In this document: piece by piece, positions 1 to 64,000 of the stretch
Layout: every line of letters begins with the position of its first letter
Position numbering within the stretch: the stretch's first letter is position 1
From: Cenococcum geophilum 1.58
Lineage: Eukaryota > Ascomycota > Dothideomycetes > Gloniales > Gloniaceae
Reading direction: 5' to 3'
Assembly: GCA_001692895.1 (NCBI GenBank)
Contig: KV748185.1
Location: forward strand, 372,001 to 436,000
Length of the DNA: 64,000 nucleotides
Translations under genes and position numbers: made by a program
The notes under the pieces: model-generated
Databases searched by the model: none
Told to the model about the DNA's origin: nothing
Seen by the model: the letters and a program-made list of their open reading frames with translations, nothing else

Positions 1-229
1 TCTAGACTCTATAGAACTATACCTTAAATGTAGGAGAATTAATATACTATTGGAGGTAGTGCTTAGGATTCCGTATAAATGCTTTGGCGTTAACCTTCTT
101 ATATAACTATAGCCCTTTTAAACTTTCTTTATTTTCTGCCTTTAAGATTTTTTACTATATCTACCTCTGCTTATACCCCTCTTTATAGGGTTAATTAAGT
201 TAAGTCAACCCTTTTACTAGGTTAATAGC

Positions 230-1045
230 CTGGTAATAATTGCTTCTATAGCTATAGTGGCCCTTTATCTAGTTAACCTTTCTTTAAAACTCCTCTTTAT
301 AGTTATAGATTATCTTAATCTAGCGAGTCTAAGCTTACTTAGTTGGTCGGCGAATTATTTATATATAGCTCTAATAAGCAAGCTTTATTTTATCGCTTTT
401 ACGTATACCTATGAGCTCTCTAGCTGTTTAATAACTAGACTTAGTAATATTATACTCTACTATGGAGAAAGAAAAAGGGGGTTAGTTTTAGAATGGGCCG
501 CTATTTATAACCGTATATTTACTTTTAAATCCTTACTAAAAAAAAGGTTAATATCTACCTAAGAGATCCTTACGGAAATATATTATTATACCTCCTAGTA
601 GGATAAGGAAAAACTGGTTTAATAAAGCTACTACTTAAGGCAAGAGTAGATATCTTGGAGCGTAATATTTCTAGCTTTACGCCATTATATTTTGCTACTG
701 GATAGGGATTTACAGACGCTATTTAACTTCTTATTAATAAGGGCGTGGATATTTCCGCTGATTAGATTAGGGATTTAGGGAGGGACTTTTAGGATATAAG
801 CCTATTTAATTGAGGCGCTGATATACTATTGCATTATGCGGCTAATAACGGATATATGGATGTGCTTTAGCTGCTTGTTAAGGTAGATGCTAATGTTAAC
901 GTACTAAGCTAGTATAGGCGCATAGCGGCGAGTAGCGTAAGCGTTGTCTTAGGTATAGCTAATGTTCTTAAATTCCTTATAGAGTTTAGGGCTCGTACTC
1001 CTCCTATAGTAAGGGTTTTGGCTTATATACACCGTTTAAAAAAGA
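230..1045 (+). pseudogene. Decayed F-box/ankyrin-repeat protein gene
   Basis: The first 100 codons (from about 257) read as an F-box-like start: a Leu-rich stretch near LKLLFIVIDYLNLASLSLLS, followed by a short linker and EWAAIYNRIF. After a frame change between about 560 and 628, the frame continues with ankyrin-type units such as GFTDAI-stop-LLINKGVDIS (about 706-760) and LLHYAANNGYMDVL (about 826-870). Stops fall where Gln or Arg codons are expected (TAG, TAA, one TGA), which is a RIP pattern. F-box/ankyrin proteins are common, multicopy ubiquitin-ligase adaptors or recognition proteins in ascomycetes, and a duplicated copy would be open to RIP. The family call rests on motif resemblance in translation. 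The exact ends are not visible. Confidence 0.6.
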
Positions 1046-2500
1046 ATTAAATTAATTAAGTAGTGTTACTATAACTTAAAATAAATCTTTAGTCCGTAAT
1101 ATTTAAAGGCTATTTTTATATATAGTGTAAATATATATTAGGCGGAGCTTAAAAGGCCATTTAGAACAGTTTCGCTAATATATAGTTTTTATATAAGTAA
1201 TTAACTAAAAGGCAGTGTTAGCTAATAGTTAGGATATAGAAAAAAATCTTAGTATGGTCCTTAGCGTGGTAGCCGTTTTACTAAAATAGGAGGGTAAATC
1301 CGTTAGTTAGGTAATATAAAGTCGCATTTATTTTGGTTTTTTTAAGAATAAGGCATATCTAATAAGAGTTACCCTGCGCTTTTTCTGTAGAATTTACTAT
1401 TAGTAGGAACCCTAACTATTTATTAATGGAATATGCTTAAAGAGATACGTGGGTAAGTCTATAAAGGCATCTCTTAATAGTTTTATTAAAGTATCCTATA
1501 TAGATATAAAAATATCTAATAGTGCGATCCTATAACTAAAAATACTTTAACTAAAGTATAAGAGTAATAAAATACTTATAGACCGTTACTAATATTACTT
1601 AAAGCTGACTATTATTGCATTAGTAAAGTATAAAAGGTTTACGCGTATTACCTACTTACCGTTAATATCTCTAAAAGACTTAACCTTAACCCTTGTGCTT
1701 AGGAAGATAGGAGCGCTTATATTTATCCTTAAATATAAAGTCTAGGCAGTCCTCCTTATTTAGGGGCGTTAAAGGACTATCTTTTAGATTATTATTATAA
1801 GCAGGTAGGTGTCCCCTATTTAATAGCTAATGGTTATAAGTGTTGTAGCCCTTATAAAGCTAGTAACGGAAGTTATAGGCTAGCTCTCGCGCTTAACTAA
1901 GAAGGTTGTATTTTAGATAGTCCTGTAGAAGATAGGTTATCTCCGGAGAAGTACTTTATCTTATATAATAGAAAGGTCCTAGAGAATATCTGCGGATATA
2001 GATGATAATGTATATATTCTTTTAATCTTTTAAGCTATAAAATAATAAATATATAAATGAGAAGAGTAATAGTAATAGCTTTAATAAGGAGTTTGAAGAG
2101 TATAGCAAATTATTTAGTAGAAGAAATTATTTAGATATTGTCCTATCCTGTTTTATATATTATTGCGGGTATCTGGCTTAATAGGGGCCTTTCTTTTGCT
2201 TGCTTCCCTAGCTGGCGCTATTAAAGTTAACGTTATGTCTCTAAAATTAGTTTTCTATTTCCTAATTCACGATTCTGCGATTTGTAAATCTAGATCCTGT
2301 TTCCTAAATTATGGTTTTAGGATTCGCGAAACCAGAAGAGTGATTAGGAAAATAGTTTCTCCGTCCTACTCGCTCTCTCTAAGAGCGCTAAAAGGCCACC
2401 TAACTTTTAAACCGATATAAGAGCTCTTTATAGGGTACATCGGGAAAATATTCGCAGGATGAGATTTAAGTAGACTTTATTTTTCGCGTTTCGCGTAATT
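1046..2500. other. AT-rich RIPed stretch, no recognisable gene
   Basis: The sequence is dense in TpA with stops in all frames. One 85-codon frame at 2163-2420 opens with TTG and a hydrophobic Leu/Ala-rich start that could pass for a signal peptide, but nothing else supports it as a gene. I recognise no transposon domain here. Confidence 0.5.
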
Positions 2501-2805
2501 AACATGCAATTTAACCAACTTGACACGCAATTGACCAACTTAATACGCAATTAACTAACTTAACATGCAACTTAACTAACTTGACACGCAATTGACCAAC
2601 TTAATATGTAACTTAACTAACTTAATATGTAATTAACCAACTTAACATATTTAAAAGTTAAATAACACGTAGTTAACCTACTTAACAACTTTAAAAGCTA
2701 ACTGCATATTTCTTAACATGCAATTAACTAACTTAAAATTTAAATAACACGCAGTTAACCAACTTAACAACTTTAAAAGCTAACTATACATTCCTTAATA
2801 TGCAA
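2501..2805. repeat. Tandem repeats of about 20 bp, then about 75-90 bp units
   Basis: From about 2501 to 2650 a unit close to AACTTAACATGCAATTAACC recurs about seven times with transition differences. From 2651 to 2805 a longer unit occurs twice; it contains ACACGYAGTTAAC, then CAACTTTAAAAGCTAACT. The variants (CA/TA, TG/TA) are mostly transitions, as expected for RIPed minisatellites. Confidence 0.8.
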
Positions 2806-2999
2806 TTGAGGTAATATAATATATTATTTTAAAGTTGTATGCCAATTACGCAAATAAATTTTTACTATTTTCTTAGCCTATAGTATGCTAGCTTATAATA
2901 TATATTAGGATTAAAATAATTTTATATAATCTTATACAATCTTATATAGTCCTATATAGTTTTATATAGGTTCTATACTAGCTTAGCTACTTTTACTAT

Positions 3000-5950
3000 T
3001 TGTCCTGGCTTCTATATAATAACGCGATACAGGTTCCTTCTTTAAGAAAGTTATCCGAGTATAGAGTATTATATTAGTTCCAATTAATATAATTATTAAT
3101 ACAGTATAAATCTAGATAAGAAGTAGCGGCTAGAACAATATACGCGCTTTATAGAATAGATGGCATTAAATAAAAGCGACTACCTTTAAGTACTTGCCTA
3201 GTATTTACGCTTAAGCGCGGCTACCTTTTCACCTTAACCATACCGTGTGTTAAATGCAGTAGTCTATAATTTAATAGCTAAAGCAGCTCTACTATAGCTC
3301 CAGTATACTGTATATATATACCGTACTTATCTAACCTTTTAATATCTAGAATAGTAATAATTAGCTAAAGCTGGCCTATAAGTCTTCTACCTAATAGTAT
3401 ACAGCCCTTTTTAATACGGTCGTTGTTATCTATATACTCTTAGACCTATATATAATTATACCTCCACTAGTTAAAACATTACCAATCTAATACGCAACGT
3501 ACTACCTCACTAATTTAGGCCTTAAGGTTAGTTGTATTTTTTCCGTCTTGTTTTTAACAGCGGATAGATAGATGTATTTTAATAAGCAGGCGCTTAACCT
3601 ATAAAGGATCCTTCTTTTTCCGGTCCATATTGGAGTTCTAGGCACGTTCGCCTTATAGTTTTCGCCTATACTTTTAGATAAATACCGCAATGCCGTCTAA
3701 AAACCCTAGGATTTTATAGTAGTTTGCTATATAAGATATATAAAGCCACGTCTTTAACCCAAAACGCCTCTAAATAAGATCCGTTGCCTTATCTATATCT
3801 TCTAAAGGCCACCGAAGCTTTGCAACTGCTAAATGCTATATTAGTTAAGTAACCTATACCTCTAAACGCTAGGAAGACTATAGTACAAAATTACTATTCG
3901 TAAAAGCTATTTTGTCTTCTATTACTAGTACTGCTATCTATCTTAAATTATAAGAGTAGATTTAAGATAGCAAATCCCGTTTATTTATTAAGTTATAAAA
4001 CGCCTTAATAATGTAACGGTGTCTAGCTTTGCCATTTACGCCAGTGCAGTACCTATCTGCGCATCTGTATAGGCGGATATTTTCCTTAAAATGTATAAGG
4101 GCATGGAATTTTAGTATATTAAAATGGCCCGTATTAGAATCCTTTGCCTTTAAACAGAAACTTTAAAATACGCCTTTAAGCATATTAATTTAATATAGGG
4201 CGTAGTATATATATCGTAGTGTCTCCTTATTATAGGTATAATACTAAGCTATAATAACGAAGTTATATACGGCTCTTGTAAAATACACAGCATATAGTTC
4301 TCTAGACGACAGCAGTAGGGCTAGTATAGCGATAAGTTAACGAACTATAGCTTTTTGTTTATTACCTGTCTATTAAGTAACTTTACTAAATAATAGATTA
4401 TTAAACCGTTTTAGCCCTATAAAAGCTAAGACTTATCTAAAACGCTAATTAAGCTAAGCCTCCGTAGACATATTTATTATAATTATCTTCATCCCTCTTC
4501 TCTTTCTTTTTAGCTAGACAATATTACCTACTAGTTTCCGTACCCATTTGATAAGTTATATAATAATACCCTTTAGAAGCTAATATAGAACATCTACTAT
4601 TATACCCTTATAGATATTAAATAGGCAATAATGCTATGTAAAACATTCTACTGGGTATACCCAGTTGTTTAAGGATAGAAGAATGTTCTCTAGTTACTAG
4701 CGTTTAATCTATCTTCTCGTCTCCTTATAGGTGCGTAGCGGGTATTATTTCTCAGTTAAGTTCTTACGCTTTAAAGGGGGAACCTAGTATATAGTACAGT
4801 GCTGTCGGCTTTTAACACCTATAAGCAGCACTTATTCTTTATAGTCTGCCATTATTCTATATATAATTGGATAATATCGTTATATAAAATTATCCGTATA
4901 TTAAAAGTCTATACCGCTTTCTATAAGATGCTTAATTACTATTATATTTTAGTTTATAGAATATAGCATTAGAATACTAAAGCAGGACTTACGTTTAAGT
5001 ATAGTTTTCATCGCCTTATAATATGCTTTACTTTTTATATTATTATCCTTTTCTTTAATAACTGGTATAAAACTAATAAGAATATTTACGGGGGATGTCT
5101 GTTAGCGTTAAACTTATTAGTTAAGATTACCAATAGTAAGATATACCGGCCAGGCCGATTTATTACTATAGTGCATTATTAGCTAGGTCTTATCGACTGC
5201 TATAAGTATAGGAACTACTATAGCACCGCTAGGAACCTTGCCTTATATCTCCCACTACTAGTTACTACTATATAGCTTATTATAGACTTAGTAGTTATTG
5301 GCATTATAGAGTCTCTTTAGTGTATATGCTAGTGCATCTTTAAAGGGTCAATGGCCAATTAGAAAGGCAATTATATTTATAATATCCTAATAAAGAATAT
5401 AGTATTTTCTCTACTTAGAGCCTTTAATATTTAATTCCACCTTACACTTTAATTAGAGCTATTATTCGTCTTATATACTAAATAGAATAGCGGTAATTAG
5501 TTCCTCCTATTAATTTATAGATTGGAAGCTAAGTAGGCTATAAAGTAGGCTAAGGCAGGTGTCTTTAAGCAGTGCGTTAACGTCTCCCTTTATACAGTAA
5601 ATGCGGTGCAGCTATATTAAAAAGGCGTAATTAAACTCTAAATAAAAAGGATTATATAGTATACTTTAGCTATTATTGTGTTATTATATAGTAATATCTA
5701 AAATTGTCTAGTTAACTTACTATATATTATTATCGGTCTTATATAAAATTGGTTTACCCGCCTTTATATTCTTAGTTGCTTTAAATGTCTCTACTCTAAG
5801 TAATAATAATAACAATAGGACGCTTTTTTGATATGGTATACTGTATAGAGGCACTAGGTGGGTATTCTACTTATATTCTACCGCCACTAAAGTATACTTA
5901 TTAGTATCCGTGTTTATACTATTTAGTTATAATTACGCGTTATCTAACTA
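3000..5950 (-). pseudogene. Decayed Plavaka-type (CACTA-like) DDE transposase
   Basis: On the minus strand the translation preserves the core of Plavaka transposases. Near 5,200-5,110 it reads GAIVVPILIAVDKT followed by SAWPVYLTIGN, the family's conserved block. Near 4,435-4,300 it reads AFIGLKRFNN, then TGNKQKAIV, and further on AVYFTRAVYNFVIIA, matching the C-terminal part of the family. A 62-codon open piece at 3690-3502 lies in the distal part. Stops are nearly all TAG/TAA at Gln/Trp positions, and several frameshifts are needed, so it is inactive. These enzymes cut and paste DNA through a DDE catalytic core. I could not find terminal inverted repeats with confidence, so the element's limits are open. 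Confidence 0.75.
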
Positions 5951-7330
5951 GTTAGAGTGGTAGAATTAATTGCGAATTATAAGTAGTTGGGCCGTAATAA
6001 ACGTGTAAGTGTTATATCTCTCTTCGCGTGTTTTTTTATAGACGTATTAGTGGCTAGGCAGCCGCCTTTTATAGCACTATAGGTGTTAGTAAAGGCCGCC
6101 GTAACTCTTAGGGGTATAAGAACACCATAGACAGCTTCGCTGCATTATCGCTAATTATATATTAAATAATATAGTATTATTTTTAGGCGTAAAGAGTGCG
6201 TGTTATAGTACTAACGGTTAATTGCCGGTATTTAATCTAAGTGGCTTGGCTTTATAGCTGCTAAGAGTATACCTTTTATTTTCTTACTAGAACTAGTTAT
6301 ACTAAAGCGTAAGTATAACTAGCTTAATACTAAGTTTAAGGACTTAAGAGTCTAAGGCAACTAAACTAGACACTAAAGCGCAAGTATAACTAGCTTAATA
6401 CTAAGCTTAATACCGAGTTTAAGGACTTAAAAAAGTCTAAAGCAGCCGAACTATGAACTAAAGACTTAATAGTACCTAAAAAACCTTTATCCGTCTAAAT
6501 AACAATATATAGTATTCTTAGGCGATAGCTATAGGATTATAGCTATGGCGAAAATATTATTTACTACTGATATTATAGAGCCTAATAATATTAGCTATTT
6601 AGACCTATAATTCCGTTGTTTTTATATAAGCCATAGTAAAAAAAAAGGGAGGATTAAGGGTAGTGCTAGTTAAGTTAAGATAACTAAATAAGTTAGTACT
6701 TAGAACTATAATATCCGGTCTTAAGTATATAAAGTTCTAACTAATATCTAACTTAAGCTGCCGCCCGGAAGTCTTATATTTGTTATTAGGGTAACGCTAG
6801 AGGGTCAGGCTAGATAATAGGTATTAGCAATAATATAGATAATTTAAAGCCCGCGAAGTAACTAAATAGAAAGCCCGTATCTTATAGGCTAACTACTTAT
6901 CTTTAACGGCTTTTAAAAATTTATTTCTAGAATTCCTTTTAACACTTCCGGTTTCCTATTAAACAAACATATTAGTATAAGCCTATACACTACTAGGGTG
7001 CGGAGAGCTAAAATACAGTTAGAGCTCTTTAAATGATTTAGCAGAAAAGAACAGGTTATTTAGGTTAGTCTATAGATCGGCTAGCTTAACCTTAATATCC
7101 TACCCTAGCTCGTAAAGATTAGGGCCATCTCTACCCAATATACTACCGTCGATCTGCATATTAGCATCTCCCTTATTTATAGCGGCTAAAGAAGCTTTAG
7201 GTATCTAGTCTCTAAAAGGCATTATAATACGGCTTTTAAGAAAGCCCGCTCCGCGCTAGGGCACTAAACGCCATATTATAGGTAGAGCTTATAGTAGTTA
7301 TATAAGGCGGGATATATTTCTAAGCAGTAT
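5951..7330. other. RIPed intergenic stretch with a direct duplication
   Basis: A segment near 6302-6347 (ACTAAAGCGTAAGTATAACT, TAGCTTAATACTAAG, TTTAAGGACTTAA) recurs at about 6373-6432 with small changes. Plus-strand phase seems partly conserved around 6540-6800 and 6960-7160, but I recognise no domain. Confidence 0.45.
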
Positions 7331-7336
7331 ATGTTT

Positions 7337-7430
7337 AGAGAAATTAAGGCCAAGGCAAGCTTAATATAGCTATATTTTTAAAGAGAAATTAAGGCTAAGC
7401 CAAGCTTAATATAGTTATATTTTTGAAGAT
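7337..7430. repeat. 45-bp tandem duplication
   Basis: The unit GAGAAATTAAGGCCAAGGCA, followed by AGCTTAATATAGCTATATTTTT, starts near 7338 and again near 7383. The copies differ by a few transitions. Confidence 0.8.
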
Positions 7431-7780
7431 AAAGAGGCTATGGTGTCAGTTTAGGCGGCTATAAAAGTTTAAAAGATTAAGCGGACAATAGCAGGAAATA
7501 GAAGAAAAAGGCGCATAAATAAGAGTACGGTGTTATAGGGCTAGAGTAACAATAGCTATATTATGGATAGCTTAATATATAATTCGGACTACAGGACCTA
7601 TATATAAATAAGTCTAACGAATATCTTTAATATAAGGCGTAGTAGCCATAAGTGGGATCTAGGATACTAGTTTTAGGTTGCCTATATAGTAGACGTAACA
7701 GCTTACCTAAAAAAAAGTTGCTTTGTTAGTAACATAGCTTAAAAATAGGTTGTACTTTAGGTAAAAGGGTATCCCAAAGC

Positions 7781-8130
7781 CTTATCTTATACTTGTAGGA
7801 TAAAATACCATATTATATTTTACTTTGTTTTATATAATCTTAGACTTTTTATAATATCTTAGATTATCCCCCTACCTCTCTCTACTATACACTTTACCTT
7901 ATCTTGCGCTTATAGGATAAAATACTATATTATATTTCACTTTTTTTCATATAATCTTAGACCTTTTATAATGTCTTAGATTATCCCCCTACCTCTCTCT
8001 ACTATATATTTTGCCTTACCTTACACTTACGGAATAAAATGCCATATTATATTTCACTTTTTCGTATAATCTTAGACATTTTTTAATATCTTAGATTATC
8101 CTAAACTTGTTTCCCTATCTCTCTAGAGCT
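7781..8130. repeat. Three tandem copies of an approximately 117-bp unit
   Basis: Copies start near 7781, 7899 and 8015. Each contains GGATAAAATACCATATTATA, then ATATAATCTTAGAC, then CTTAGATTATCCCCCTACCT. The third copy diverges after CTTAGATTATCC. No coding potential is evident. Confidence 0.85.
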
Positions 8131-8540
8131 GCTTTACTAACTAGTTATAACATAAAGAATAGAATTATTAGCTCTCTTATTGTTATTCACTTAGTTAATA
8201 GCGTAAATCTTGCATCTTATCTCGCTATATACCTTTCGTTCCATTTCTTACTCTAAGTTTTATATTTTGTTCTACTGCCTATATTAAAGCTTATATCTTA
8301 TCCTACTTCTTATATTAAGACTTATATTCCGTTCTATTTCTTATATTACTCTTAGATTGCTCTTATTAGTATCCGCTATTATCTTAAGTTAACACCATTA
8401 GCATACCTTCTTATTATAACTATTAGGATTATCTTATTATATTATTACTAATTATCTAATATATTATCCGCTTTACTATCTTTATAAATTACTCCATACT
8501 ATTCTATATTAAGCTTTTACCCGCTTATAAATATATAGAG
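8131..8540. other. AT-rich stretch with CTTATATT-type short repeats
   Basis: Around 8270-8350 the phrase CTTATATTAAG(C/A)CTTATAT recurs several times within TpA-rich sequence. I see no gene in it. Confidence 0.4.
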
Positions 8541-11500
8541 TCCCTAACTATAATAGCGGCGCTATATCTAGAATCTAGTTAGTACTTAACCACTATAACT
8601 AATAAGAACTTATCGCAAATAAGTGGTCTAAAGCTATAGTAAGGACTTATAATTAACGAAAAAACATATAGCGAAATCCTTTAATACTATGCTAGCGAAA
8701 TTAATAAAGCGTCTAGTGGTAGGTTACTAATGTCTAAACCTATACAAAATGGAGTTAAGCGTATAGTCTTTGACCTTCTTAACACTAAGTATAGGCACGT
8801 GTTTAAGAGATCTAATCTACTATTAGAGTTCGAAGCTTTCACTATTACTGCTAAAAAATCTATATGGCAATATGTAACAACTAATAGACATAGAGGCGTG
8901 GAGGTTACAATAACTAATGCTATTTAAAAGCGTGGCGCCTTGTCTTCTAAAAAGTAGTTTATTAACTTATCTAGATTAAGGGCAACCTCCGAGGCTGCCT
9001 AGGTGCTCGGTAATCTATCCATTAAAGCCCTATAACAGCTAAATACTACACCTATACCATTCTATAAAATAAGCTTTGCTATATACAGTTACCTAGACAA
9101 AACGCTATTTACTAAGGCCCCTATTCTATACGGATTTGTATTAAAAACTAAGTATAAGCATCTATTATCCAATTCTCTAGAGAAAATTAATGTATATTAC
9201 TATAGATATAACAAGCTGCAGGCCGTAATAAGTAAAAACTTCTTAGCAGATAAATATAGGGATAGCTAGACTATAGTAGATCTGACCACTAGTATACCAA
9301 TTCTCAACTATATAAACTTAGCATTTATAGTGCTTTCTATAAAAAAGGCTGAACTTAATATAATTATAATTAGAGTTAAAGATCCTAATCGGATTATAAA
9401 GCGTAAGAGACTTTATAATTTATAAGATTATATAATATTATATAGAGTTATCTAACGTACGTTTATAGGCATAAGATTTAATAAGGGTAATTCTAAGTCT
9501 AACTCTAACCCTAATATTGCACAACTAGTGCCGACTAGAAGAAGAATAGATATACCTACCCTAGGTTAAAGTAGTTATAAGCAGTTAACCCTAAAGTCCA
9601 TACTACCTATACCTAAGTAGTTAAATCCAAAGCCTATATTAACCCTAAAGTCTACACCACCTATACCTACTAATGCATTATTAGCTATATGGCCGGCTAT
9701 AATTAAAACTACTTATAGCTAGACCTGTAGTAGTAAAGACTAGCCTCTACTAGATAAATTAGAGCTCTTAAAAGGCGTAAATCTAGACAAAGTATAAACA
9801 TTTAAGACAATGCTATAGGATAAAATAAAAGGATAGTGTAATAAATGGCCAAAGTTTAATCGCAAAATGTTTATTAATATATTATTTAAGGATATAAATA
9901 ATAACCCTAACCTAATTTATATTAGGGAAATTAATCTTAACCGCATATAGGAGCGCCGCCACTTTAACGCCTTAATTAACCCTATTTCAACTAATAAGGA
10001 ACTAGAAGATAAGCACGAGGATAAAATTAAGGAGGTTAATTAGGAAGTTAATTACCTAAAGGACGTGCGAGAAGCATATATCAACCCAATATTATAGGTA
10101 AAGGCGCTATAGTTCCTCTCATTTTTATTAACTGTTTATAACACTCTTTAAGATGCAACCTTCCACTTACATAGTATAAAAAAGGGTAAAGCTATATAGA
10201 TATATCAGCTACTTAGTATTACCCATACTCTTCTTAATTATGCAACCCTAGGTGGGACCTTTCTCGCGGATATAATAGGTTTAGGCAAGACACTTTAAAT
10301 GCTTTTAATCTAGTATACCGGTGTGTTAATAACCAAGATTAACCTTAACTGGCTTAATTAGAAAAATTAAAAAGGTAGAGATAAAAGTCTCTACCTTACC
10401 CCTAGTATAGATAAATACCTGTAGCCGCCTAACGCCTAATGCCCGAGTTAAATAAATAGCATGCTATAGTGCTGTTATATTAAGGGAAGTATTGCTAGAA
10501 AATTTCTTAACCGGCTAGTAGAACTAACTATATATATTACTAGATAGAATCTACTACCCTAAGCGGTTAAAGACGTTAAATTATAGTTTAAGACCTTAGA
10601 ACTAAATAATTTTATTCCTAGAGGCAAACTACAAGTCCGCGTACGCTATATGGCTTTTATTAGGTTTAGCATAAAGAAGTATAATTTCACGGATAAAGAT
10701 AGGGATATTCTTAAACCTATAAAATATAAAGGAAAAGGCGAAGTGGTCTAGTGGAAAATGGACCCAAGATCGGCTTTATATCTTATAATTACGACCTTAT
10801 AAACTTAGGCAATAACCTAAACCGCTTAAAAACAGTATAAAACCATTTTCAATCTCTATAGAGACGGTGGTCCTTATTATATTATTAGTGGGATTTTTAC
10901 TAATAAGTTCTATATAGATAGGTTAGAGACAGGTTATTTAATAAAAATCGCTAAATAAGTATACAATAATTAAGCAGTATTTTCTTACTTCTGACGCCCG
11001 GGCCGGTTTTATAAGGACGGCAATGGTAAAATAACCTACTACACCTCTTAACCTTTAGTAGTGTTTACTTCTAGTACGCTAACTAGCAAAGGTTTTATAA
11101 GTCTAATTCCTGCCTTAGAAATTTTTAGGGCCCCTAATTAAACGGATTCCCTAAATATAAAATTAATTAATAATCGCAATATTAAAGCGTTAATTAAATA
11201 TAAAAAGCTAGGAGTAGCTAATTACTCTTCTCTTCCAAATAAGGTTATTATAGGCTTTAAAGAATGCTCCTCTTTAATTGCAAAGGTCTTAATTATACGC
11301 AGGATGGGGGAAGACCGATGGTTTAATAGGAGGGTAATTAATAAGCTACTACTGGTTGTCTACCAAGACTACTATATAACGAATAATTTAATATTTAAAC
11401 CGTATATTAAGAAGCTCTAGCGTGGAGTATTCCTAGAAGCTTTTAAACAGCTAAATAAAGCTTTTAGACACTGAAAAGCTAAAGGAAGAAAAGGAGAAGA

Positions 11501-12370
11501 ACCTATCTTTAATATGGATTAATTTCTAAAGGGAGCCAATTGCTTATTAAAAATTTTTACTATCTTTCTAGGCCTAGCTAAGGTAGGAGATAAGTGGTAG
11601 GATATGTGGTAGAAGGATGAGACAAAAGTTGGAATAAAGCTAAGGTAGATAGTTAACGAGTTCCGTAGCGAAAAATAGGATAAACCTTTAGATAAGAATC
11701 TACTTTAGAAGAATTAGAGTATAATTACTAACTCCGGGAAACTAAATAGAATTATAAAATACGTTAATAAAGTACTTAAAAGGAATCCTAATAAGAGACT
11801 ACTGTTTAGCAGTTACGAACTAGCGGCATATACGCTATTACGCCTTATAAGTTAGCTATTAGACTAGTAGTAAACTGTTACTAATAATATAATATAGTAT
11901 TTCTATAAAAGGCTCAGCTAGTCTAAATATTTAACTATTTACTAGATAGAGTCTAGGATATCCCTAAAAGACTAGGAGGATATCTATAAAGCGTTTTATA
12001 TTCTAATAGGCGGTCCTTACTAAAATAACGTAGTCTAGTTTCTTATTATTAACCAAAGAGTTAGAGGAAAGGGTCTAAATTTGGTCTCTACGCATAGAGT
12101 CCATCTACTTAAACTGGCGACAACGGTAGATATAGAGGTGTAAGTGTTCGGCCGAGCTGCTAGATCTAGACAGCTAGCGCTAGTAGTTACTATGTTAATA
12201 ATATATAGTACGGATAAGTAGAACCTAATTAATATAGTTATGTTAGCAAGGCGTATAATAACTAAAAGGATAATAATTAATAAGTTCCACAAAGTATTTA
12301 AAGCCCAATCTACTTAGTAGGCTAATAATAATATAATGGAAATAGCGTAGCTAGTGCAGTTAAAGCAGCG
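8540..12370 (+). pseudogene. Decayed SNF2-type (SF2) helicase gene
   Basis: Translation of the plus strand at 10,243-10,300 gives ATLGGTFLADIIGLGKTL, the motif I / Walker A of SNF2-family ATPases. About 1.8 kb later (12,057-12,175) it gives RGKGLNLVSTHRVHLL and then VFGRAARSRQ, which match helicase motifs V and VI. The spacing between the two lobes fits the family. Gln and Trp codons are replaced by TAG/TAA throughout and there are frame changes, so no product can be made. The 65-codon open piece at 8730-8927 may belong to the N-terminal region. SNF2-like enzymes move nucleosomes or act in repair; in fungal accessory regions, multicopy members of unknown role are frequent. I cannot tell whether this was a host gene or transposon cargo. 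Confidence 0.75.
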
Positions 12371-13500
12371 ACCCCCTATAATAAGAGTATATCTTAGTAT
12401 AATGTATATATATATAGACAATATGCAACTATTTAATATTTTATAATATATTATCTTAGTATTAACTACCTTATAACTAACTAAACCTTAAAAAGTTTAA
12501 ATTTTGTCCAGATTAATATTACTCCGGCTACTAACTACCTTAACACCTATTAAGTAATCTAGCCTATAACCCTACTAACTCTCGTTCCTAATATACATTA
12601 ACAATTCCTATTAAGGTGTATCCTTTTTACTAATAGACTATATATATATGCCATCTTTATTATTCCAAAAGCCTAATTAGTACGTAAGAGGATTATCCCG
12701 TAACTAAAGCTCCCTCTATATCTTAAATTGTTACAAGAAGTAAGACGGCATTAGAATAGATAAACTAACGTTTATAACTACTGCTTTCGTCTACTAATTG
12801 CACAGTTATAGCGCATATACGTAGTTGTCTGCTATAAGGGGGAACCGTTAGTAGTAGTTTTCGAGATCTCACTATCCCGTGTAAAACTTTCACTACTGCC
12901 TATAACGTCTTAATAACCACCAGCTCCTACCCATACGCTATATAACGTCTATACGAAATCCCTAATGGCGAAGAAAAGCGTACCCTAATTATTCTATTTA
13001 ATCTGCCTCCTGCCTTTTTCTATTAGTATAAGATATTAAATTAACCTATAATATAATGCTGACTGAAATAATTAGCAAACCTAGCTCCGCTAGATAAATA
13101 TACTTAATTATAAGGACCGAAACCCCATTACTATTAAGCTTATCATACTACAAAATAAAAGGGCTATTATTAATATTGGTACGTTTTAAAGGCACTTTAT
13201 TAGCCGGCACTAACAGATATAAGTTAATAGACTACCTACTACTTTATATTTAACGGTTTTAAGAACAATAGGGCAAAATATGCTGTTATTTATTATGCTC
13301 TTACCGACTATAACATTTAATTTATTATAGGCTAGAAATTTAACCTTAAAGACAAGTAAAAGGTAGACTTTTAGGATATGTTAGATATATTATGGACGAA
13401 ACCTTTATATAACCTACCCGCATTAAAACACCTTAATAGCAGTACTATACCGTTGGATTTTGCTATTAGGCATTAGTAACTAAGCAACCTTAAATCTTCC
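12371..13500. other. RIPed stretch, possibly a retroelement protease remnant
   Basis: The plus-strand frame near 13,230-13,470 stays mostly open (YFIFNGFKNNRAKYAVIYYA, then TDYNI and FIIG). It loosely resembles the retropepsin-to-linker region of LTR elements, but no DTG/DSG triad or reverse transcriptase follows. The call is weak. The rest is TpA-rich with no recognised gene. Confidence 0.2.
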
Positions 13501-13509
13501 CCTTATTGC

Positions 13510-13762
13510 CTAGCCCTAAGCCTTATTACGTCGCTAAGACTTATTATATTGTTAAGTTTCATTGCATTGCCGCTGAGCCTTATTACGTTACTGAGCCTTA
13601 TTGCATTATTAAGTCTTATTACGTCGCCGAGCCTTATTACATTGCCGAGCCTTATTATATTATTAAGTCTTATTACATTACTAAGTCTTATTGCATCGCC
13701 GTTAAGCCTTATTACGTCATTAAGCCCTATTACATCGCCGCCGAGCCTCCTAGCCAGATTAA
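13510..13762. repeat. Minisatellite with 18-bp units and 21-bp variants
   Basis: About 13 units resemble GCCTTATTACGTCGCTAA. Most are 18 bp and at least three are 21 bp, having gained a CCG-like triplet. Because all lengths are multiples of three, long frames stay open on both strands (87 codons minus; 122 and 78 codons plus). These frames are low-complexity consequences of the repeat and I do not call them genes. Confidence 0.9.
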
Positions 13763-14825
13763 GCAATTGGACGTCGCGTATTTAACTCCCAGGCGTAGCG
13801 GGTTTAATTCCCACTTATCGCGCATTAAAAATATTAAAAATATTAAAAAAGAAGGTCGTTTCCTATTAAATTAGGCGTTAGTAAGGCTCTAAATTAAGCT
13901 TATATTTTTGTATATGTCCCGCAACGCCTAAAGTCATATATTTAACGAAATCTTAGCACTATATACTAAGCATATCGGCTCTTCCACGTCAAGTTTTAAT
14001 CACGTTGGGCTAGCTCTAAATCATAGCAAGAGATAGAATGCACTATACCACTATACCACAAGGACTTTGGAATGTGATCTTATGAATTTAACTAAATTAT
14101 AACCCCTTCCTAAACCTTACGATTAAACCAGATCCTTAGGGAAAGATCCCTACATTAAATCTTAGGGAACGTTTGGTTACGACTTTAGATTAAATCTAAA
14201 GGCCGCAGAATATATCCAAGCTAAAGCTTAAATCTAATTCTAACGCGATTATTTGGTTAATCTGGCGACTTTCTAATCCGAAAGCTCCTCTAAATCAGTA
14301 AGCGCGTTAAATTCGCAAGCTATACCGTATATAGAATCTAAATTTATAAATATAAGGTATCTCTATTACTATAGTGGCTACTATAGCAACGGGGGCGCCA
14401 TATTTCAGTAAGCAGTTAATCTGCTATATCTCTGCCACTACAGTAGCAAAACACCTTAAGTTTAACACCACGCCAAGTATTATAACTTTCCTGCAGTAAC
14501 TAAGTAACCCTAAACTAAAGCGATTATAGAACTTACTATACCACTATGCCGTAAAGGCCCTTAGTTATAGTCTTATGAATTTAATTAAAATATAAATACC
14601 TTCCTAAATCTAACGATTAAATATTTCCACGTGCAACACTATGCCAAGGATTACAATATAGATTGCTTAGATATGGCTTTACTATAATACAACGGCTTTA
14701 CGCCAATCGATTAATCTATAAGAGATTTAGGTAGTAAAATTACTGCTAAGAGTTACTGCCCGGATCCTAGCCAACAAATACCTATAACCATAATCTTAGT
14801 AAATAGCAAAAAGTATATAGCAGTA
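13763..14825. repeat. Non-coding stretch with two copies of an approximately 89-bp direct repeat
   Basis: The segment at about 14,040-14,128 (CACTATACCACTATACCACA, then CTTATGAATTTAACTAAATT, then TAACGATTAAA) recurs at about 14,526-14,614 with point differences. Composition around 13,980-14,300 is less RIPed than its surroundings. It may be the terminus of a non-autonomous element; no gene is visible. Confidence 0.6.
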
Positions 14826-15196
14826 CTAAGACAATAGTAGGACAATATGAGATAATAATAGGACAATATAATATAATAGCAGGACAATAATAGGACAATA
14901 TAATACAATGGCAGGATAATAACAGGACAATATAACACAATAGTAAGACAATAGCAGGACAATGTTAGGATAATATAATATAATAGTAGGGCGATGACAG
15001 GACAATATAATATAATGGTAGGACAATGTAATATAATAGCAGGACAATGTAATATAATAGCAGGACAATGTGATATAATGGTAGGACAATATAATATAAT
15101 GGCAGGACAATATAACATAATGGCAGGACAATATGGGATAATATAGGACAATATAACATAATGGTAGGATAATAGCAGGACAATATAAGACAATAT
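14826..15196. repeat. Minisatellite of about 21-bp (2 x 10/11 bp) units
   Basis: The core AGGACAATATAATATAATGG is repeated some 16 times, with half-units AGGACAATA(G/R)C in places. A 21-bp period is seven codons, so minus-strand frames of 146, 101 and 72 codons remain open across it in all three phases. They encode Tyr/Leu/Cys/Pro-rich low-complexity strings and are not called as genes. Confidence 0.9.
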
Positions 15197-15239
15197 AAAA
15201 AAATAAAATATAAGATATAAAAAGAGGGAGCCCTAACGC

Positions 15240-16500
15240 TTCCTCTTCTTCCTATTTCTACGGCCCTAGCGCCTAATATAGTGTAATATCGTCTATCCGT
15301 ATAAGCGATAGTATTAAGACGGTTAGAAGTACTAGGAAATTTTATAAAGTATATATTACTTTAAGCAACATACCTAAATAACTAGTCTAGCGTATAGTTT
15401 GTATAACATATAATAATAACAAAAGGATCTCCCATTATTATATTACTAAGCAACGCCTTTAAAGCCACGTTTTTCTAGTGCCTAGAGGTCTTTGGATTAT
15501 TACAAGACGCTTTATAAGAACTCGTTTTAGTATAATAGCTTAAGATTTATTAAGCCCTATAGTAGTCATATCTAACTAGTCTTTAAGAATATAAACATTC
15601 TTAAATAAGGAAGCATCCTCAATAGCCATAATTAAACTAAGATCCGTATAAGGCTTATTTATAACATATTATAGTGCTTTAATATTTTATTAAACTTAAA
15701 CAAGGTGTTCTAATAACGGGAATCTATTAGTAGTTAGATATCTTCTTATTTAGAAAACATTATATACTTACGGCTCTCTTATTAGCTTTTATAATGCCAA
15801 TATAGTATAGTAACTGACTTCGTAAAATCTAGTTTATTTCTTAACTATCGTCCATAATACGGATAAGTCGATCTTAATATCTTTAGGTCTTAAAGAATAA
15901 GTTAACCTTTAGGGGATTCTATTCTAATGCGGCCAATAGTCTTACCGCCACTATTACAAGTATACATTTCGTTTAAAAATTATTAGTCTTAGGAGTTAAA
16001 GTAACTAGAAACCTGGCAACTAGTCTTTTCGACTAATCCTAACAGATTATCTTCCTTACTTTCCTAAATAAGAACGCCACGTAGATTACCAGCCCTTAAG
16101 GTAAAAATATTACTAAGCTAGTATAGACCTTACAGATATCAGGGGATGACTACTTTAGAATTGTGGCATGCTTACCTATTTATATATACCAACTCCATTA
16201 CTATATCTAGATTCCGGCAAACTAAAAAGGGTTTGCTCTAATTTAACCTACTACTTCTCTTAATAGTTTAATCGTGTCTTCTCTTAAAAGATTGTATTAA
16301 GAGCTTAGATATTTCTTTGTCAAGCTATATAAACCTAAGATCTTATTAACTTATAGTGGAATATCTCCGTTTTCGCTGATAATATTCTAGCCCTTATTAG
16401 GGATATTAAGTATTTTAGTGGAGGTTAGAACCTCCAATCATGCTAACTAGGCTCTACCAGTTATAGGCTAACTGGGCGTCTTAAAGTATTGGTAAATATA
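15240..16500 (-). pseudogene. Decayed, truncated UPF1-like (SF1) helicase
   Basis: On the minus strand near 15,497-15,466 the translation gives QRPLGTRKT, a mutated GPPGTGKT Walker A. It is followed, after a one-base frame change, by ALKALLSNIIMGDPFVIII, then CYTNYTLD-stop-LFRYVA. This is the motif I to Ia block of UPF1/NFX1-type helicases, in which the second segment usually reads TNHALDQLL. The stop is a Gln-to-TAG change. N-terminal sequence can be followed to about 16,500 with many stops. The C-terminal lobe is absent: the frame runs into the 21-bp minisatellite near 15,200. It is therefore both RIPed and truncated. Confidence 0.65.
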
Positions 16501-16994
16501 GTTACTAGTATATATTAAGCTACCTAGAAAGGATTTATATATATAGAACTATAGCACCATAGCCTAGAGGCTGTATGCGCATTATTGTACGTAGTATAAT
16601 ATAATAAATATATAAAAAATATATAAAAAAAAAAAGTATTAACGAATCCGGGTGCTGAATTAAGCTTATAGACGGAGACGTAAAAGGAATAGGAGGTCGT
16701 AAGTCTAGGTAGTATAGTGGGTAAAGAAGCGTTCGCTAATACGCTTATTTATTTCTTATAAGACATTTAACCGATTATTTTATATAATAACTAAACAATA
16801 TACCTGTCTATACAATTCTGTATATCGGTCTTAGCGCGTAATTAAGACGTCTTTCCTACCACACCTCCCCTAACGCTTCTAGAATTATAGCACTAATAAT
16901 AGACCTAAGCCATAATACTAAAGACACTCTTAAGTAAGATCTAGGGCTTACAAACGAACAATATAATACGATCTACTATAATATTAAAATTAAA

Positions 16995-18030
16995 ATGTCG
17001 ACACGCGGGCTCCTTGGATAGCTACTACGCTCCCTTATAAGTAAGGCATAAATACGGCAAATATTAAACGAAATCTCCAACGAATTCCCATCTGTGTTTC
17101 TAGGTTTACCCAAAAACCTATATACTAAATATATTAAACAGCTTGCCTAGCGCTATAGCTATAACGCGACGCGTTAAATAAACAAAACGGCTCCTACTAG
17201 GCAAATTATAATAGGCAACCTAGTACTCCTATACTCCGCCATTACGTATTATCTACTAGCCGGCATACTAAAGGCAATAAGGTAGGAGGGAATACTAAGG
17301 TTATATAGAACAATAACAATACTAATCCGGTAGGCAGCTAATAAAGAGCTAATAATTATCCTAACCTAAAAGCTAGCGACTAGTAAGAATAACGCTCTAG
17401 ATATACATGTTAATAATATAAGCTTTAATATATTTATAGACATACTAGGCTAGGATATTAACTTTAACCCTAAAAGCAAAACGCTTTACTACTATGTTAG
17501 CAATAAGATAGCTAGAGGACGAATTTAGCTTATAAATAAAGAGAAATAGCGCAGTATAGTTAAGGATATATTTCTATAAGAAATGGATAGGTTTTTATTT
17601 ATAATAGAATAAAGAAAAATAAGTAGGTTACTACTTAAAGTTAAGCCAGCGTTACTAACTTATATTTATAATCTGCGCTGCCAGCTAAGAATAATACAAT
17701 TACTTACCCTCTATTTCCGCACCCTTGCCTTTACTAGACAACTCGCACTCTATATATATAAGAATAGGTAGAACTGGTAAACGGGTTAATACTAAGGCGA
17801 TACTTAACCTATAGCTATCCTAAAAAACCTCTCCTAGTTAAAAAAGAGCCCTTACTCTACACCTTAACCCGCAACAAAAAAGGCGAAGGCAACTATAACC
17901 GTAGCATAGATTATGCGCCTTAAAGCCACTGCTTTATCTAGAATACTTACTAGTTTAATAGATTACTATATATAAAGGTAGACGGCTTAATAGAGCCCCT
18001 TAGTATACTATTAGGCGAGGGAGTCTTAGA
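16995..18030 (+). pseudogene. Decayed reading frame, family not recognised
   Basis: From ATG at 16,995 one phase runs about 340 codons in which every interruption is TAG or TAA, exactly what RIP makes of CAG/CAA Gln codons. There are no TGA codons or obvious frameshifts until about 17,990. The start is MSTRGLLG; later pieces include NEISNEFPSVFLGLPKNLYT and LDIHVNNISFNIFIDILG. I do not recognise a family. It could be a transposon-encoded gag-like or DNA-binding protein, or a host multicopy gene. Confidence 0.5.
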
Positions 18031-19190
18031 ACAATATAACCTAAGATATTCTTATAACTTATCTAGCATTCTTAAAACGCCTAAGGGGATTAGACAATAA
18101 AGCCTAAAGTTTATACCCGTTCTTTTTAGTAAACTTATTAGGGTAATATATATTAACACCGTCCCCGGCTCGCTCTTAGTATCCAACACCCAATCCTTAT
18201 ATCTATGCTTACGCTTTCCTTACCATTCTGCTAAATTTAATTGCTGTTGCGATATATATATAGGGGATAGGTTAGGCTTACTATAGGCTGGCGGGGTTAA
18301 CAACGCGGAAGAATAACGTTGGATATTTATGGTAGAAATACTAGGTGTTATATAAGGGTGTGGAATATAGCGATATAACTGTATAAAAGTATAATTACTG
18401 TCCTACATACCGCCTATGCCTACCCTAGCATTATCTACACTAGCAAGCTGCACGGATAAGGTAGATAAGCTTCACTTTAAGCGCGAGACGGGTGTTAAAC
18501 CTAGTATAGGTAGACTAGAATAAGGTATAGAATCTAAAAGCCAGCGCCCTAGGTGGGTAAAGTAGTTTAATAAGGTACCTCCCTATTAAATTCAGACACA
18601 AGCCTTACTAGCCTACTACTTTTATTACCGGGATTAACATTTAACCTTTTATATACGTATACCGTATCTACTAAGGGATATACTAATAGAATAAAACAGT
18701 TTCGCGTACAATAGCAAATAGTATTAGACAATCTTTAACTATACAATAATGTTTTCTTAACTACTAACTTAACGCGAGTTAATAGGTCGCGGTCGCGGCT
18801 TAACCGCAACCGGTTAGAACTAGCAGCTAATTATAATAAATGCACCCCTATTTAAGTCATTTGCAAGCACTATAGCAATAATACTCCTACTAATACTGCT
18901 ATTAGTCCAATATATACTATACCAGTATACATTCTTTTAAGTTGTTAATTTATATACGCCCTAAATATTATAGAAACAGCTATAAAGTAACCCATTCTAG
19001 CTATAAGCTATACCTTTTGCTAACTAGGCAAATACAGGAGTGTTACTATAGCAGATAAACGTAAAAACGCGTTATTAAACACTTAAACTAGTAGTAAGAA
19101 CCCTACTTTAAGTTAATATAGGATAAGGAAACGAGGATAATTGGTATAATTAACCTTACGTCTCTACCTAGCCTACTGCTAGGAGTTGCC
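18031..19190. other. RIPed stretch without recognised gene
   Basis: It is TpA-rich, with fragments of plus-strand phase (for example around 18,120-18,270) but no domain I can name. It may be the continuation of the unrecognised frame upstream. Confidence 0.4.
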
Positions 19191-19195
19191 CACGT

Positions 19196-19630
19196 CCTAG
19201 CTAACGGAAGGAAGAACGCGCTAACGGAGAATAAGCACGTGGAACCTAGTTAGGACAAGTATATAGAACCTAGCCAGAACGAGCACGTGGAACCTAGCTA
19301 GAATGAGCAATATTATAACTTTGGTCTAGTTATATCTAGGCGCGGAAAGGAGTAGGCACGTAATAAACCCCGTTAACGTCAAATATAATATATTAAGCTG
19401 GCTAATAATATATAGAATATATATGGCCGCCTTTGGCTTAAAAGGGTAATATCTAATAATAAGAATAGCGACTCTAGTCTAGTTGTATCTGGGCGTAGAG
19501 AGGAGTAGGTATGTAATAGACCCTATTAACATCATATATAATATATTAAGCTGGCTAACAATATATAGAATATACATGGCCGCCTCTAGCTAAAAAGGGT
19601 AATCTTTAATAATAAGGATAGTGACTGCGA
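19196..19630. repeat. Tandem repeats: about 24-bp x3 and about 154-bp x2
   Basis: Around 19,235-19,305 the unit GAGCACGTGGAACCTAGCTA occurs about three times. Immediately after, a unit of about 154 bp (GGTCTAGTTATATCTAGGCG through AATAATAAGAATAGCGACT) starts near 19,322 and again near 19,476. The two copies differ by transitions. Confidence 0.85.
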
Positions 19631-21340
19631 GTCTATACCTGCTTTTTTTATAAAATAATAGCAACCAAATATTAATAAATCTACTAAATCTGTTAATAAT
19701 CTGGCAGCAGAACTAGCTTAGTTAAAGACATAAAGTCCCAATCTTTTAGTTAAGGTAGGTTATACCTTTATGTATAACCGGAGTCTAACTATAATACTTA
19801 ATAGTCTCCTCTACTATTTAGCACTTGGCGAGCCCTAGTAAATAGAATACTCTCTTTACTATCTAACCGCCCACCGCTATAAAAAGCAGCATCTTTACAA
19901 TATACCTCCAGCTCTTAACGATTGCGTATTAGTTTAAAATACTCTCCTACGCGCCTAATCCGTACCTTACCGCGTAAACAATTGCGTGCTAGTTTAAAAT
20001 ACTCTCTTACGCGCCTAATCTAAACCTTATTACATAAACAACCAACATTTAGCTTTATATTCTCCCTAGTAAGCCGTGTTTGCCTAAACCCTAATATAGC
20101 TTCGTCTATAAAACAAGTAACCTCCCTCTAATATAGAGTATACTAATCTAGTGTTCGATCTAAAGGGGACCTAGATAGCACTAGGGAAAGTAAAAACAAG
20201 TTAGACTACGACGATTTTAACCTAACTACCGCGATACGGGCAAGAGAAGAGTACCTCTAGATATCACAACGGCGACGTATAAAAGAAAACCCACCTAAGA
20301 GACATAAGCCTATATTTGCGCTTTATAGGTCTATTTTACTAGCAAGGCTAGTAACTAACTCTGGGACTTATAACGGGTATCTTATTAACCTATAGTTTAA
20401 CCGCTTTCTAGGCCTTATTAAGGATATAATAAAAAAGGCATAGTTAGAAGCTATTTTAAAGCAGCTAAAAGTAGTGTAAAAAAAAGCTAATTGTATTCCT
20501 AACCCGGTGTCCGCTTATAAGGTATCTATATACTAGAAATATTATATTAAATTGTCCACTAACAATCTTAATATTATATACAGCTATTTGACGTAATAGG
20601 GAACTTTAGGAACTACGCGATTATAAAGGCTTGTATAGTTATAAGGGAGGTATATAGGCTAGGGTTTAATAACGCGCCCGAACTAATTGTGGAACTACTA
20701 ACTAATTACAATTTTATTGCGCTAGATTACATAAAGGTATTTTGCCCGTACTATTTAGTAAAATGCTAATAAGAGTTAATAGCTAAGTAATAACCGCTTC
20801 CGTTCCAACGTAATAGTTGCTAGTATAGCTAGTATATTTTATAGTAGAGGAAGAAACGGCCTTGCCTAATTACCCTACTCTTGTAATATGTTTAAAAAGC
20901 TTACCGGTAATACTATTACTTTCGTTTTAATAGTAATATATTATGCAATTAGGAAGTATAGAACTAGGTCTAAGGGAATAAATAACTTTTATGGCACTGT
21001 TGTTAGCGGTTAGTGTATATCTGGTGTTTTACTACCTATTATTATTCTCTAACCCGTTATAGAAGCCTACGCCAACCTCTTAGGCAGCTAGAACCAGATA
21101 TCTAGAAAACGGCAATCTAGAATCTAGCTGCGGCTTTAGCCTATAGTTATTAAACATACTACGGGCCTAATGCCGGATTAATTAACTATAGAAATTATTA
21201 AGGACCTATATAAAGATGACCTTAATAACCTTATAGCGGATCTAAGCAATAACGTAAGAGAGAGGTTCCTTACAAGCCTTAGCGACAACGAAACTAACGC
21301 GATTATTAACTTAGGCTATTTATTAGTGAGCCGGGCTATA
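19631..21340. other. RIPed stretch with a 62-bp tandem duplication
   Basis: The unit ATTGCGTATTAGTTTAAAAT, then ACGCGCCTAATC, starts near 19,920 and 19,981. Plus-strand phase is partly conserved near 20,600-20,760 (FRNYAIIKACIVIREVYRLG) and includes a possible Cys pair, but I recognise no family. Confidence 0.45.
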
Positions 21341-21344
21341 CTAT

Positions 21345-21490
21345 CTAATCTACTAAGTCTGTCTTAAAGGGAGAGCTCTAGAGTAGGCTAGACTAGTCTA
21401 CTAAGTCTATCCCAAATAGAGAGCTTTAGAGTAGGCCAGACTAGTCCGCCAAGTCCGTCTTAAAGGGAGAGCCCTAGAGTAAGCTAGAAA
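21345..21490 (+). repeat. Three copies of a 48-bp coding-phase repeat
   Basis: The unit of 48 bp (16 codons) starts CTACTAAGTCTGTCTTAAAG and continues GGAGAGCTCTAGAGTAGGCT. The three copies differ mostly by transitions, and the third is cut short. The length suggests it was an in-frame 16-residue repeat in a decayed protein. Confidence 0.75.
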
Positions 21491-22170
21491 ATCTAGGCCC
21501 TACTACTACTATAATATTTGCTAATTTAACTTTTAGAACTAGCTAAGTTCGTTAGATTTAGTAGAATATACATCCTCTGCCCTAGTGTACCACTTTATCC
21601 TAAATATAGGAACTAGCAAGCTTAGGCCAGAAAGGTTTAAATCTAATAAGTCATTTGCATAATTTAAGCAGTACTACAGCCTTACAGAGGACAGCTATGG
21701 CTAGTATAGTAACGGAAAAGTAACATTAAATTTAATTAAGAATGAGGAGCAGTATATAAAGTTTATAATATATACTCTAGACTTTAGTATAGAGGAGCCG
21801 GTAGAGTTTTTAGTAGGAGATTAGGTATAGGACTTTCTATACTCTTCTACAGGATGACTGCGGCTTCTTTATTATATATACTAGCTCTTAATCTACCTTT
21901 CTTTCGGCCTATATCTGCTACTCTTAGTAGCTACTTTTTGGCTATATATATATGCTATACTAGCAAAGCTAAATACTTATAGTATATTATTGTCATAAGG
22001 AGAGCAGGAAAGATCTTATGCTTTTAGAATATATTATAAAACAGTTAGGATATTATATTAAATTATCTAAAACAATATAATGGATTGTATAAAGAAGTGT
22101 ATATAATTTGCCTTGCTAGCCTTATAAATAGCTTTAAAATAGCCTTTGTTTATTATCTAAAATATACTAT
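21491..22170 (+). other. RIPed stretch with partially conserved phase
   Basis: Plus-strand translation near 21,580-21,830 stays largely open apart from TAG codons (for example LNLIKNEEQYIKFIIYTLDF). A hydrophobic segment follows near 21,880-21,960. The family is unknown; it could be the end of a decayed membrane protein gene. Confidence 0.35.
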
Positions 22171-22171
22171 T

Positions 22172-22395
22172 AGTATAAAAGAGGTGGATGGCTCCAAATA
22201 CAATTATGGTTGCAGGTTGCGTACAGGTTGCGCGCAGGCTGCGCGCAGGCTACGTGTCAAAAAAACACGACATAGGCTAGTCGGTCGAGTTGCCAAATGC
22301 CCTCAACTGCGCGCCAATTGCGTCAACCACCAACTATTGAGGCCATTGGTAGGGTACCATATTTTGCCGATGTAGACTAGCTAGTGCGGAGATGC
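22172..22395. other. GC-richer un-RIPed island with GCGCGCAGGCT repeats
   Basis: This 220-bp patch keeps CpA and TpG dinucleotides and contains short tandem units (GGTTGCGTACA, GGTTGCGCGCA, GGCTGCGCGCA). Opposing-strand relatives occur further on (TGCGCGCCAATTGCGTCAAC). Subterminal repeats of this kind are typical of DNA-transposon ends, but I cannot define the element. The short frame reading through it (22,085-22,375) is probably incidental. Confidence 0.45.
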
Positions 22396-22649
22396 TAACA
22401 TATAATGACGTCTCTGTATAGAAGGGGATATTATTCGCACCTTATTAAAGGCTAATTACAATTACGATTTATAACTATACTACGGTTAAAACGAGACACG
22501 TTATAGGGCGGTTAGGTTATCTAGCCTAGGCGACTCGCCCTACCCTGTTTTATATACGTTTTACTAACCGCTAGCTATAAGCCCCTACTAGAATCTTAGC
22601 AAAACTTCACTTATACATAGTGGAAGAGTATAAGAGAGTGAAATATTAT

Positions 22650-24950
22650 TTTATTTAACTGGCCGACACCTTCGGATCCTTCTATGCTTACTAGAGAATC
22701 TCTTTTATCTAGGAATAAAGCCCCCTATCTTCCTTCTCCCACCTCCTATCTGTTAGGAAAACTACCTTTCGCAGCTTATTAACCTACAGGACTAGCGGTT
22801 TGTGGTAAGGCGTGAATATCTTAGTACGGTTAAGAAAATGCCTTTCCCTGCTTACTAGCCTAGACTTTAACTTAGCTAGCTTTATAGTATTCTTATAGTT
22901 TTAGCACTTAAACTTAGTTATACCGATATCTTTACCCGGCCCGTTATAGTGTACGTATATCTAAAAAAGCACCTAGAAGAACGACTCCAGATTATGCCTA
23001 AAGGAGTATTTCTCGCTAAGAAGCACTCCAATTGCTATAAACGCTCTTGTGCCGGTCTTGCCCCGCGCTCCCGAAGGCCCTTCCCGCCGCTCTTTAATCG
23101 CAAGATTAAGGTTAATTAAAAATGATCGCCAAGAAGAATTATCGTCTTCCTTGTTTATTAAGAGGTTGCCTATTAAAATATTATATTAGAGGATGCCGGC
23201 CTGCGTATGTAAAGACTTATATCCTTTAATACCACCCTCTAGCGCAGCAAGCATTGCAGCCTAAGAGCTTGCCTTATAAAGAGCCTTTCTATAGTTATAA
23301 GTAACAACGCGTTAATGCACTCAATTCTATATAATAGGGTACTTAATCGGAGAGGTCGAATATATACGCTTGCTGGGCGGTAACGGGGCGTTAGTGTAGC
23401 TGGAATATCTCTTTCTACTAGTACTTCGGCTTGTCCTCGTACTGCCTTACACTTTAGTTAATCTTAGAGGCATTATTAAGCCTTTTAGCCTATAGTTTGT
23501 CACTTTAGTAATATCTAGCCCCTTGCGGATATTAAAGATATTATCGTCTTGTCTACCTATATAAATAGTCTTATAGTGATAGTACCTAGCTATATTGACT
23601 ACTCCTTTCTCCGTTGCCTTATGTAGTAGGTTACCTTCTTCCTCGCGCTCCGGGTACTGCTATAAGTCTTTAATAATAAGGGGTGCCTTAGAGATATTAC
23701 CCTTACGGTATACTTTCTAGCAAGTTGTTACTTAACTAGCAATACAGCGTGCCTGCTTTATAACTTCGTTAAGGATAAGGCGCTTAGTTTGACCGTTACG
23801 TATAATTTTAATATATTGGTTGCCGTCTAATATTAGAATAATAGGGTTAAATCTAAGCTATTCCTTATTTATCTAGAGGAATCCTAATATCGCCGAGGTA
23901 AATTGTAATCCATCTTTATTAATATTGAATGGTGAAGATGCAATACCTCTTACTTAGTTATACTCCTATAACCGCATAATAGATCTATAGAGGGTAAAGC
24001 CTAAGATAAAGTAACGAGTATCCTGAGTAGTAAAGATTTCTTTTATATATTTTCCTAAATCAAACTATGCCTTCAAGGCTATATCATTATTTGGATTACT
24101 CTTTAGCTCTTCTAGCACAAGTATATGCGACTAATAGTGTTAGGAGCTTTCGCCGGCTATTAGATTATCTATAAAACTAATATTTAGCTTTTGCTTCGCT
24201 GCGGACCCTTATAAGGGCTGCTTAGTATATATAATAAGCTTTTATTATATCTTTAGGGCGGACCCATACTCTTTTATAAAGCCTAAAAATAATCCAATTA
24301 GGTTATTAAACTACTTTAGGACATTATCTTGCTCTGCGCTTTTAGGCCAGTTACGCTAGCCGCCCTTAGCGTATAGTAGATTATCCCCTTCCTTATATTT
24401 CTTAAAAACGGCGGCGCTTACCGCCTTAAGGCCTTTTACTTCCCTAAAGAATACTTTATATAAGTTAGGAATCCCAACATAAAGAGGGCCTAGCTCCTCC
24501 TTTAGAACATTATTCACGTATTTCCTGTGTTTAGATAAGTTAGCGAAGCTACTTATATTGCGTTGATGTGGGGTTTAAACGTAGAGTGGTAGCGGTTAGG
24601 GGGGAGGTGTAGACTCTGTTATAGTGGCGATAGTATTACTCTATACGTTCTTATCTAATTCGCGATTAAGAACTGTTTTTAGGAGAGGAGTAAACTATTT
24701 AATATTAAAGTTGTCGGAATTAACTAAGGAGCTAAGTTGGAGAAGGTCACTATAAATAGTACTATAGCCAGCGCTAAATAGCAGTAATTAAGTAGCGGGA
24801 AGGTTTTATAATGCCAGAATAAGGTTAACTACGAGATTTTTAAGCCCTATATGTGTTAGAGGGGACTTATTAAATAAATTAATAAATACCTTTATCGCCT
24901 ATCTAATGCAATAAGTCTAGAGAGCTAGGGATGCCTAGATCCTAATAAGT
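22650..24950 (-). pseudogene. Decayed FunK1-type fungal protein kinase
   Basis: The minus strand at about 23,200-22,990 reads GNLLINKEDDNSSWRSFLIN and then LNLAIKERREGPSGARGKTG, TRAFIAIGVLL. This is the catalytic-loop to activation-segment block of FunK1 kinases, whose usual text is HRDIS-x-NN and DLDLA. The HRD position is corrupted (GIL-stop-YNIL) and DLDLA has become NLNLA; Asp-to-Asn is a RIP outcome. C-terminal blocks FFQVLFxIYVHYNGPGKDIG and FTPYHKPLV can be followed to about 22,660. TAG/TAA stops are frequent in the N-terminal half. FunK1 kinases are an expanded fungal family, so a duplicated copy being RIPed is plausible. Confidence 0.75.
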
Positions 24951-26093
24951 TAAGTTAAATAAATCGCGAAAGTTATTTAGTCCTTCCCTAATAGGCTTTA
25001 TTTTAATTATCTCTAATTTAAAGAGATTTATTATTTTAAGTAAACGCGCTAAGAGCTACGTTAGGAGGGCCGCGTAGTAGGTAGGTAGGTAGGTAAGAAG
25101 AGGAGATTAAAGGGGCTAGCATATAAAGATGGTATAGTAGTAGGTAAGTATAGGGAGGCCAGGAATATATTAAGCGCGTCTTATAATAAGGGAATAACTA
25201 GGGGGAAAAGTGTAAGGAAGGAAGTAAGGTAGGAGTAAATATAAAAGATTAAAGGTTAGGTGTAGAAAAGTTAAGCTAACCTAACGTGGCTTAGACTGAG
25301 GCTTTGTAGGGCTTAGTTAAATACTAAGCTATAATAACTAGTTTTAGTTTGTTCCGTAACGCGTAAGGCTCTAATATAGTAGGGCTTCTAAGAGTGGGTT
25401 AACTAGGGTTAGTTATATAAGCGCCTATATATAATTACGTAGCTGGTCCTAAAATAAGCTAAACCTAATATACTAGATAGTTAACCTCTTTTCACAGCGA
25501 TTAATCGACCTATTTCCTGAAATTAGGATCTAGTTTCTTGAAACCGGATCTGGTTTTTAGGATCGCGCCCTTTTTATAGTAGTTAATTAGCTGTCTCCTA
25601 GGGCTAGGGTCAGGGCCTTAGCTTTAGGGTGGGGTTGCGATTTAAGCCAAGGTAAAAATAGCCTTATGCTTACCCCTCCTAAGACCATTAAGCCGCTTGG
25701 CTTAATACTATCCCTTATACCGTTGTCAGCCGTGTAGATATGGCCCGTGCGCGATTATAAGAATATTAAAACCTTAACTACTAAAGTGTTGCGGCAGAAT
25801 TACTGACCGCCTGTAAATAAGTAGGTTTACCTTTTTAGCCGTATTTAGTGTGTTTGGCTTAGTAGGCGTTCCTAATAGTTAATAGGCCCGTTTCCCGAAA
25901 ACAGAATTAGGATACGGTCTTTAGAATTAGAATATAGTCTTTAAAATTAGACCTAGTTCTTAGAACAAGATTTAGTTTTTAGAGTCGTAACCTAGGCTAA
26001 TATTAAGGGATATATCCTGTATTTATTCTTAATATTCCCATCTTATTAATATAAAATTTAGAGTTAACCTACATCTTAGTTATTTTATAAAAA
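24951..26093. other. AT-rich stretch with 21/22-bp repeats
   Basis: Around 25,080-25,100 there is a GTAG run (GTAGGTAGGTAGGTAGGTAAG). Around 25,893-25,985 a unit near AGAATTAGAATATAGTCTTT recurs four to five times, with related units at 25,510-25,560 (TGAAATTAGGATCTAGTTTC). No gene is seen. Confidence 0.5.
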
Positions 26094-26101
26094 CACTAAA
26101 G

Positions 26102-29100
26102 AAGTATGTTTGACAGGTAAGCCGCTTGACAAGCGTGCCTGCGATTAATTGATTAATAAGCAATCAATTGCAACCAGGAATTGTTATCAAGTAATTAATC
26201 GCAACTAGGAATTCTCATCAAGCGCCTGCAATTAATTGATATAAAATCTCACTAACGGAGGGGTGGTTCGTGATAGACTTTTAATATTAAGGTGTACGAT
26301 TTTAATAAGGTATGCAGTATTAATCTAATTAGATTGCTTAGGAATACAGCAATTAAATACGCTAAGATTAACAGGTTTAGCGTAGTCTACCACTAAAACG
26401 CGTTTTATTAGTTATATTTACTTACGCCTGTTCCCATAGGGTTTTCTTAATTATCTTCCAACCTCTATTACCTTAACTACCTCTAATACTATGCCTCTTA
26501 ACCCCTTCTAACGGGCCAAACGAAGGCCTAAAACCTCGCCCTCACCCTTACCGTCTTTATTATCATTAAATTTGACACCGTTAACGCGTAATTCCCCTAT
26601 TCTAATTAACGACGCGCCTAAATCGCAGGGTAGTAAGGTGCCCGAAATACCTACTCTACCTTAACCAACTCTATTAAATATACGACTGGGCAACGCTATA
26701 GCTTCTTATATCTTTATAATTAAGTAGGACAAGCTTCGCTATAATTTAAACCTATTAAAAGAACCTCACTATTAAGCCAGGCACAAGCGGCACGTTAATA
26801 CTGGTTTTACACCCTTACNAATCTATAGGCATAGTGCAGATATTAAGGATAAAGAGGGCAGGCGCTGGTGGGTTTATAAGCTCTGCTATATCTCTAAACG
26901 ATACTAGGAGGGCGTGTATCTATTAGAAAGTACTACTGGAGCAGTAAGGCATATAAGAAAATAGTATAATATTATTATTACACAAGATAGCAAAAATATT
27001 AAATTATTAACGTCTCTACCAGGCAGCCCTTTTAAAGTTGCCGTTACCGCAACTCTAAAGCCTACTACTAAATCTGAAGTAGCGAACTCTTAAACACTAT
27101 TTAATAGCAAGAAATATAATCAGAACTATATAGATTGGATCATTGCTAATAATGTAACCTTTCGGCAGGTATACAGCTTACGGCTTAGGAAGCTACTTAC
27201 TATACCTTATTTAGCTGCTACCTTAGCTGGCATTATTAGCGAATAGGTGCTTAAAGCTCTACTTAAGCGACGGCTTGCAATCAAAGGCCTTCTAAGGGAG
27301 AGTATTAGCAAGGTTAACATTAGCAGCGACCTTTAGACGGGAGGAAATAAGCGCAATTACGTCGGCGTCGTTGCTCACTGGATTAGTAAGTTTAACTTCT
27401 ATATTAATAAGTCATCGCTTACCTAAATTAGCTGCTAAAGGTAACCTTTCTACCGCCCTTATTAGCCTCCCTTAATTGATCGGCTCCTATACCGGCTCTA
27501 ATATCGCGCGATTAATTGCAGATGTGATTATAAAATATTATATAGAGGACAATATTGGCGCCTTTATAATGGACAACGCTAAAGACAACGATAAGCTTAT
27601 AGAAACGATTATAACGATATTTCTAACTATAGATCCAAAATAGGCTCGACTTTAGTGCGCTGGATATATTATTAACCTTATCATTAAAGCCGCGCTCTTT
27701 AGCAAAGGCGTAAGTAAGCTTTAAAAGTAAATTGCTAGTGCAGGTGCTAATAATATCTTCCAAATCTGGAGTAAGATAGGGCCAATTAGCAGAGCAAAGA
27801 CAATTACGGTGTACATTGGACGAACTAATTAGTGGCAAATGGCCTTTTGGAACTGCTAGACTGACTATAAGGAAGGTAATAAGAAAGTCTTCTATCTAGA
27901 ACTCTTAAAAGACGGTGGAGTACGCTGGAACGCTGTATATATAATAATTAAGAGAGGTATATTCTAATACAATTGCTTCCTTTTAGGTGGGGTTCTATAT
28001 AGAGTTTAGTTGTTGCCAAATATTCTACTTAACCTCTACTATTCTCTACCACCTTATTATATCGTTAAACTACCTTTAGCGCGCGTAGATACAGCCTATA
28101 GCTTACCCCTCCGCTAGTAGATTTAATGGAATTTGATGGCGATAACGCTTAGCCTCTTGCCGTTAAATTACTTAAAAATAGACTTTTGCTAACTTCTTAT
28201 GTCTAATAGTACTTGAACTTTGGAACCCTATTAAACTCTACTAAACCCGCTAGGTTAAGCCTGCCGATAAAGATGCGTATAATCTCTCGTAGGACTTTCT
28301 TATAAATAAGGACTTTAAGACGCTGAAGAAGTTTAAGCGACTTCTTAAGCCTTTTAAGACTCTTACTAATAAACTATAAGGCAACGCGAACGCTAGAGGC
28401 TTTAAGGGCTCTTATAGTGCAGTTTAGGAGGTCCTTTAAAGTATAAACTATATATTTAAGGTCCTATAACGAGCTGATAATAAGATTAAGGCGTTACTGG
28501 TAGAGTACTCGGAGTACTATAAAGCAGGAGTTTATTACGCATATATAAAGCTTATTAAATATTTCAGCCTTACTAACCAAACACCTATCTACCAAGCAGC
28601 AATTGTCCTCCACTTAGCCTATAAGTTTAACTACTTTAAACAGGAGTGGGCTAGTAAGGCTGTATGGCAATTATAATGCAAGAAAGACGTTACCGCGTTA
28701 TACAAGCAGTATAAGGAGAAGTATACGCAGTTAGAGGATAAGGAGGATAATGAGCCGGTTGCTCCTGAGCGGCTTATGTATAAGAAGCGTCGTAATTCGG
28801 ATTCGTCGTCGTCGGGCGAAGAAGGCTTTAACTTTTATAGTATACTTACTAGTGAATATAGAGCTCGTAAGCGTTAAAGACTTAAATCTAAACTCGAGCG
28901 CTTTACTAAAGATACCCCCACTAAAGCTGAACAATATATTGTTAACCCGCTGGCTTATTAGTAAGGTATTAAGCACGTTATATCCAATCCTCTATCGTAT
29001 AGCAATGGACCTCTTTTCTATACCGGCGATGAGCTCTGAGTGCGAGCGTAAGTTTAGCTCTGCTAATGACGTAATTACTAACGACCGGAACCGCCTGGCT

Positions 29101-29424
29101 AATGAGATAATTAAGGCGCTGGAGCTTTAGAAGAGCTAGTTAAATAAAGGGCATTTAGAAAAGGATAAGGATAAATAAGGAGTACAGGGAGGACTTATTT
29201 TTAGAGTGTACATTTACTATATAAGGCAAAGCTCTGCTAAAAAAATATCTAGTACCCAGATTCTCTATCACGGACTACCCGATTAGGTAATTCTTGGCAA
29301 TCAATCGCAATCATTTTAATTAATCAGCTAATTCTCATCAGTCGATCAATCGTAACTAGGATTTTGGCCAATCAATCGCAACCGGGGGTCCCTGCCTGCG
29401 ATTGATTGCCTGTTAAACACACTG
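26102..29424 (+). mobile_element. hAT-superfamily DNA transposon with TIRs and 8-bp target duplication
   Basis: The left end AAGTATGTTTGACAGG (26,102-26,117) is an inverted match to the right end (29,409-29,424; reverse complement CAGTGTGTTTAACAGG), 13 of 16 identical. Immediately outside, CACTAAAG occurs at 26,094-26,101 and again at 29,425-29,432, a perfect 8-bp duplication as hAT elements make. Subterminal copies of GCAATCAATCGCAA/TTGCGATTGATTG and AACTAGGAATTCTCATCA occur at both ends and probably serve as transposase binding sites. The transposase runs left to right inside. The element is 3,323 bp, the normal hAT size. Confidence 0.92.
26850..29165 (+). pseudogene. hAT transposase, inactivated
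   Basis: The frame from about 26,850 reads WWVYKLCYISKRY and onward, with only occasional TAG/TAA at Gln, and is nearly open to 27,420. After frame changes the C-terminal dimerisation domain is intact in an open piece at 28,750-29,130: YPILYRIAMDLFSIPAM, then SSECERKFSSANDVI, then NDRNRLANEIIKALEL. That is the diagnostic hAT C-terminal block. A BED-type zinc finger is expected upstream (26,530-26,850) but only a WVYKLCY fragment is convincing. It is less heavily RIPed than its neighbours, suggesting later arrival. An ambiguous base lies at 26,819. Confidence 0.88.
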
Positions 29425-29432
29425 CACTAAAG

Positions 29433-32400
29433 AGCTGCTAAGCCATTAATTATTTATTATAGTTATATATCTAAAGCAAAGATCACTATTAAGGTTAAAG
29501 CGAGCTATAAATAAAAACTTTTAAAAGCAAAAGGAGACCTTCTTAGAAAAGGCCGATAGATTAAAGCAATACTTTAACGCAGATTGCTATATCCTTATAC
29601 GGCGTAATAGTCGATTTTATATTTATATATCTATAGATTAACCTTTATGGCCTCTAAACCTATAAGACCTAATAGGCCCTCTTCTTTCTATTACTATACG
29701 GAATATACTAACTGTTTTAAAGGAAAGGTTCTATCCTATTTTAGTTAAAAAGACTCTAGCACATTTTGACTAGGGTGAAGAAAATGGGTTAATAAAGGTT
29801 AATTCTAAGATATCTGTAAAGCGACGACCTTAAGGACTAAGCGAGTTATAGGGCAGTTAACTTATTACTACTAAGCATATAAGGTAGAGGACTTACTAAG
29901 CTTACTTACTATAAGCAAGTCTCTAACTTCAATCTAATATATAAGAACTTATTTATTTACATATAGATAAAAACAAGAGATTCTTAACATAGAAGCAACT
30001 ATATAGAAATAAAATACCAAGCTAAGGAAATCCTAGTTAACGCCTTAATCCTTAATAAATGCTAAAAGAGATAAATGTAATTGCGAAAATCTTTATAAGA
30101 AATTTCTTATTCCTTAAAGTAGAAAGTATAGTTAAGGTCGAAGTGAGCTATAAACGAGAATTTTTAGGGGTAAATAGTGACCTTAAATAAAGCTAATAGA
30201 TTATGGCGGTATTACTAGCGGATATATATGTTATAGCGCGGCGTAATAGTCAATGTTATCTAGTTATCTATATATTTATAGATTAGCCTTTATAGCCTCC
30301 AGACCTAAAAACCCTCGTTTTCTTTTATTATTTTATAAACTAACTTCTATTTTAAGGACAAATTCTATCCTTTACTAGTAAAGAAGACGCTAGTAGAGAG
30401 TGACTAGACTTAAACACGTAATAGGGGAACGTAGTTCTGCTCGCTTTAGACGCTAAGCTTAGTTAGATCTGCTAACTTATTACTAATTAAGTATTTAAAT
30501 GCGGTAAATACTCGCTATAAAGGGCAGGGCTAGTTCTAGCTTAAATTTAATAAAATTTCTTTAATAAGCAAATGATATAAATAACTAAAGAGCGTACTAT
30601 TTAAGCTAATAAATTTCCTCCTTAATTCTGCAGACTTCTCTATCCTAAGGCTAAGCGTGCCCTTTTCCTCTTTACCGTGATCTTGCTTCTAGCCTTTACA
30701 CCCCATTTATCTCTATAATCTAAAGTTTTATTACTACCTCCCTTAAGAGTGTGGATTTCGTTTTAAAACCGCCTAATAGTACCTCTTATTTCTCTCTAGT
30801 TACTTCTTAGGCTGTTAATCCAATTGTTAGCCTTCCCTAGATAACTTATAATATAGTAGTTACTTTCTTTAAGGCTGCTAACTTTTCCGTTAATTTGGCT
30901 AAGCCTATAGCTAAGTTAATTAACTAAGCTACTTAGTCTCTTTATTGCCCCTAATAGAGTAAGCTGGGGGTTAATAAGCTTTATTAGAAAGAGTTACTAG
31001 GCGGACTATATTAAGATAACCTCTTTATCTTATTAGTGCGGGGCGAGTATTTCCTTATAGTTCCTTCCGTATTAGCCTTATTATTCTCTAAATTACTCTT
31101 ACGTTCTAGTACTAACTAGATATCCTACTTATATAAGCCGGCGAACGGATAAAACTATAGGGAAGCAACTATTGTATACCTACCCTACTATATTAACGGC
31201 CTTATTGGAGCCCTTAGGATTAGAAGTAAGCGGTATATCCTAGCTCCGTTAGCGGTATCTTATAAAGGATTTAATGTTTAGAGCGCACCTTAATCCAATA
31301 TAATGTAGTATCCTCTATTATAGCGTCTAAGTTGTTTATTATTAAAGAGATAAGGCAGCTAATAGTTTAAGTGTCTTTACGATAAAGTAAGGAGGGATTT
31401 TCTTAAAGGATACTGTACTTAATATAGGTCTGGTTAAAGGATATAGAGGCCTTTTATATCCTGCTCCTCTCTACTACTTAATTAATGGGAGAGCTGACGG
31501 TGGGCTCCGCTTTAACTATGCCTTAAAAGTTAAGCCGATTTACTAACTTAGGGGTATTAGTATAGCATCACGAATGCGCTATAATACAGCTATAATAGGA
31601 GTATAATCCTTCCCCGTCTACACCCTACTTTACTGTGCCTCTATAGGAGGGTTACATTAAACGGCAAGGGTTAACGTTAACCCCTTTCTTCCAATTATTT
31701 TGAGACGGCGATATAGAGGCAGCTAGTTAAGTGTTGCTTTACACAGCAATGCCTATCTAGTTGCGTGGCTTTACTTAAGCCCCATTACGCGCCTCAATAT
31801 AACTTCCCGTCGCCTTAACAAATCAATAGCTGACGAGCCTGGCCTAAGGTCAAGACAAGGTAAACAGGCAACTTAGCTTTTAGATAGCCCCAATAGTATA
31901 GGGTTTAGAGGCGTTTATATAAAGTTGTAAACTAGAACTAGAAGCCAAGAATAACTCCCTAATAACGCCTTACCTAGTAGGAATAGTATTATATAATCCA
32001 CTCCTAACGCCTACCCTTTATAGAGCCGGATACTGCTTAAGTAGTGACTTATCTTAGCCAGTTAATCTTATATATTTAACCCTAATCTGTGGTAAAGGAG
32101 CTGTTAGTCCGTTATAGGGTAGTTTAATTAGCATTTTAGCTAAGCCCTTTACAAACGCTCCGCCTTATACGGGCGGTATAACAACTTCTGTTAATCTGCC
32201 TTGCGTTAAAGGAGGACTTATATTTAAGACACTAAGTAGCCAGTACTTAGGCGCATAGACTTACACTCTTATTTATACGTTCTACTGCGTCCTCATTTCT
32301 ATAAGTAGTCGGTTTACTTTTTACCTATTATTTGTCTATTAGAACACTCTACCTTCTCCTTTTTTCACTAGCCGTTCTATCTAGTCATTAACGTTAATCC

Positions 32401-32600
32401 TCTTCTCCTCTATAGCAACTATTCTGGAATTTGCTTTGGATCCTCGCTCGTAAAATTAACTAAAAAAAAAAAGCTAAACGCACTATTGTGGATTTAAGGC
32501 GTTGGTGTTGGCCTAAGTACTATCGGACTTCTTAGTCTTTACTATGCGTAGGTACCCTCTAGACTATAAAATTGCCCTTCTCCATCGTGCTCTTTTTAGG
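29433..32600. other. RIPed region with a diverged approximately 290-bp direct duplication
   Basis: The segment at about 29,488-29,775 (AAAGCGAGCTATAAATAAAA, ACGGCGTAATAGTCGATTTT, ATAGATTAACCTTTATGGCC) recurs at about 30,128-30,420 with many transitions. In translation both contain a strand like YISIDQPLWPL, so they may be repeated domains of one decayed protein. From about 31,640 to 31,870 composition is closer to normal. No family is recognised. Confidence 0.5.
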
Positions 32601-32619
32601 AAAAATTAAAAACCGTGCT

Positions 32620-34215
32620 TATAATAGCATATTTAGATCTAGTAACACTCTTAAAAGCCTATTAAGCAGCCTGGATAAGGCCTAACGGCAAACGACCTAA
32701 TAAAGAGGCCGGTATAGGCCTGCGAAGATCGTTATATCTTAAGCTAATAACTAAGGAGGAAAGGCTAAAAGTAGCTTTAAAGCGTAATATACCTGCCTAG
32801 GATTAGATTCGTGCCGTCCTATTTAGCTTATAGATAAATATACTTCTTCTTGCTGTTCCCGTTGGCTTTATAGTTAATTATCTTTATGTTAACGGTATTA
32901 CTATATTTATTATTAACTTTATTGCCATTATTCCGCTTACTGTAATGCTTAATTACGCTATTAAAGAGATTGCGCTCCGCGCCGGTAATATATTAGGTGG
33001 TTTTTTAAACATAACTTTTAGGTACGTTTTTCCGCTTCTTATTTGTCCTAATATTATCTAACATTTGGCGCAGAAACGCTGTTAAATTAATTGTCTCTAT
33101 TTTAGCCCTAACTAAGGGCCAGATTACTATTGTTAAAACTTCCTTAATTAGTAGTATGCTTTCGAACTTACTTCTTATCCTTAGTATATGCTTTTTCTTT
33201 AGAGGTATTAACTGGGTAGAATAATATTTTAATATAATAGTAGTAGGTACTGCGGCCGGTCTTTTAGCTCTATACGTCGGCAGTCTAATTATTCTAACTG
33301 CCTTCCACTCTACGCTATTAAGTAAGTTTAATAATAGCTTTATACCTATAATAGGTACTAACCTACGTAGCTACGAGCCCTAATAGCTCTATACTTAATC
33401 TGGAGCTTTCCCGTAGAATAGCCGTTATCCTCCTAATTATGTATATTTGCTACCTTATATTTTAATTAAAGTTATATACCGAAATGTGTAATACTCTAAG
33501 CTAAAGGGCTCCTAAGCATAGGTCCTCCTATAAGCAGGGTATGCCTCTTTATAGTATTGTATAGATTGGTGCTAGAGCGCCGGCTATATTTAGAGGCGGA
33601 GTAAACCAAGAACAGCCTGTGCAGGATTTAAACGTAGAAAAGGAAGACGACGAGATTAAGGAGCCCTAATTGACGATCTGGGGTGCAATTATAACCCTTA
33701 AAATCTCTACCGCGTTAGTCGCCTTCTGTTCCGAGTTTATAGTTAATAGCATTAGTGATATTACGGTAAGCGGCACTATCTCCACCACTTTTGTCGGTTT
33801 TATCCTACTCCTAATTATTGGGAACGCTACTAAGTATATAATAGCGGTTATAGTAGCTTGCAAGGATAAAATAAGTCTAGTAATTAATGTTGCTATTAGA
33901 TCTAGCATATAAATCGCTTTTTTAGTTCTCCTATTTATTGTTATACTTAGTTAGATTATAGGCTAGGATTATATAACGCTTTATTTTAATACCTTTCTAA
34001 TTGCTATTTTGTTTATTGCCGTGCTCCTAGTAAATTATCTTATCTAAGATAGCAAATTTAGTAAGTTTTCCTTTTTATATAGGTAATCCACTACAACTAA
34101 TACTAAAATAGACTGGCTTGAAGGCGTTCTTATTATGGCAATCTATACTATTATTGCAGTTACTAGCTAGTTTTATTAAGTTTTAGATCCTTTCTGTCCT
34201 GCTTAGTTTAAGCCT
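32620..34215 (+). pseudogene. Decayed CAX-type vacuolar Ca2+/H+ exchanger gene
   Basis: Plus-strand translation follows the CAX family in order. First comes a membrane block at about 32,830-33,010 (ILLLAVPVGFIVNYLYVNGI, then FIINFIAIIPLTVMLNYA, then [19 protein letters not shown]). Next is [19 protein letters not shown] near 33,150-33,210. After a loop comes an 80-codon open piece at 33,670-33,912 (TIWGAIITLKISTALVAFCS, EFIVNSISDITVSG, FVGFILLLIIGNATKY), the second repeat with the GNA(T/A)E-like motif, here GNATK. It ends near 34,210 after a last hydrophobic segment. Several motif acidic residues are lost (E to K), and TAG stops occur in between. These exchangers load calcium into the vacuole; a RIPed copy implies a past gene duplication. 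Confidence 0.8.
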
Positions 34216-35400
34216 CTAATTGATATCTTACTCCTCTATAGGTGTTGACCAGTTTCTATTACCTAGAGCTAAATAGGATTTTTATAAACTATGTGTATGG
34301 CTTTCTAGCGAACCCTAGGTTAATTTTCTTATATCTGTTAAGCCGTCCAGGTTGCCTAAAATATTACTTTCTTTTGTTTTCTCTTGAAAAAAATTTTTAT
34401 ATTTATATCCCTTTTCTTTTATGTATATATACAGATTGTGTCTTATTATACTGTTCTCTACTACTTAAATCCTCTTGTATATTTATTATACCTATAATAG
34501 TGCGAGAGTAATTGCTACTATTAACGAATTAATATGTCTAATATATCTCTAGCATAATAGATATATAGGACAGGTAACTATATGCAAAATTTCTAAAGTG
34601 CAAAAACCGGAAGCCGATTTATAAGCGACTATTCCTTAACCTAGTGTGTATAGGGCTGTAAGGCTAAGGTAGTATAAGCTAAAGGCGTAAAGCGAGATCT
34701 ATAGGACCTTTAGAGTCTAAGGGGAAGATATTCTAGAACCTGGAACGAGAACTGCGAGGCGTTTAAGGCCGTTGGAATACGAAGTAGATAAGAGTAAGAG
34801 AGGTGATCCACTTATTTGGGCGGTATATATTTACGTTAAATCGTAAGGCTGGTTTTAGCTACGTTGTAAATCCGCTCTCCTTTCTAATATATATTTAAGT
34901 TTGCTGGCTCGCTAGCAATTAAAATTCCTATAAAGAACTAGATAAGTGATAAAACGTTATATATAAGCTGTCTGCTTATTATAGGCGATAAGCAAGTGCT
35001 AAATAGACGGTAAATAGGTGGTAATACTAATGCCGTTTGCTATAAAGAGGACCTTATTATAAACTCTCGCGGCTAAGTTACCCCCTATCTCTCTTACTTC
35101 CCTACTTACTTACTACTCCTTCTAATTGAGAATTCTCTCTAAATGAAAACTTCTTAATATGACATAATCTATTACTAAAGAGAGAAGGAGCTACCTACCA
35201 ATACCTTCCTCCCTTCCTTTTTCCCTTCCCTCTCTTTTTTTACTCGTTATCTTAAATATATAGCAATGATAATACGTTCCCCTTGCAATATATACTAGCG
35301 GAGGGAAAGTCCGCGTATATTAGTGAGACACTCTATATACATTAAATGCATGTTTTTTAAAATGCATTATGCCACCTAGTTTGGTAGAATATTTGTAGTA
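34216..35400. other. AT-rich stretch with no supported gene
   Basis: An 89-codon frame at 34,242-34,511 is Leu/Tyr/Phe-rich and directly follows the decayed exchanger; I take it as chance. Pyrimidine-rich runs lie at 35,080-35,110 and 35,200-35,235 (CTTCCTCCCTTCC). A short inverted repeat, TTAAATGCAT and ATGCATTA, is at 35,342-35,370. Confidence 0.45.
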
Positions 35401-36420
35401 GCGATATTGAAACTCTCTCTAATATTTGGGGAGTCGAAAGTAGGTATCTACATGCTTCTTAAGAACGTCTTTTCACGGTATATAGCGCATCCGTTTTTTA
35501 TACGAGAACTCGCTATTGCCTATATAAATGAGGTATACTAGGTGGGGAAGCTTTATGTCTTTCTCGGAGTAAATCTATCTAGTCTATAATTTACTACTTT
35601 ATCTATTACCCTTTGCCCTATTAGTAACTTAGGGTAGTTATTAGCAAAGATACTTAATAAACTTTCCACGGAGGTACTCCTGCTAATTGTTAGCAAGGTA
35701 CGGCCGATTCTTATATACTTTAAGCTTTAGCGCTAATCGGTATAGGCCGCGAATAGGGCGGATTTAAAGAGGCTCTGCGAGGTCTCAAAACGTCTCTATT
35801 AAGTTTTATTACCGCTCCTATATCTAAATATAGCCGCTATACGTTGCGGGTCTAACCACTTACTATAATTTAAGGCAAGTTTATTCTCCTTCTTAAATCT
35901 TGCTTATATAGGCTACTTATTACGCGAACTCTAATTAACATAATAACTAGTGTCTAGTTAAAGGAAAAGCCCTTTGCCAGCCTTAATAGCTTACTAGCAA
36001 ACTTTTAAAGGATAGATTAGGAAACAGTCCCGTGTATACTAAGAGCATAATTTTTATAGACTTTATATTTAATCCGTTTACCCTACTTAACATTAAAGAA
36101 ATGCTTCCGCCGGAAGTATTTTGCAGTATTAGTTTAGATTAATTTTAGTACTATATAATATGTTAACTGCCTAGCATTTTAGGGCTAAACTGTCCTAACC
36201 AAGCTTGGTCTCCACGCTAAAGGACTTATATAGTAGGACTATCTTAATATAGACAGTAAGGCAGGCGCCGGTGTATACCTCTTTATTTTTCTCTCTTATT
36301 TCTCTACCTCTACCTTACCTATTAGCAGGCAAGGATTAATTCTTAAAAGAATATTAGAGTCTATGGAAGACGCTAGAGTTTAGGTACTAGATATTGTTAT
36401 ATCTATCGCCGTATCTATTA
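35400..36420 (-). pseudogene. Decayed minus-strand frame, unrecognised
   Basis: The minus strand between about 35,900 and 35,560 stays in phase with stops only at TAG/TAA. Pieces include KKENKLALNYSKWLDPQRIA, AIFRYRSGNKT and NYPKLLIGQRVIDKVVNYRL. This looks like a once-coding sequence but I cannot name a family. Confidence 0.35.
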
Positions 36421-39400
36421 TTACATCTATTATTACTTCTGCTAAGTTGCTGCCGGCGCTAGCGCTAGCGTCGCCCTTATTCCTCTTTTACTTCTTCCTA
36501 CCGAACGTCTTCTAAGTTCCGTTATTTAAGGGTAAGCTAAGCGAATAGGACGGACCGGACGGACTAGACGGAAAGTTAGGTGTGTAAACCCTACTATATA
36601 CTAATGCTACGTGACTAGGCTATACGGAGAGTCCGTTAATTTAAGTGTCCTTCTTTCCTTAGCAACGGTATTTAGGATATAGAAAGGGCTGCTTAAATAT
36701 ACTTTCTTTCCAGATATAGATTAGTCTAAAATACCTTATAAGACCTTGCTTAGGAAGAAAGGAGCTAGAATAGATAAGATATTTAAATAGGTCCTCGGCC
36801 AGGTTTACATAGGAGGGGAAATTAGGCGCGTAAATCTTGCTATAAACCGTTTTAACATAGTTGCTCTATATAGACTCGCCCCCACTAATCTAAGAATCCT
36901 CTATCCCTAGGCAGCGGCATTTAGGGCACTAGAAGGGCTGCTTAAATATCCCGTTTTTAATATAAATCTTTTTATAGTACTTTATAAGTTTACTATAGCG
37001 GTAATAAACGCTATAGTTAAGAAGGCATTTGGGCTATTCCTTGCGACCCCTTATTCCCTTTATTCTAGTTAAGGATAGAAGCGCACCCTACTCGCCCTCT
37101 ACGTTACCTACTTTATCCTTTTTATTCTTTTTATCCTTTTTATCTTCTTCGCGTGTTACCTAATCTATATTATCTACCTTACGCTCTAAAGTTTTTGCAT
37201 TTAAAGACGGGTCCGCTTTTAGCTAGCGAGTTAAGTATCTAATAAGTAGGTTTATAAACCGTTCTAAACACTATTTAAAGGGCTAGTATTTATTAACGTC
37301 CTAGGTGCGACTCTGTAGAAACCAAGCAATCGCAGCCGCCGCGTCGCGAGAGCGCTTTCTTAGAGTGACTTTGCCTAGAGCGCCTTTGCCTAGAGTACCC
37401 TCGCCGGAAGCAGATCCGGCGGTTCGTGCGGTAGGTATACCTATAGTTAGTAAACCTAGGGCTTTTAATCCATTAACGCGACTAAAGTATTCTGCCCTCT
37501 TCTCCTATACCTTTAAAGATGATAAAATCTTAATAATATAGCGGAGCTGCCCGTTAAGCGCCGTTGCTGCCTTATAATCTTTTACTTGCTTTACCGCTTC
37601 TAGGCTTCCGCAGAGATTATATACATCCTTACGCTGTTTAAACTCCCGTAAGTCCTCCTCGCTTAAGCTAATAGAAGTATTTACGTCCCTCTACAGGGAT
37701 ATATTATAGAGGCGCTAAAAGAAGGCATTATTCCGTCTGGCTATAGATCTAAAGGCTAACCCTATAAGATCCTTATAGACGCGTTTAGTCTAATAGCTAC
37801 TTTAGAATACTTAGGTTGTGTTAGATAAAATATAATTATATAGTATATTAGAGAGAACGCCTAGCGGTTTAAAGAAGTTAGTAGCTATCCCTACTATTTA
37901 TAAAGTTAAGAAGGAAAATAGTAGGGAAACGCGCTGCTTAATATATGTATGTGTATATACATATATTTGCCTTAAATTCTCTTACTATTAAGTCTAGCTC
38001 TTACGCTAACCCGTAGCGCGTAAATATATAAGTCCTCCTAGAAATTGGCCACGAGGTATATTTAGTGCTATAAATAGTTAAAACTTAAGTAAGTAAGTAG
38101 AAAAATAGGCTAGTCTAGTATCTCTTTCTTTTACTTTAGTAGGAGGAAGTCTACTTCTTTAAGGGCGGGTTAATAAAGTAGCGCGTTAATAGACTTAAAG
38201 CTAGGCTTAAAGGCGTTATCTATAATCGCATATATAGTAATAAGGCTAGTAAGGCATATATTCAGATATAAGACGAGGGTAATAAAAAAGGATATCTTGT
38301 TAGAACAGAGGAGGTAAGTAAGGGAAAGTAACTAGGGTAAGGTAAGGAGTTTCTAAAGACGCAGAGTAAGGATAGGGTTGGGCTTATACGTCGGCTCTAG
38401 AGCTACAGCTGGCCCGCTTTTTCTTATTCTTCTTAACTATAATTATAGTAACGAGCCTTATCCTCATTTGGTCATTTAGGTCCTATATAACTGCTAAACT
38501 AACTTACTAATATAGGAGGCGTATTATAGAGGCTGGTCTAAAGCCGCTAATGCCCGCTATTAGGAGGACGGTGTAAAACGCGAGCTAGGTATTAGGCTTA
38601 TAATTAATATCCCCAGCACGCTCCTATAGCGTGTTAAGGACAACGATAATATCTTTAGCTATTGCCTTAACCTTCTTAAAGGTCTAATTAACTGTAAGAC
38701 TAAGCTCGTTTATAAGGCCATTATAGATCTACTAAAAGGGGGGGGGGGTAAAATAGACATTTTAACCTTTTTATATACCTACGCAAAGGATCCGTAGAGG
38801 GGAATAAGAGGAAAGGGAAGGGGAAGGGGGATAGGGAGGAGGGGTGTAGGGTTCGTTAGTGTAACCGACCTTAAATATCTTAAAGATCGGCCCTTATACA
38901 CGTTACTTAGTGTAGTTAATAAACTTCAGTCTCTAAAGAGCCTTATTCTTAGGATTTTACCGCCTTTTCTTTAGTAGGATTATAGAGTCGGCTTAAGTAA
39001 TAAGCCCCCTCTAGAACTGCGTAATAGAAGAAGCTATATTTACTATCTACCTATATTTATACTCTTACGGTCTAAGGACCAGATATCTTTACTTTAAGTT
39101 TTTAACGTATGTTTAGAGGAATACTTAGTAATAATCCTTAGCTGTTTTAAACGCGAGGTATAGGTTAAGCTAAATACTATTTAGGTTTACTTATAGGATA
39201 TCCCTAATAAATCTATATAGAGAGGCGCGTGGGTTAGTAAGGAGAAGGTAACTAGAAATAAAAGGAGAGGCAGAGAAGGGAAGGGTAATAAAAGATATTA
39301 GATAGATGGGTAAGGGCGTACTTATTTATAATCTCTAGACTACTATAGTACGATTATAACAGTAGCCCGTTACGTCCGCAATTACTAGGCGGTTATTTAG

Positions 39401-39520
39401 TAGCTAGAAGGCGTATAATTTTAAGGCTAATAAGGCCCTCTACCTCCGCGACTCTAGGTTATTAAAAAAGCAGCGCTTAGCTTTAGAGGGCCCTATATTT
39501 ACCTTCTCTAGTAGACGCGA
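36421..39520. other. RIPed stretch with direct repeats, poly-G and low-complexity coding traces
   Basis: The segments at 36,656-36,725 and 36,906-36,970 are related direct repeats (CAACGGTATTTAGG / CAGCGGCATTTAGGG, then AAGGGCTGCTTAAATA), possibly a duplicated protein motif on the minus strand. A GC-richer piece at 37,305-37,440 contains TTGCCTAGAGCGCC-type repeats. A ten-G run is at about 38,740 and a purine-rich G-run block at 38,800-38,850. No family is recognised. Confidence 0.4.
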
Positions 39521-39536
39521 ATTAATAAGGGATATA

Positions 39537-39606
39537 GGGATGGATATAGGGACGGATATAGGGACGGATATAGGGACGGATATAGGGACGGATATAGGGA
39601 TGGATG
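39537..39606 (+). repeat. 12-bp minisatellite GGATATAGGGAC, about 6 copies
   Basis: The unit GGATATAGGGAC is repeated about six times with a C/T variant. In one frame it encodes a DIGT tetrapeptide repeat inside a 62-codon open stretch (39,540-39,728). The regular GGG every 12 bp gives G-quadruplex potential. Confidence 0.85.
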
Positions 39607-40305
39607 TGGAGACTGTTATAGAACGGCCGTTACCGTATTATGCGGTGCTTATTGCTACTAAAGGGAAGCTATCTTTAGGGCATAGAAGAACGGAAGTAGC
39701 GAGGGATAGACGCGGACGGAGGGATTAGAAGGATAGTAGGCGGGCTAATTAGTTAGAAATCGCGATAGCGAACAAGTAAAAGGAGTAGTTAGAATTTAAG
39801 GTTAGGGATAGAGAAGGAGATAAGACTGCTAGAGACTATGGGTGGAACGGCAGGTAAAGGATATATATATCTCTATTTATCTTAGGGGGGGCCTAAAATA
39901 GAACCCCTAGCGGTTAAACTAGGCGTTAAGGGCAGTATAGTACGGGAAAGATAGGCCTATATTTTTGCAGCGGGCTAAGAATATAGAGGAGGTAGAAGGA
40001 AGAAGGCGGCACGGCACGGGCGTATGATTAGGAGCGCTTGCGCGGAGGTTAAGAGGGGGAAGGAGAAAAGGGAGGGAGGAGCGAGCAAGCGAGAAAGAGA
40101 GAGGCGGCGAGGTTAAAAAACTAGATGGCGTTTTCAATAGAGGCGCGGAACTTTAAAAAGAACAAAAGGTAGGGTTAGAAAAAGAAAATAAATTACTAAA
40201 TAAAATGGTTAGTTTTCCGCAAGGGCTATAAAAAAACGTAGATTCCGAGTAGTAGCTTAGCGAAATGTTTACGGCTTTATAGACGGATTTGCTTAAAGCC
40301 CTATA
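39607..40305. other. Purine-rich stretch, no supported gene
   Basis: The block at 39,960-40,110 is rich in GGAGG/GAGAGA and gives a Ser/Pro/Leu-rich minus-strand frame (40,137-39,919) that I treat as a by-product of composition. Confidence 0.4.
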
Positions 40306-40310
40306 CGGAG

Positions 40311-41590
40311 CTCTAAAGCTCTACTAACACGCAGTACTAATATACTAGGAAGTCTTATAAACGTCCCTACGAATGTCTACGGTTGTCTCTACAAACGTCT
40401 ATACAAATACCTACACAAACGTCTGCACGAACGCCTACATAAATACCTGCACAAACGCCTACACGAACGCCTATATAAAGCTCTGCTTAAAGCTCTATAA
40501 AAGCTCCGCACGAACCTCCGTACAAAGCTCTATAAAAGTTCTACTAAAAGCTCTACTAAAGCCTCTACCGAAGCCTCTGTAAAAGCTCTACCCACGTAGT
40601 AAATAGAGTACGCAGTAAATAGAGCACGTAGTGCGCAGGGGGGGGGGTCTAAGAGGGTCTCCCCCTTAAGCTTAAAGTTCTACTTAAAGCTCCACTTAAA
40701 GCTTAATACGGGCCTCTAAAGCTCTACTAACACGCAGTACTAATATACTAGGAAGGTTCTATAATTGGCCCATATAATTAATCGCTATATAATTGTCTTT
40801 ATAAATGGCTCTACAAACGGCTCTATAAACGTCTACATAATCGCCCGTATAAACGCCCGTATAAACGCCTATATAAACAATTAATTAAACGTCTATACAA
40901 TTGCCTATACAATCGTCTCTATAAACGTCTCTATAATTAATCGCCCATATAAACGTCTGCACGCCTATATATAGCTCTATTAAAGCTTTACACAAAGCTC
41001 TATATAAAGCTCTATAGAAGCTCTACTAAAGCCTTTATAAAACCTCTGCCTATGTAGTAAATAGAGCACACAGTATATAGGGGGGGGTCCAAGGGGGTCT
41101 CCCCCTTAAGCTTAAAGCTCTACTTAAAGCTCTACTTAAAGCTTTACTTAAGGCTTAATACAGAGCTCTAAAGCTCTACTAATACGCAGTACTAATATAC
41201 TAGGAAGGCTCTATAATTGTCTATATAAGCGGCTTTATAAACGGCTCTATAAACGTCTATATAATTGCCCATATAAACGCCTATACAATTAATTAAATGT
41301 CTATACAATTGTCTATATAATCGTCTCTACAAACGTCTTTGCAATTAATCGCCAGTCTACACATCTACACGTCTGCACGTCTGCACGTCTGTATATCTGT
41401 ATATAGCTCTACACGTAGTTCTATACGTAGCTCTATACGTAGCTCTATATAAAGCTCTATATAAACCTCTATATATAGCTCTATATAAAGCTCTATATAA
41501 ACCTCTATTAAAGCTCTGTATAAGCCTCTATTAAAGCTCTATATAAACCTCTATTAAAGCTCTATATAAGCCTCTACCTAAAGCTTACCC
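40311..41590. repeat. Higher-order repeat: three copies of a 400-450-bp block built from 12-bp units
   Basis: Each block opens with AGCTCTAAAGCTCTACTAAC, then ACGCAGTACTAATATACTAG (about 40,311, 40,712 and 41,164). It continues with many 12-bp units of the AAACGCCTATAT type, then units of the AAAGCTCTATAT type. In the first two blocks it closes with a G-run followed by GGTCTCCCCCTTAAGCTT. The 69-codon frame at 40,373-40,582 (Thr/Asn/Tyr-rich) is simply the 12-bp repeat translated. Confidence 0.85.
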
Positions 41591-41639
41591 CTTACTATAA
41601 AGCAGCCCCTATAGCGTAACGCGATAGAGGTATATATAT

Positions 41640-42010
41640 ATTACTTCTAACTTAAGACTAACTTAAGTAGGGCGCCTTAGTTACTATAGTAGATCCTTTT
41701 AATAAGATAATACTACCTAGTAGTAACTAAGGTGCCTTAGCTTTACTACTACTTCTAAAAGCTCTATAAGGGGATTTAGGGGGTCTCCTCTTAGAAAGCC
41801 TTATATATATATATATAGATATTAATTAGACTATATTACTTCTAAATTAAACCTAACTTAAGTAGGGCGCCTTAGTTACTGTAATAGATCCCCCTAGTAA
41901 GATAATATTACTTAGTAGTAACTAAGGCGCATTAGCCTTACTACTACTTTTAAATTAAGTAAAAGCTCTATAGAGGGGGGGTCCAGGGGGTCTCCCCCTA
42001 GAAAACCTTA
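41640..42010. repeat. Two tandem copies of an approximately 195-bp unit, each with a hairpin
   Basis: Both copies contain AACTTAAGTAGGGCGCCTTA followed by an inverted partner. Arms are 41,671-41,686 with 41,721-41,736, and 41,867-41,880 with 41,917-41,930 (GCGCCTTAGTTACT versus AGTAACTAAGGCGC). Each copy ends with a G-run plus GGTCTCC module like those in the preceding array. They may be small foldback elements amplified in tandem. Confidence 0.7.
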
Positions 42011-42159
42011 TATCTATATCTATATTAATATATTAATTAAACTCTATATATAAGGCTCTAAGTTAAAGCTTTTAAACTTAGGTTAAAGTTTACGTAGGGT
42101 ACCTAACGTTCCGCATATTAAGTCTTATAGCTTCTATATTACAACCCTATCCTTTCTAC

Positions 42160-43440
42160 GTAAAGGCAAGATTATTTATACTAGCCAGCGTGTTGGGATG
42201 GTCCGCTCTAAGCTTCTTCTTATAAGTCTCTTACTTCCACCTCCAGCGCTTCGGCAGCCTCCCATCGGCCTTAGTTCGTATACGTCGATGCCAGGTTACC
42301 CATGCTGGTTATCGTGTCGGGATGGTCCGCTCTAAGTTTCGCCTTGCGAGTCCCCATTACCCGCACAAACAGCTCTCCGGCCGACCCCCACCGGCCCTGG
42401 TCCCAGTACGTCGACGCCAGATTGGCCATGCTGGTCAGCGTGTTGGGATGGTCCGCTCCGAGTTTCTTCTTGCGAGTCTCCCTTACTTCTACCTCCAGCG
42501 CCTCGGCCTCCTTCTACCGCCCTCCTAAGTTCCTTGCCAACCCCAGCATCGCCATACTGCTCAGTGTCTCCATGCCCTCTGCACCAAACAGCTTTGTCCT
42601 AACCTTCAATGAAATCGTAGCCATATTTTCCGCCTCCCCTGCGTTTCCTCTTTCCCGCGCGTACCACGCTCCGTTATAAAGCAGCAGGGCCCATTCCTTA
42701 CGCGCACCTTCGCTCTTAGGTCGCTGTGCTGACGCTGCCCTTACGTACGGAAAAAGCTCTCGGCACTTCTCCCAATTCTCATATTCTCCTGTCGGAAACG
42801 CTGCGCAGAGGCTGGCGATGAACTGCTGTCTCCATTCTTCCGCTTGTTCCTTGCTTTCAAGCCACTTTTGCGTCGCCAGCTGCACCAGGCCGTGCATCTC
42901 CAACGTGTTCGCATCCGTCGTGGCAGAAACGAATGAGTCCTTCCTTTTCGTCCTCTGCCCCTGCGTCTTCGTACGCAATTCGCGTGACGCCCGGCTCGCG
43001 AAGTAGTGCTTTCGGGATCCCCTGTCGGTCAAAAAAGCTCATAAGCGACAGCAGATTGGTAGCCGATCGTCGTGTACTTTAAACGTGTTCAAACGATATC
43101 TGCCACGTTATGATGATAGAGAAAGCTTTCCCCAGTGCCACCTCATATCCCTCTAGCGCTCCCAATTTATCTCCTCTACCTTCTTATATATTCCTTAATA
43201 CCCCAGCAACAACGCTAGAACAATAATGGACCCTACTATAGCTTAAACCAGCCATTAGTTGTTACAAGCTAGCTATTCTATATACCTTAAGAGGCTTCGT
43301 TTTACTTTATAAGCATTATTCTCTAGAACTAAATTCATTCCAGCCAACTAATCTAGCTACTATTAGCTATCCTAAGTTGAGGCACAACATCCGCTTGCTC
43401 CGCCTCCTATTTAGCTAGCGCTTTTAAGGAAGATATATAA
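42160..43440 (-). pseudogene. NLR fragment: C-terminal NB-ARC remnant plus TPR repeats
   Basis: On the minus strand, from about 43,440, a RIPed stretch leads into IITWQISFEHV, then LLSLMSFFDRQGIPKALL. After a frameshift (about 42,930-42,960) it continues with TLEMHGLVQLATQKWL, ENWEKCRELFPYVRAA and LSSMAMLGLARNLGGR. It then meets a Trp-to-TAG stop and runs on as kinesin-light-chain-type TPR units (GADHPNTLTSMANLASTYWD) to about 42,160. Text and order match NLR1 next door. The centre (42.3-43.08 kb) is free of RIP while both ends are strongly mutated. No P-loop is present. It is a broken tandem paralogue of NLR1. Confidence 0.85.
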
Positions 43441-43499
43441 TTCGGATAACTAACGCCTAAAATACGGTAGCGCAGCTATATACATTCCCTTATTAGATC

Positions 43500-43892
43500 T
43501 ATAGCTTCTATATTATAACCCTATCCTTTCTATATAAAGGCAAGATTATTTATACTAGTTAGCGTAGAGGGATGGTCTGCTCTAAGTTTCTTTTTATAAG
43601 TCTCTATTACTTCCACCTCTAGCTCTTCGGCAGCCTCCTATCGGCCTTAGTTCCAGTACGTTAACGCCAGATTACCTATACTAGTTAGCGTATCGGGATA
43701 GTCCGCTTCGAGTTTCTTCTTACTTATCTCTATTACTTCCACCTCTAGCTCTTTAGCAGCCTTCTATCGGCCTTAGTTCCTATACGTTAACGCCAGATTA
43801 GCCATGCTTATTAGCGTGTCGGGATAGTCCGCTCCGAGTTTCTTCTTACTTATCTCCATCACTTCCACCTCTAGCTCTTCGGCAGCCTCCTA
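43500..43892 (-). pseudogene. RIPed TPR tail of NLR1
   Basis: Directly downstream of the NLR1 stop the same phase continues as three TPR units of 42 codons (EAAEELEVEVMEISKKKLGA, DYPDTLISMANLALTY and relatives), then a terminal NNLAF unit. Every stop sits where this repeat family has Gln or Trp, as in N-stop-GR-stop for NQGRW. This is RIP nonsense in a formerly continuous gene. The same 3' end (AAGGCAAGATTATTTATACT on the plus strand) is shared with the fragment at 42.16 kb. Confidence 0.85.
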
Positions 43893-45637
43893 TTAACCCC
43901 TAAGGTTATACGCCAAACCTAGCATCGCCATACTGCTCAGCGTATCTTTATGCTCTCGTCCAAACATCTTCTTCCTTACATTTATTACCTGGACCAACAT
44001 CCTACCCGCCTCCATCCCATTTCCCATTCTCCACGCGTACCATGCTGCCTTGTATAGTATTGTAGCCCAGTCTTTCAATGCCTCGTGTCCCTCTGGCTGC
44101 TGCGCCGCTGCCGATTTGGCATGTGGAAAAAGCGTCTGGCATCTTACCCAGTTCTCGTATTCTCCCGTCGGAAACTCTGCACAGAGGTTCCTAATAAACT
44201 GCCGCTTCCACTTTTCTAGCTGCCCGTGAACAGTAAGCCATCTTCGCGTCGCTAGCTGCACTAGCCCGTGCATTTCAAAGGTTGTGCCGTCGGCATTGAC
44301 AGAGGTGAACGAGTAGTCGCGTAGTGCCAGGACATCGTCTTCGAACCCATCGCTCGCGCTGGATTGCGATGCGTTGTTATCGTCCTCGCCCCAATCGTCA
44401 TTGTCCCTGTCGCGCTCGTCCTGGCCTTTCTGCGCAATTTCCTCTTCAGTGTGATTTCGAAGTAGAGCCTCTGGAATTCCTTGGCGGTCGTAGAAGCTCA
44501 TAAGCGCCAGCAAGTCAGCTGCTGAGGGTCGGATCTGGTGGATGTGGTCGAAAGATATTTGCCAAGTTATGATAATAGAGTTCTTTGCCTCCCAATCTCG
44601 GCGGAGCTGTCCTCCTTCGCAGTCGAGGAGACTTTTTCTCTTGAGATCGCTCCTTCGGAAATCCCGAAGGTACTGTTGCACGGAACAACGGGGCCGTCGC
44701 TGCGAGATGTATGCCGCCGCTTGGACCATGGCAAGTGGCATAAACTCCAGCGCGGCCGCAAGCTTGATGACTTCTTCAATGACTTCCTCGCTGCTGTCCT
44801 GCTGCCCTAACTTTCTGTGCAAAAGCGCCAGTGCATCCCTCTTGTCCATCGGCTCAATTGCAATGATATCGCGCTGTTCAACCAGCTGTAACGCCACGTT
44901 TCTGCTGCGCGTCGTAACCAGAACTGATCCGGTCTGGCACTGCGGAACATAGCTTACGAGCGGCCGCGAGCTTTTTCCCTCCAAGCCGTTGGTTTGTCCA
45001 TCGCGACCGGCGCTTGGAGCCTCCAGCAGGAAGCCAGCATCGTCGACATTGTCGAGGATGAGGACCCATTTCCCTTTCCTTTCATCCCGCAGCCAGTCGT
45101 GTACAAGCTCGAATATATCTGCTTTTGGATTCTGCCGCCCGGGCATCTTGACGGAGCTTGCAATGTCGCGATAGCTCTGCTCAAGCCGCGCCGCGTTGCT
45201 CGCGTGGGCCCAGAACACCCACGTTTCGGCCGATCGCTCTCGTGTTCGGTACGTAAATTCGATGGCGAGTTGCGACTTGCTTCACAGCGGTCAGCCATCT
45301 GTTGTGGTTGAAGCGTCCGCACTTACCCGACGCCGCCCAGGCCGACGAGCGCGGTCCAGGAGCCCGGTACCATACATTTTTGGTGAATCTGGTCGAGTAT
45401 TGCGCCTCGCTCAACAAAGTCGGCGTCGCGACTGAAGGGTATCACGGCCGATGGATGTGGTGGAGTCTCTGGTCGTTCTTAGGCGGGGCTACCGTTAGCG
45501 CTTGCTCGGACCCTGCGGACCCTCGGACCCTCCCGCAACTTACCAGGCGGAACGTGGAACGTGGTATTGACTGGGCCGTGAATAATGCCAGCCTGGAAGC
45601 CGGCATTCGCGTCGCCAAAGGATATCGCGGAGGTCAT
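43893..45637 (-). CDS. NLR1: amyloid-like motif + NB-ARC receptor, TPR tail lost
   Basis: This is an NB-ARC type NOD-like receptor, an intracellular sensor that oligomerises on ligand binding. I model three exons: 45,637-45,544, 45,477-45,327 and 45,279-43,893, with GT-AG introns at 45,478-45,543 (66 bp) and 45,280-45,326 (47 bp). Splicing gives exactly 543 residues. Residues 7-21 are FGDANAGFQAGIIHG, a Gly/Asn-rich motif shared with the PNP protein nearby. A Pro-rich linker (ERPETPPHPSAVIPF) follows. Then come the P-loop GLGGVGKS (about 76-83), the Walker B-like WVLILDNVDD, SVLVTTRSR and the FMPLA motif, then the helical region with ITWQISFDHI and MHGLVQLATRRW. The stop replaces the start of the TPR array. 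NB-ARC motifs are intact, so a truncated receptor may still be made. Confidence 0.85.
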
Positions 45638-45975
45638 GATACTGTCGCAGCAGAGTATGCATCAGCGGTGGTGTCTGCGGCGAAGCGCCAGCTAGATCTT
45701 AGCCTGGCGATCTTAGTGCGCTGGAGCTCAGTCTCGAGGCGTTGCAACCAATGTCTTTCAATCCCGAGCGAACAGCGCAGAGATGAGGTAGATGCTGCAG
45801 GCAGTTGCATGGCTGAGATGCAAGGCTGCAGGCTGGAGGCCGGCGCTAAGCATGAGCTTGATCGTCAACCTGCTCACCCCGCCGCTGCCTCGTTAGTATT
45901 TAACGCCTGCACAGATTCTCAAAATAGCAGGTAAACCTCCTACCATAGTACGATCTATAACTACCGTAAGCCATA
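45638..45975. promoter_or_regulatory. Divergent intergenic region between NLR1 and the CorA-like gene
   Basis: The NLR1 upstream sequence resembles the region upstream of NLR2. Read toward each ATG, both contain CCAGGCTA, then CTGGCGCTTCGCC, then CAGA(C/T)ACCA and CTGATGCA. A second block, GAGCAGGTTGACGATCAAGC here versus GAGCGGGTCGACGATCAGGC there, lies about 250 bp from the NLR1 start but only about 110 bp from that of NLR2. Conservation suggests a shared 5' UTR or promoter. The long plus-strand frame over this region (45,302-45,934) is antisense to NLR1 and not a gene. Confidence 0.5.
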
Positions 45976-47615
45976 ATGGACAGCGACAAAGTCATCCGAC
46001 TAGGCAAGTGCTCTACGTTGCAAAGGCGAAGGACCGTGCTCATCTATCAGATATCACGGCAACCCATTCATGCCAACCCCGAGAAAAGACATGGGACGAA
46101 GTGTTACAGGTTAGGGAAGCCCCAGGTGTGCGAGTACAGGACTCACAGGGCTACAGGAGCTCCACTCCGTCCGGGTTCAAATCATGTGGGTCGCCTATGG
46201 AGCAGCTCCGTTCGTGATTTGATACAAAATAGATTTACGTCTACCAAGTCGTTCCTCAACACTGCGCCAGAACTTCATGAGAGCCTTAGAAGCAAGTTAA
46301 ACATTCCTCAGTTCTTTTTTGACAGGATGTATCTCCAATCGAACGGCTTTTCTGGATATGACATCTGGCTTGACCAGAATGAAGAAGTGGAGTCTTACAG
46401 TAAGTGAAAGTGGGCAAGGTCTGGAGGACCGCCGAGGTGTTGCTTATCAGGATTCAGCGTATTGGTCTCGCTTCACCGTCAAGCAGACGTACGATAAGCT
46501 CAAGCCAAAAAGGACGTTCACACCACATGTCTCAAACCATAACTCCAGCCCCGACAACTGGCACGCTGATATCGCAATACATGGGCCACAGAGTACGCGG
46601 CATGGATGGGAATGGTACGAGATGGGGTTCTTCACTTACTGGAATCAGTCGGGGCTGACCACGCTCCTGTGCTTCGATTTGCCTGCGAGGTCGCAATCAG
46701 ATATCCAGTCAATGTTTGGTTCGCAGAGTATCGATCGTTCTTGCCCCTACGCCATGTTTTCGCTTATCTCGGATGCGCTACTTCGACTGTACGATGATTC
46801 GGTCTGGTCCATTAGAAATCACATCAGCCAGTGGGAAGCTGTAAGTCTCATTCTCCATACTTGCTGGCCAACGGCAGTGGGACTCATTCGCGACAGAGAA
46901 GGTCACAAGAGATCGACTACTTCCTTTTACACGAAATCGCGAGACACGCTGTGCATGTCAGTGAGACCCTGAACGTGACTATACAGTCTCTCGACGCCAT
47001 ACGGCAACATCACGAGAGGTTTCGTACAAACACCGACCTCGCCCTTAGCAACAATGGACGCAGACGGTGGGACAAAGTCGGGAGTCGCTTTGAGTTTCAG
47101 CTCCGATTTCTACAAGGCTTGCTTCAACGGTCTGAGGCAAACAATGCCCGGATCCAGAACGAGATCACTCTTGTAAGTCTATGATGGAAGGTATGCAGTG
47201 GATTGTCAAGCTTACGGCAACAGGCGTTCAATGCGGCAGCCCAGAGAGACAGCAAGATTCAAGTGCGGATAGGAGAAGAAGCGAAGAGAGAGGCTTCAGC
47301 GATGAAGGGAATTGCTATGGTTACAATGACTTTCCTGCCAGCTACCTTTGCTTCCGTGGGTCGCCCAACCCCTTATACGTGCATATCTGGCTAACAGAAC
47401 CCGTTGAACAGACGCTCTTTGGAATGAACTTCTTTTCGTTTGGGCCTAGCGAAGGCATTGAAAGATCATCCTTCATTGTATCCCGTCATTTCTGGATATA
47501 TTGGGCCTTCACTGTTCCGATGACTTTTGTAACGTTTGCTATGTGGTTTGGGTGGAACTATGGGGCTAAACGCTTAAGGCTGTCAAGTTCAAGATCTGGT
47601 GCCCTTCGCGCTTGA
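45976..47615 (+). CDS. CorA-like membrane transporter protein, five exons
   Basis: The C-terminal half has the CorA superfamily signature: a helical stalk, then TM1 (MVTMTFLPATFAS), then FGMNF carrying the GMN motif, and TM2 (FWIYWAFTVPMTFVTFAMWF). Exons are 45,976-46,399, 46,458-46,840, 46,897-47,172, 47,224-47,355 and 47,412-47,615. The four introns are GT-AG, 51-58 bp; three of the four donors are GTAAGT and the last is GTGGGT. The last intron separates TM1 from the GMN motif. The sum is 1,419 nt (472 residues). CorA proteins move Mg2+ or related divalent cations; fungal CorA-like proteins of this layout are numerous and mostly uncharacterised. One caution: between about 46,008 and 46,217 a different phase reads more like protein (KTWDEVLQV, YRSSTPSGFKSCGSPMEQLR), so exon 1 may carry frameshifts or be mis-modelled. 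Confidence 0.75.
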
Positions 47616-47817
47616 ATGTGCATTGAACTACGTGTGGTAACGTTAGATTTGATAGAAAAAGACTAGAGAAAAATAGGTCTAGCTCTGTTTTGAGAAAGCC
47701 GATCGGCGATCGTAATCAGGCTAAATTGAAGACGAGTGCTGCTGCCTACACCTATTGCGGGCAACCCACTACTTCCCACCTTCTGCAAGTTATTGCAAAA
47801 GGCGCTCGTTGAAAACA
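47616..47817. promoter_or_regulatory. Intergenic region upstream of the PNP-fold gene
   Basis: This 200-bp spacer has normal composition between two plus-strand genes. It contains the inverted pair GATCGGCGATC near 47,701. No clear TATA box is visible. The chosen downstream ATG (47,818) is preceded by AAAACA, a good fungal start context. Confidence 0.35.
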
Positions 47818-48924
47818 ATGGCTAAAAACCATCAGTTTACCATAGGATGGATCTCCCCTCTCCCTCTGGAAAAAGAGGCTGCGAGACTTGTACTGGACGA
47901 AGAATATCCGCAAGAGGAAGTCCAATACCAGAATGCCTTCTACCTGGGTGGTCGAATCGGAAAACATGAGGTTGTCATTGGAGTGCAGAGAAAAATGGGG
48001 CTCAGTCAGGCTGCAATCCTTGCTGAGAAGATGCGCACTGGATTTCCTAACATCAAATATTTTCTCCTGGTCGGCATTGCTGGCGGCGTACCTCGCTACG
48101 GACCGGCCGGTGCAGTCTCTGAGATCGTGCTTGGGGATGTGGTCGTTAGCTCTCCGCGAGGTAACCATGGCGGGGTCTTGCAGTACGACAAAGGCGCATG
48201 GCAGGGTCAAGGGCGCCTGAACTTTCGCGGGTACACGAATGGCGTTCCCGGTGATCTTATGGCCGCTATCAACAATTTTCGTGCGGAAGGCTGGTCGAAA
48301 ACCAACATTGCAGAAGTCTTGAAGCAGATGCGTCTTAAGCTTGATGAAAAGCGACGGCACCAATACGACGACCCAGGCCCCAGTCGTGACAGGCTCTTCG
48401 AAGACACCTATGAACATCAAGGTACTGAACTGGACGATTGCAAAGAATGCTGCGACGCGGACTACACCACTTCGCGTTCTGACCGAGGAGACGGAGCTAC
48501 CCGATTGCTTGACGAGCCATCTGTCCATTTCGGCAACATTGCATCAAGCAATCAACTGCAGATATCCGCCATTGAGCGAAACAGAGTTCAACAAGAGCAT
48601 GAAGCCATCTGCTTTGAGATGGAAGCAGCAGGAGTTCTGGAAGAGTATCCGTGTGTGGTCGTTCGGGGCATCTGCGACTATGCAGATTCTCATAAGAATA
48701 AGGGCTGGCAGAACTACGCGGCAGCTACAGCGGCAGCATACGCCAAAGGGCTGTTGTCCATGATCCCTGCAACAGACGCTGCAAGCAGTGTGCAGTCTGC
48801 AAAATCGTCTTCACCTCAGCACACAGCACAGGTATCGAACGTTGCGTTCGGAAACAACAATAGGGGCTTTCAGGCCGGGAGCATTCACGGCAACATTAGC
48901 GGCCTACATTTTGGAGGGAATTGA
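47818..48924 (+). CDS. PNP/UDP-phosphorylase-fold effector with C-terminal amyloid-like motif
   Basis: A single exon encodes 368 residues. The PNP_UDP_1 fold runs from TIGWISPLPLEKEAARLVLD through GIAGGVP, GDVVVSSP, HFGNIASSNQL, the FEMEAAG motif and VVRGICDYADSHKNKGWQNY to AAATAAAYAKGLL. The MEAAG and CDYAD segments, which shape the nucleoside site and carry the catalytic acid in this superfamily, are intact. The family cleaves N-glycosidic bonds of nucleosides; related immune effectors in bacteria and eukaryotes cleave ATP. A Ser/Gln-rich linker leads to the last 26 residues, with FGNNNRGFQAGSIHG at 344-358, matching the NLR1 and NLR2 N-terminal motif. I start at 47,818 rather than an upstream in-frame codon because the domain begins there. 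No RIP, no frame damage. This is the best-preserved gene in the window. Confidence 0.9.
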   Translation: MAKNHQFTIGWISPLPLEKEAARLVLDEEYPQEEVQYQNAFYLGGRIGKHEVVIGVQRKMGLSQAAILAEKMRTGFPNIKYFLLVGIAGGVPRYGPAGAVSEIVLGDVVVSSPRGNHGGVLQYDKGAWQGQGRLNFRGYTNGVPGDLMAAINNFRAEGWSKTNIAEVLKQMRLKLDEKRRHQYDDPGPSRDRLFEDTYEHQGTELDDCKECCDADYTTSRSDRGDGATRLLDEPSVHFGNIASSNQLQISAIERNRVQQEHEAICFEMEAAGVLEEYPCVVVRGICDYADSHKNKGWQNYAAATAAAYAKGLLSMIPATDAASSVQSAKSSSPQHTAQVSNVAFGNNNRGFQAGSIHGNISGLHFGGN

Positions 48925-49153
48925 GGTCTTAGTTCTAGACACTAGCAACTCAACGATAGAAGTTGATTTCTAAGATACTTCTCTGCACAATAATCGGGCA
49001 ACGCGATGCAAATACATGTGAAATGAAAGCCATGGCGAGGCTGGTGGGGCGAGCGGGTCGACGATCAGGCTGCCACGCACCAAGACCGCCAGGCTAGGGT
49101 CCTGCTGGCGCTTCGCCACAGATACCATCACTGATGCACCCTCAGTTGCCATC
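48925..49153. promoter_or_regulatory. Spacer between the PNP gene and NLR2, homologous to the NLR1 upstream region
   Basis: About 110 bp before the NLR2 ATG (49,046-49,153) match the NLR1 5' flank. The matched blocks include GAGCGGGTCGACGATCAGGC and CTGGCGCTTCGCCACAGATA. The duplication therefore included upstream regulatory sequence. The PNP stop lies only 229 bp before the NLR2 start. Confidence 0.55.
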
Positions 49154-50160
49154 ATGGCCTCTGCCATATCCTTCGGCGATGCGAACGCCGGCTTCCAAGC
49201 AGGCGAGATCAACGGCCCGGCCAATGCCACGTTCACAAAGTAGTTCGGTACGATTTCCGGCAGCCGCGGCGTCGTGCTCGGCGACGTCGATGTCCCATTC
49301 CATACTAACGCTAGACAGGCTCGCAGACAAACCATCACTACTACCTAGGCAAGTCACTGCCGGCATGCTGCAGCTCGCGGACCATGGCTGACGGTACCCT
49401 CTCCCTACAGCAAGGCCAGAGACGCCGCCGAGCTCTTCCTGTGCCGCCCCTTTCGCCGCGACCCAGACTTTGTCGATCGCGGAACGCTGCTCGGCCAGAT
49501 ACGCGAAAAGCTACCCGCGCCCGCATCGCGGATAGCGCTGGTGGGCCTGGGTGGTGTGGGGTGGGGTGGAGATGGCGCCTAGGCCAGTGCTCGCGCCTAA
49601 CGTTGGCACAGAAAGTCGCAGCTCGCCATCGAGCACTGCTACCGAACCGCAGATCGATCGCCGGGGACGTGGGTGTTCTGGGTGCACGCCAGCAATGCGG
49701 CCCGGCTCGAGCAAGGCTTCCGAGACATCGCGGACCTAGTCAAGCTTGCAGGCCGCACAGATCCGCAAGCGAACGTGTTTAAGCTTGCGCGCGACTGGCT
49801 TCGCGATGAGAAGAACGGCAGGTGGTTGCTAGTCCTCGACAATGCCGACGACGCTGTTGTTCTCTCCACCAACGAGCAGTGGCAAGGACGCTCCGCTGCA
49901 TCACCTATCAGCATATCTACCCCCAAGCAAGTGCGGTTCAGTCCTTGTGACCAGTCGGACGAAGCCCGCGGCATCGCGACTAGTTGAGGAGCAACAAGCG
50001 AAAGACCAGTCTACTGAACCAGGAGGCAGGGCATCTTCGAAGAGACGGGGAAGCCAAGAACTCCATCAACAGCAACGATCCCTTCGTGTGGCATTTAACA
50101 CTTTTCGTATTGGGCGCTTTGGGCGTTTCTGCTTGGGTTAGCATGCTGCAGGCATCCTAG
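49154..50160 (+). pseudogene. NLR2: second NB-ARC receptor copy, broken by indels
   Basis: ATG at 49,154 opens MASAISFGDANAGFQAGEIN, almost identical to the NLR1 start. After an intron-like stretch, RPETPP is followed by a frame change before PFRRDPDFVDRG and LVGLGGVG. An intron at 49,561-49,611 splits the P-loop at the same codon as in NLR1 (GG|A AAG TCG). Then come TWVFWVHASNAARLEQGFRD and RWLLVLDNADDAVVL. A second frameshift near 49,890 puts SVLVTSRTKPAASRLVEEQQ in another phase. After a deletion, HLRRDGEAKNSI (about 50,028) resumes and passes into a hydrophobic tail (VWHLTLFVLGALGVSAWVSM) ending at about 50,158. There are no TPRs. Damage is by indels, not RIP. Confidence 0.85.
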
Positions 50161-50600
50161 CTAGCGTGATCTTATTAGCAAGCCCCACTAAAACACCTCG
50201 ATATTGCGATGCCGACGAAATGCCATCTAAGGCCAGCCACCATAAAAACACTGAATATATTTTTTTGAAGAAGTTAGGCAAGAAGTTGTAATATATAACG
50301 TTATGACCGTACGTTCCTGTCCTTCCTCTATTAACTAGCTGCTAATTATATAGGAAAAGCCTACATTAGAGTCCCCCGAATCCTCACCACCTATATAATT
50401 TATATGTGTTCTTAACGTTAATAAGGATAAGCTAGTAGAGGATCAGCTTAAGGTTATAAGGGAGGACGTATTGTATACGTTAAATAAGGTGGATTAGATG
50501 CTACAGGTAATTAAACGGTTTAATTAGTAATTGTTTAGTATAGAGGCGCGTTTAAAGGCAGTAGAGGAGGGCTTAAGGATAGACGCTGTAGTAAAAGCTT
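50161..50600. other. Transition from normal to RIPed composition
   Basis: CpA-containing sequence persists to about 50,250, after which TpA-rich sequence begins. No gene is seen; a C-terminal remnant of the piggyBac frame may reach in from the right. Confidence 0.4.
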
Positions 50601-52960
50601 AATTAGCTCTGGAGTCTTAATATTAGAGGCGTAAAGAAGTAGAGGATTAAAAATAGTTACCTAGTTATTGCCTACTGAATGAAAGTCGTTAAAGCACCAT
50701 AGGTATAGAGGAAGCCTATAAACCTCGCAATCGTATACTATTCGCCTTATCTTTACTATAAGCTTCTTTACGTACTTCCATCTATATATCTAGCACATTA
50801 GTAAGCTCTTATAGCCTTGCTTCTTTATATAGCTCTTAATATAGCGGTAAGTTCGCACATACCGTTAAATTGTAGGTAGTGGGGTTTTGGTAGTAATATA
50901 GGTACTTTTTTAATTTGTTTTAATATTTTTATAACTAGGCCTAATACTAGGTTTATATTGCCCGTAATTTGGTAATATTAAATAAAGAAGACGCTTAGTA
51001 TCTTCCTTATTTACGCCTATTTGCCAACTACCTATAATAACAAGGTTCTATACTAATTATATATAGAAGCGGCGATAGGTTTAAAGGAAGGGCTTTCTTA
51101 ACGTTTAGAAGATCTTCTTGCTAATAATATAGGCGTTAATTATAGCTGTATTAAGCGCCTAGAAGAATAAGGGCATTTAGGTACGTATAGTGGTAATCTA
51201 GGTAGTATAGTAGCTTTAAAGTTGATTATGGATATTAATACCGCCTATCTAGTTATTGTAGTTAATAGAGAGCCTAGGAAGCGTTAACTTCTTAATTAAA
51301 TTATCGCCCTAAACGTTAGCTACTAGCTTCTTAAGAAAGGAATTATATACTCGCGGCCGGCGCTAATTAACTTTATTAATATCCTTATCGCTGCATAAGT
51401 AAGCTATTATTAAAAACTATACTAAATTCTTATCCTGCCATATAATTAAAAGCACTAAATTAGCTGCGTTAATAACTACTCCTATAATAAAGTTAAACGG
51501 CAACCTTGCCTTCCTTTTATTAGCCCTTTTATACACCTCTAGATAGTCCTTTAAGTTTAATTAAGCTATGCTAGCTATAGTAATTCTAAGTTACTAAAGC
51601 ACCTAGAGCAACGGAATATTTATAAAGTAGTTATCTAAAAATAGGCAGAATTAACGGGCCTAAAGAGGAAGCTGCTAGGTACGGTAGAGAACGTACTTAG
51701 AGGTCTTTAAAAGGATAATATCTTAGTAATCTCTTTAAGAAGGAAGCCTAAAAAAGTAGCTAGGTAAGGTAAATATAAAGCTATAGTAATATCTATATTA
51801 ATAAAGACTTATTATTTTAAAGCCTTTAAGTACTGGCTTACTAGGCAATTTAATTATAGCTATAGATCGTCTAGTAAACCTTACTATTATCTTATTAAAA
51901 CTAACTATAGATCTAGGTATAACGTACTTCCTAAACGCCTTACCTAGAGGAGTTATTAACGGCTTAATTTTCTTAAAGATTTGGCGTTTAACGCCTTCTA
52001 GTAGAGGCGGTAATATATAAAAGAAGCGCTTAAGTTACTCCTATCTTTTTTAGCCTATAAATAAGCTAATTAGGTGTTAAGGATATTTAAGATCTATTGC
52101 CTAAAAGTCTCGCACTTAAGGAGCTTTAAAGACGCCTATATAGATAATAAGCTCTACCTAAATTATTAACTCGCCAGTAGATGTCTTCTTTTACGCCTAT
52201 AATTGTTTACTAGCGTGCCGTCCTAATTAGTAATATCTACTAGCGCTTTAAGAGGCTATATAGAGGTTTATATTAGTTACAAGCCTTTTAAATACACTAA
52301 TACTAAAGAATAGTAGAAATACTTAAATAGGTAGGTCCTATTTAGATTTATATCTATTAAACGTTATACTAATCTAATCTGCTAGTGTACAGTAAGTAAG
52401 GCGCTTAGTATCCTCATTTTAATTATTTTAATTAGATTTAACCCTTATGCTAACGCTATTAATAAGCTTACTAGTACGCTAAGCGGCAAATATTAATTTA
52501 TCTAGAAGGTTGATAACTTTAAGATTTAGTTTAGGAACGGCGGCTATAGGCTCCTATATAATAGGAACGGTAGAAAGGCCTATTCTTACAACTTCTTTAG
52601 CTAATAGCTCTGGTAATTTAGTCTCGTCCACCTTATCTGCCTTATCCTTAGCAGTCTCGCCATAGGCCTTAAAAACAGCTCCTAATTCGTCCTTAATATC
52701 CTCCATCTGGCTACTTAGCTAAGCCTTAATATCCTCACTTAGTACCGCCTGCTGTATAGCTGCTGGGGCCACTAAAGCCTCTAGAGGCTGTACAACTACT
52801 GCCGCCAAACTATCGTGTGTATACTGCGTTGCTTAAAAGGATTGTAAATAAGACTCCTATGCTTTAGGTACTTTTGGAAGCTTTGGAGTCTTTAGAGGCT
52901 TTAGAGGCTTTAGAGCCGCGTGACGTTTTTTGGGCGGTATAAGGACGATATTTCGCAGAG
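50600..52960 (-). pseudogene. Decayed piggyBac-type transposase
   Basis: The minus strand keeps the order of a DDE_Tnp_1_7 (piggyBac) protein. It starts with an N-terminal linker (SSQMEDIKDELGAVFKAYGE near 52,720). SIVSFNKIIVRF and LPSKPVLKGFKI (about 51,900) correspond to the family's DE-xM-F-GR-S and P-KP-KWG-K blocks. CLFLDNYFINIPLL (about 51,630) holds the second Asp in the family's D-N-F-S-LL context. Then come FNFIIGVVINAANLVLLIIW with the following Gln-Asp, and INYNNQIGGINIHNQL, then SYYTTQ. This order is diagnostic. Stops are TAG/TAA at Gln/Trp; part of the first Asp motif is degraded. TTAA ends were not located. Confidence 0.8.
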
Positions 52961-53504
52961 GATTTAATGATCAAATAGACGGCAACAATATTGGAGCTTT
53001 TTGATCAACTACAACACCAAATATTCTGTGGGCCTCCTAGCCACGTCGCTGCTGCTCACCGTAATCAAAGACGTCAATGAGGCGCCAGCACCCCTACCGC
53101 CGAGCGACCGCACTGACCAGAGGCTTGACATTAATCAATATACGGTATAGAGCCTTTAGATTGGCTTGAGAGGCTTGCATATACGAAAAGTGCAAGAAAC
53201 GGTTGCCACACAAAGGGATACGAAGCTGCTTCGACATTCTATAAAGGGGCAAGCAACAGATGCGCACATTTTCTTGATCTAGAGCATCCAATGCCTTAAT
53301 TATTCCTGTTTAGTAATCCGCAGAGCACGGATAGAGTTAGAACAGCACTTGCTACTTGTATGCTCTAGCTAATGAATAGTGTAGAAGATTGTGGTAGTAT
53401 GAAGACAGGTGTACATGAAGAGTCCTAGGGAAGTTGTAGCCTAGATTTAATCTGTCAGCGCGAAGGCGTTGGCAGAGGTGGTACAAGGGGGTGACATGAG
53501 CGGG
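52961..53504. other. Un-RIPed sequence patch with small open frames
   Basis: Composition returns to normal with CpA and TpG. A 50-codon plus frame near 52,970-53,142 contains YSVGLLATSLLLTVIKDVNE, which could be a membrane segment and tail of a lost gene. A 65-codon minus frame (53,291-53,094) is the other candidate. Neither is recognised, and I call neither a gene. Confidence 0.35.
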
Positions 53505-53607
53505 CCAACCGCCCTCCCTGCAAGTTTGGTGGCATTATAACCATATCGGCAGCATTTTAGCGGGACGCTACTATAATGCCACCAAAACTTGCAGGGAGGG
53601 CGGTTGG
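53505..53607. mobile_element. Short foldback element (MITE-like) with 35-bp arms
   Basis: The left arm 53,505-53,539 (CCAACCGCCCTCCCTGCAAG, then TTTGGTGGCATTATA) is repeated inverted at 53,572-53,607, with only a one-base length difference (TTT versus TTTT). The spacer is 32 bp. It has no RIP signature. Next to it, GGGAGAAATT (53,606-53,615) pairs with AATTTCTCCC (53,702-53,711), possibly a second foldback unit. No clear target duplication is seen, so a transcript hairpin or recombination product is an alternative. Confidence 0.75.
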
Positions 53608-53829
53608 GAGAAATTGCTACGACGTGGAAGGACTAGCGCTACGCTTGTGGACCTTACCCTAGTCCTGTGGACTCCTGGACCAATCAGATCACACTAAGAG
53701 GAATTTCTCCCCGAGGGTCTGAGAGCTTATGGGCGCCCTTTGTATGAGAACTCAATGTTTCTTATTAGGTGATAACTCTTCCACCACAACGCATATCTTA
53801 ACCCTTTTATAACGTCTAGTTATTATAAA
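53608..53829. other. Normal-composition spacer ending in RIPed DNA
   Basis: It holds the second short inverted pair and a CCAAT box (GACCAATCAGA near 53,678). RIPed sequence resumes near 53,800. No gene is seen. Confidence 0.4.
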
Positions 53830-54323
53830 AATACTATAAGGTAGGAGCTCTTTAATTTCTCTATCTATTGCATTAAATAATAACGTCGTAGCTATATTAT
53901 ATAGTTGGTTGCATTAGTCGCATTTTGTTAGTTGTATTTTCTTATTAGTTATTGTAATCTTGCCTTACTGCTATGCCTTACATACTCCTCTATGTCTAAT
54001 TATCTCTAAAATAATACGAGCTAAAAGCTCCTTTTCTTCTCTATTGCCTCTATATTATAGTAATATCGTAGCTCTATTTTACAAGAAGTTAGATATAGGT
54101 AGTCTATCAGTTTTAGTCTAGTTTTGTTACAATTTTGCCTCACTGCCAAAACTTATATACTTCTCTAGGTCTAATTATCTCTAAAATAATATAAGGTAAA
54201 AGCTCTTTATCTTCTCTATCGTCTCTATATTATAGTAATATTATAGCTCTATTTTACGAGAAGTTAGATATAAGTAGTTAGTTGGTTTTAGTTAAAATCT
54301 ATAAAATATTTAAATTGAAATCT
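53830..54323. repeat. Three tandem copies of an approximately 175-bp unit
   Basis: Copies are marked by ATAATACGAGCTAAAAGCTC near 54,011, ATAATATAAGGTAAAAGCTC near 54,185 and a more diverged ATACTATAAGGTAGGAGCTC near 53,831. Each continues with CTCTATATTATAGTAATAT or a relative, then TTAGATATA. They directly abut the gypsy LTR. Confidence 0.75.
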
Positions 54324-54750
54324 TGTAACGGAACCTTATAGCAAGAACTACGGTAGGTCCTGTTATTGGGCTAAGTGTATAGAAAATGCAAATAATAATA
54401 GTCGATAATAAATAACAACTAGTAGAGTGGTTGCCCAATAGATTAACTTCAATTATATTCTAAGAATTACTATAAGAAAGGAACTATCTAGGTAGGAACT
54501 AAGGGTCCTTAAATATATAACCATACTCCTATAAAATCCTTCTTATATATAATATATATATACTCTATCTACTCTATTACGGATTATACAGATCCTATAG
54601 ATTATATAAATTACGTTACATAACTTTAGCTACTATTCCTTATCACATAGTTCTATTGGCTCCATTTTGGATTATGCCTAAATTAACTAACTAGCTTCTT
54701 CTAACTCTTCCCTAAGTAGTTATAACATTATACTTAAAGTGTCCGTAACA
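54324..54750 (-). repeat. 3' LTR of the Ty3/gypsy element
   Basis: On the minus strand the 427-bp LTR opens TGTTACGGAC at 54,750 and ends TTCCGTTACA at 54,324, with matching inverted termini. Just upstream on that strand is the purine tract GAGGAGGGAGATGG (about 54,751-54,764), the expected polypurine primer. The 5-bp duplication cannot be tested because the other end is not in view. Confidence 0.75.
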
Positions 54751-57700
54751 CCATCTCCCTCCTCTTTATCTTTGTCCTTAAAGATTTAAAATATCTCTAA
54801 GTTATTTACTAGAGGTATAATATCTATCTAATTAATTTGGTTAATATTGTTACTTATTATACCTAAAGCAATTCCTTCTTCTTTAACTACTCGTCATGTT
54901 TACACTATTACTATAATATTATCTCTTAATAAGATCATGCCATTTCTATATTCTCGCTATTTAAAAGAGGGGTTAGTTTATATTATGTTGGCGAGTCTAT
55001 CTTCGTAATAACCGTCCTCTTATTTAAAGTATACTAAAGTAAATATTTGTTCGTCTTATAACGTTTACTCCGTCTTTAATACCAAGTATATATAACCTAT
55101 TACTCTTAATAGTCGTCTAGTTCCCTAATTAATTCGTCTTAGGGTTTTATATTTAATCTACTGCTATATAGCTAGATAATAAACTGTCTATTACTCTTAC
55201 TAAGTTATACTAATCTTAAGACGCTAAATAGGAGGCGGCAAATACTTAACAATGAGCCCTTAAGTCTCGTTTGGCGGCGTCCGCTTAGTTAATCCGTCTT
55301 AAAAAGGTTTATAAAAAGGTCTATTTTAAAAAATAGAAACTTATAGAATAAGGTTTATAGGAACTTAGTAATAAAAAAACGGATTTTCTTTTAATAGAGA
55401 AGGAAATAGATCTAAGTAGTTTAGTAACTACTCTTCTTAGGTCCCCCTTAGGTAACTTATTCTTTAGCAATCTTTTTTTATTAATACTGCCTAACCTAAT
55501 TTCTTCTAATACTCCTATACCTTTCTTATAGCATTCTTTAAATTCTCTAGTAGCTTCTAAGTAGTCTTAGTATAGTCTATCTACTTAACCTTATACTATA
55601 TTTTATTATTAATATCCTTATAACTAACAATCTTTAAAACTTACTATTTATCTTCCTCTTATCCTCTATACGTGTCTACTTTATAAACTAGTAGCTTAAC
55701 ATTTCTATATGCTAGCTCTAGTATTATAATATACTATATAGGGTAGATCTTTATTTTAGCTAGTAGGTTTAACTTAAATATAACCGGTAAAATCCTTTAT
55801 GTAATTTTAAAAGGTCCTAGTCTAACGTAGTCTAACTTCTTACTTAGTTGTTAACTCTTAAAATTTTTATATAGTAGCTACACTCTATCTCCCTCCTTAA
55901 GATCTAGTCCTTTAGATCTCTTAGCATTATAGTACTTTTTTATTCTTTCTTATATCTTTTTTACTAATTCCATAATGTCTATATAAAGATTTATTAATGT
56001 CTTTATTCTCTCCTTAGCTATACTACTCGTTTTCCTTACTTATTATAGTAACAATAATATTCTTAGCTTATATCTATAATTTGCCTTAAATAGTAATATG
56101 CCTATTTCTTCTTAAGNTGTTGCATTATATATAAACTATATAACTAGTAATAACAATACCTAATTATTCTATATATAATTAATATAATGCCTTAGATACT
56201 ACTCTAGTGTCTAATTTAATCTTTCCGTTTAACTGTTTGTCTATAAATAATATACAGTAAAAGTTGCTGCTTAAACTCCTTACTCTACTAAAAACACTTC
56301 CTAGAATACTACTATAAATCTTAAATCCCTATCCGATATAATTTTACTTAGTGCTCTATATCTTATAAATACTTCCTTAATATAGATTCTAGCGACATCT
56401 TCCGCTAATATTTCTTCTATATATACTATAAAGTATCCCTATTTTATAAGCTTATCTACTATTACTAAGATTACGTTATAATCTTATCCGGTAATAGGAT
56501 CTCTTAACTTTAGTAACTTTATAATAAAGTCCTATAATATAACTTCCTATAGTCTCTCTAGTATTTTAATAGGTTACAGCCCTCCATATAGCTTATACCT
56601 TATTAGTTTATTTCTTTAGCAATCTAGACATTCCTTTATTACTTTTTTTATAATATTCTAGATCCTATTAATAATATACTCCTCTTAGAGTTGTAACACT
56701 AAGCCTATAGCCCTATTATATCCTTAAGTTAATCCCTTATAGAATTCCTCTATAAATTGCTCTACTATGCTTCTTAGGATGTACTTTACTTCTTAGTTTT
56801 TATATATATCCGCTTATAGATCTTCTAGCTATATTTCTAGAATCCTTTACTCCTAAAAGCTCTCTAGTGACTTGTAAATCCCCTCTAGTTCACTATCTTC
56901 CTAAGTTGCTGCGATTTTTAGATAATTATACCTAATTAATCCGTCTATATCTTTTCGCAATAAAGCCCCCAATAGCTTTTTATTATTCTATAGTTCAGCC
57001 TTTTAACTTAGAGCGTCTGCTTATATATTATCTATACCCTTAGTATACTAAATCTTAAAATAGTATTCTATAAGCATCTCTGCCTATCTAACCTATCTTT
57101 AGTTAAGTTCCTTTATTATTAGGAATCCTATTAGGTTCTTATAATCTGTCTTAACTATAAATAGTTTCTCTATACCTTATAAAAATGCTCTCTATTCCTT
57201 TAATACTATAACTATACCTAATAACTCCTTATTATAGATGTTATAGTTTAACTCTAGTAGTGTTATCTTTCGACTATAGTATGCTATTAGGTGCTATCTA
57301 TTTTAATACCTTTATATAAAGCATGCCCCTAGTATATAATCTAATATATCTATTTCTATAACTATCTCTAGTCCTAGTTAATAGATTTTAAGAACTAGCT
57401 CCTAGGTAAACAACTCTTTAATTTTCTTAAATAGTTCTTATTACTCTTTTTCCTATACCTATAGTTCTTCTTTCTTTATTAATCGCGTAAATAGTTTAAT
57501 ATCCTTTAACTATTACGATATAAACCTTCTATAGTAATAATCTTAACTGCGTAATGTTCTCTAGTTCTTACCAATTTACTATAGCCTTAATCTTCTTTAA
57601 ATCTATACTAAGTTGGCCTAGTTTAATAATAAATTTAATGAAATTAGTCTTCCTAGTAAAGAACTTACATTTCTTAATTACTACTAGCATCTATTCTTCT

Positions 57701-58547
57701 TATAGTCTCTTTAAGACCTATTTAACGTGTTCCCCGTGTTCTTCCTTAATCATTAAGTAGATAATAATATCGTTAAGATATACTATAATAAATTCATCTA
57801 AGTATTCTCCTAATATGTTATTAATTCGCTTTTAGAACGTTGCTAGTGCGTTTATAAGCCCGAATTGTATAACTAATAGCTTATATAGTCCTTCCTTTAA
57901 TCTAAAGGCTGCCTTCTATTCGTTACCTTCCTTAATTCTAATCTGGTAGTATACCTATCTTAAATCTATTTTTATAAAGATTTGCGCATTACCTATCCTG
58001 TCTTAAATTTCGCTAATTATGGGTAAAGGATACCTATCCTTCCTAGTAATGCTATTTAACTATCTATAGTTAATATACAGCCTTAGTTTGCCATTTTTCT
58101 TTAGTATAAATAGTACTAGATAACCTGCTAATAACTGCGATGGTCTAATATATCCCTTTTATAGGTTTTCTTAGATAAACTCTTTTAGTGCTCTACCTTC
58201 TTCTTCGGTAAGCTTATAGATTGGAAAGAACTTTAGACTTATTCCTAGTTCCAATTCTATCTTATAGTCCTATGCTATATATTCTAATAGCTTTTCACTT
58301 TTTAGTAACTATAGTTTCTTGCCATACTTATAGTATCTCTTTAGTATATAACTTAAGCCTCGCTTAGTTTCTTTATATATTACTCTAACTTAGTACTATA
58401 CTAACTTGGCTTATTATTGCGTCCTACGGCGTTAAGTATCTCTAATATTAACCTAACCTATAATCTAATTAATTTTCGGATTATATTCTTATAACTAAGG
58501 CATCCCTAGTACTGCCTTATCCTATCCTAATAGTAGGATATTAAAAG
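54324..58547 (-). mobile_element. Ty3/gypsy retrotransposon, RIPed, 5' part missing
   Basis: Minus-strand order is reverse transcriptase (about 58,250-57,500), RNase H, integrase (about 56,700-55,900) and the 3' LTR. The RT reads ILKKNGKLRLYINYR, then TRKDRYPLPIISEI, then VYLNDIIIYLMIKEEHGEHV, where the catalytic YLDD has become YLND. CKFFTRKTNFIKFIIKLGQL follows, as in the family. Gag and protease are absent: the frame stops being visible at 58,547, where the copia LTR begins. An ambiguous base is at 56,117. Stops are TAG/TAA throughout. Confidence 0.88.
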
Positions 58548-58711
58548 TGTTGGACTCATAAGGGGATATCACGTAGCTACGGTTCGTAGATAGTATAATA
58601 GTTATTGTTCTTAATTCTTAATAGGAATAAGGAAAGGGGTAAGGAACTTAAGGTTCCTTACCGCGCTAGGGCCATGTCGACACGTGACGGCAACTTGCCT
58701 CATTCCCAACA
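58548..58711 (-). repeat. 3' LTR of the Ty1/copia element
   Basis: This 164-bp sequence begins TGTTGG and ends CCAACA on either strand, typical of copia LTRs. On the minus strand a purine stretch, GAAAAGAAGAG, lies just before it (58,720-58,731). The flanking five bases AAAAG (58,543-58,547) are the candidate target duplication. Confidence 0.7.
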
Positions 58712-61700
58712 CTGGCAACTCTTCTTTTCGTGGTTGCCATCTATATATATACAAACAGATAGGATGCAATAATACCCAATAGTGTACAACAATACCAGAT
58801 AGTGTATAATAATACTAAACAATATGCGACAATATGCGATAATACGGTAGTTGGTAGGATTTGGCTGATAACGCGAAGACATAGGGGCCGCTAAGGCGCT
58901 AGTAGTAAGCGAGCTAATGGCGATTTTCTATCCCGGGGATAAAAAATCCTAATTGGCCAGCTTAACGACTAGTGTCGGTAGAACTCTATACCGCCACCCA
59001 AATTAATTAGGCGCGGTGCTCTTGGCACGAATCTGACTACTTAGATAACTTTAACCGGCGGTCGAAGTTCTATAAGATCTTAACTTCTCTAAATTTCCCT
59101 CTTAACCTAACCTTTAACTCGTATATATAGAGTATTTGTGTTAATAAACGTCTCTAGTGCCTTGTTTGGGTTTGCCTTTATTATCGCATCTACTAGGTTA
59201 TTTTGGCTATTAATCTATTAGATCTTAAAGAGTTTTTAACGCTTGTAGAACTACTAAAGTGCCATAATATCGATTATAAGGCGTTTCTCCTTTATAGTAC
59301 TAAGCTTAACTAAATACTCGTAGAGGGAATATAAGTTGGTGCACACGATTATAGGGATAGCGGGAAGTTTAAGTTAGTCTGTAATTATCTTAAGGGTAGT
59401 TCCAATTGCAATTGCTATATTAACTCCGCTAACTATTCTATATATTTCTAACGCTAGAACGCTTTAAGTAACGTACTTACTTTTGGTTAAGCTCTAATAA
59501 ATAAGATTACCGTAGATCGTAAAGTTATTCTCTCCAGTAGATTTATTCGCAATAATAATCTTATATCCTAGCTGGAAGCTAAAATCTTTATTATTTATAA
59601 ACGATCTATTAATAAATACGAAGAGCTTAGCGGTAGGAAGATTAATAGGCACGTAGAGTAGTCCCTAATTAAGATAGTTTATTTGCTAGGAAAGATGTTT
59701 ATTTAGGGCAAGAATGTCGTCCTTAGTTAGTTCCTAGTATTAGGTAGTAACGAAGAGATTAAATAAAGCCTTAGGTTAATAAATAGAAGTAATATAAGCT
59801 TCGCAAGCGCGTTACTCCACGTATCCTTGCTTTAGGGAATTAACGTTAATAACGTTAATCTTCTTACCTTAACCCTTCTAGCGTAAAGTAATAGAATCCT
59901 TATTTAGGGAGAGGATGCATCTATTAAAGAGTAATAGTATTGTTAAATTAAGCTTTTCTTTTAGCTTTGCTATAAGATTTGCCTTTACTAGCTTATCTTC
60001 TTTAAGAGCTAAGAATTGGTCGTCCTCTAAGATAATTATATTATTAGTTTATATGCCAACAATTCTAAACGGAGTTTCTATAGTTATAATAAGGAAGCAG
60101 GGATTAAATATAGAAGTAGTTATTAAAAGCTTCTCTTTATAGTGCTTACTGTAGGTAGCCTATTAGTAAGTTCCTACCTCTATAATTTTATATAATGGCT
60201 TAAGCATAACCATAATCGTATCTTTAGGATATTAGTGGCGAATTTGCTCTAGAAGGTATGCCAATATTAAGCGCTAAAGGTGCGTCTCTAATTGGGTGTA
60301 GGCTTAAGTAATATCTCACAAATAAACCGCTATTCTATTCTTTATTAAGGAGGGAGCTAGCGTAATAATAACTTACTAACTAGCTTATTAAATTATAGAA
60401 GACTGTGTAAGAATTACCTCCTTACTATTATCGTTATAGCCTTAAATAATAAGCCTTAATTTTTTAAATGGGGCGTTAGTAGCTTTGCCCTTAATCTTAT
60501 TAACTATTCTTAACTTAAAGATGCAAACTCTATTAAACTTAGTAGGGTTATACTTCTTAAATTTAAAGACTCCTCTTATAATGAGATTATTAATCTCCTA
60601 CTTATTAGATGCTTAGAAAGGAGCTCCTAAAGTTATAATACAACTTTTCTTTTAGAGCTGTTTTACGAGTTTAAAGTTAGCCTTCTCCTTAGCTGTTATA
60701 AAGGCCATTAATAACTTAACTCTATTCTTAATGGCGGCAACAAATTATTCTTTAAAATTAATAAGATATTAGTAATTTTGTAATCCCTTTGGGCAACCTC
60801 TGCCGCGTTATAGTTATAGCGCATCTACTACAATTATATTAGGATTATAGTCGCCTTCTAAAGTATATTAATCGTGGTTTTCTTTTAGGGTATCTTCTAG
60901 GGCATCCTATAAAGGCTTAGAATTATTATCTTTATAGTAAGGCTTAATAATAGTTAAATGGAATTAAGTAGGTCTGTAAGGCATCTAAATAGTATAAGTT
61001 TAACCATTAATTATAATAAGTTGGTGTAGGCCTAACTATCCTCCCTTTTTACGCTATACGCGTACCTTAGACTAAAGTGGCAAATTAAGCGTAGTTAAGG
61101 TGTTTGGGCCATTTCTTATTTCTAGTGCATTATTAACCTAGCGTGTAGCGTAGAGATATCGCACCTCCTTTATTACCTTATAAATAGCCTTAGCTTATTA
61201 TATAATAGAGGGAGATAGTAGAGAATTATTAGTTATTTAAGGGTAGGCGCTAAAGATTAGTAATATAGGTATAAGTCCATCTAGGCTAGCGGAATTATTA
61301 ATAGCTTTAATAGCCATTTATAAGGTAAGTTCTTCGCTAGCGTCCTTTAGTTCTAAAGAGATAATCTTATATACACGGCGTAATGGCGCATAATATTATT
61401 CCACTTTTTTAATACTATTATGTGCCTTAATAGGGACTTCCTTAACTTTAATTGCCATTACCTTTATCTATTATCAAAACTCTATAGATAAAAAGTTCTT
61501 TCCTATATTATAGACAATTTAATTAGGGGGTCCTAAATAGACATTAATCCAGTATAACTAAAGGGTCTCCTATGCGTTTCTAGCTAATATATCTTTTAAA
61601 AAACACGCGGCTTAGAAGAAGGTTAAAAAGTTAACAACTTAGAGTACTAGCTTACCGCTAAGATATATAACGTTAATAATAATATAAAAGTTGAAGTTGT

Positions 61701-64000
61701 AGTTATCCTTAAGGGTGAACTTAAATCGGCCAGGGGACTTCTAGTTCATTTAGCAGTAATAGTAATACTTTATAAGATACTTAATTGCCTTAACCTTAAC
61801 TTTATAGCCTACTTACTAAAGAACCTTAAGTAATTAATAAATAGATAGGTGGCTAAAATAACGGTGTAGTTGGCGTAATTCTAACTTAGTTAAATGGCTC
61901 TAAGCAATACTCTTTTTTAGTTAATGAAGGAGTAACTAGGGGTAACCCTACTTACGTATAACGGGCACCTAATTATCTCCCTAAATAAGTATATTTTTAA
62001 GGTTATTAAGCCTAACACTTAACTTATTTATATCTTTAATGTAAAATAAAAATGGAGTGTTTATAGAAATAATGTAAAAACTAATATACCCTAAGGGGGT
62101 TTAAACCCTAATTGTGCTGAGAGAGATTATAGTACCTTTACTAAAACGAATTATATACTGGCCTGCCGTTAAATAGTTAATTTAAATAGAGCTATTAAGC
62201 TGCTAAAGGGCTTAAACTTAAGGTTCTCCTACTATAGATACTCCTGCGGCTTTAGTATCCGGCATAATACTATAAAAGATATTTGCTAAGTATCTGTCGT
62301 TAAAGGAAAACGCGAAGCTCTTCTTTAGCTCGTTAAAGATATCTAACTTTATAATAGAATGGAGCGTAGATTGGTTATTAAGGATAGCAACGGTTTATAT
62401 ACCATTTACCTCACTATACTTAGTAAAGTATTAGTTAGGTAAGTAGTCCTTAATTTCTATATTTATAAGGAGCTGTTTAGTCTTATTAACCTTACCCTTA
62501 AGGTCTTTTACGCCTTTATATTAAACTAAAAAGCTTTAAAAGTAGGCCATAGTAACCTTATAATTTCCAATATTTTTTATACTTTAACGGAACTTGTTAT
62601 ATGCCTCTTTTTACTTATTAAGGGAGTATCTAGTTAACTAGTAATTTGGCTTCTTATAAACATAGCATTTCTTCTAGTAATTACTTTAAAATAAACCTCT
62701 ATAAGGACCTCCATAATTACCTTATAGTTAATATTAATTATACCCTCTTTCGTATTCCCTACTACGGCCACTATATATTTAATTAGTCTAGTTATAATCA
62801 TATTAGTTAGGAATACTTAGTTAGGTAGGGTTTTCGGTATAGAACTATTAAGATTCTTATATTCGTATTATAGTACCTACGGCGGAGCGTAGCTTAGTAT
62901 ATACTCCTTTAAACGTATTTATAGGTTTATATAGCGCCAAGTTGCACTTAGGAACGCTATAGCATGCTAAAATAACCTAGTCCCTTAGGCTATTCTTATT
63001 TTAGTAAGTTTTAGTAAGGCCACATTAGATTTTCTAGAGTTTATTAAAGAGTAGTTAAAGGCACTCTAAACGAGTCTTTATTGGGTTGGAAGCAATAACT
63101 CTCTAAAATATAGTCTCCCACCATTCGGATATATAAAGTTAGCGATTCTTATCGGTCTTAAAGTGGGCTCTAGTGAGCTAAAGCATTACATTAAAGTTAT
63201 AGTTTTTACCCACAATATAGTTATAATAGAATATTGCCGCCCGTCCCTTTAATATAATAGAGAAAGCGTAATAGTACTAATGGCATTAAATTCTAACTTT
63301 ATTGTAACAGTTATAAAAAACCTATAGTTTTGCTCTAAGTATATTATACAGTTCTCCTCTAAACTTCTTCTCTTTATCTGAATATACCTTTATTAGATTC
63401 GTGACTTCTTATAGTAAAGGCTTACCGGTTAGCTAGAGTGGAGGAGGTAAAGGCGGAGCAACTCTAAGTAGGAGAGCACCTTTAGGTAGGAGAGCAGCTT
63501 TAGGTAGGGGGTTAGTGTTCTAGGGGTTTTAATATAAATTAAAGTTGCCTTTTAAAGAATATGGGTTATTTTTAGGTTTCCGTAGTTAACGTATAATCTT
63601 AGCTTTTATCCATATTAGTTCTTTTATACTAGTAATAACGGCCTAAATATTACTAGCAATTAGGTTACTGTTCTTAGCAATGTATACCCCATTCTTATAG
63701 AGAAAGTCTTAAAAGTCCTAAATAATATTAACGTTGCTAAGTGCCTAGGTATTAGCAGTCCATCCTATAAAATCCTCCCTAAAATACTCCCATAGTTGTA
63801 AGTCGGCGTAGTATCTATTTTAGTAAAATATAATATAGTGTAGGAGAAAGCCGTTAACTTATTTTACGGTATAAGTTGTTATATTAAAGGCGAATTCGTC
63901 CTAATCTTTATTAATAAGTTTCGCGTGCTTAGCTACCCCTGGTGGTAAGGAGTCTTTCTAGTTATTTAAGGTAGGCGTAGCCATGTTTTCGGAGGGAGGG
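58548..64000 (-). mobile_element. Ty1/copia retrotransposon, RIPed, 5' LTR outside the window
   Basis: On the minus strand the polyprotein starts near ATG at 63,983 (MATPTLNN) and ends near 59,060. Recognised blocks in order are gag, a GAG-pre-integrase segment LELRQLHRYFSHLS (about 61,900), integrase, and reverse transcriptase. The RT reads LAPSLIKNRIAVYL, LILAYLLEQIRH, and TNNIIILEDDQ in place of the family's YxDD-like TDD. RNase H follows (FVFINRSFINNKD and SQNNLVDAIIKANPN, where the family has QDNPADAxTK). Asp-to-Asn changes and TAG/TAA stops show RIP, so it is inactive. Between pol end and the LTR lies about 350 bp with short CAATAATACCCAATAGTGTA repeats (58,770-58,850). Confidence 0.88.

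Follow-up and report, generated by a model that had tools for sequence, protein, structure and literature searches.

Matching putative RHIM-like (PP-type) amyloid tags on a decaying NLR receptor and a nearby PNP-fold enzyme of a filamentous fungus

Fungi are already known to wire receptors to enzymes through amyloid motifs. Published examples include PNP_UDP effectors in NLR neighbourhoods that bear PP or sigma motifs (accessible text of PMC9815663), so the gene pair described here is not as unusual as a preliminary description of this DNA had supposed. In the available portions of PMC3321046 and PMC9815663, the PP motif is given as a pseudopalindrome, FxGx(x)NxGLQLxGxNxGxL, with the core NxGxQxGxN; its profile PF17046 appears as 'PP (misnamed SesB)' in the part of PMC12261475 that was available. 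The RHIM core is defined as G-(I,V)-Q-(I,V)-G (excerpts of PMC7885112), and PNP_UDP has been described as an immune ATP nucleosidase (excerpts of PMC10197012 and PMC12881547).

Here we describe a receptor and a nearby enzyme that carry matching putative RHIM-like (PP-type) amyloid tags. They are encoded in the window, i.e. the whole 64-kb stretch of DNA that was analysed (Table 1). Quite probably the locus serves PP-type amyloid signalling in a filamentous fungus: the receptor motif would switch on a nucleotide-cleaving enzyme.

Table 1. Features of the locus (positions in the window).
Feature	Position	Strand	Details	Basis
Third NLR relic, C-terminal part	42514..43123	-	C10:414520-414945, 414965-415123	match to NLR1
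Decayed TPR array of NLR1	43190..43892	-		in-frame stops, RIP indices
NLR1	43893..45637	-	543 aa, two introns; exons 45637-45544, 45477-45327, 45279-43893	constructed splice
NLR1 N-terminal amyloid-type motif	45563..45619	-	FGDANAGFQAGIIHG, aa 7-21 (feature aa 7-25)	
CorA-like membrane-protein gene	45976..47615	+	472 aa, start codon uncertain; five exons 45976-46399, 46458-46840, 46897-47172, 47224-47355, 47412-47615	PF01544, P0241
Stand-alone PNP/nucleosidase-fold effector (PNP)	47818..48924	+	368 aa	PF01048
PNP C-terminal amyloid-type motif	48847..48915	+	FGNNNRGFQAGSIHG, aa 344-358 (feature aa 344-366)	
NLR2 relic	49154..50000	+	motif exon and partial NB-ARC; right end approximate	
NLR2 motif	within 49172..49228	+	FGDANAGFQAGEING	

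The shared motif and its family

Sequence comparison within the window revealed the pattern FGxxNxGFQAGxIxG in NLR1, the NLR2 relic and the stand-alone PNP, N-terminally in both receptors and C-terminally in the enzyme. When the 64 kb were scanned in six frames, GxQxG turned up ten times and GFQxG three times, the latter exactly at the gene ends of NLR1, PNP and NLR2. When whole PNP was aligned with whole NLR1, the top local match was the motif stretch (12 of 22 positions identical, score 67). Scan, alignment and shuffling of the PNP tail thus confirmed the three GFQAG motifs of the preliminary description, and the gene ends agreed with the placement it had noted, N-terminal on the receptor and C-terminal on the effector as in known pairs. 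Chance, or functionless similarity of ancestral low-complexity sequence, would be compatible with a short Gly/Asn-rich stretch and with the one of 300 full-length PNP shuffles that reached 67 somewhere against whole proteins, a weaker contrast than the tail test. It is at odds with the position of the motif at gene ends, with the dozens of orthologues and receptors in which it recurs, and with the tail shuffles, none of 5000 of which reached the score against the NLR1 head (top shuffle 49). On this last result chance was set aside as the source of the PNP/NLR1 match, and we hold such an origin to be extremely improbable.

PF17046 has a curated cut-off of 23.2 bits. The PNP tail scored 21.8 bits, and 24.2 bits in a six-frame search; the NLR1 motif stayed below the cut-off (19.9 bits six-frame, 15.4 bits on the database protein P0121), and the NLR2 motif was not among the places found by PF17046 in the six-frame search. 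This straddling of the cut-off on PNP, together with the lower NLR1 score, was counted against our best explanation. Among 42 orthologues with GFQ-type tails, 25 were matched at E 0.05 or better. Sigma membership of the PNP tail was ruled out, as the NACHT_sigma profile PF17106 had no match in the window PNP; the sole PF17106 match in the same genome at E 1 or better lay on another PNP (C58).

All three motifs contain NxGFQAG, and their right halves (SIHGN, IIHGP and EINGP) depart from the PP consensus. The placement is that of PP systems, C-terminal on the effector and N-terminal on a neighbouring NLR: the NLR2 relic directly adjoins the PNP gene, and one gene separates NLR1 from PNP. The core G-F-Q-A-G differs from the strict RHIM core, and the RHIM-like character proposed earlier holds at the level of G-x-Q-x-G. 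With the PNP tail scoring around the PF17046 cut-off, the motif appears to border on the PP (RHIM-like) family, and these comparisons support PP as the putative family that the preliminary description had left unsettled.

The enzyme and its receptors

PNP matched PF01048 with 31.5 bits (cut-off 25.1), and its gene is open across all 368 aa (98% identity to P0001). A single-sequence search found no relative of solved structure at E 0.001, and a profile search of the PDB returned 20 chains at E 0.01, annotated as nucleosidases of MTA/SAH, adenosylhomocysteine or aminodeoxyfutalosine. E267, M268, E269 and D290 were invariant in alignments A1 (45 of 45 rows) and A2 (42 of 42), and D287 was kept throughout A1 (45 of 45) and in all but one row of A2 (41 of 42). 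These conserved residues align with MTA/SAH nucleosidase, and we take them to be active-site residues of the nucleosidase type. PADLOC gave two matches, PDC-M60C (2.8e-11) and PN-superfamily effector (1.9e-8). The PF01048 score and the nucleosidase profile matches uphold the earlier view that an enzyme stands in place of a pore former; it would probably destroy a purine nucleotide, ATP being the likeliest. An all-in-one form also exists: at least 11 of the 43 other full-length PNP matches are followed on their strand, no more than 1 kb downstream, by an NB-ARC match, the count being a minimum because 95 of 239 candidates were scored.

NLR1 starts with the ATG at 45637 and consists of the PP-type motif, NB-ARC, DUF7779 and one TPR followed by stops. 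Its P-loop GLGGVGKS is intact, as needed for nucleotide binding by a fungal NB-ARC/TPR receptor, and P0121, identical across all 543 aa, scored 41.5 bits for NB-ARC and 30.4 bits for DUF7779. The remainder of the TPR array has been lost to RIP-type stops: its 235 codons hold 21 in-frame stops, that of NLR1 included (15 TAG, 5 TAA, 1 TGA), and the RIP index TA/AT was 1.36 and 1.63 at 43001-44000. NLR1 hence ends without the C-terminal repeat sensor; four scanned relatives (P0122, P0152, P0204 and P0234) have several TPRs. NLR2, 63% identical to NLR1 over 64 aa, is a relic whose reading frame is broken near 49.9 kb. Neither DUF7779 nor TPR was seen in it, and a Pfam search with its ORF 49673-49984 gave no match. 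A third NLR is represented by two pieces 56% and 60% identical to NLR1. The two receptors were thus not both whole, as had been assumed. The missing repeat sensor of NLR1 and the relic state of NLR2 were likewise counted against the best explanation.

The receptor side is decaying in this genome, and the effector may therefore be partly orphaned from its sensor or may now be served by a receptor elsewhere. Going further, one could regard the locus as a dying relic whose motifs persist by descent, whose receptors are dead and which does not signal in this strain. The destroyed TPR array, the relic state of NLR2 and the third NLR, and the RIP-type flanks that border the 44-50 kb island on both sides all fit this reading. 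It is opposed by the open PNP gene, 98% identical to P0001, and by the protein identical to NLR1, which was found from 46 contigs and therefore recurs in other assemblies; on balance we consider it possible, if somewhat doubtful. The longest contig of P0121 (5993) equals that of the CorA-like protein P0241, which suggests genomic DNA, and P0121 was therefore not accepted as proof of NLR1 expression.

The CorA-like neighbour

Between NLR1 and PNP lies a CorA-like gene that is divergent from NLR1, with 338 bp between the two starts, and ends 202 bp before PNP on the same strand. P0241 is 100% identical over the covered 88% of the query. PF01544 scored 22.8 bits, below its cut-off of 27, and the NCBIfam CorA score also fell short of its cut-off. 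The two-gene module of the preliminary description did not hold, given that a gene recurrent beside such enzymes sits inside it.

We consider it rather unlikely that a three-part module exists with the CorA-like protein as its genuine third member, acting as membrane output or ion guard of the nucleosidase. Besides the short distances to both neighbours, the following observations would fit such a role: (i) CorA-like and PNP sequence is fused in at least 12 database gene models from 9 fungi (11 of the best 50 CorA-like relatives, plus P0109), 8 of the 12 having a terminal tag, with five classes represented; (ii) in Bogoriella, P0107 and P0262 have neighbouring locus tags; (iii) two of 17 other CorA-like places in the genome have a PNP match no more than 5 kb away (binomial 0.002), the 17 places being 29 matches grouped by hand and one of the two cases partial and weak (28% identity); (iv) CorA effectors gated by nucleotide messengers (SAM-AMP) are on record in type III CRISPR (accessible parts of PMC10600005 and PMC12255297). 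This support is one of adjacency only, however, and the fused models are possibly annotation errors, 10 of the 12 being without the CorA-type membrane end. Moreover, CorA-like genes are common in fungi, the window's protein scores under both family cut-offs, 15 of the 17 other places lie away from PNP matches, and F-G-M-N is kept in only 3 of 21 CorA-like proteins examined, the window's own among the three. No tie of CorA to fungal PNP_UDP effectors or NLRs was found in the titles and abstract openings of the open-access papers listed by the searches, and the whole word CorA is absent from PMC9815663, PMC12258605 and PMC4986451.

In a broader version, which we judge unlikely, nucleosidase and CorA-like protein would be a fixed output module whose amyloid tag, like an exchangeable plug, connects it to different NLR channels, making up a three-part immune unit. 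Channels of the PP, sigma, PUASM-like and further types would serve it, with several present in one genome, and the role of the CorA-like protein would be to detect or pass on the nucleotide change at a membrane. In this neighbour there is a testable starting point for asking how a nucleotide signal is used or contained.

Channels, mechanism and comparison with known systems

Tails have been exchanged between near-identical enzymes. At least 19 changes of tail class were counted among 70 orthologues, or 10 once PP-like classes were merged; a quick tree of all 107 rows, with 'none' as a state, gave 32. (From 125 rows 18 were dropped, and the 70 were obtained from the remaining 107 by leaving out rows beyond P0081, four own-genome paralogues, six further rows and untagged rows.) Classes A-F are patterns defined in this analysis; since three of them (B, C and D) are perhaps diverged PP, only PP-like/sigma/GGK-type changes cross unrelated families. 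The stand-alone PNPs of this genome bear four kinds of tail: PP, sigma, PUASM-like (on the C5 PNP) and a fourth. Since the enzyme hardly varies while its tags are exchanged, these orthologues form a natural experiment that can show which differences in sequence keep amyloid channels insulated.

Tail and receptor were also compared across species. Among the matches listed, four cases of PNP and NLR relatives had longest contigs of the same size, and species names agreed in all three named ones. For species also present in the NLR list, 4 of 6 GFQ-tailed PNPs shared a longest-contig size with a listed NLR, against 0 of 5 PNPs with other tails; this hand count is only suggestive, resting on small numbers from the best 120 PNP, best 120 NLR and best 50 CorA-like matches.

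PP motifs of this genome also mark the C-termini of two HeLo-domain effectors and the N-termini of the adjoining receptors. Against seven PP-type receptor motifs (one weak C39 place, PF17046 17.3 bits, excluded), the PNP tail scored 65 with NLR1, 58 with NLR2, 52 with C37 as the next best and 27-40 with the other four; the two HeLo effectors scored 25-36 with NLR1, NLR2 and C37. For the four two-sided loci the true motif pairing ranked second of 24, the higher one having the two HeLo loci swapped. The PNP tail agreed with the C39 HeLo tail at 12 of 21 positions (register set by hand), as close as with the NLR1 head. The notion that motif matching proves a private channel was rejected on these two results, which, with the single full-length shuffle, were entered against the best explanation. 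HeLo pore formers and PNP might instead share their seeding receptors, so that one alarm has several outputs. Both kinds of effector carry PP motifs here, the PNP and C39 tails are alike, and PP motifs cross-seed at 36% identity, the NLR PNT1 appearing to serve two effectors (available text of PMC7885112 and PMC5485727). The receptor-side scores, however, part the two groups, and we find shared wiring quite improbable.

In the signalling locus that we favour, the NB-ARC/TPR receptor would use its repeats to sense non-self or damage and its NB-ARC to oligomerise. The clustered N-terminal FGDANAGFQAG motifs would then form an amyloid seed, predicted to impose its fold on the PNP C-terminal motif by templating. 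Once clustered or released, the enzyme could hydrolyse a purine nucleotide, most likely ATP, and the cell would be arrested or die. Observed directly were the motifs with their placement, the uninterrupted enzyme frame and its conserved nucleosidase-type residues, the clustering of the genes and the recurrence of these tags in relatives; templating, substrate and cell death are inferred. Further points in favour are the orthologue tails matched by PF17046, the PP motifs at the HeLo loci, the scores of the PNP tail with its own receptors, the shared longest-contig sizes and the all-in-one form.

Closest are the PP clusters HELLP/PNT1 of Podospora anserina and HELLP/SBP/PNT1 of Chaetomium globosum, which likewise have a RHIM-like motif at effector C-terminus and NLR N-terminus and, as here, a PP-NB-ARC-TPR receptor with clustered genes. 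Unlike theirs, the effector here is a PNP-fold enzyme, its core has GFQAG and then xI(H/N)G where theirs has GLQLxGxNxG, a CorA-like gene is present in addition, and the receptor is truncated. UDP-phosphorylase/STAND pairs of Aspergillus oryzae, A. terreus and Magnaporthe (accessible text of PMC3321046) have the same effector fold beside an NLR and a shared terminal motif, but theirs is sigma and that of the window pair PP-like. Among the PNP_UDP-linked motifs in the available part of PMC9815663 (PUASM, PF01048_015, PP/sigma), which likewise combine a C-terminal effector motif with an NLR neighbour, PUASM is another family than the window tail, and its receptors are NACHT or NACHT-WD40, whereas NLR1 is NB-ARC/TPR. 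Immune ATP nucleosidases of the PNP superfamily share the fold and likely the chemistry; they are fused to their sensor, whereas the window PNP would be recruited via its tag. Mammalian RHIM proteins (RIPK1/RIPK3) have in common the G-x-Q-x-G core and the idea of a templated signalosome, but are other proteins with G-(I,V)-Q-(I,V)-G in place of G-F-Q-A-G. To these systems the locus adds a probable example of RHIM-like amyloid wiring to a nucleosidase, not a pore.

Shared motif and its family

The preliminary description had noted one motif at the N-termini of two NLR receptors (NLR1 and NLR2) and at the C-terminus of a neighbouring PNP/nucleosidase-fold enzyme (PNP, 368 aa). This was confirmed: GFQxG occurs three times in the six frames of the 64 kb, each time at the ends of these genes. 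The top local match between whole PNP and whole NLR1 was the motif itself (12 of 22 residues identical), and its score was attained by none of 5000 shuffles of the PNP tail and by one of 300 shuffles of full-length PNP. Published PP motifs show 32-48% agreement when they come from the same cluster or gene pair (excerpt of PMC7885112).

The motif family had been left unsettled. Profile PF17046 (Pfam name Ses_B) is labelled 'PP (misnamed SesB)' in an excerpt of PMC12261475 and serves as the PP profile in one of PMC8086366. The cut-off of this profile is 23.2 bits. Scanning the proteins gave 21.8 bits for the PNP tail and 15.4 for the NLR1 head; the six-frame genome search gave 24.2 and 19.9 bits, respectively, and the NLR2 head was absent among the places that it reported. 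Among the orthologues, 25 of the 42 whose tail is of the GFQ type matched PF17046 at E 0.05 or better, against none of 39 with other tags. On these scores and counts the motif is classed, by sequence, as PP-like but borderline for the profile, and as neither sigma nor RHIM. The sigma profile (PF17106) did not match the PNP tail; it matched four of the 39 orthologues with other tags. RHIM was rejected on the core sequence.

State of the locus

The window, on contig C10 of the 177.2-Mb genome, is RIP-scarred. Per 500 bases, TA/AT was 0.56-0.89 and (CA+TG)/(AC+GT) 1.09-1.71 in an island at about 44.0-50.0 kb. In the flanks (38-44 and 50-56 kb) TA/AT exceeded 1.2 and the second index fell below 1 in most 500-base steps, with exceptions at 42.5-43.0 and 53.0-53.5 kb. 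The island (44000-50000) has normal RIP indices within strongly RIP-scarred DNA; on one side the scars extend into the NLR1 TPR array, and on the other they resume just beyond the NLR2 relic. From left to right the island holds NLR1, a CorA-like gene, PNP and the NLR2 relic. The step of a third NLR relic (42.5-43.0 kb) is free of scars, and the adjoining steps are scarred.

Features of the locus (window positions)
Feature	Position	Strand	Remark
NLR1	43893-45637	-	543 aa after splicing
CorA-like gene	45976-47615	+	between NLR1 and PNP
PNP gene	47818-48924	+	PF01048 match
NLR2 relic	from 49154	+	frame lost near 49.9 kb
Third NLR relic	42514-43123	-	same family as NLR1; 56% and 60% identity in two pieces

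Removal of two introns (66 and 47 nt) from NLR1 gives a protein with an intact P-loop, to which the database protein P0121 (543 aa) is identical over its full length. Past the NLR1 stop the same frame runs on in TPR-like sequence that is riddled with stops: 21 of 235 codons, that of NLR1 included, of which 15 are TAG and five TAA, as RIP would leave. The effector is whole but the receptors are not; among the results, this speaks most strongly against the module working in this strain.

The enzyme, its tags and its candidate partners

PNP matched PF01048 with 31.5 bits, and a profile of 45 sequences found MTA/SAH nucleosidases in the PDB, with EMEAAG and GICDYAD aligned to the nucleosidase equivalents. 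E267, M268, E269, D287 and D290 are kept in all 45 rows, and D287 in 41 of 42 rows of a second set. PADLOC matches were PDC-M60C (2.8e-11) and a PN-superfamily effector (1.9e-8). Reviews present PNP_UDP as an immune ATP nucleosidase (excerpts of PMC10197012 and PMC12881547), and we infer that PNP hydrolyses ATP.

The genome search yielded 43 further full-length PNP matches. The ends of 28 were read (25 anchored, three not); 15 were left out (11 followed immediately by an NB-ARC match, three lying in very long open frames and one with a stop). Three of the 28 carried tag-like tails by eye: sigma on contig C58 (L039; PF17106, 31.5 bits), PUASM-like on C5 (L059, G000:C5:1795643-1796142; compared with a peptide printed in the excerpt of PMC9815663) and GGK-type, a pattern class of our own, on C34 (L004). 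These three PNPs are stand-alone. With the window PNP, one genome thus has four tag types on PNPs.

On a tree of 70 tagged orthologues built from the enzyme body alone, at least 19 tag-class changes were required, or 10 with PP-like classes merged; the seven GGK-type rows need seven, the number forced by well-supported branches. Bodies 95% identical over 316 residues (P0023/P0028 and P0043/P0046) bear two PP-like classes of tag; the P0035/P0064 bodies, with 93% identity over 310 residues, bear one PP-like and one GGK-type tag. Identity dropped sharply past about column 320 in the three pairs examined.

The longest contigs of PNP and NLR relatives had equal lengths in at least four cases, three of them with agreeing species names (Dendryphion nanum, Lentithecium fluviatile, Pyrenochaeta sp. 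DS3sAY3a); sharing a contig does not amount to adjacency. At least 11 of the 43 other full-length matches are of an all-in-one form, followed on their own strand by an NB-ARC match no more than 1 kb away.

PF17046 marked 11 places in the genome, six above cut-off. A HeLo-domain effector is paired with a receptor motif on C41 and on C39, and a 204-aa protein with no other Pfam domain is paired with a receptor at C10:465k; C46 and C37 have a receptor motif alone within the 9 kb read (1137 N in the C46 stretch). The C10 locus (L032, G000:C10:461001-470000) lies about 45 kb off; its effector, with a PP tail, adjoins the receptor, whose motif is close to that tail (score 80). Of seven receptor motifs, that of NLR1 gave the PNP tail its highest score (65), followed by NLR2 (58) and C37 (52), with 27-40 for the others; the C41 and C39 HeLo tails scored 25-36 with NLR1, NLR2 and C37. 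Because the four two-sided loci, when paired as they truly are, rank only second of 24 pairings, and the PNP tail is equally close to that of the C39 HeLo effector (12 of 21 positions, with the register chosen by hand), the PNP-NLR channel is only hypothesized to be insulated from the HeLo channels.

The CorA-like neighbour and known systems

The CorA-like product has a CorA-type end with FGMN (PF01544, 22.8 bits, under the cut-off of 27). Eleven of its best 50 relatives are gene models running from CorA-like into PNP sequence, and P0109, from the PNP relatives, brings the number to 12. Of these, two retain the CorA-type membrane end and eight terminate in tags that belong to five classes. The longest contig of one such model (P0251, Corynespora cassiicola) is equal in length to that of NLR P0156, which has the same kind of head; again, sharing a contig would not amount to adjacency. 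The two genes carry neighbouring locus tags in Bogoriella. Of 17 other CorA-like places in the genome, two had a PNP match no more than 5 kb away (binomial 0.002), one of these matches being weak (28% over about 100 residues), and 15 had none at that distance. On C89 (G000:C89:234800-238760) the window's order and orientation recur with an NLR fragment (-), remains of a CorA-like gene (+) and a PNP (+), the last lacking a tag-like tail. The gene model P0250 (Paraphaeosphaeria, named HET-E-1) combines CorA-like sequence with a NACHT-type domain, through either an annotation merge or a real fusion. Among the listed titles and abstract beginnings of open-access papers, none linked CorA with PNP_UDP effectors or NLRs in fungi. 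A possible function has a precedent in type III CRISPR, where SAM-AMP gates CorA effectors (excerpts of PMC10600005 and PMC12255297).

This neighbour and the tag exchange are the two parts worth following. The principle of the exchange is not new, because sigma terminal extensions group cluster-wise, not orthologue-wise (PMC3321046), and several motif families occur on PNP_UDP effectors (PMC9815663; both from excerpts), though its extent on a single enzyme may be new. The preliminary reading of the locus was mostly right, but the receptor-enzyme wiring is already known: the same excerpts describe it, and the locus is therefore a further case.
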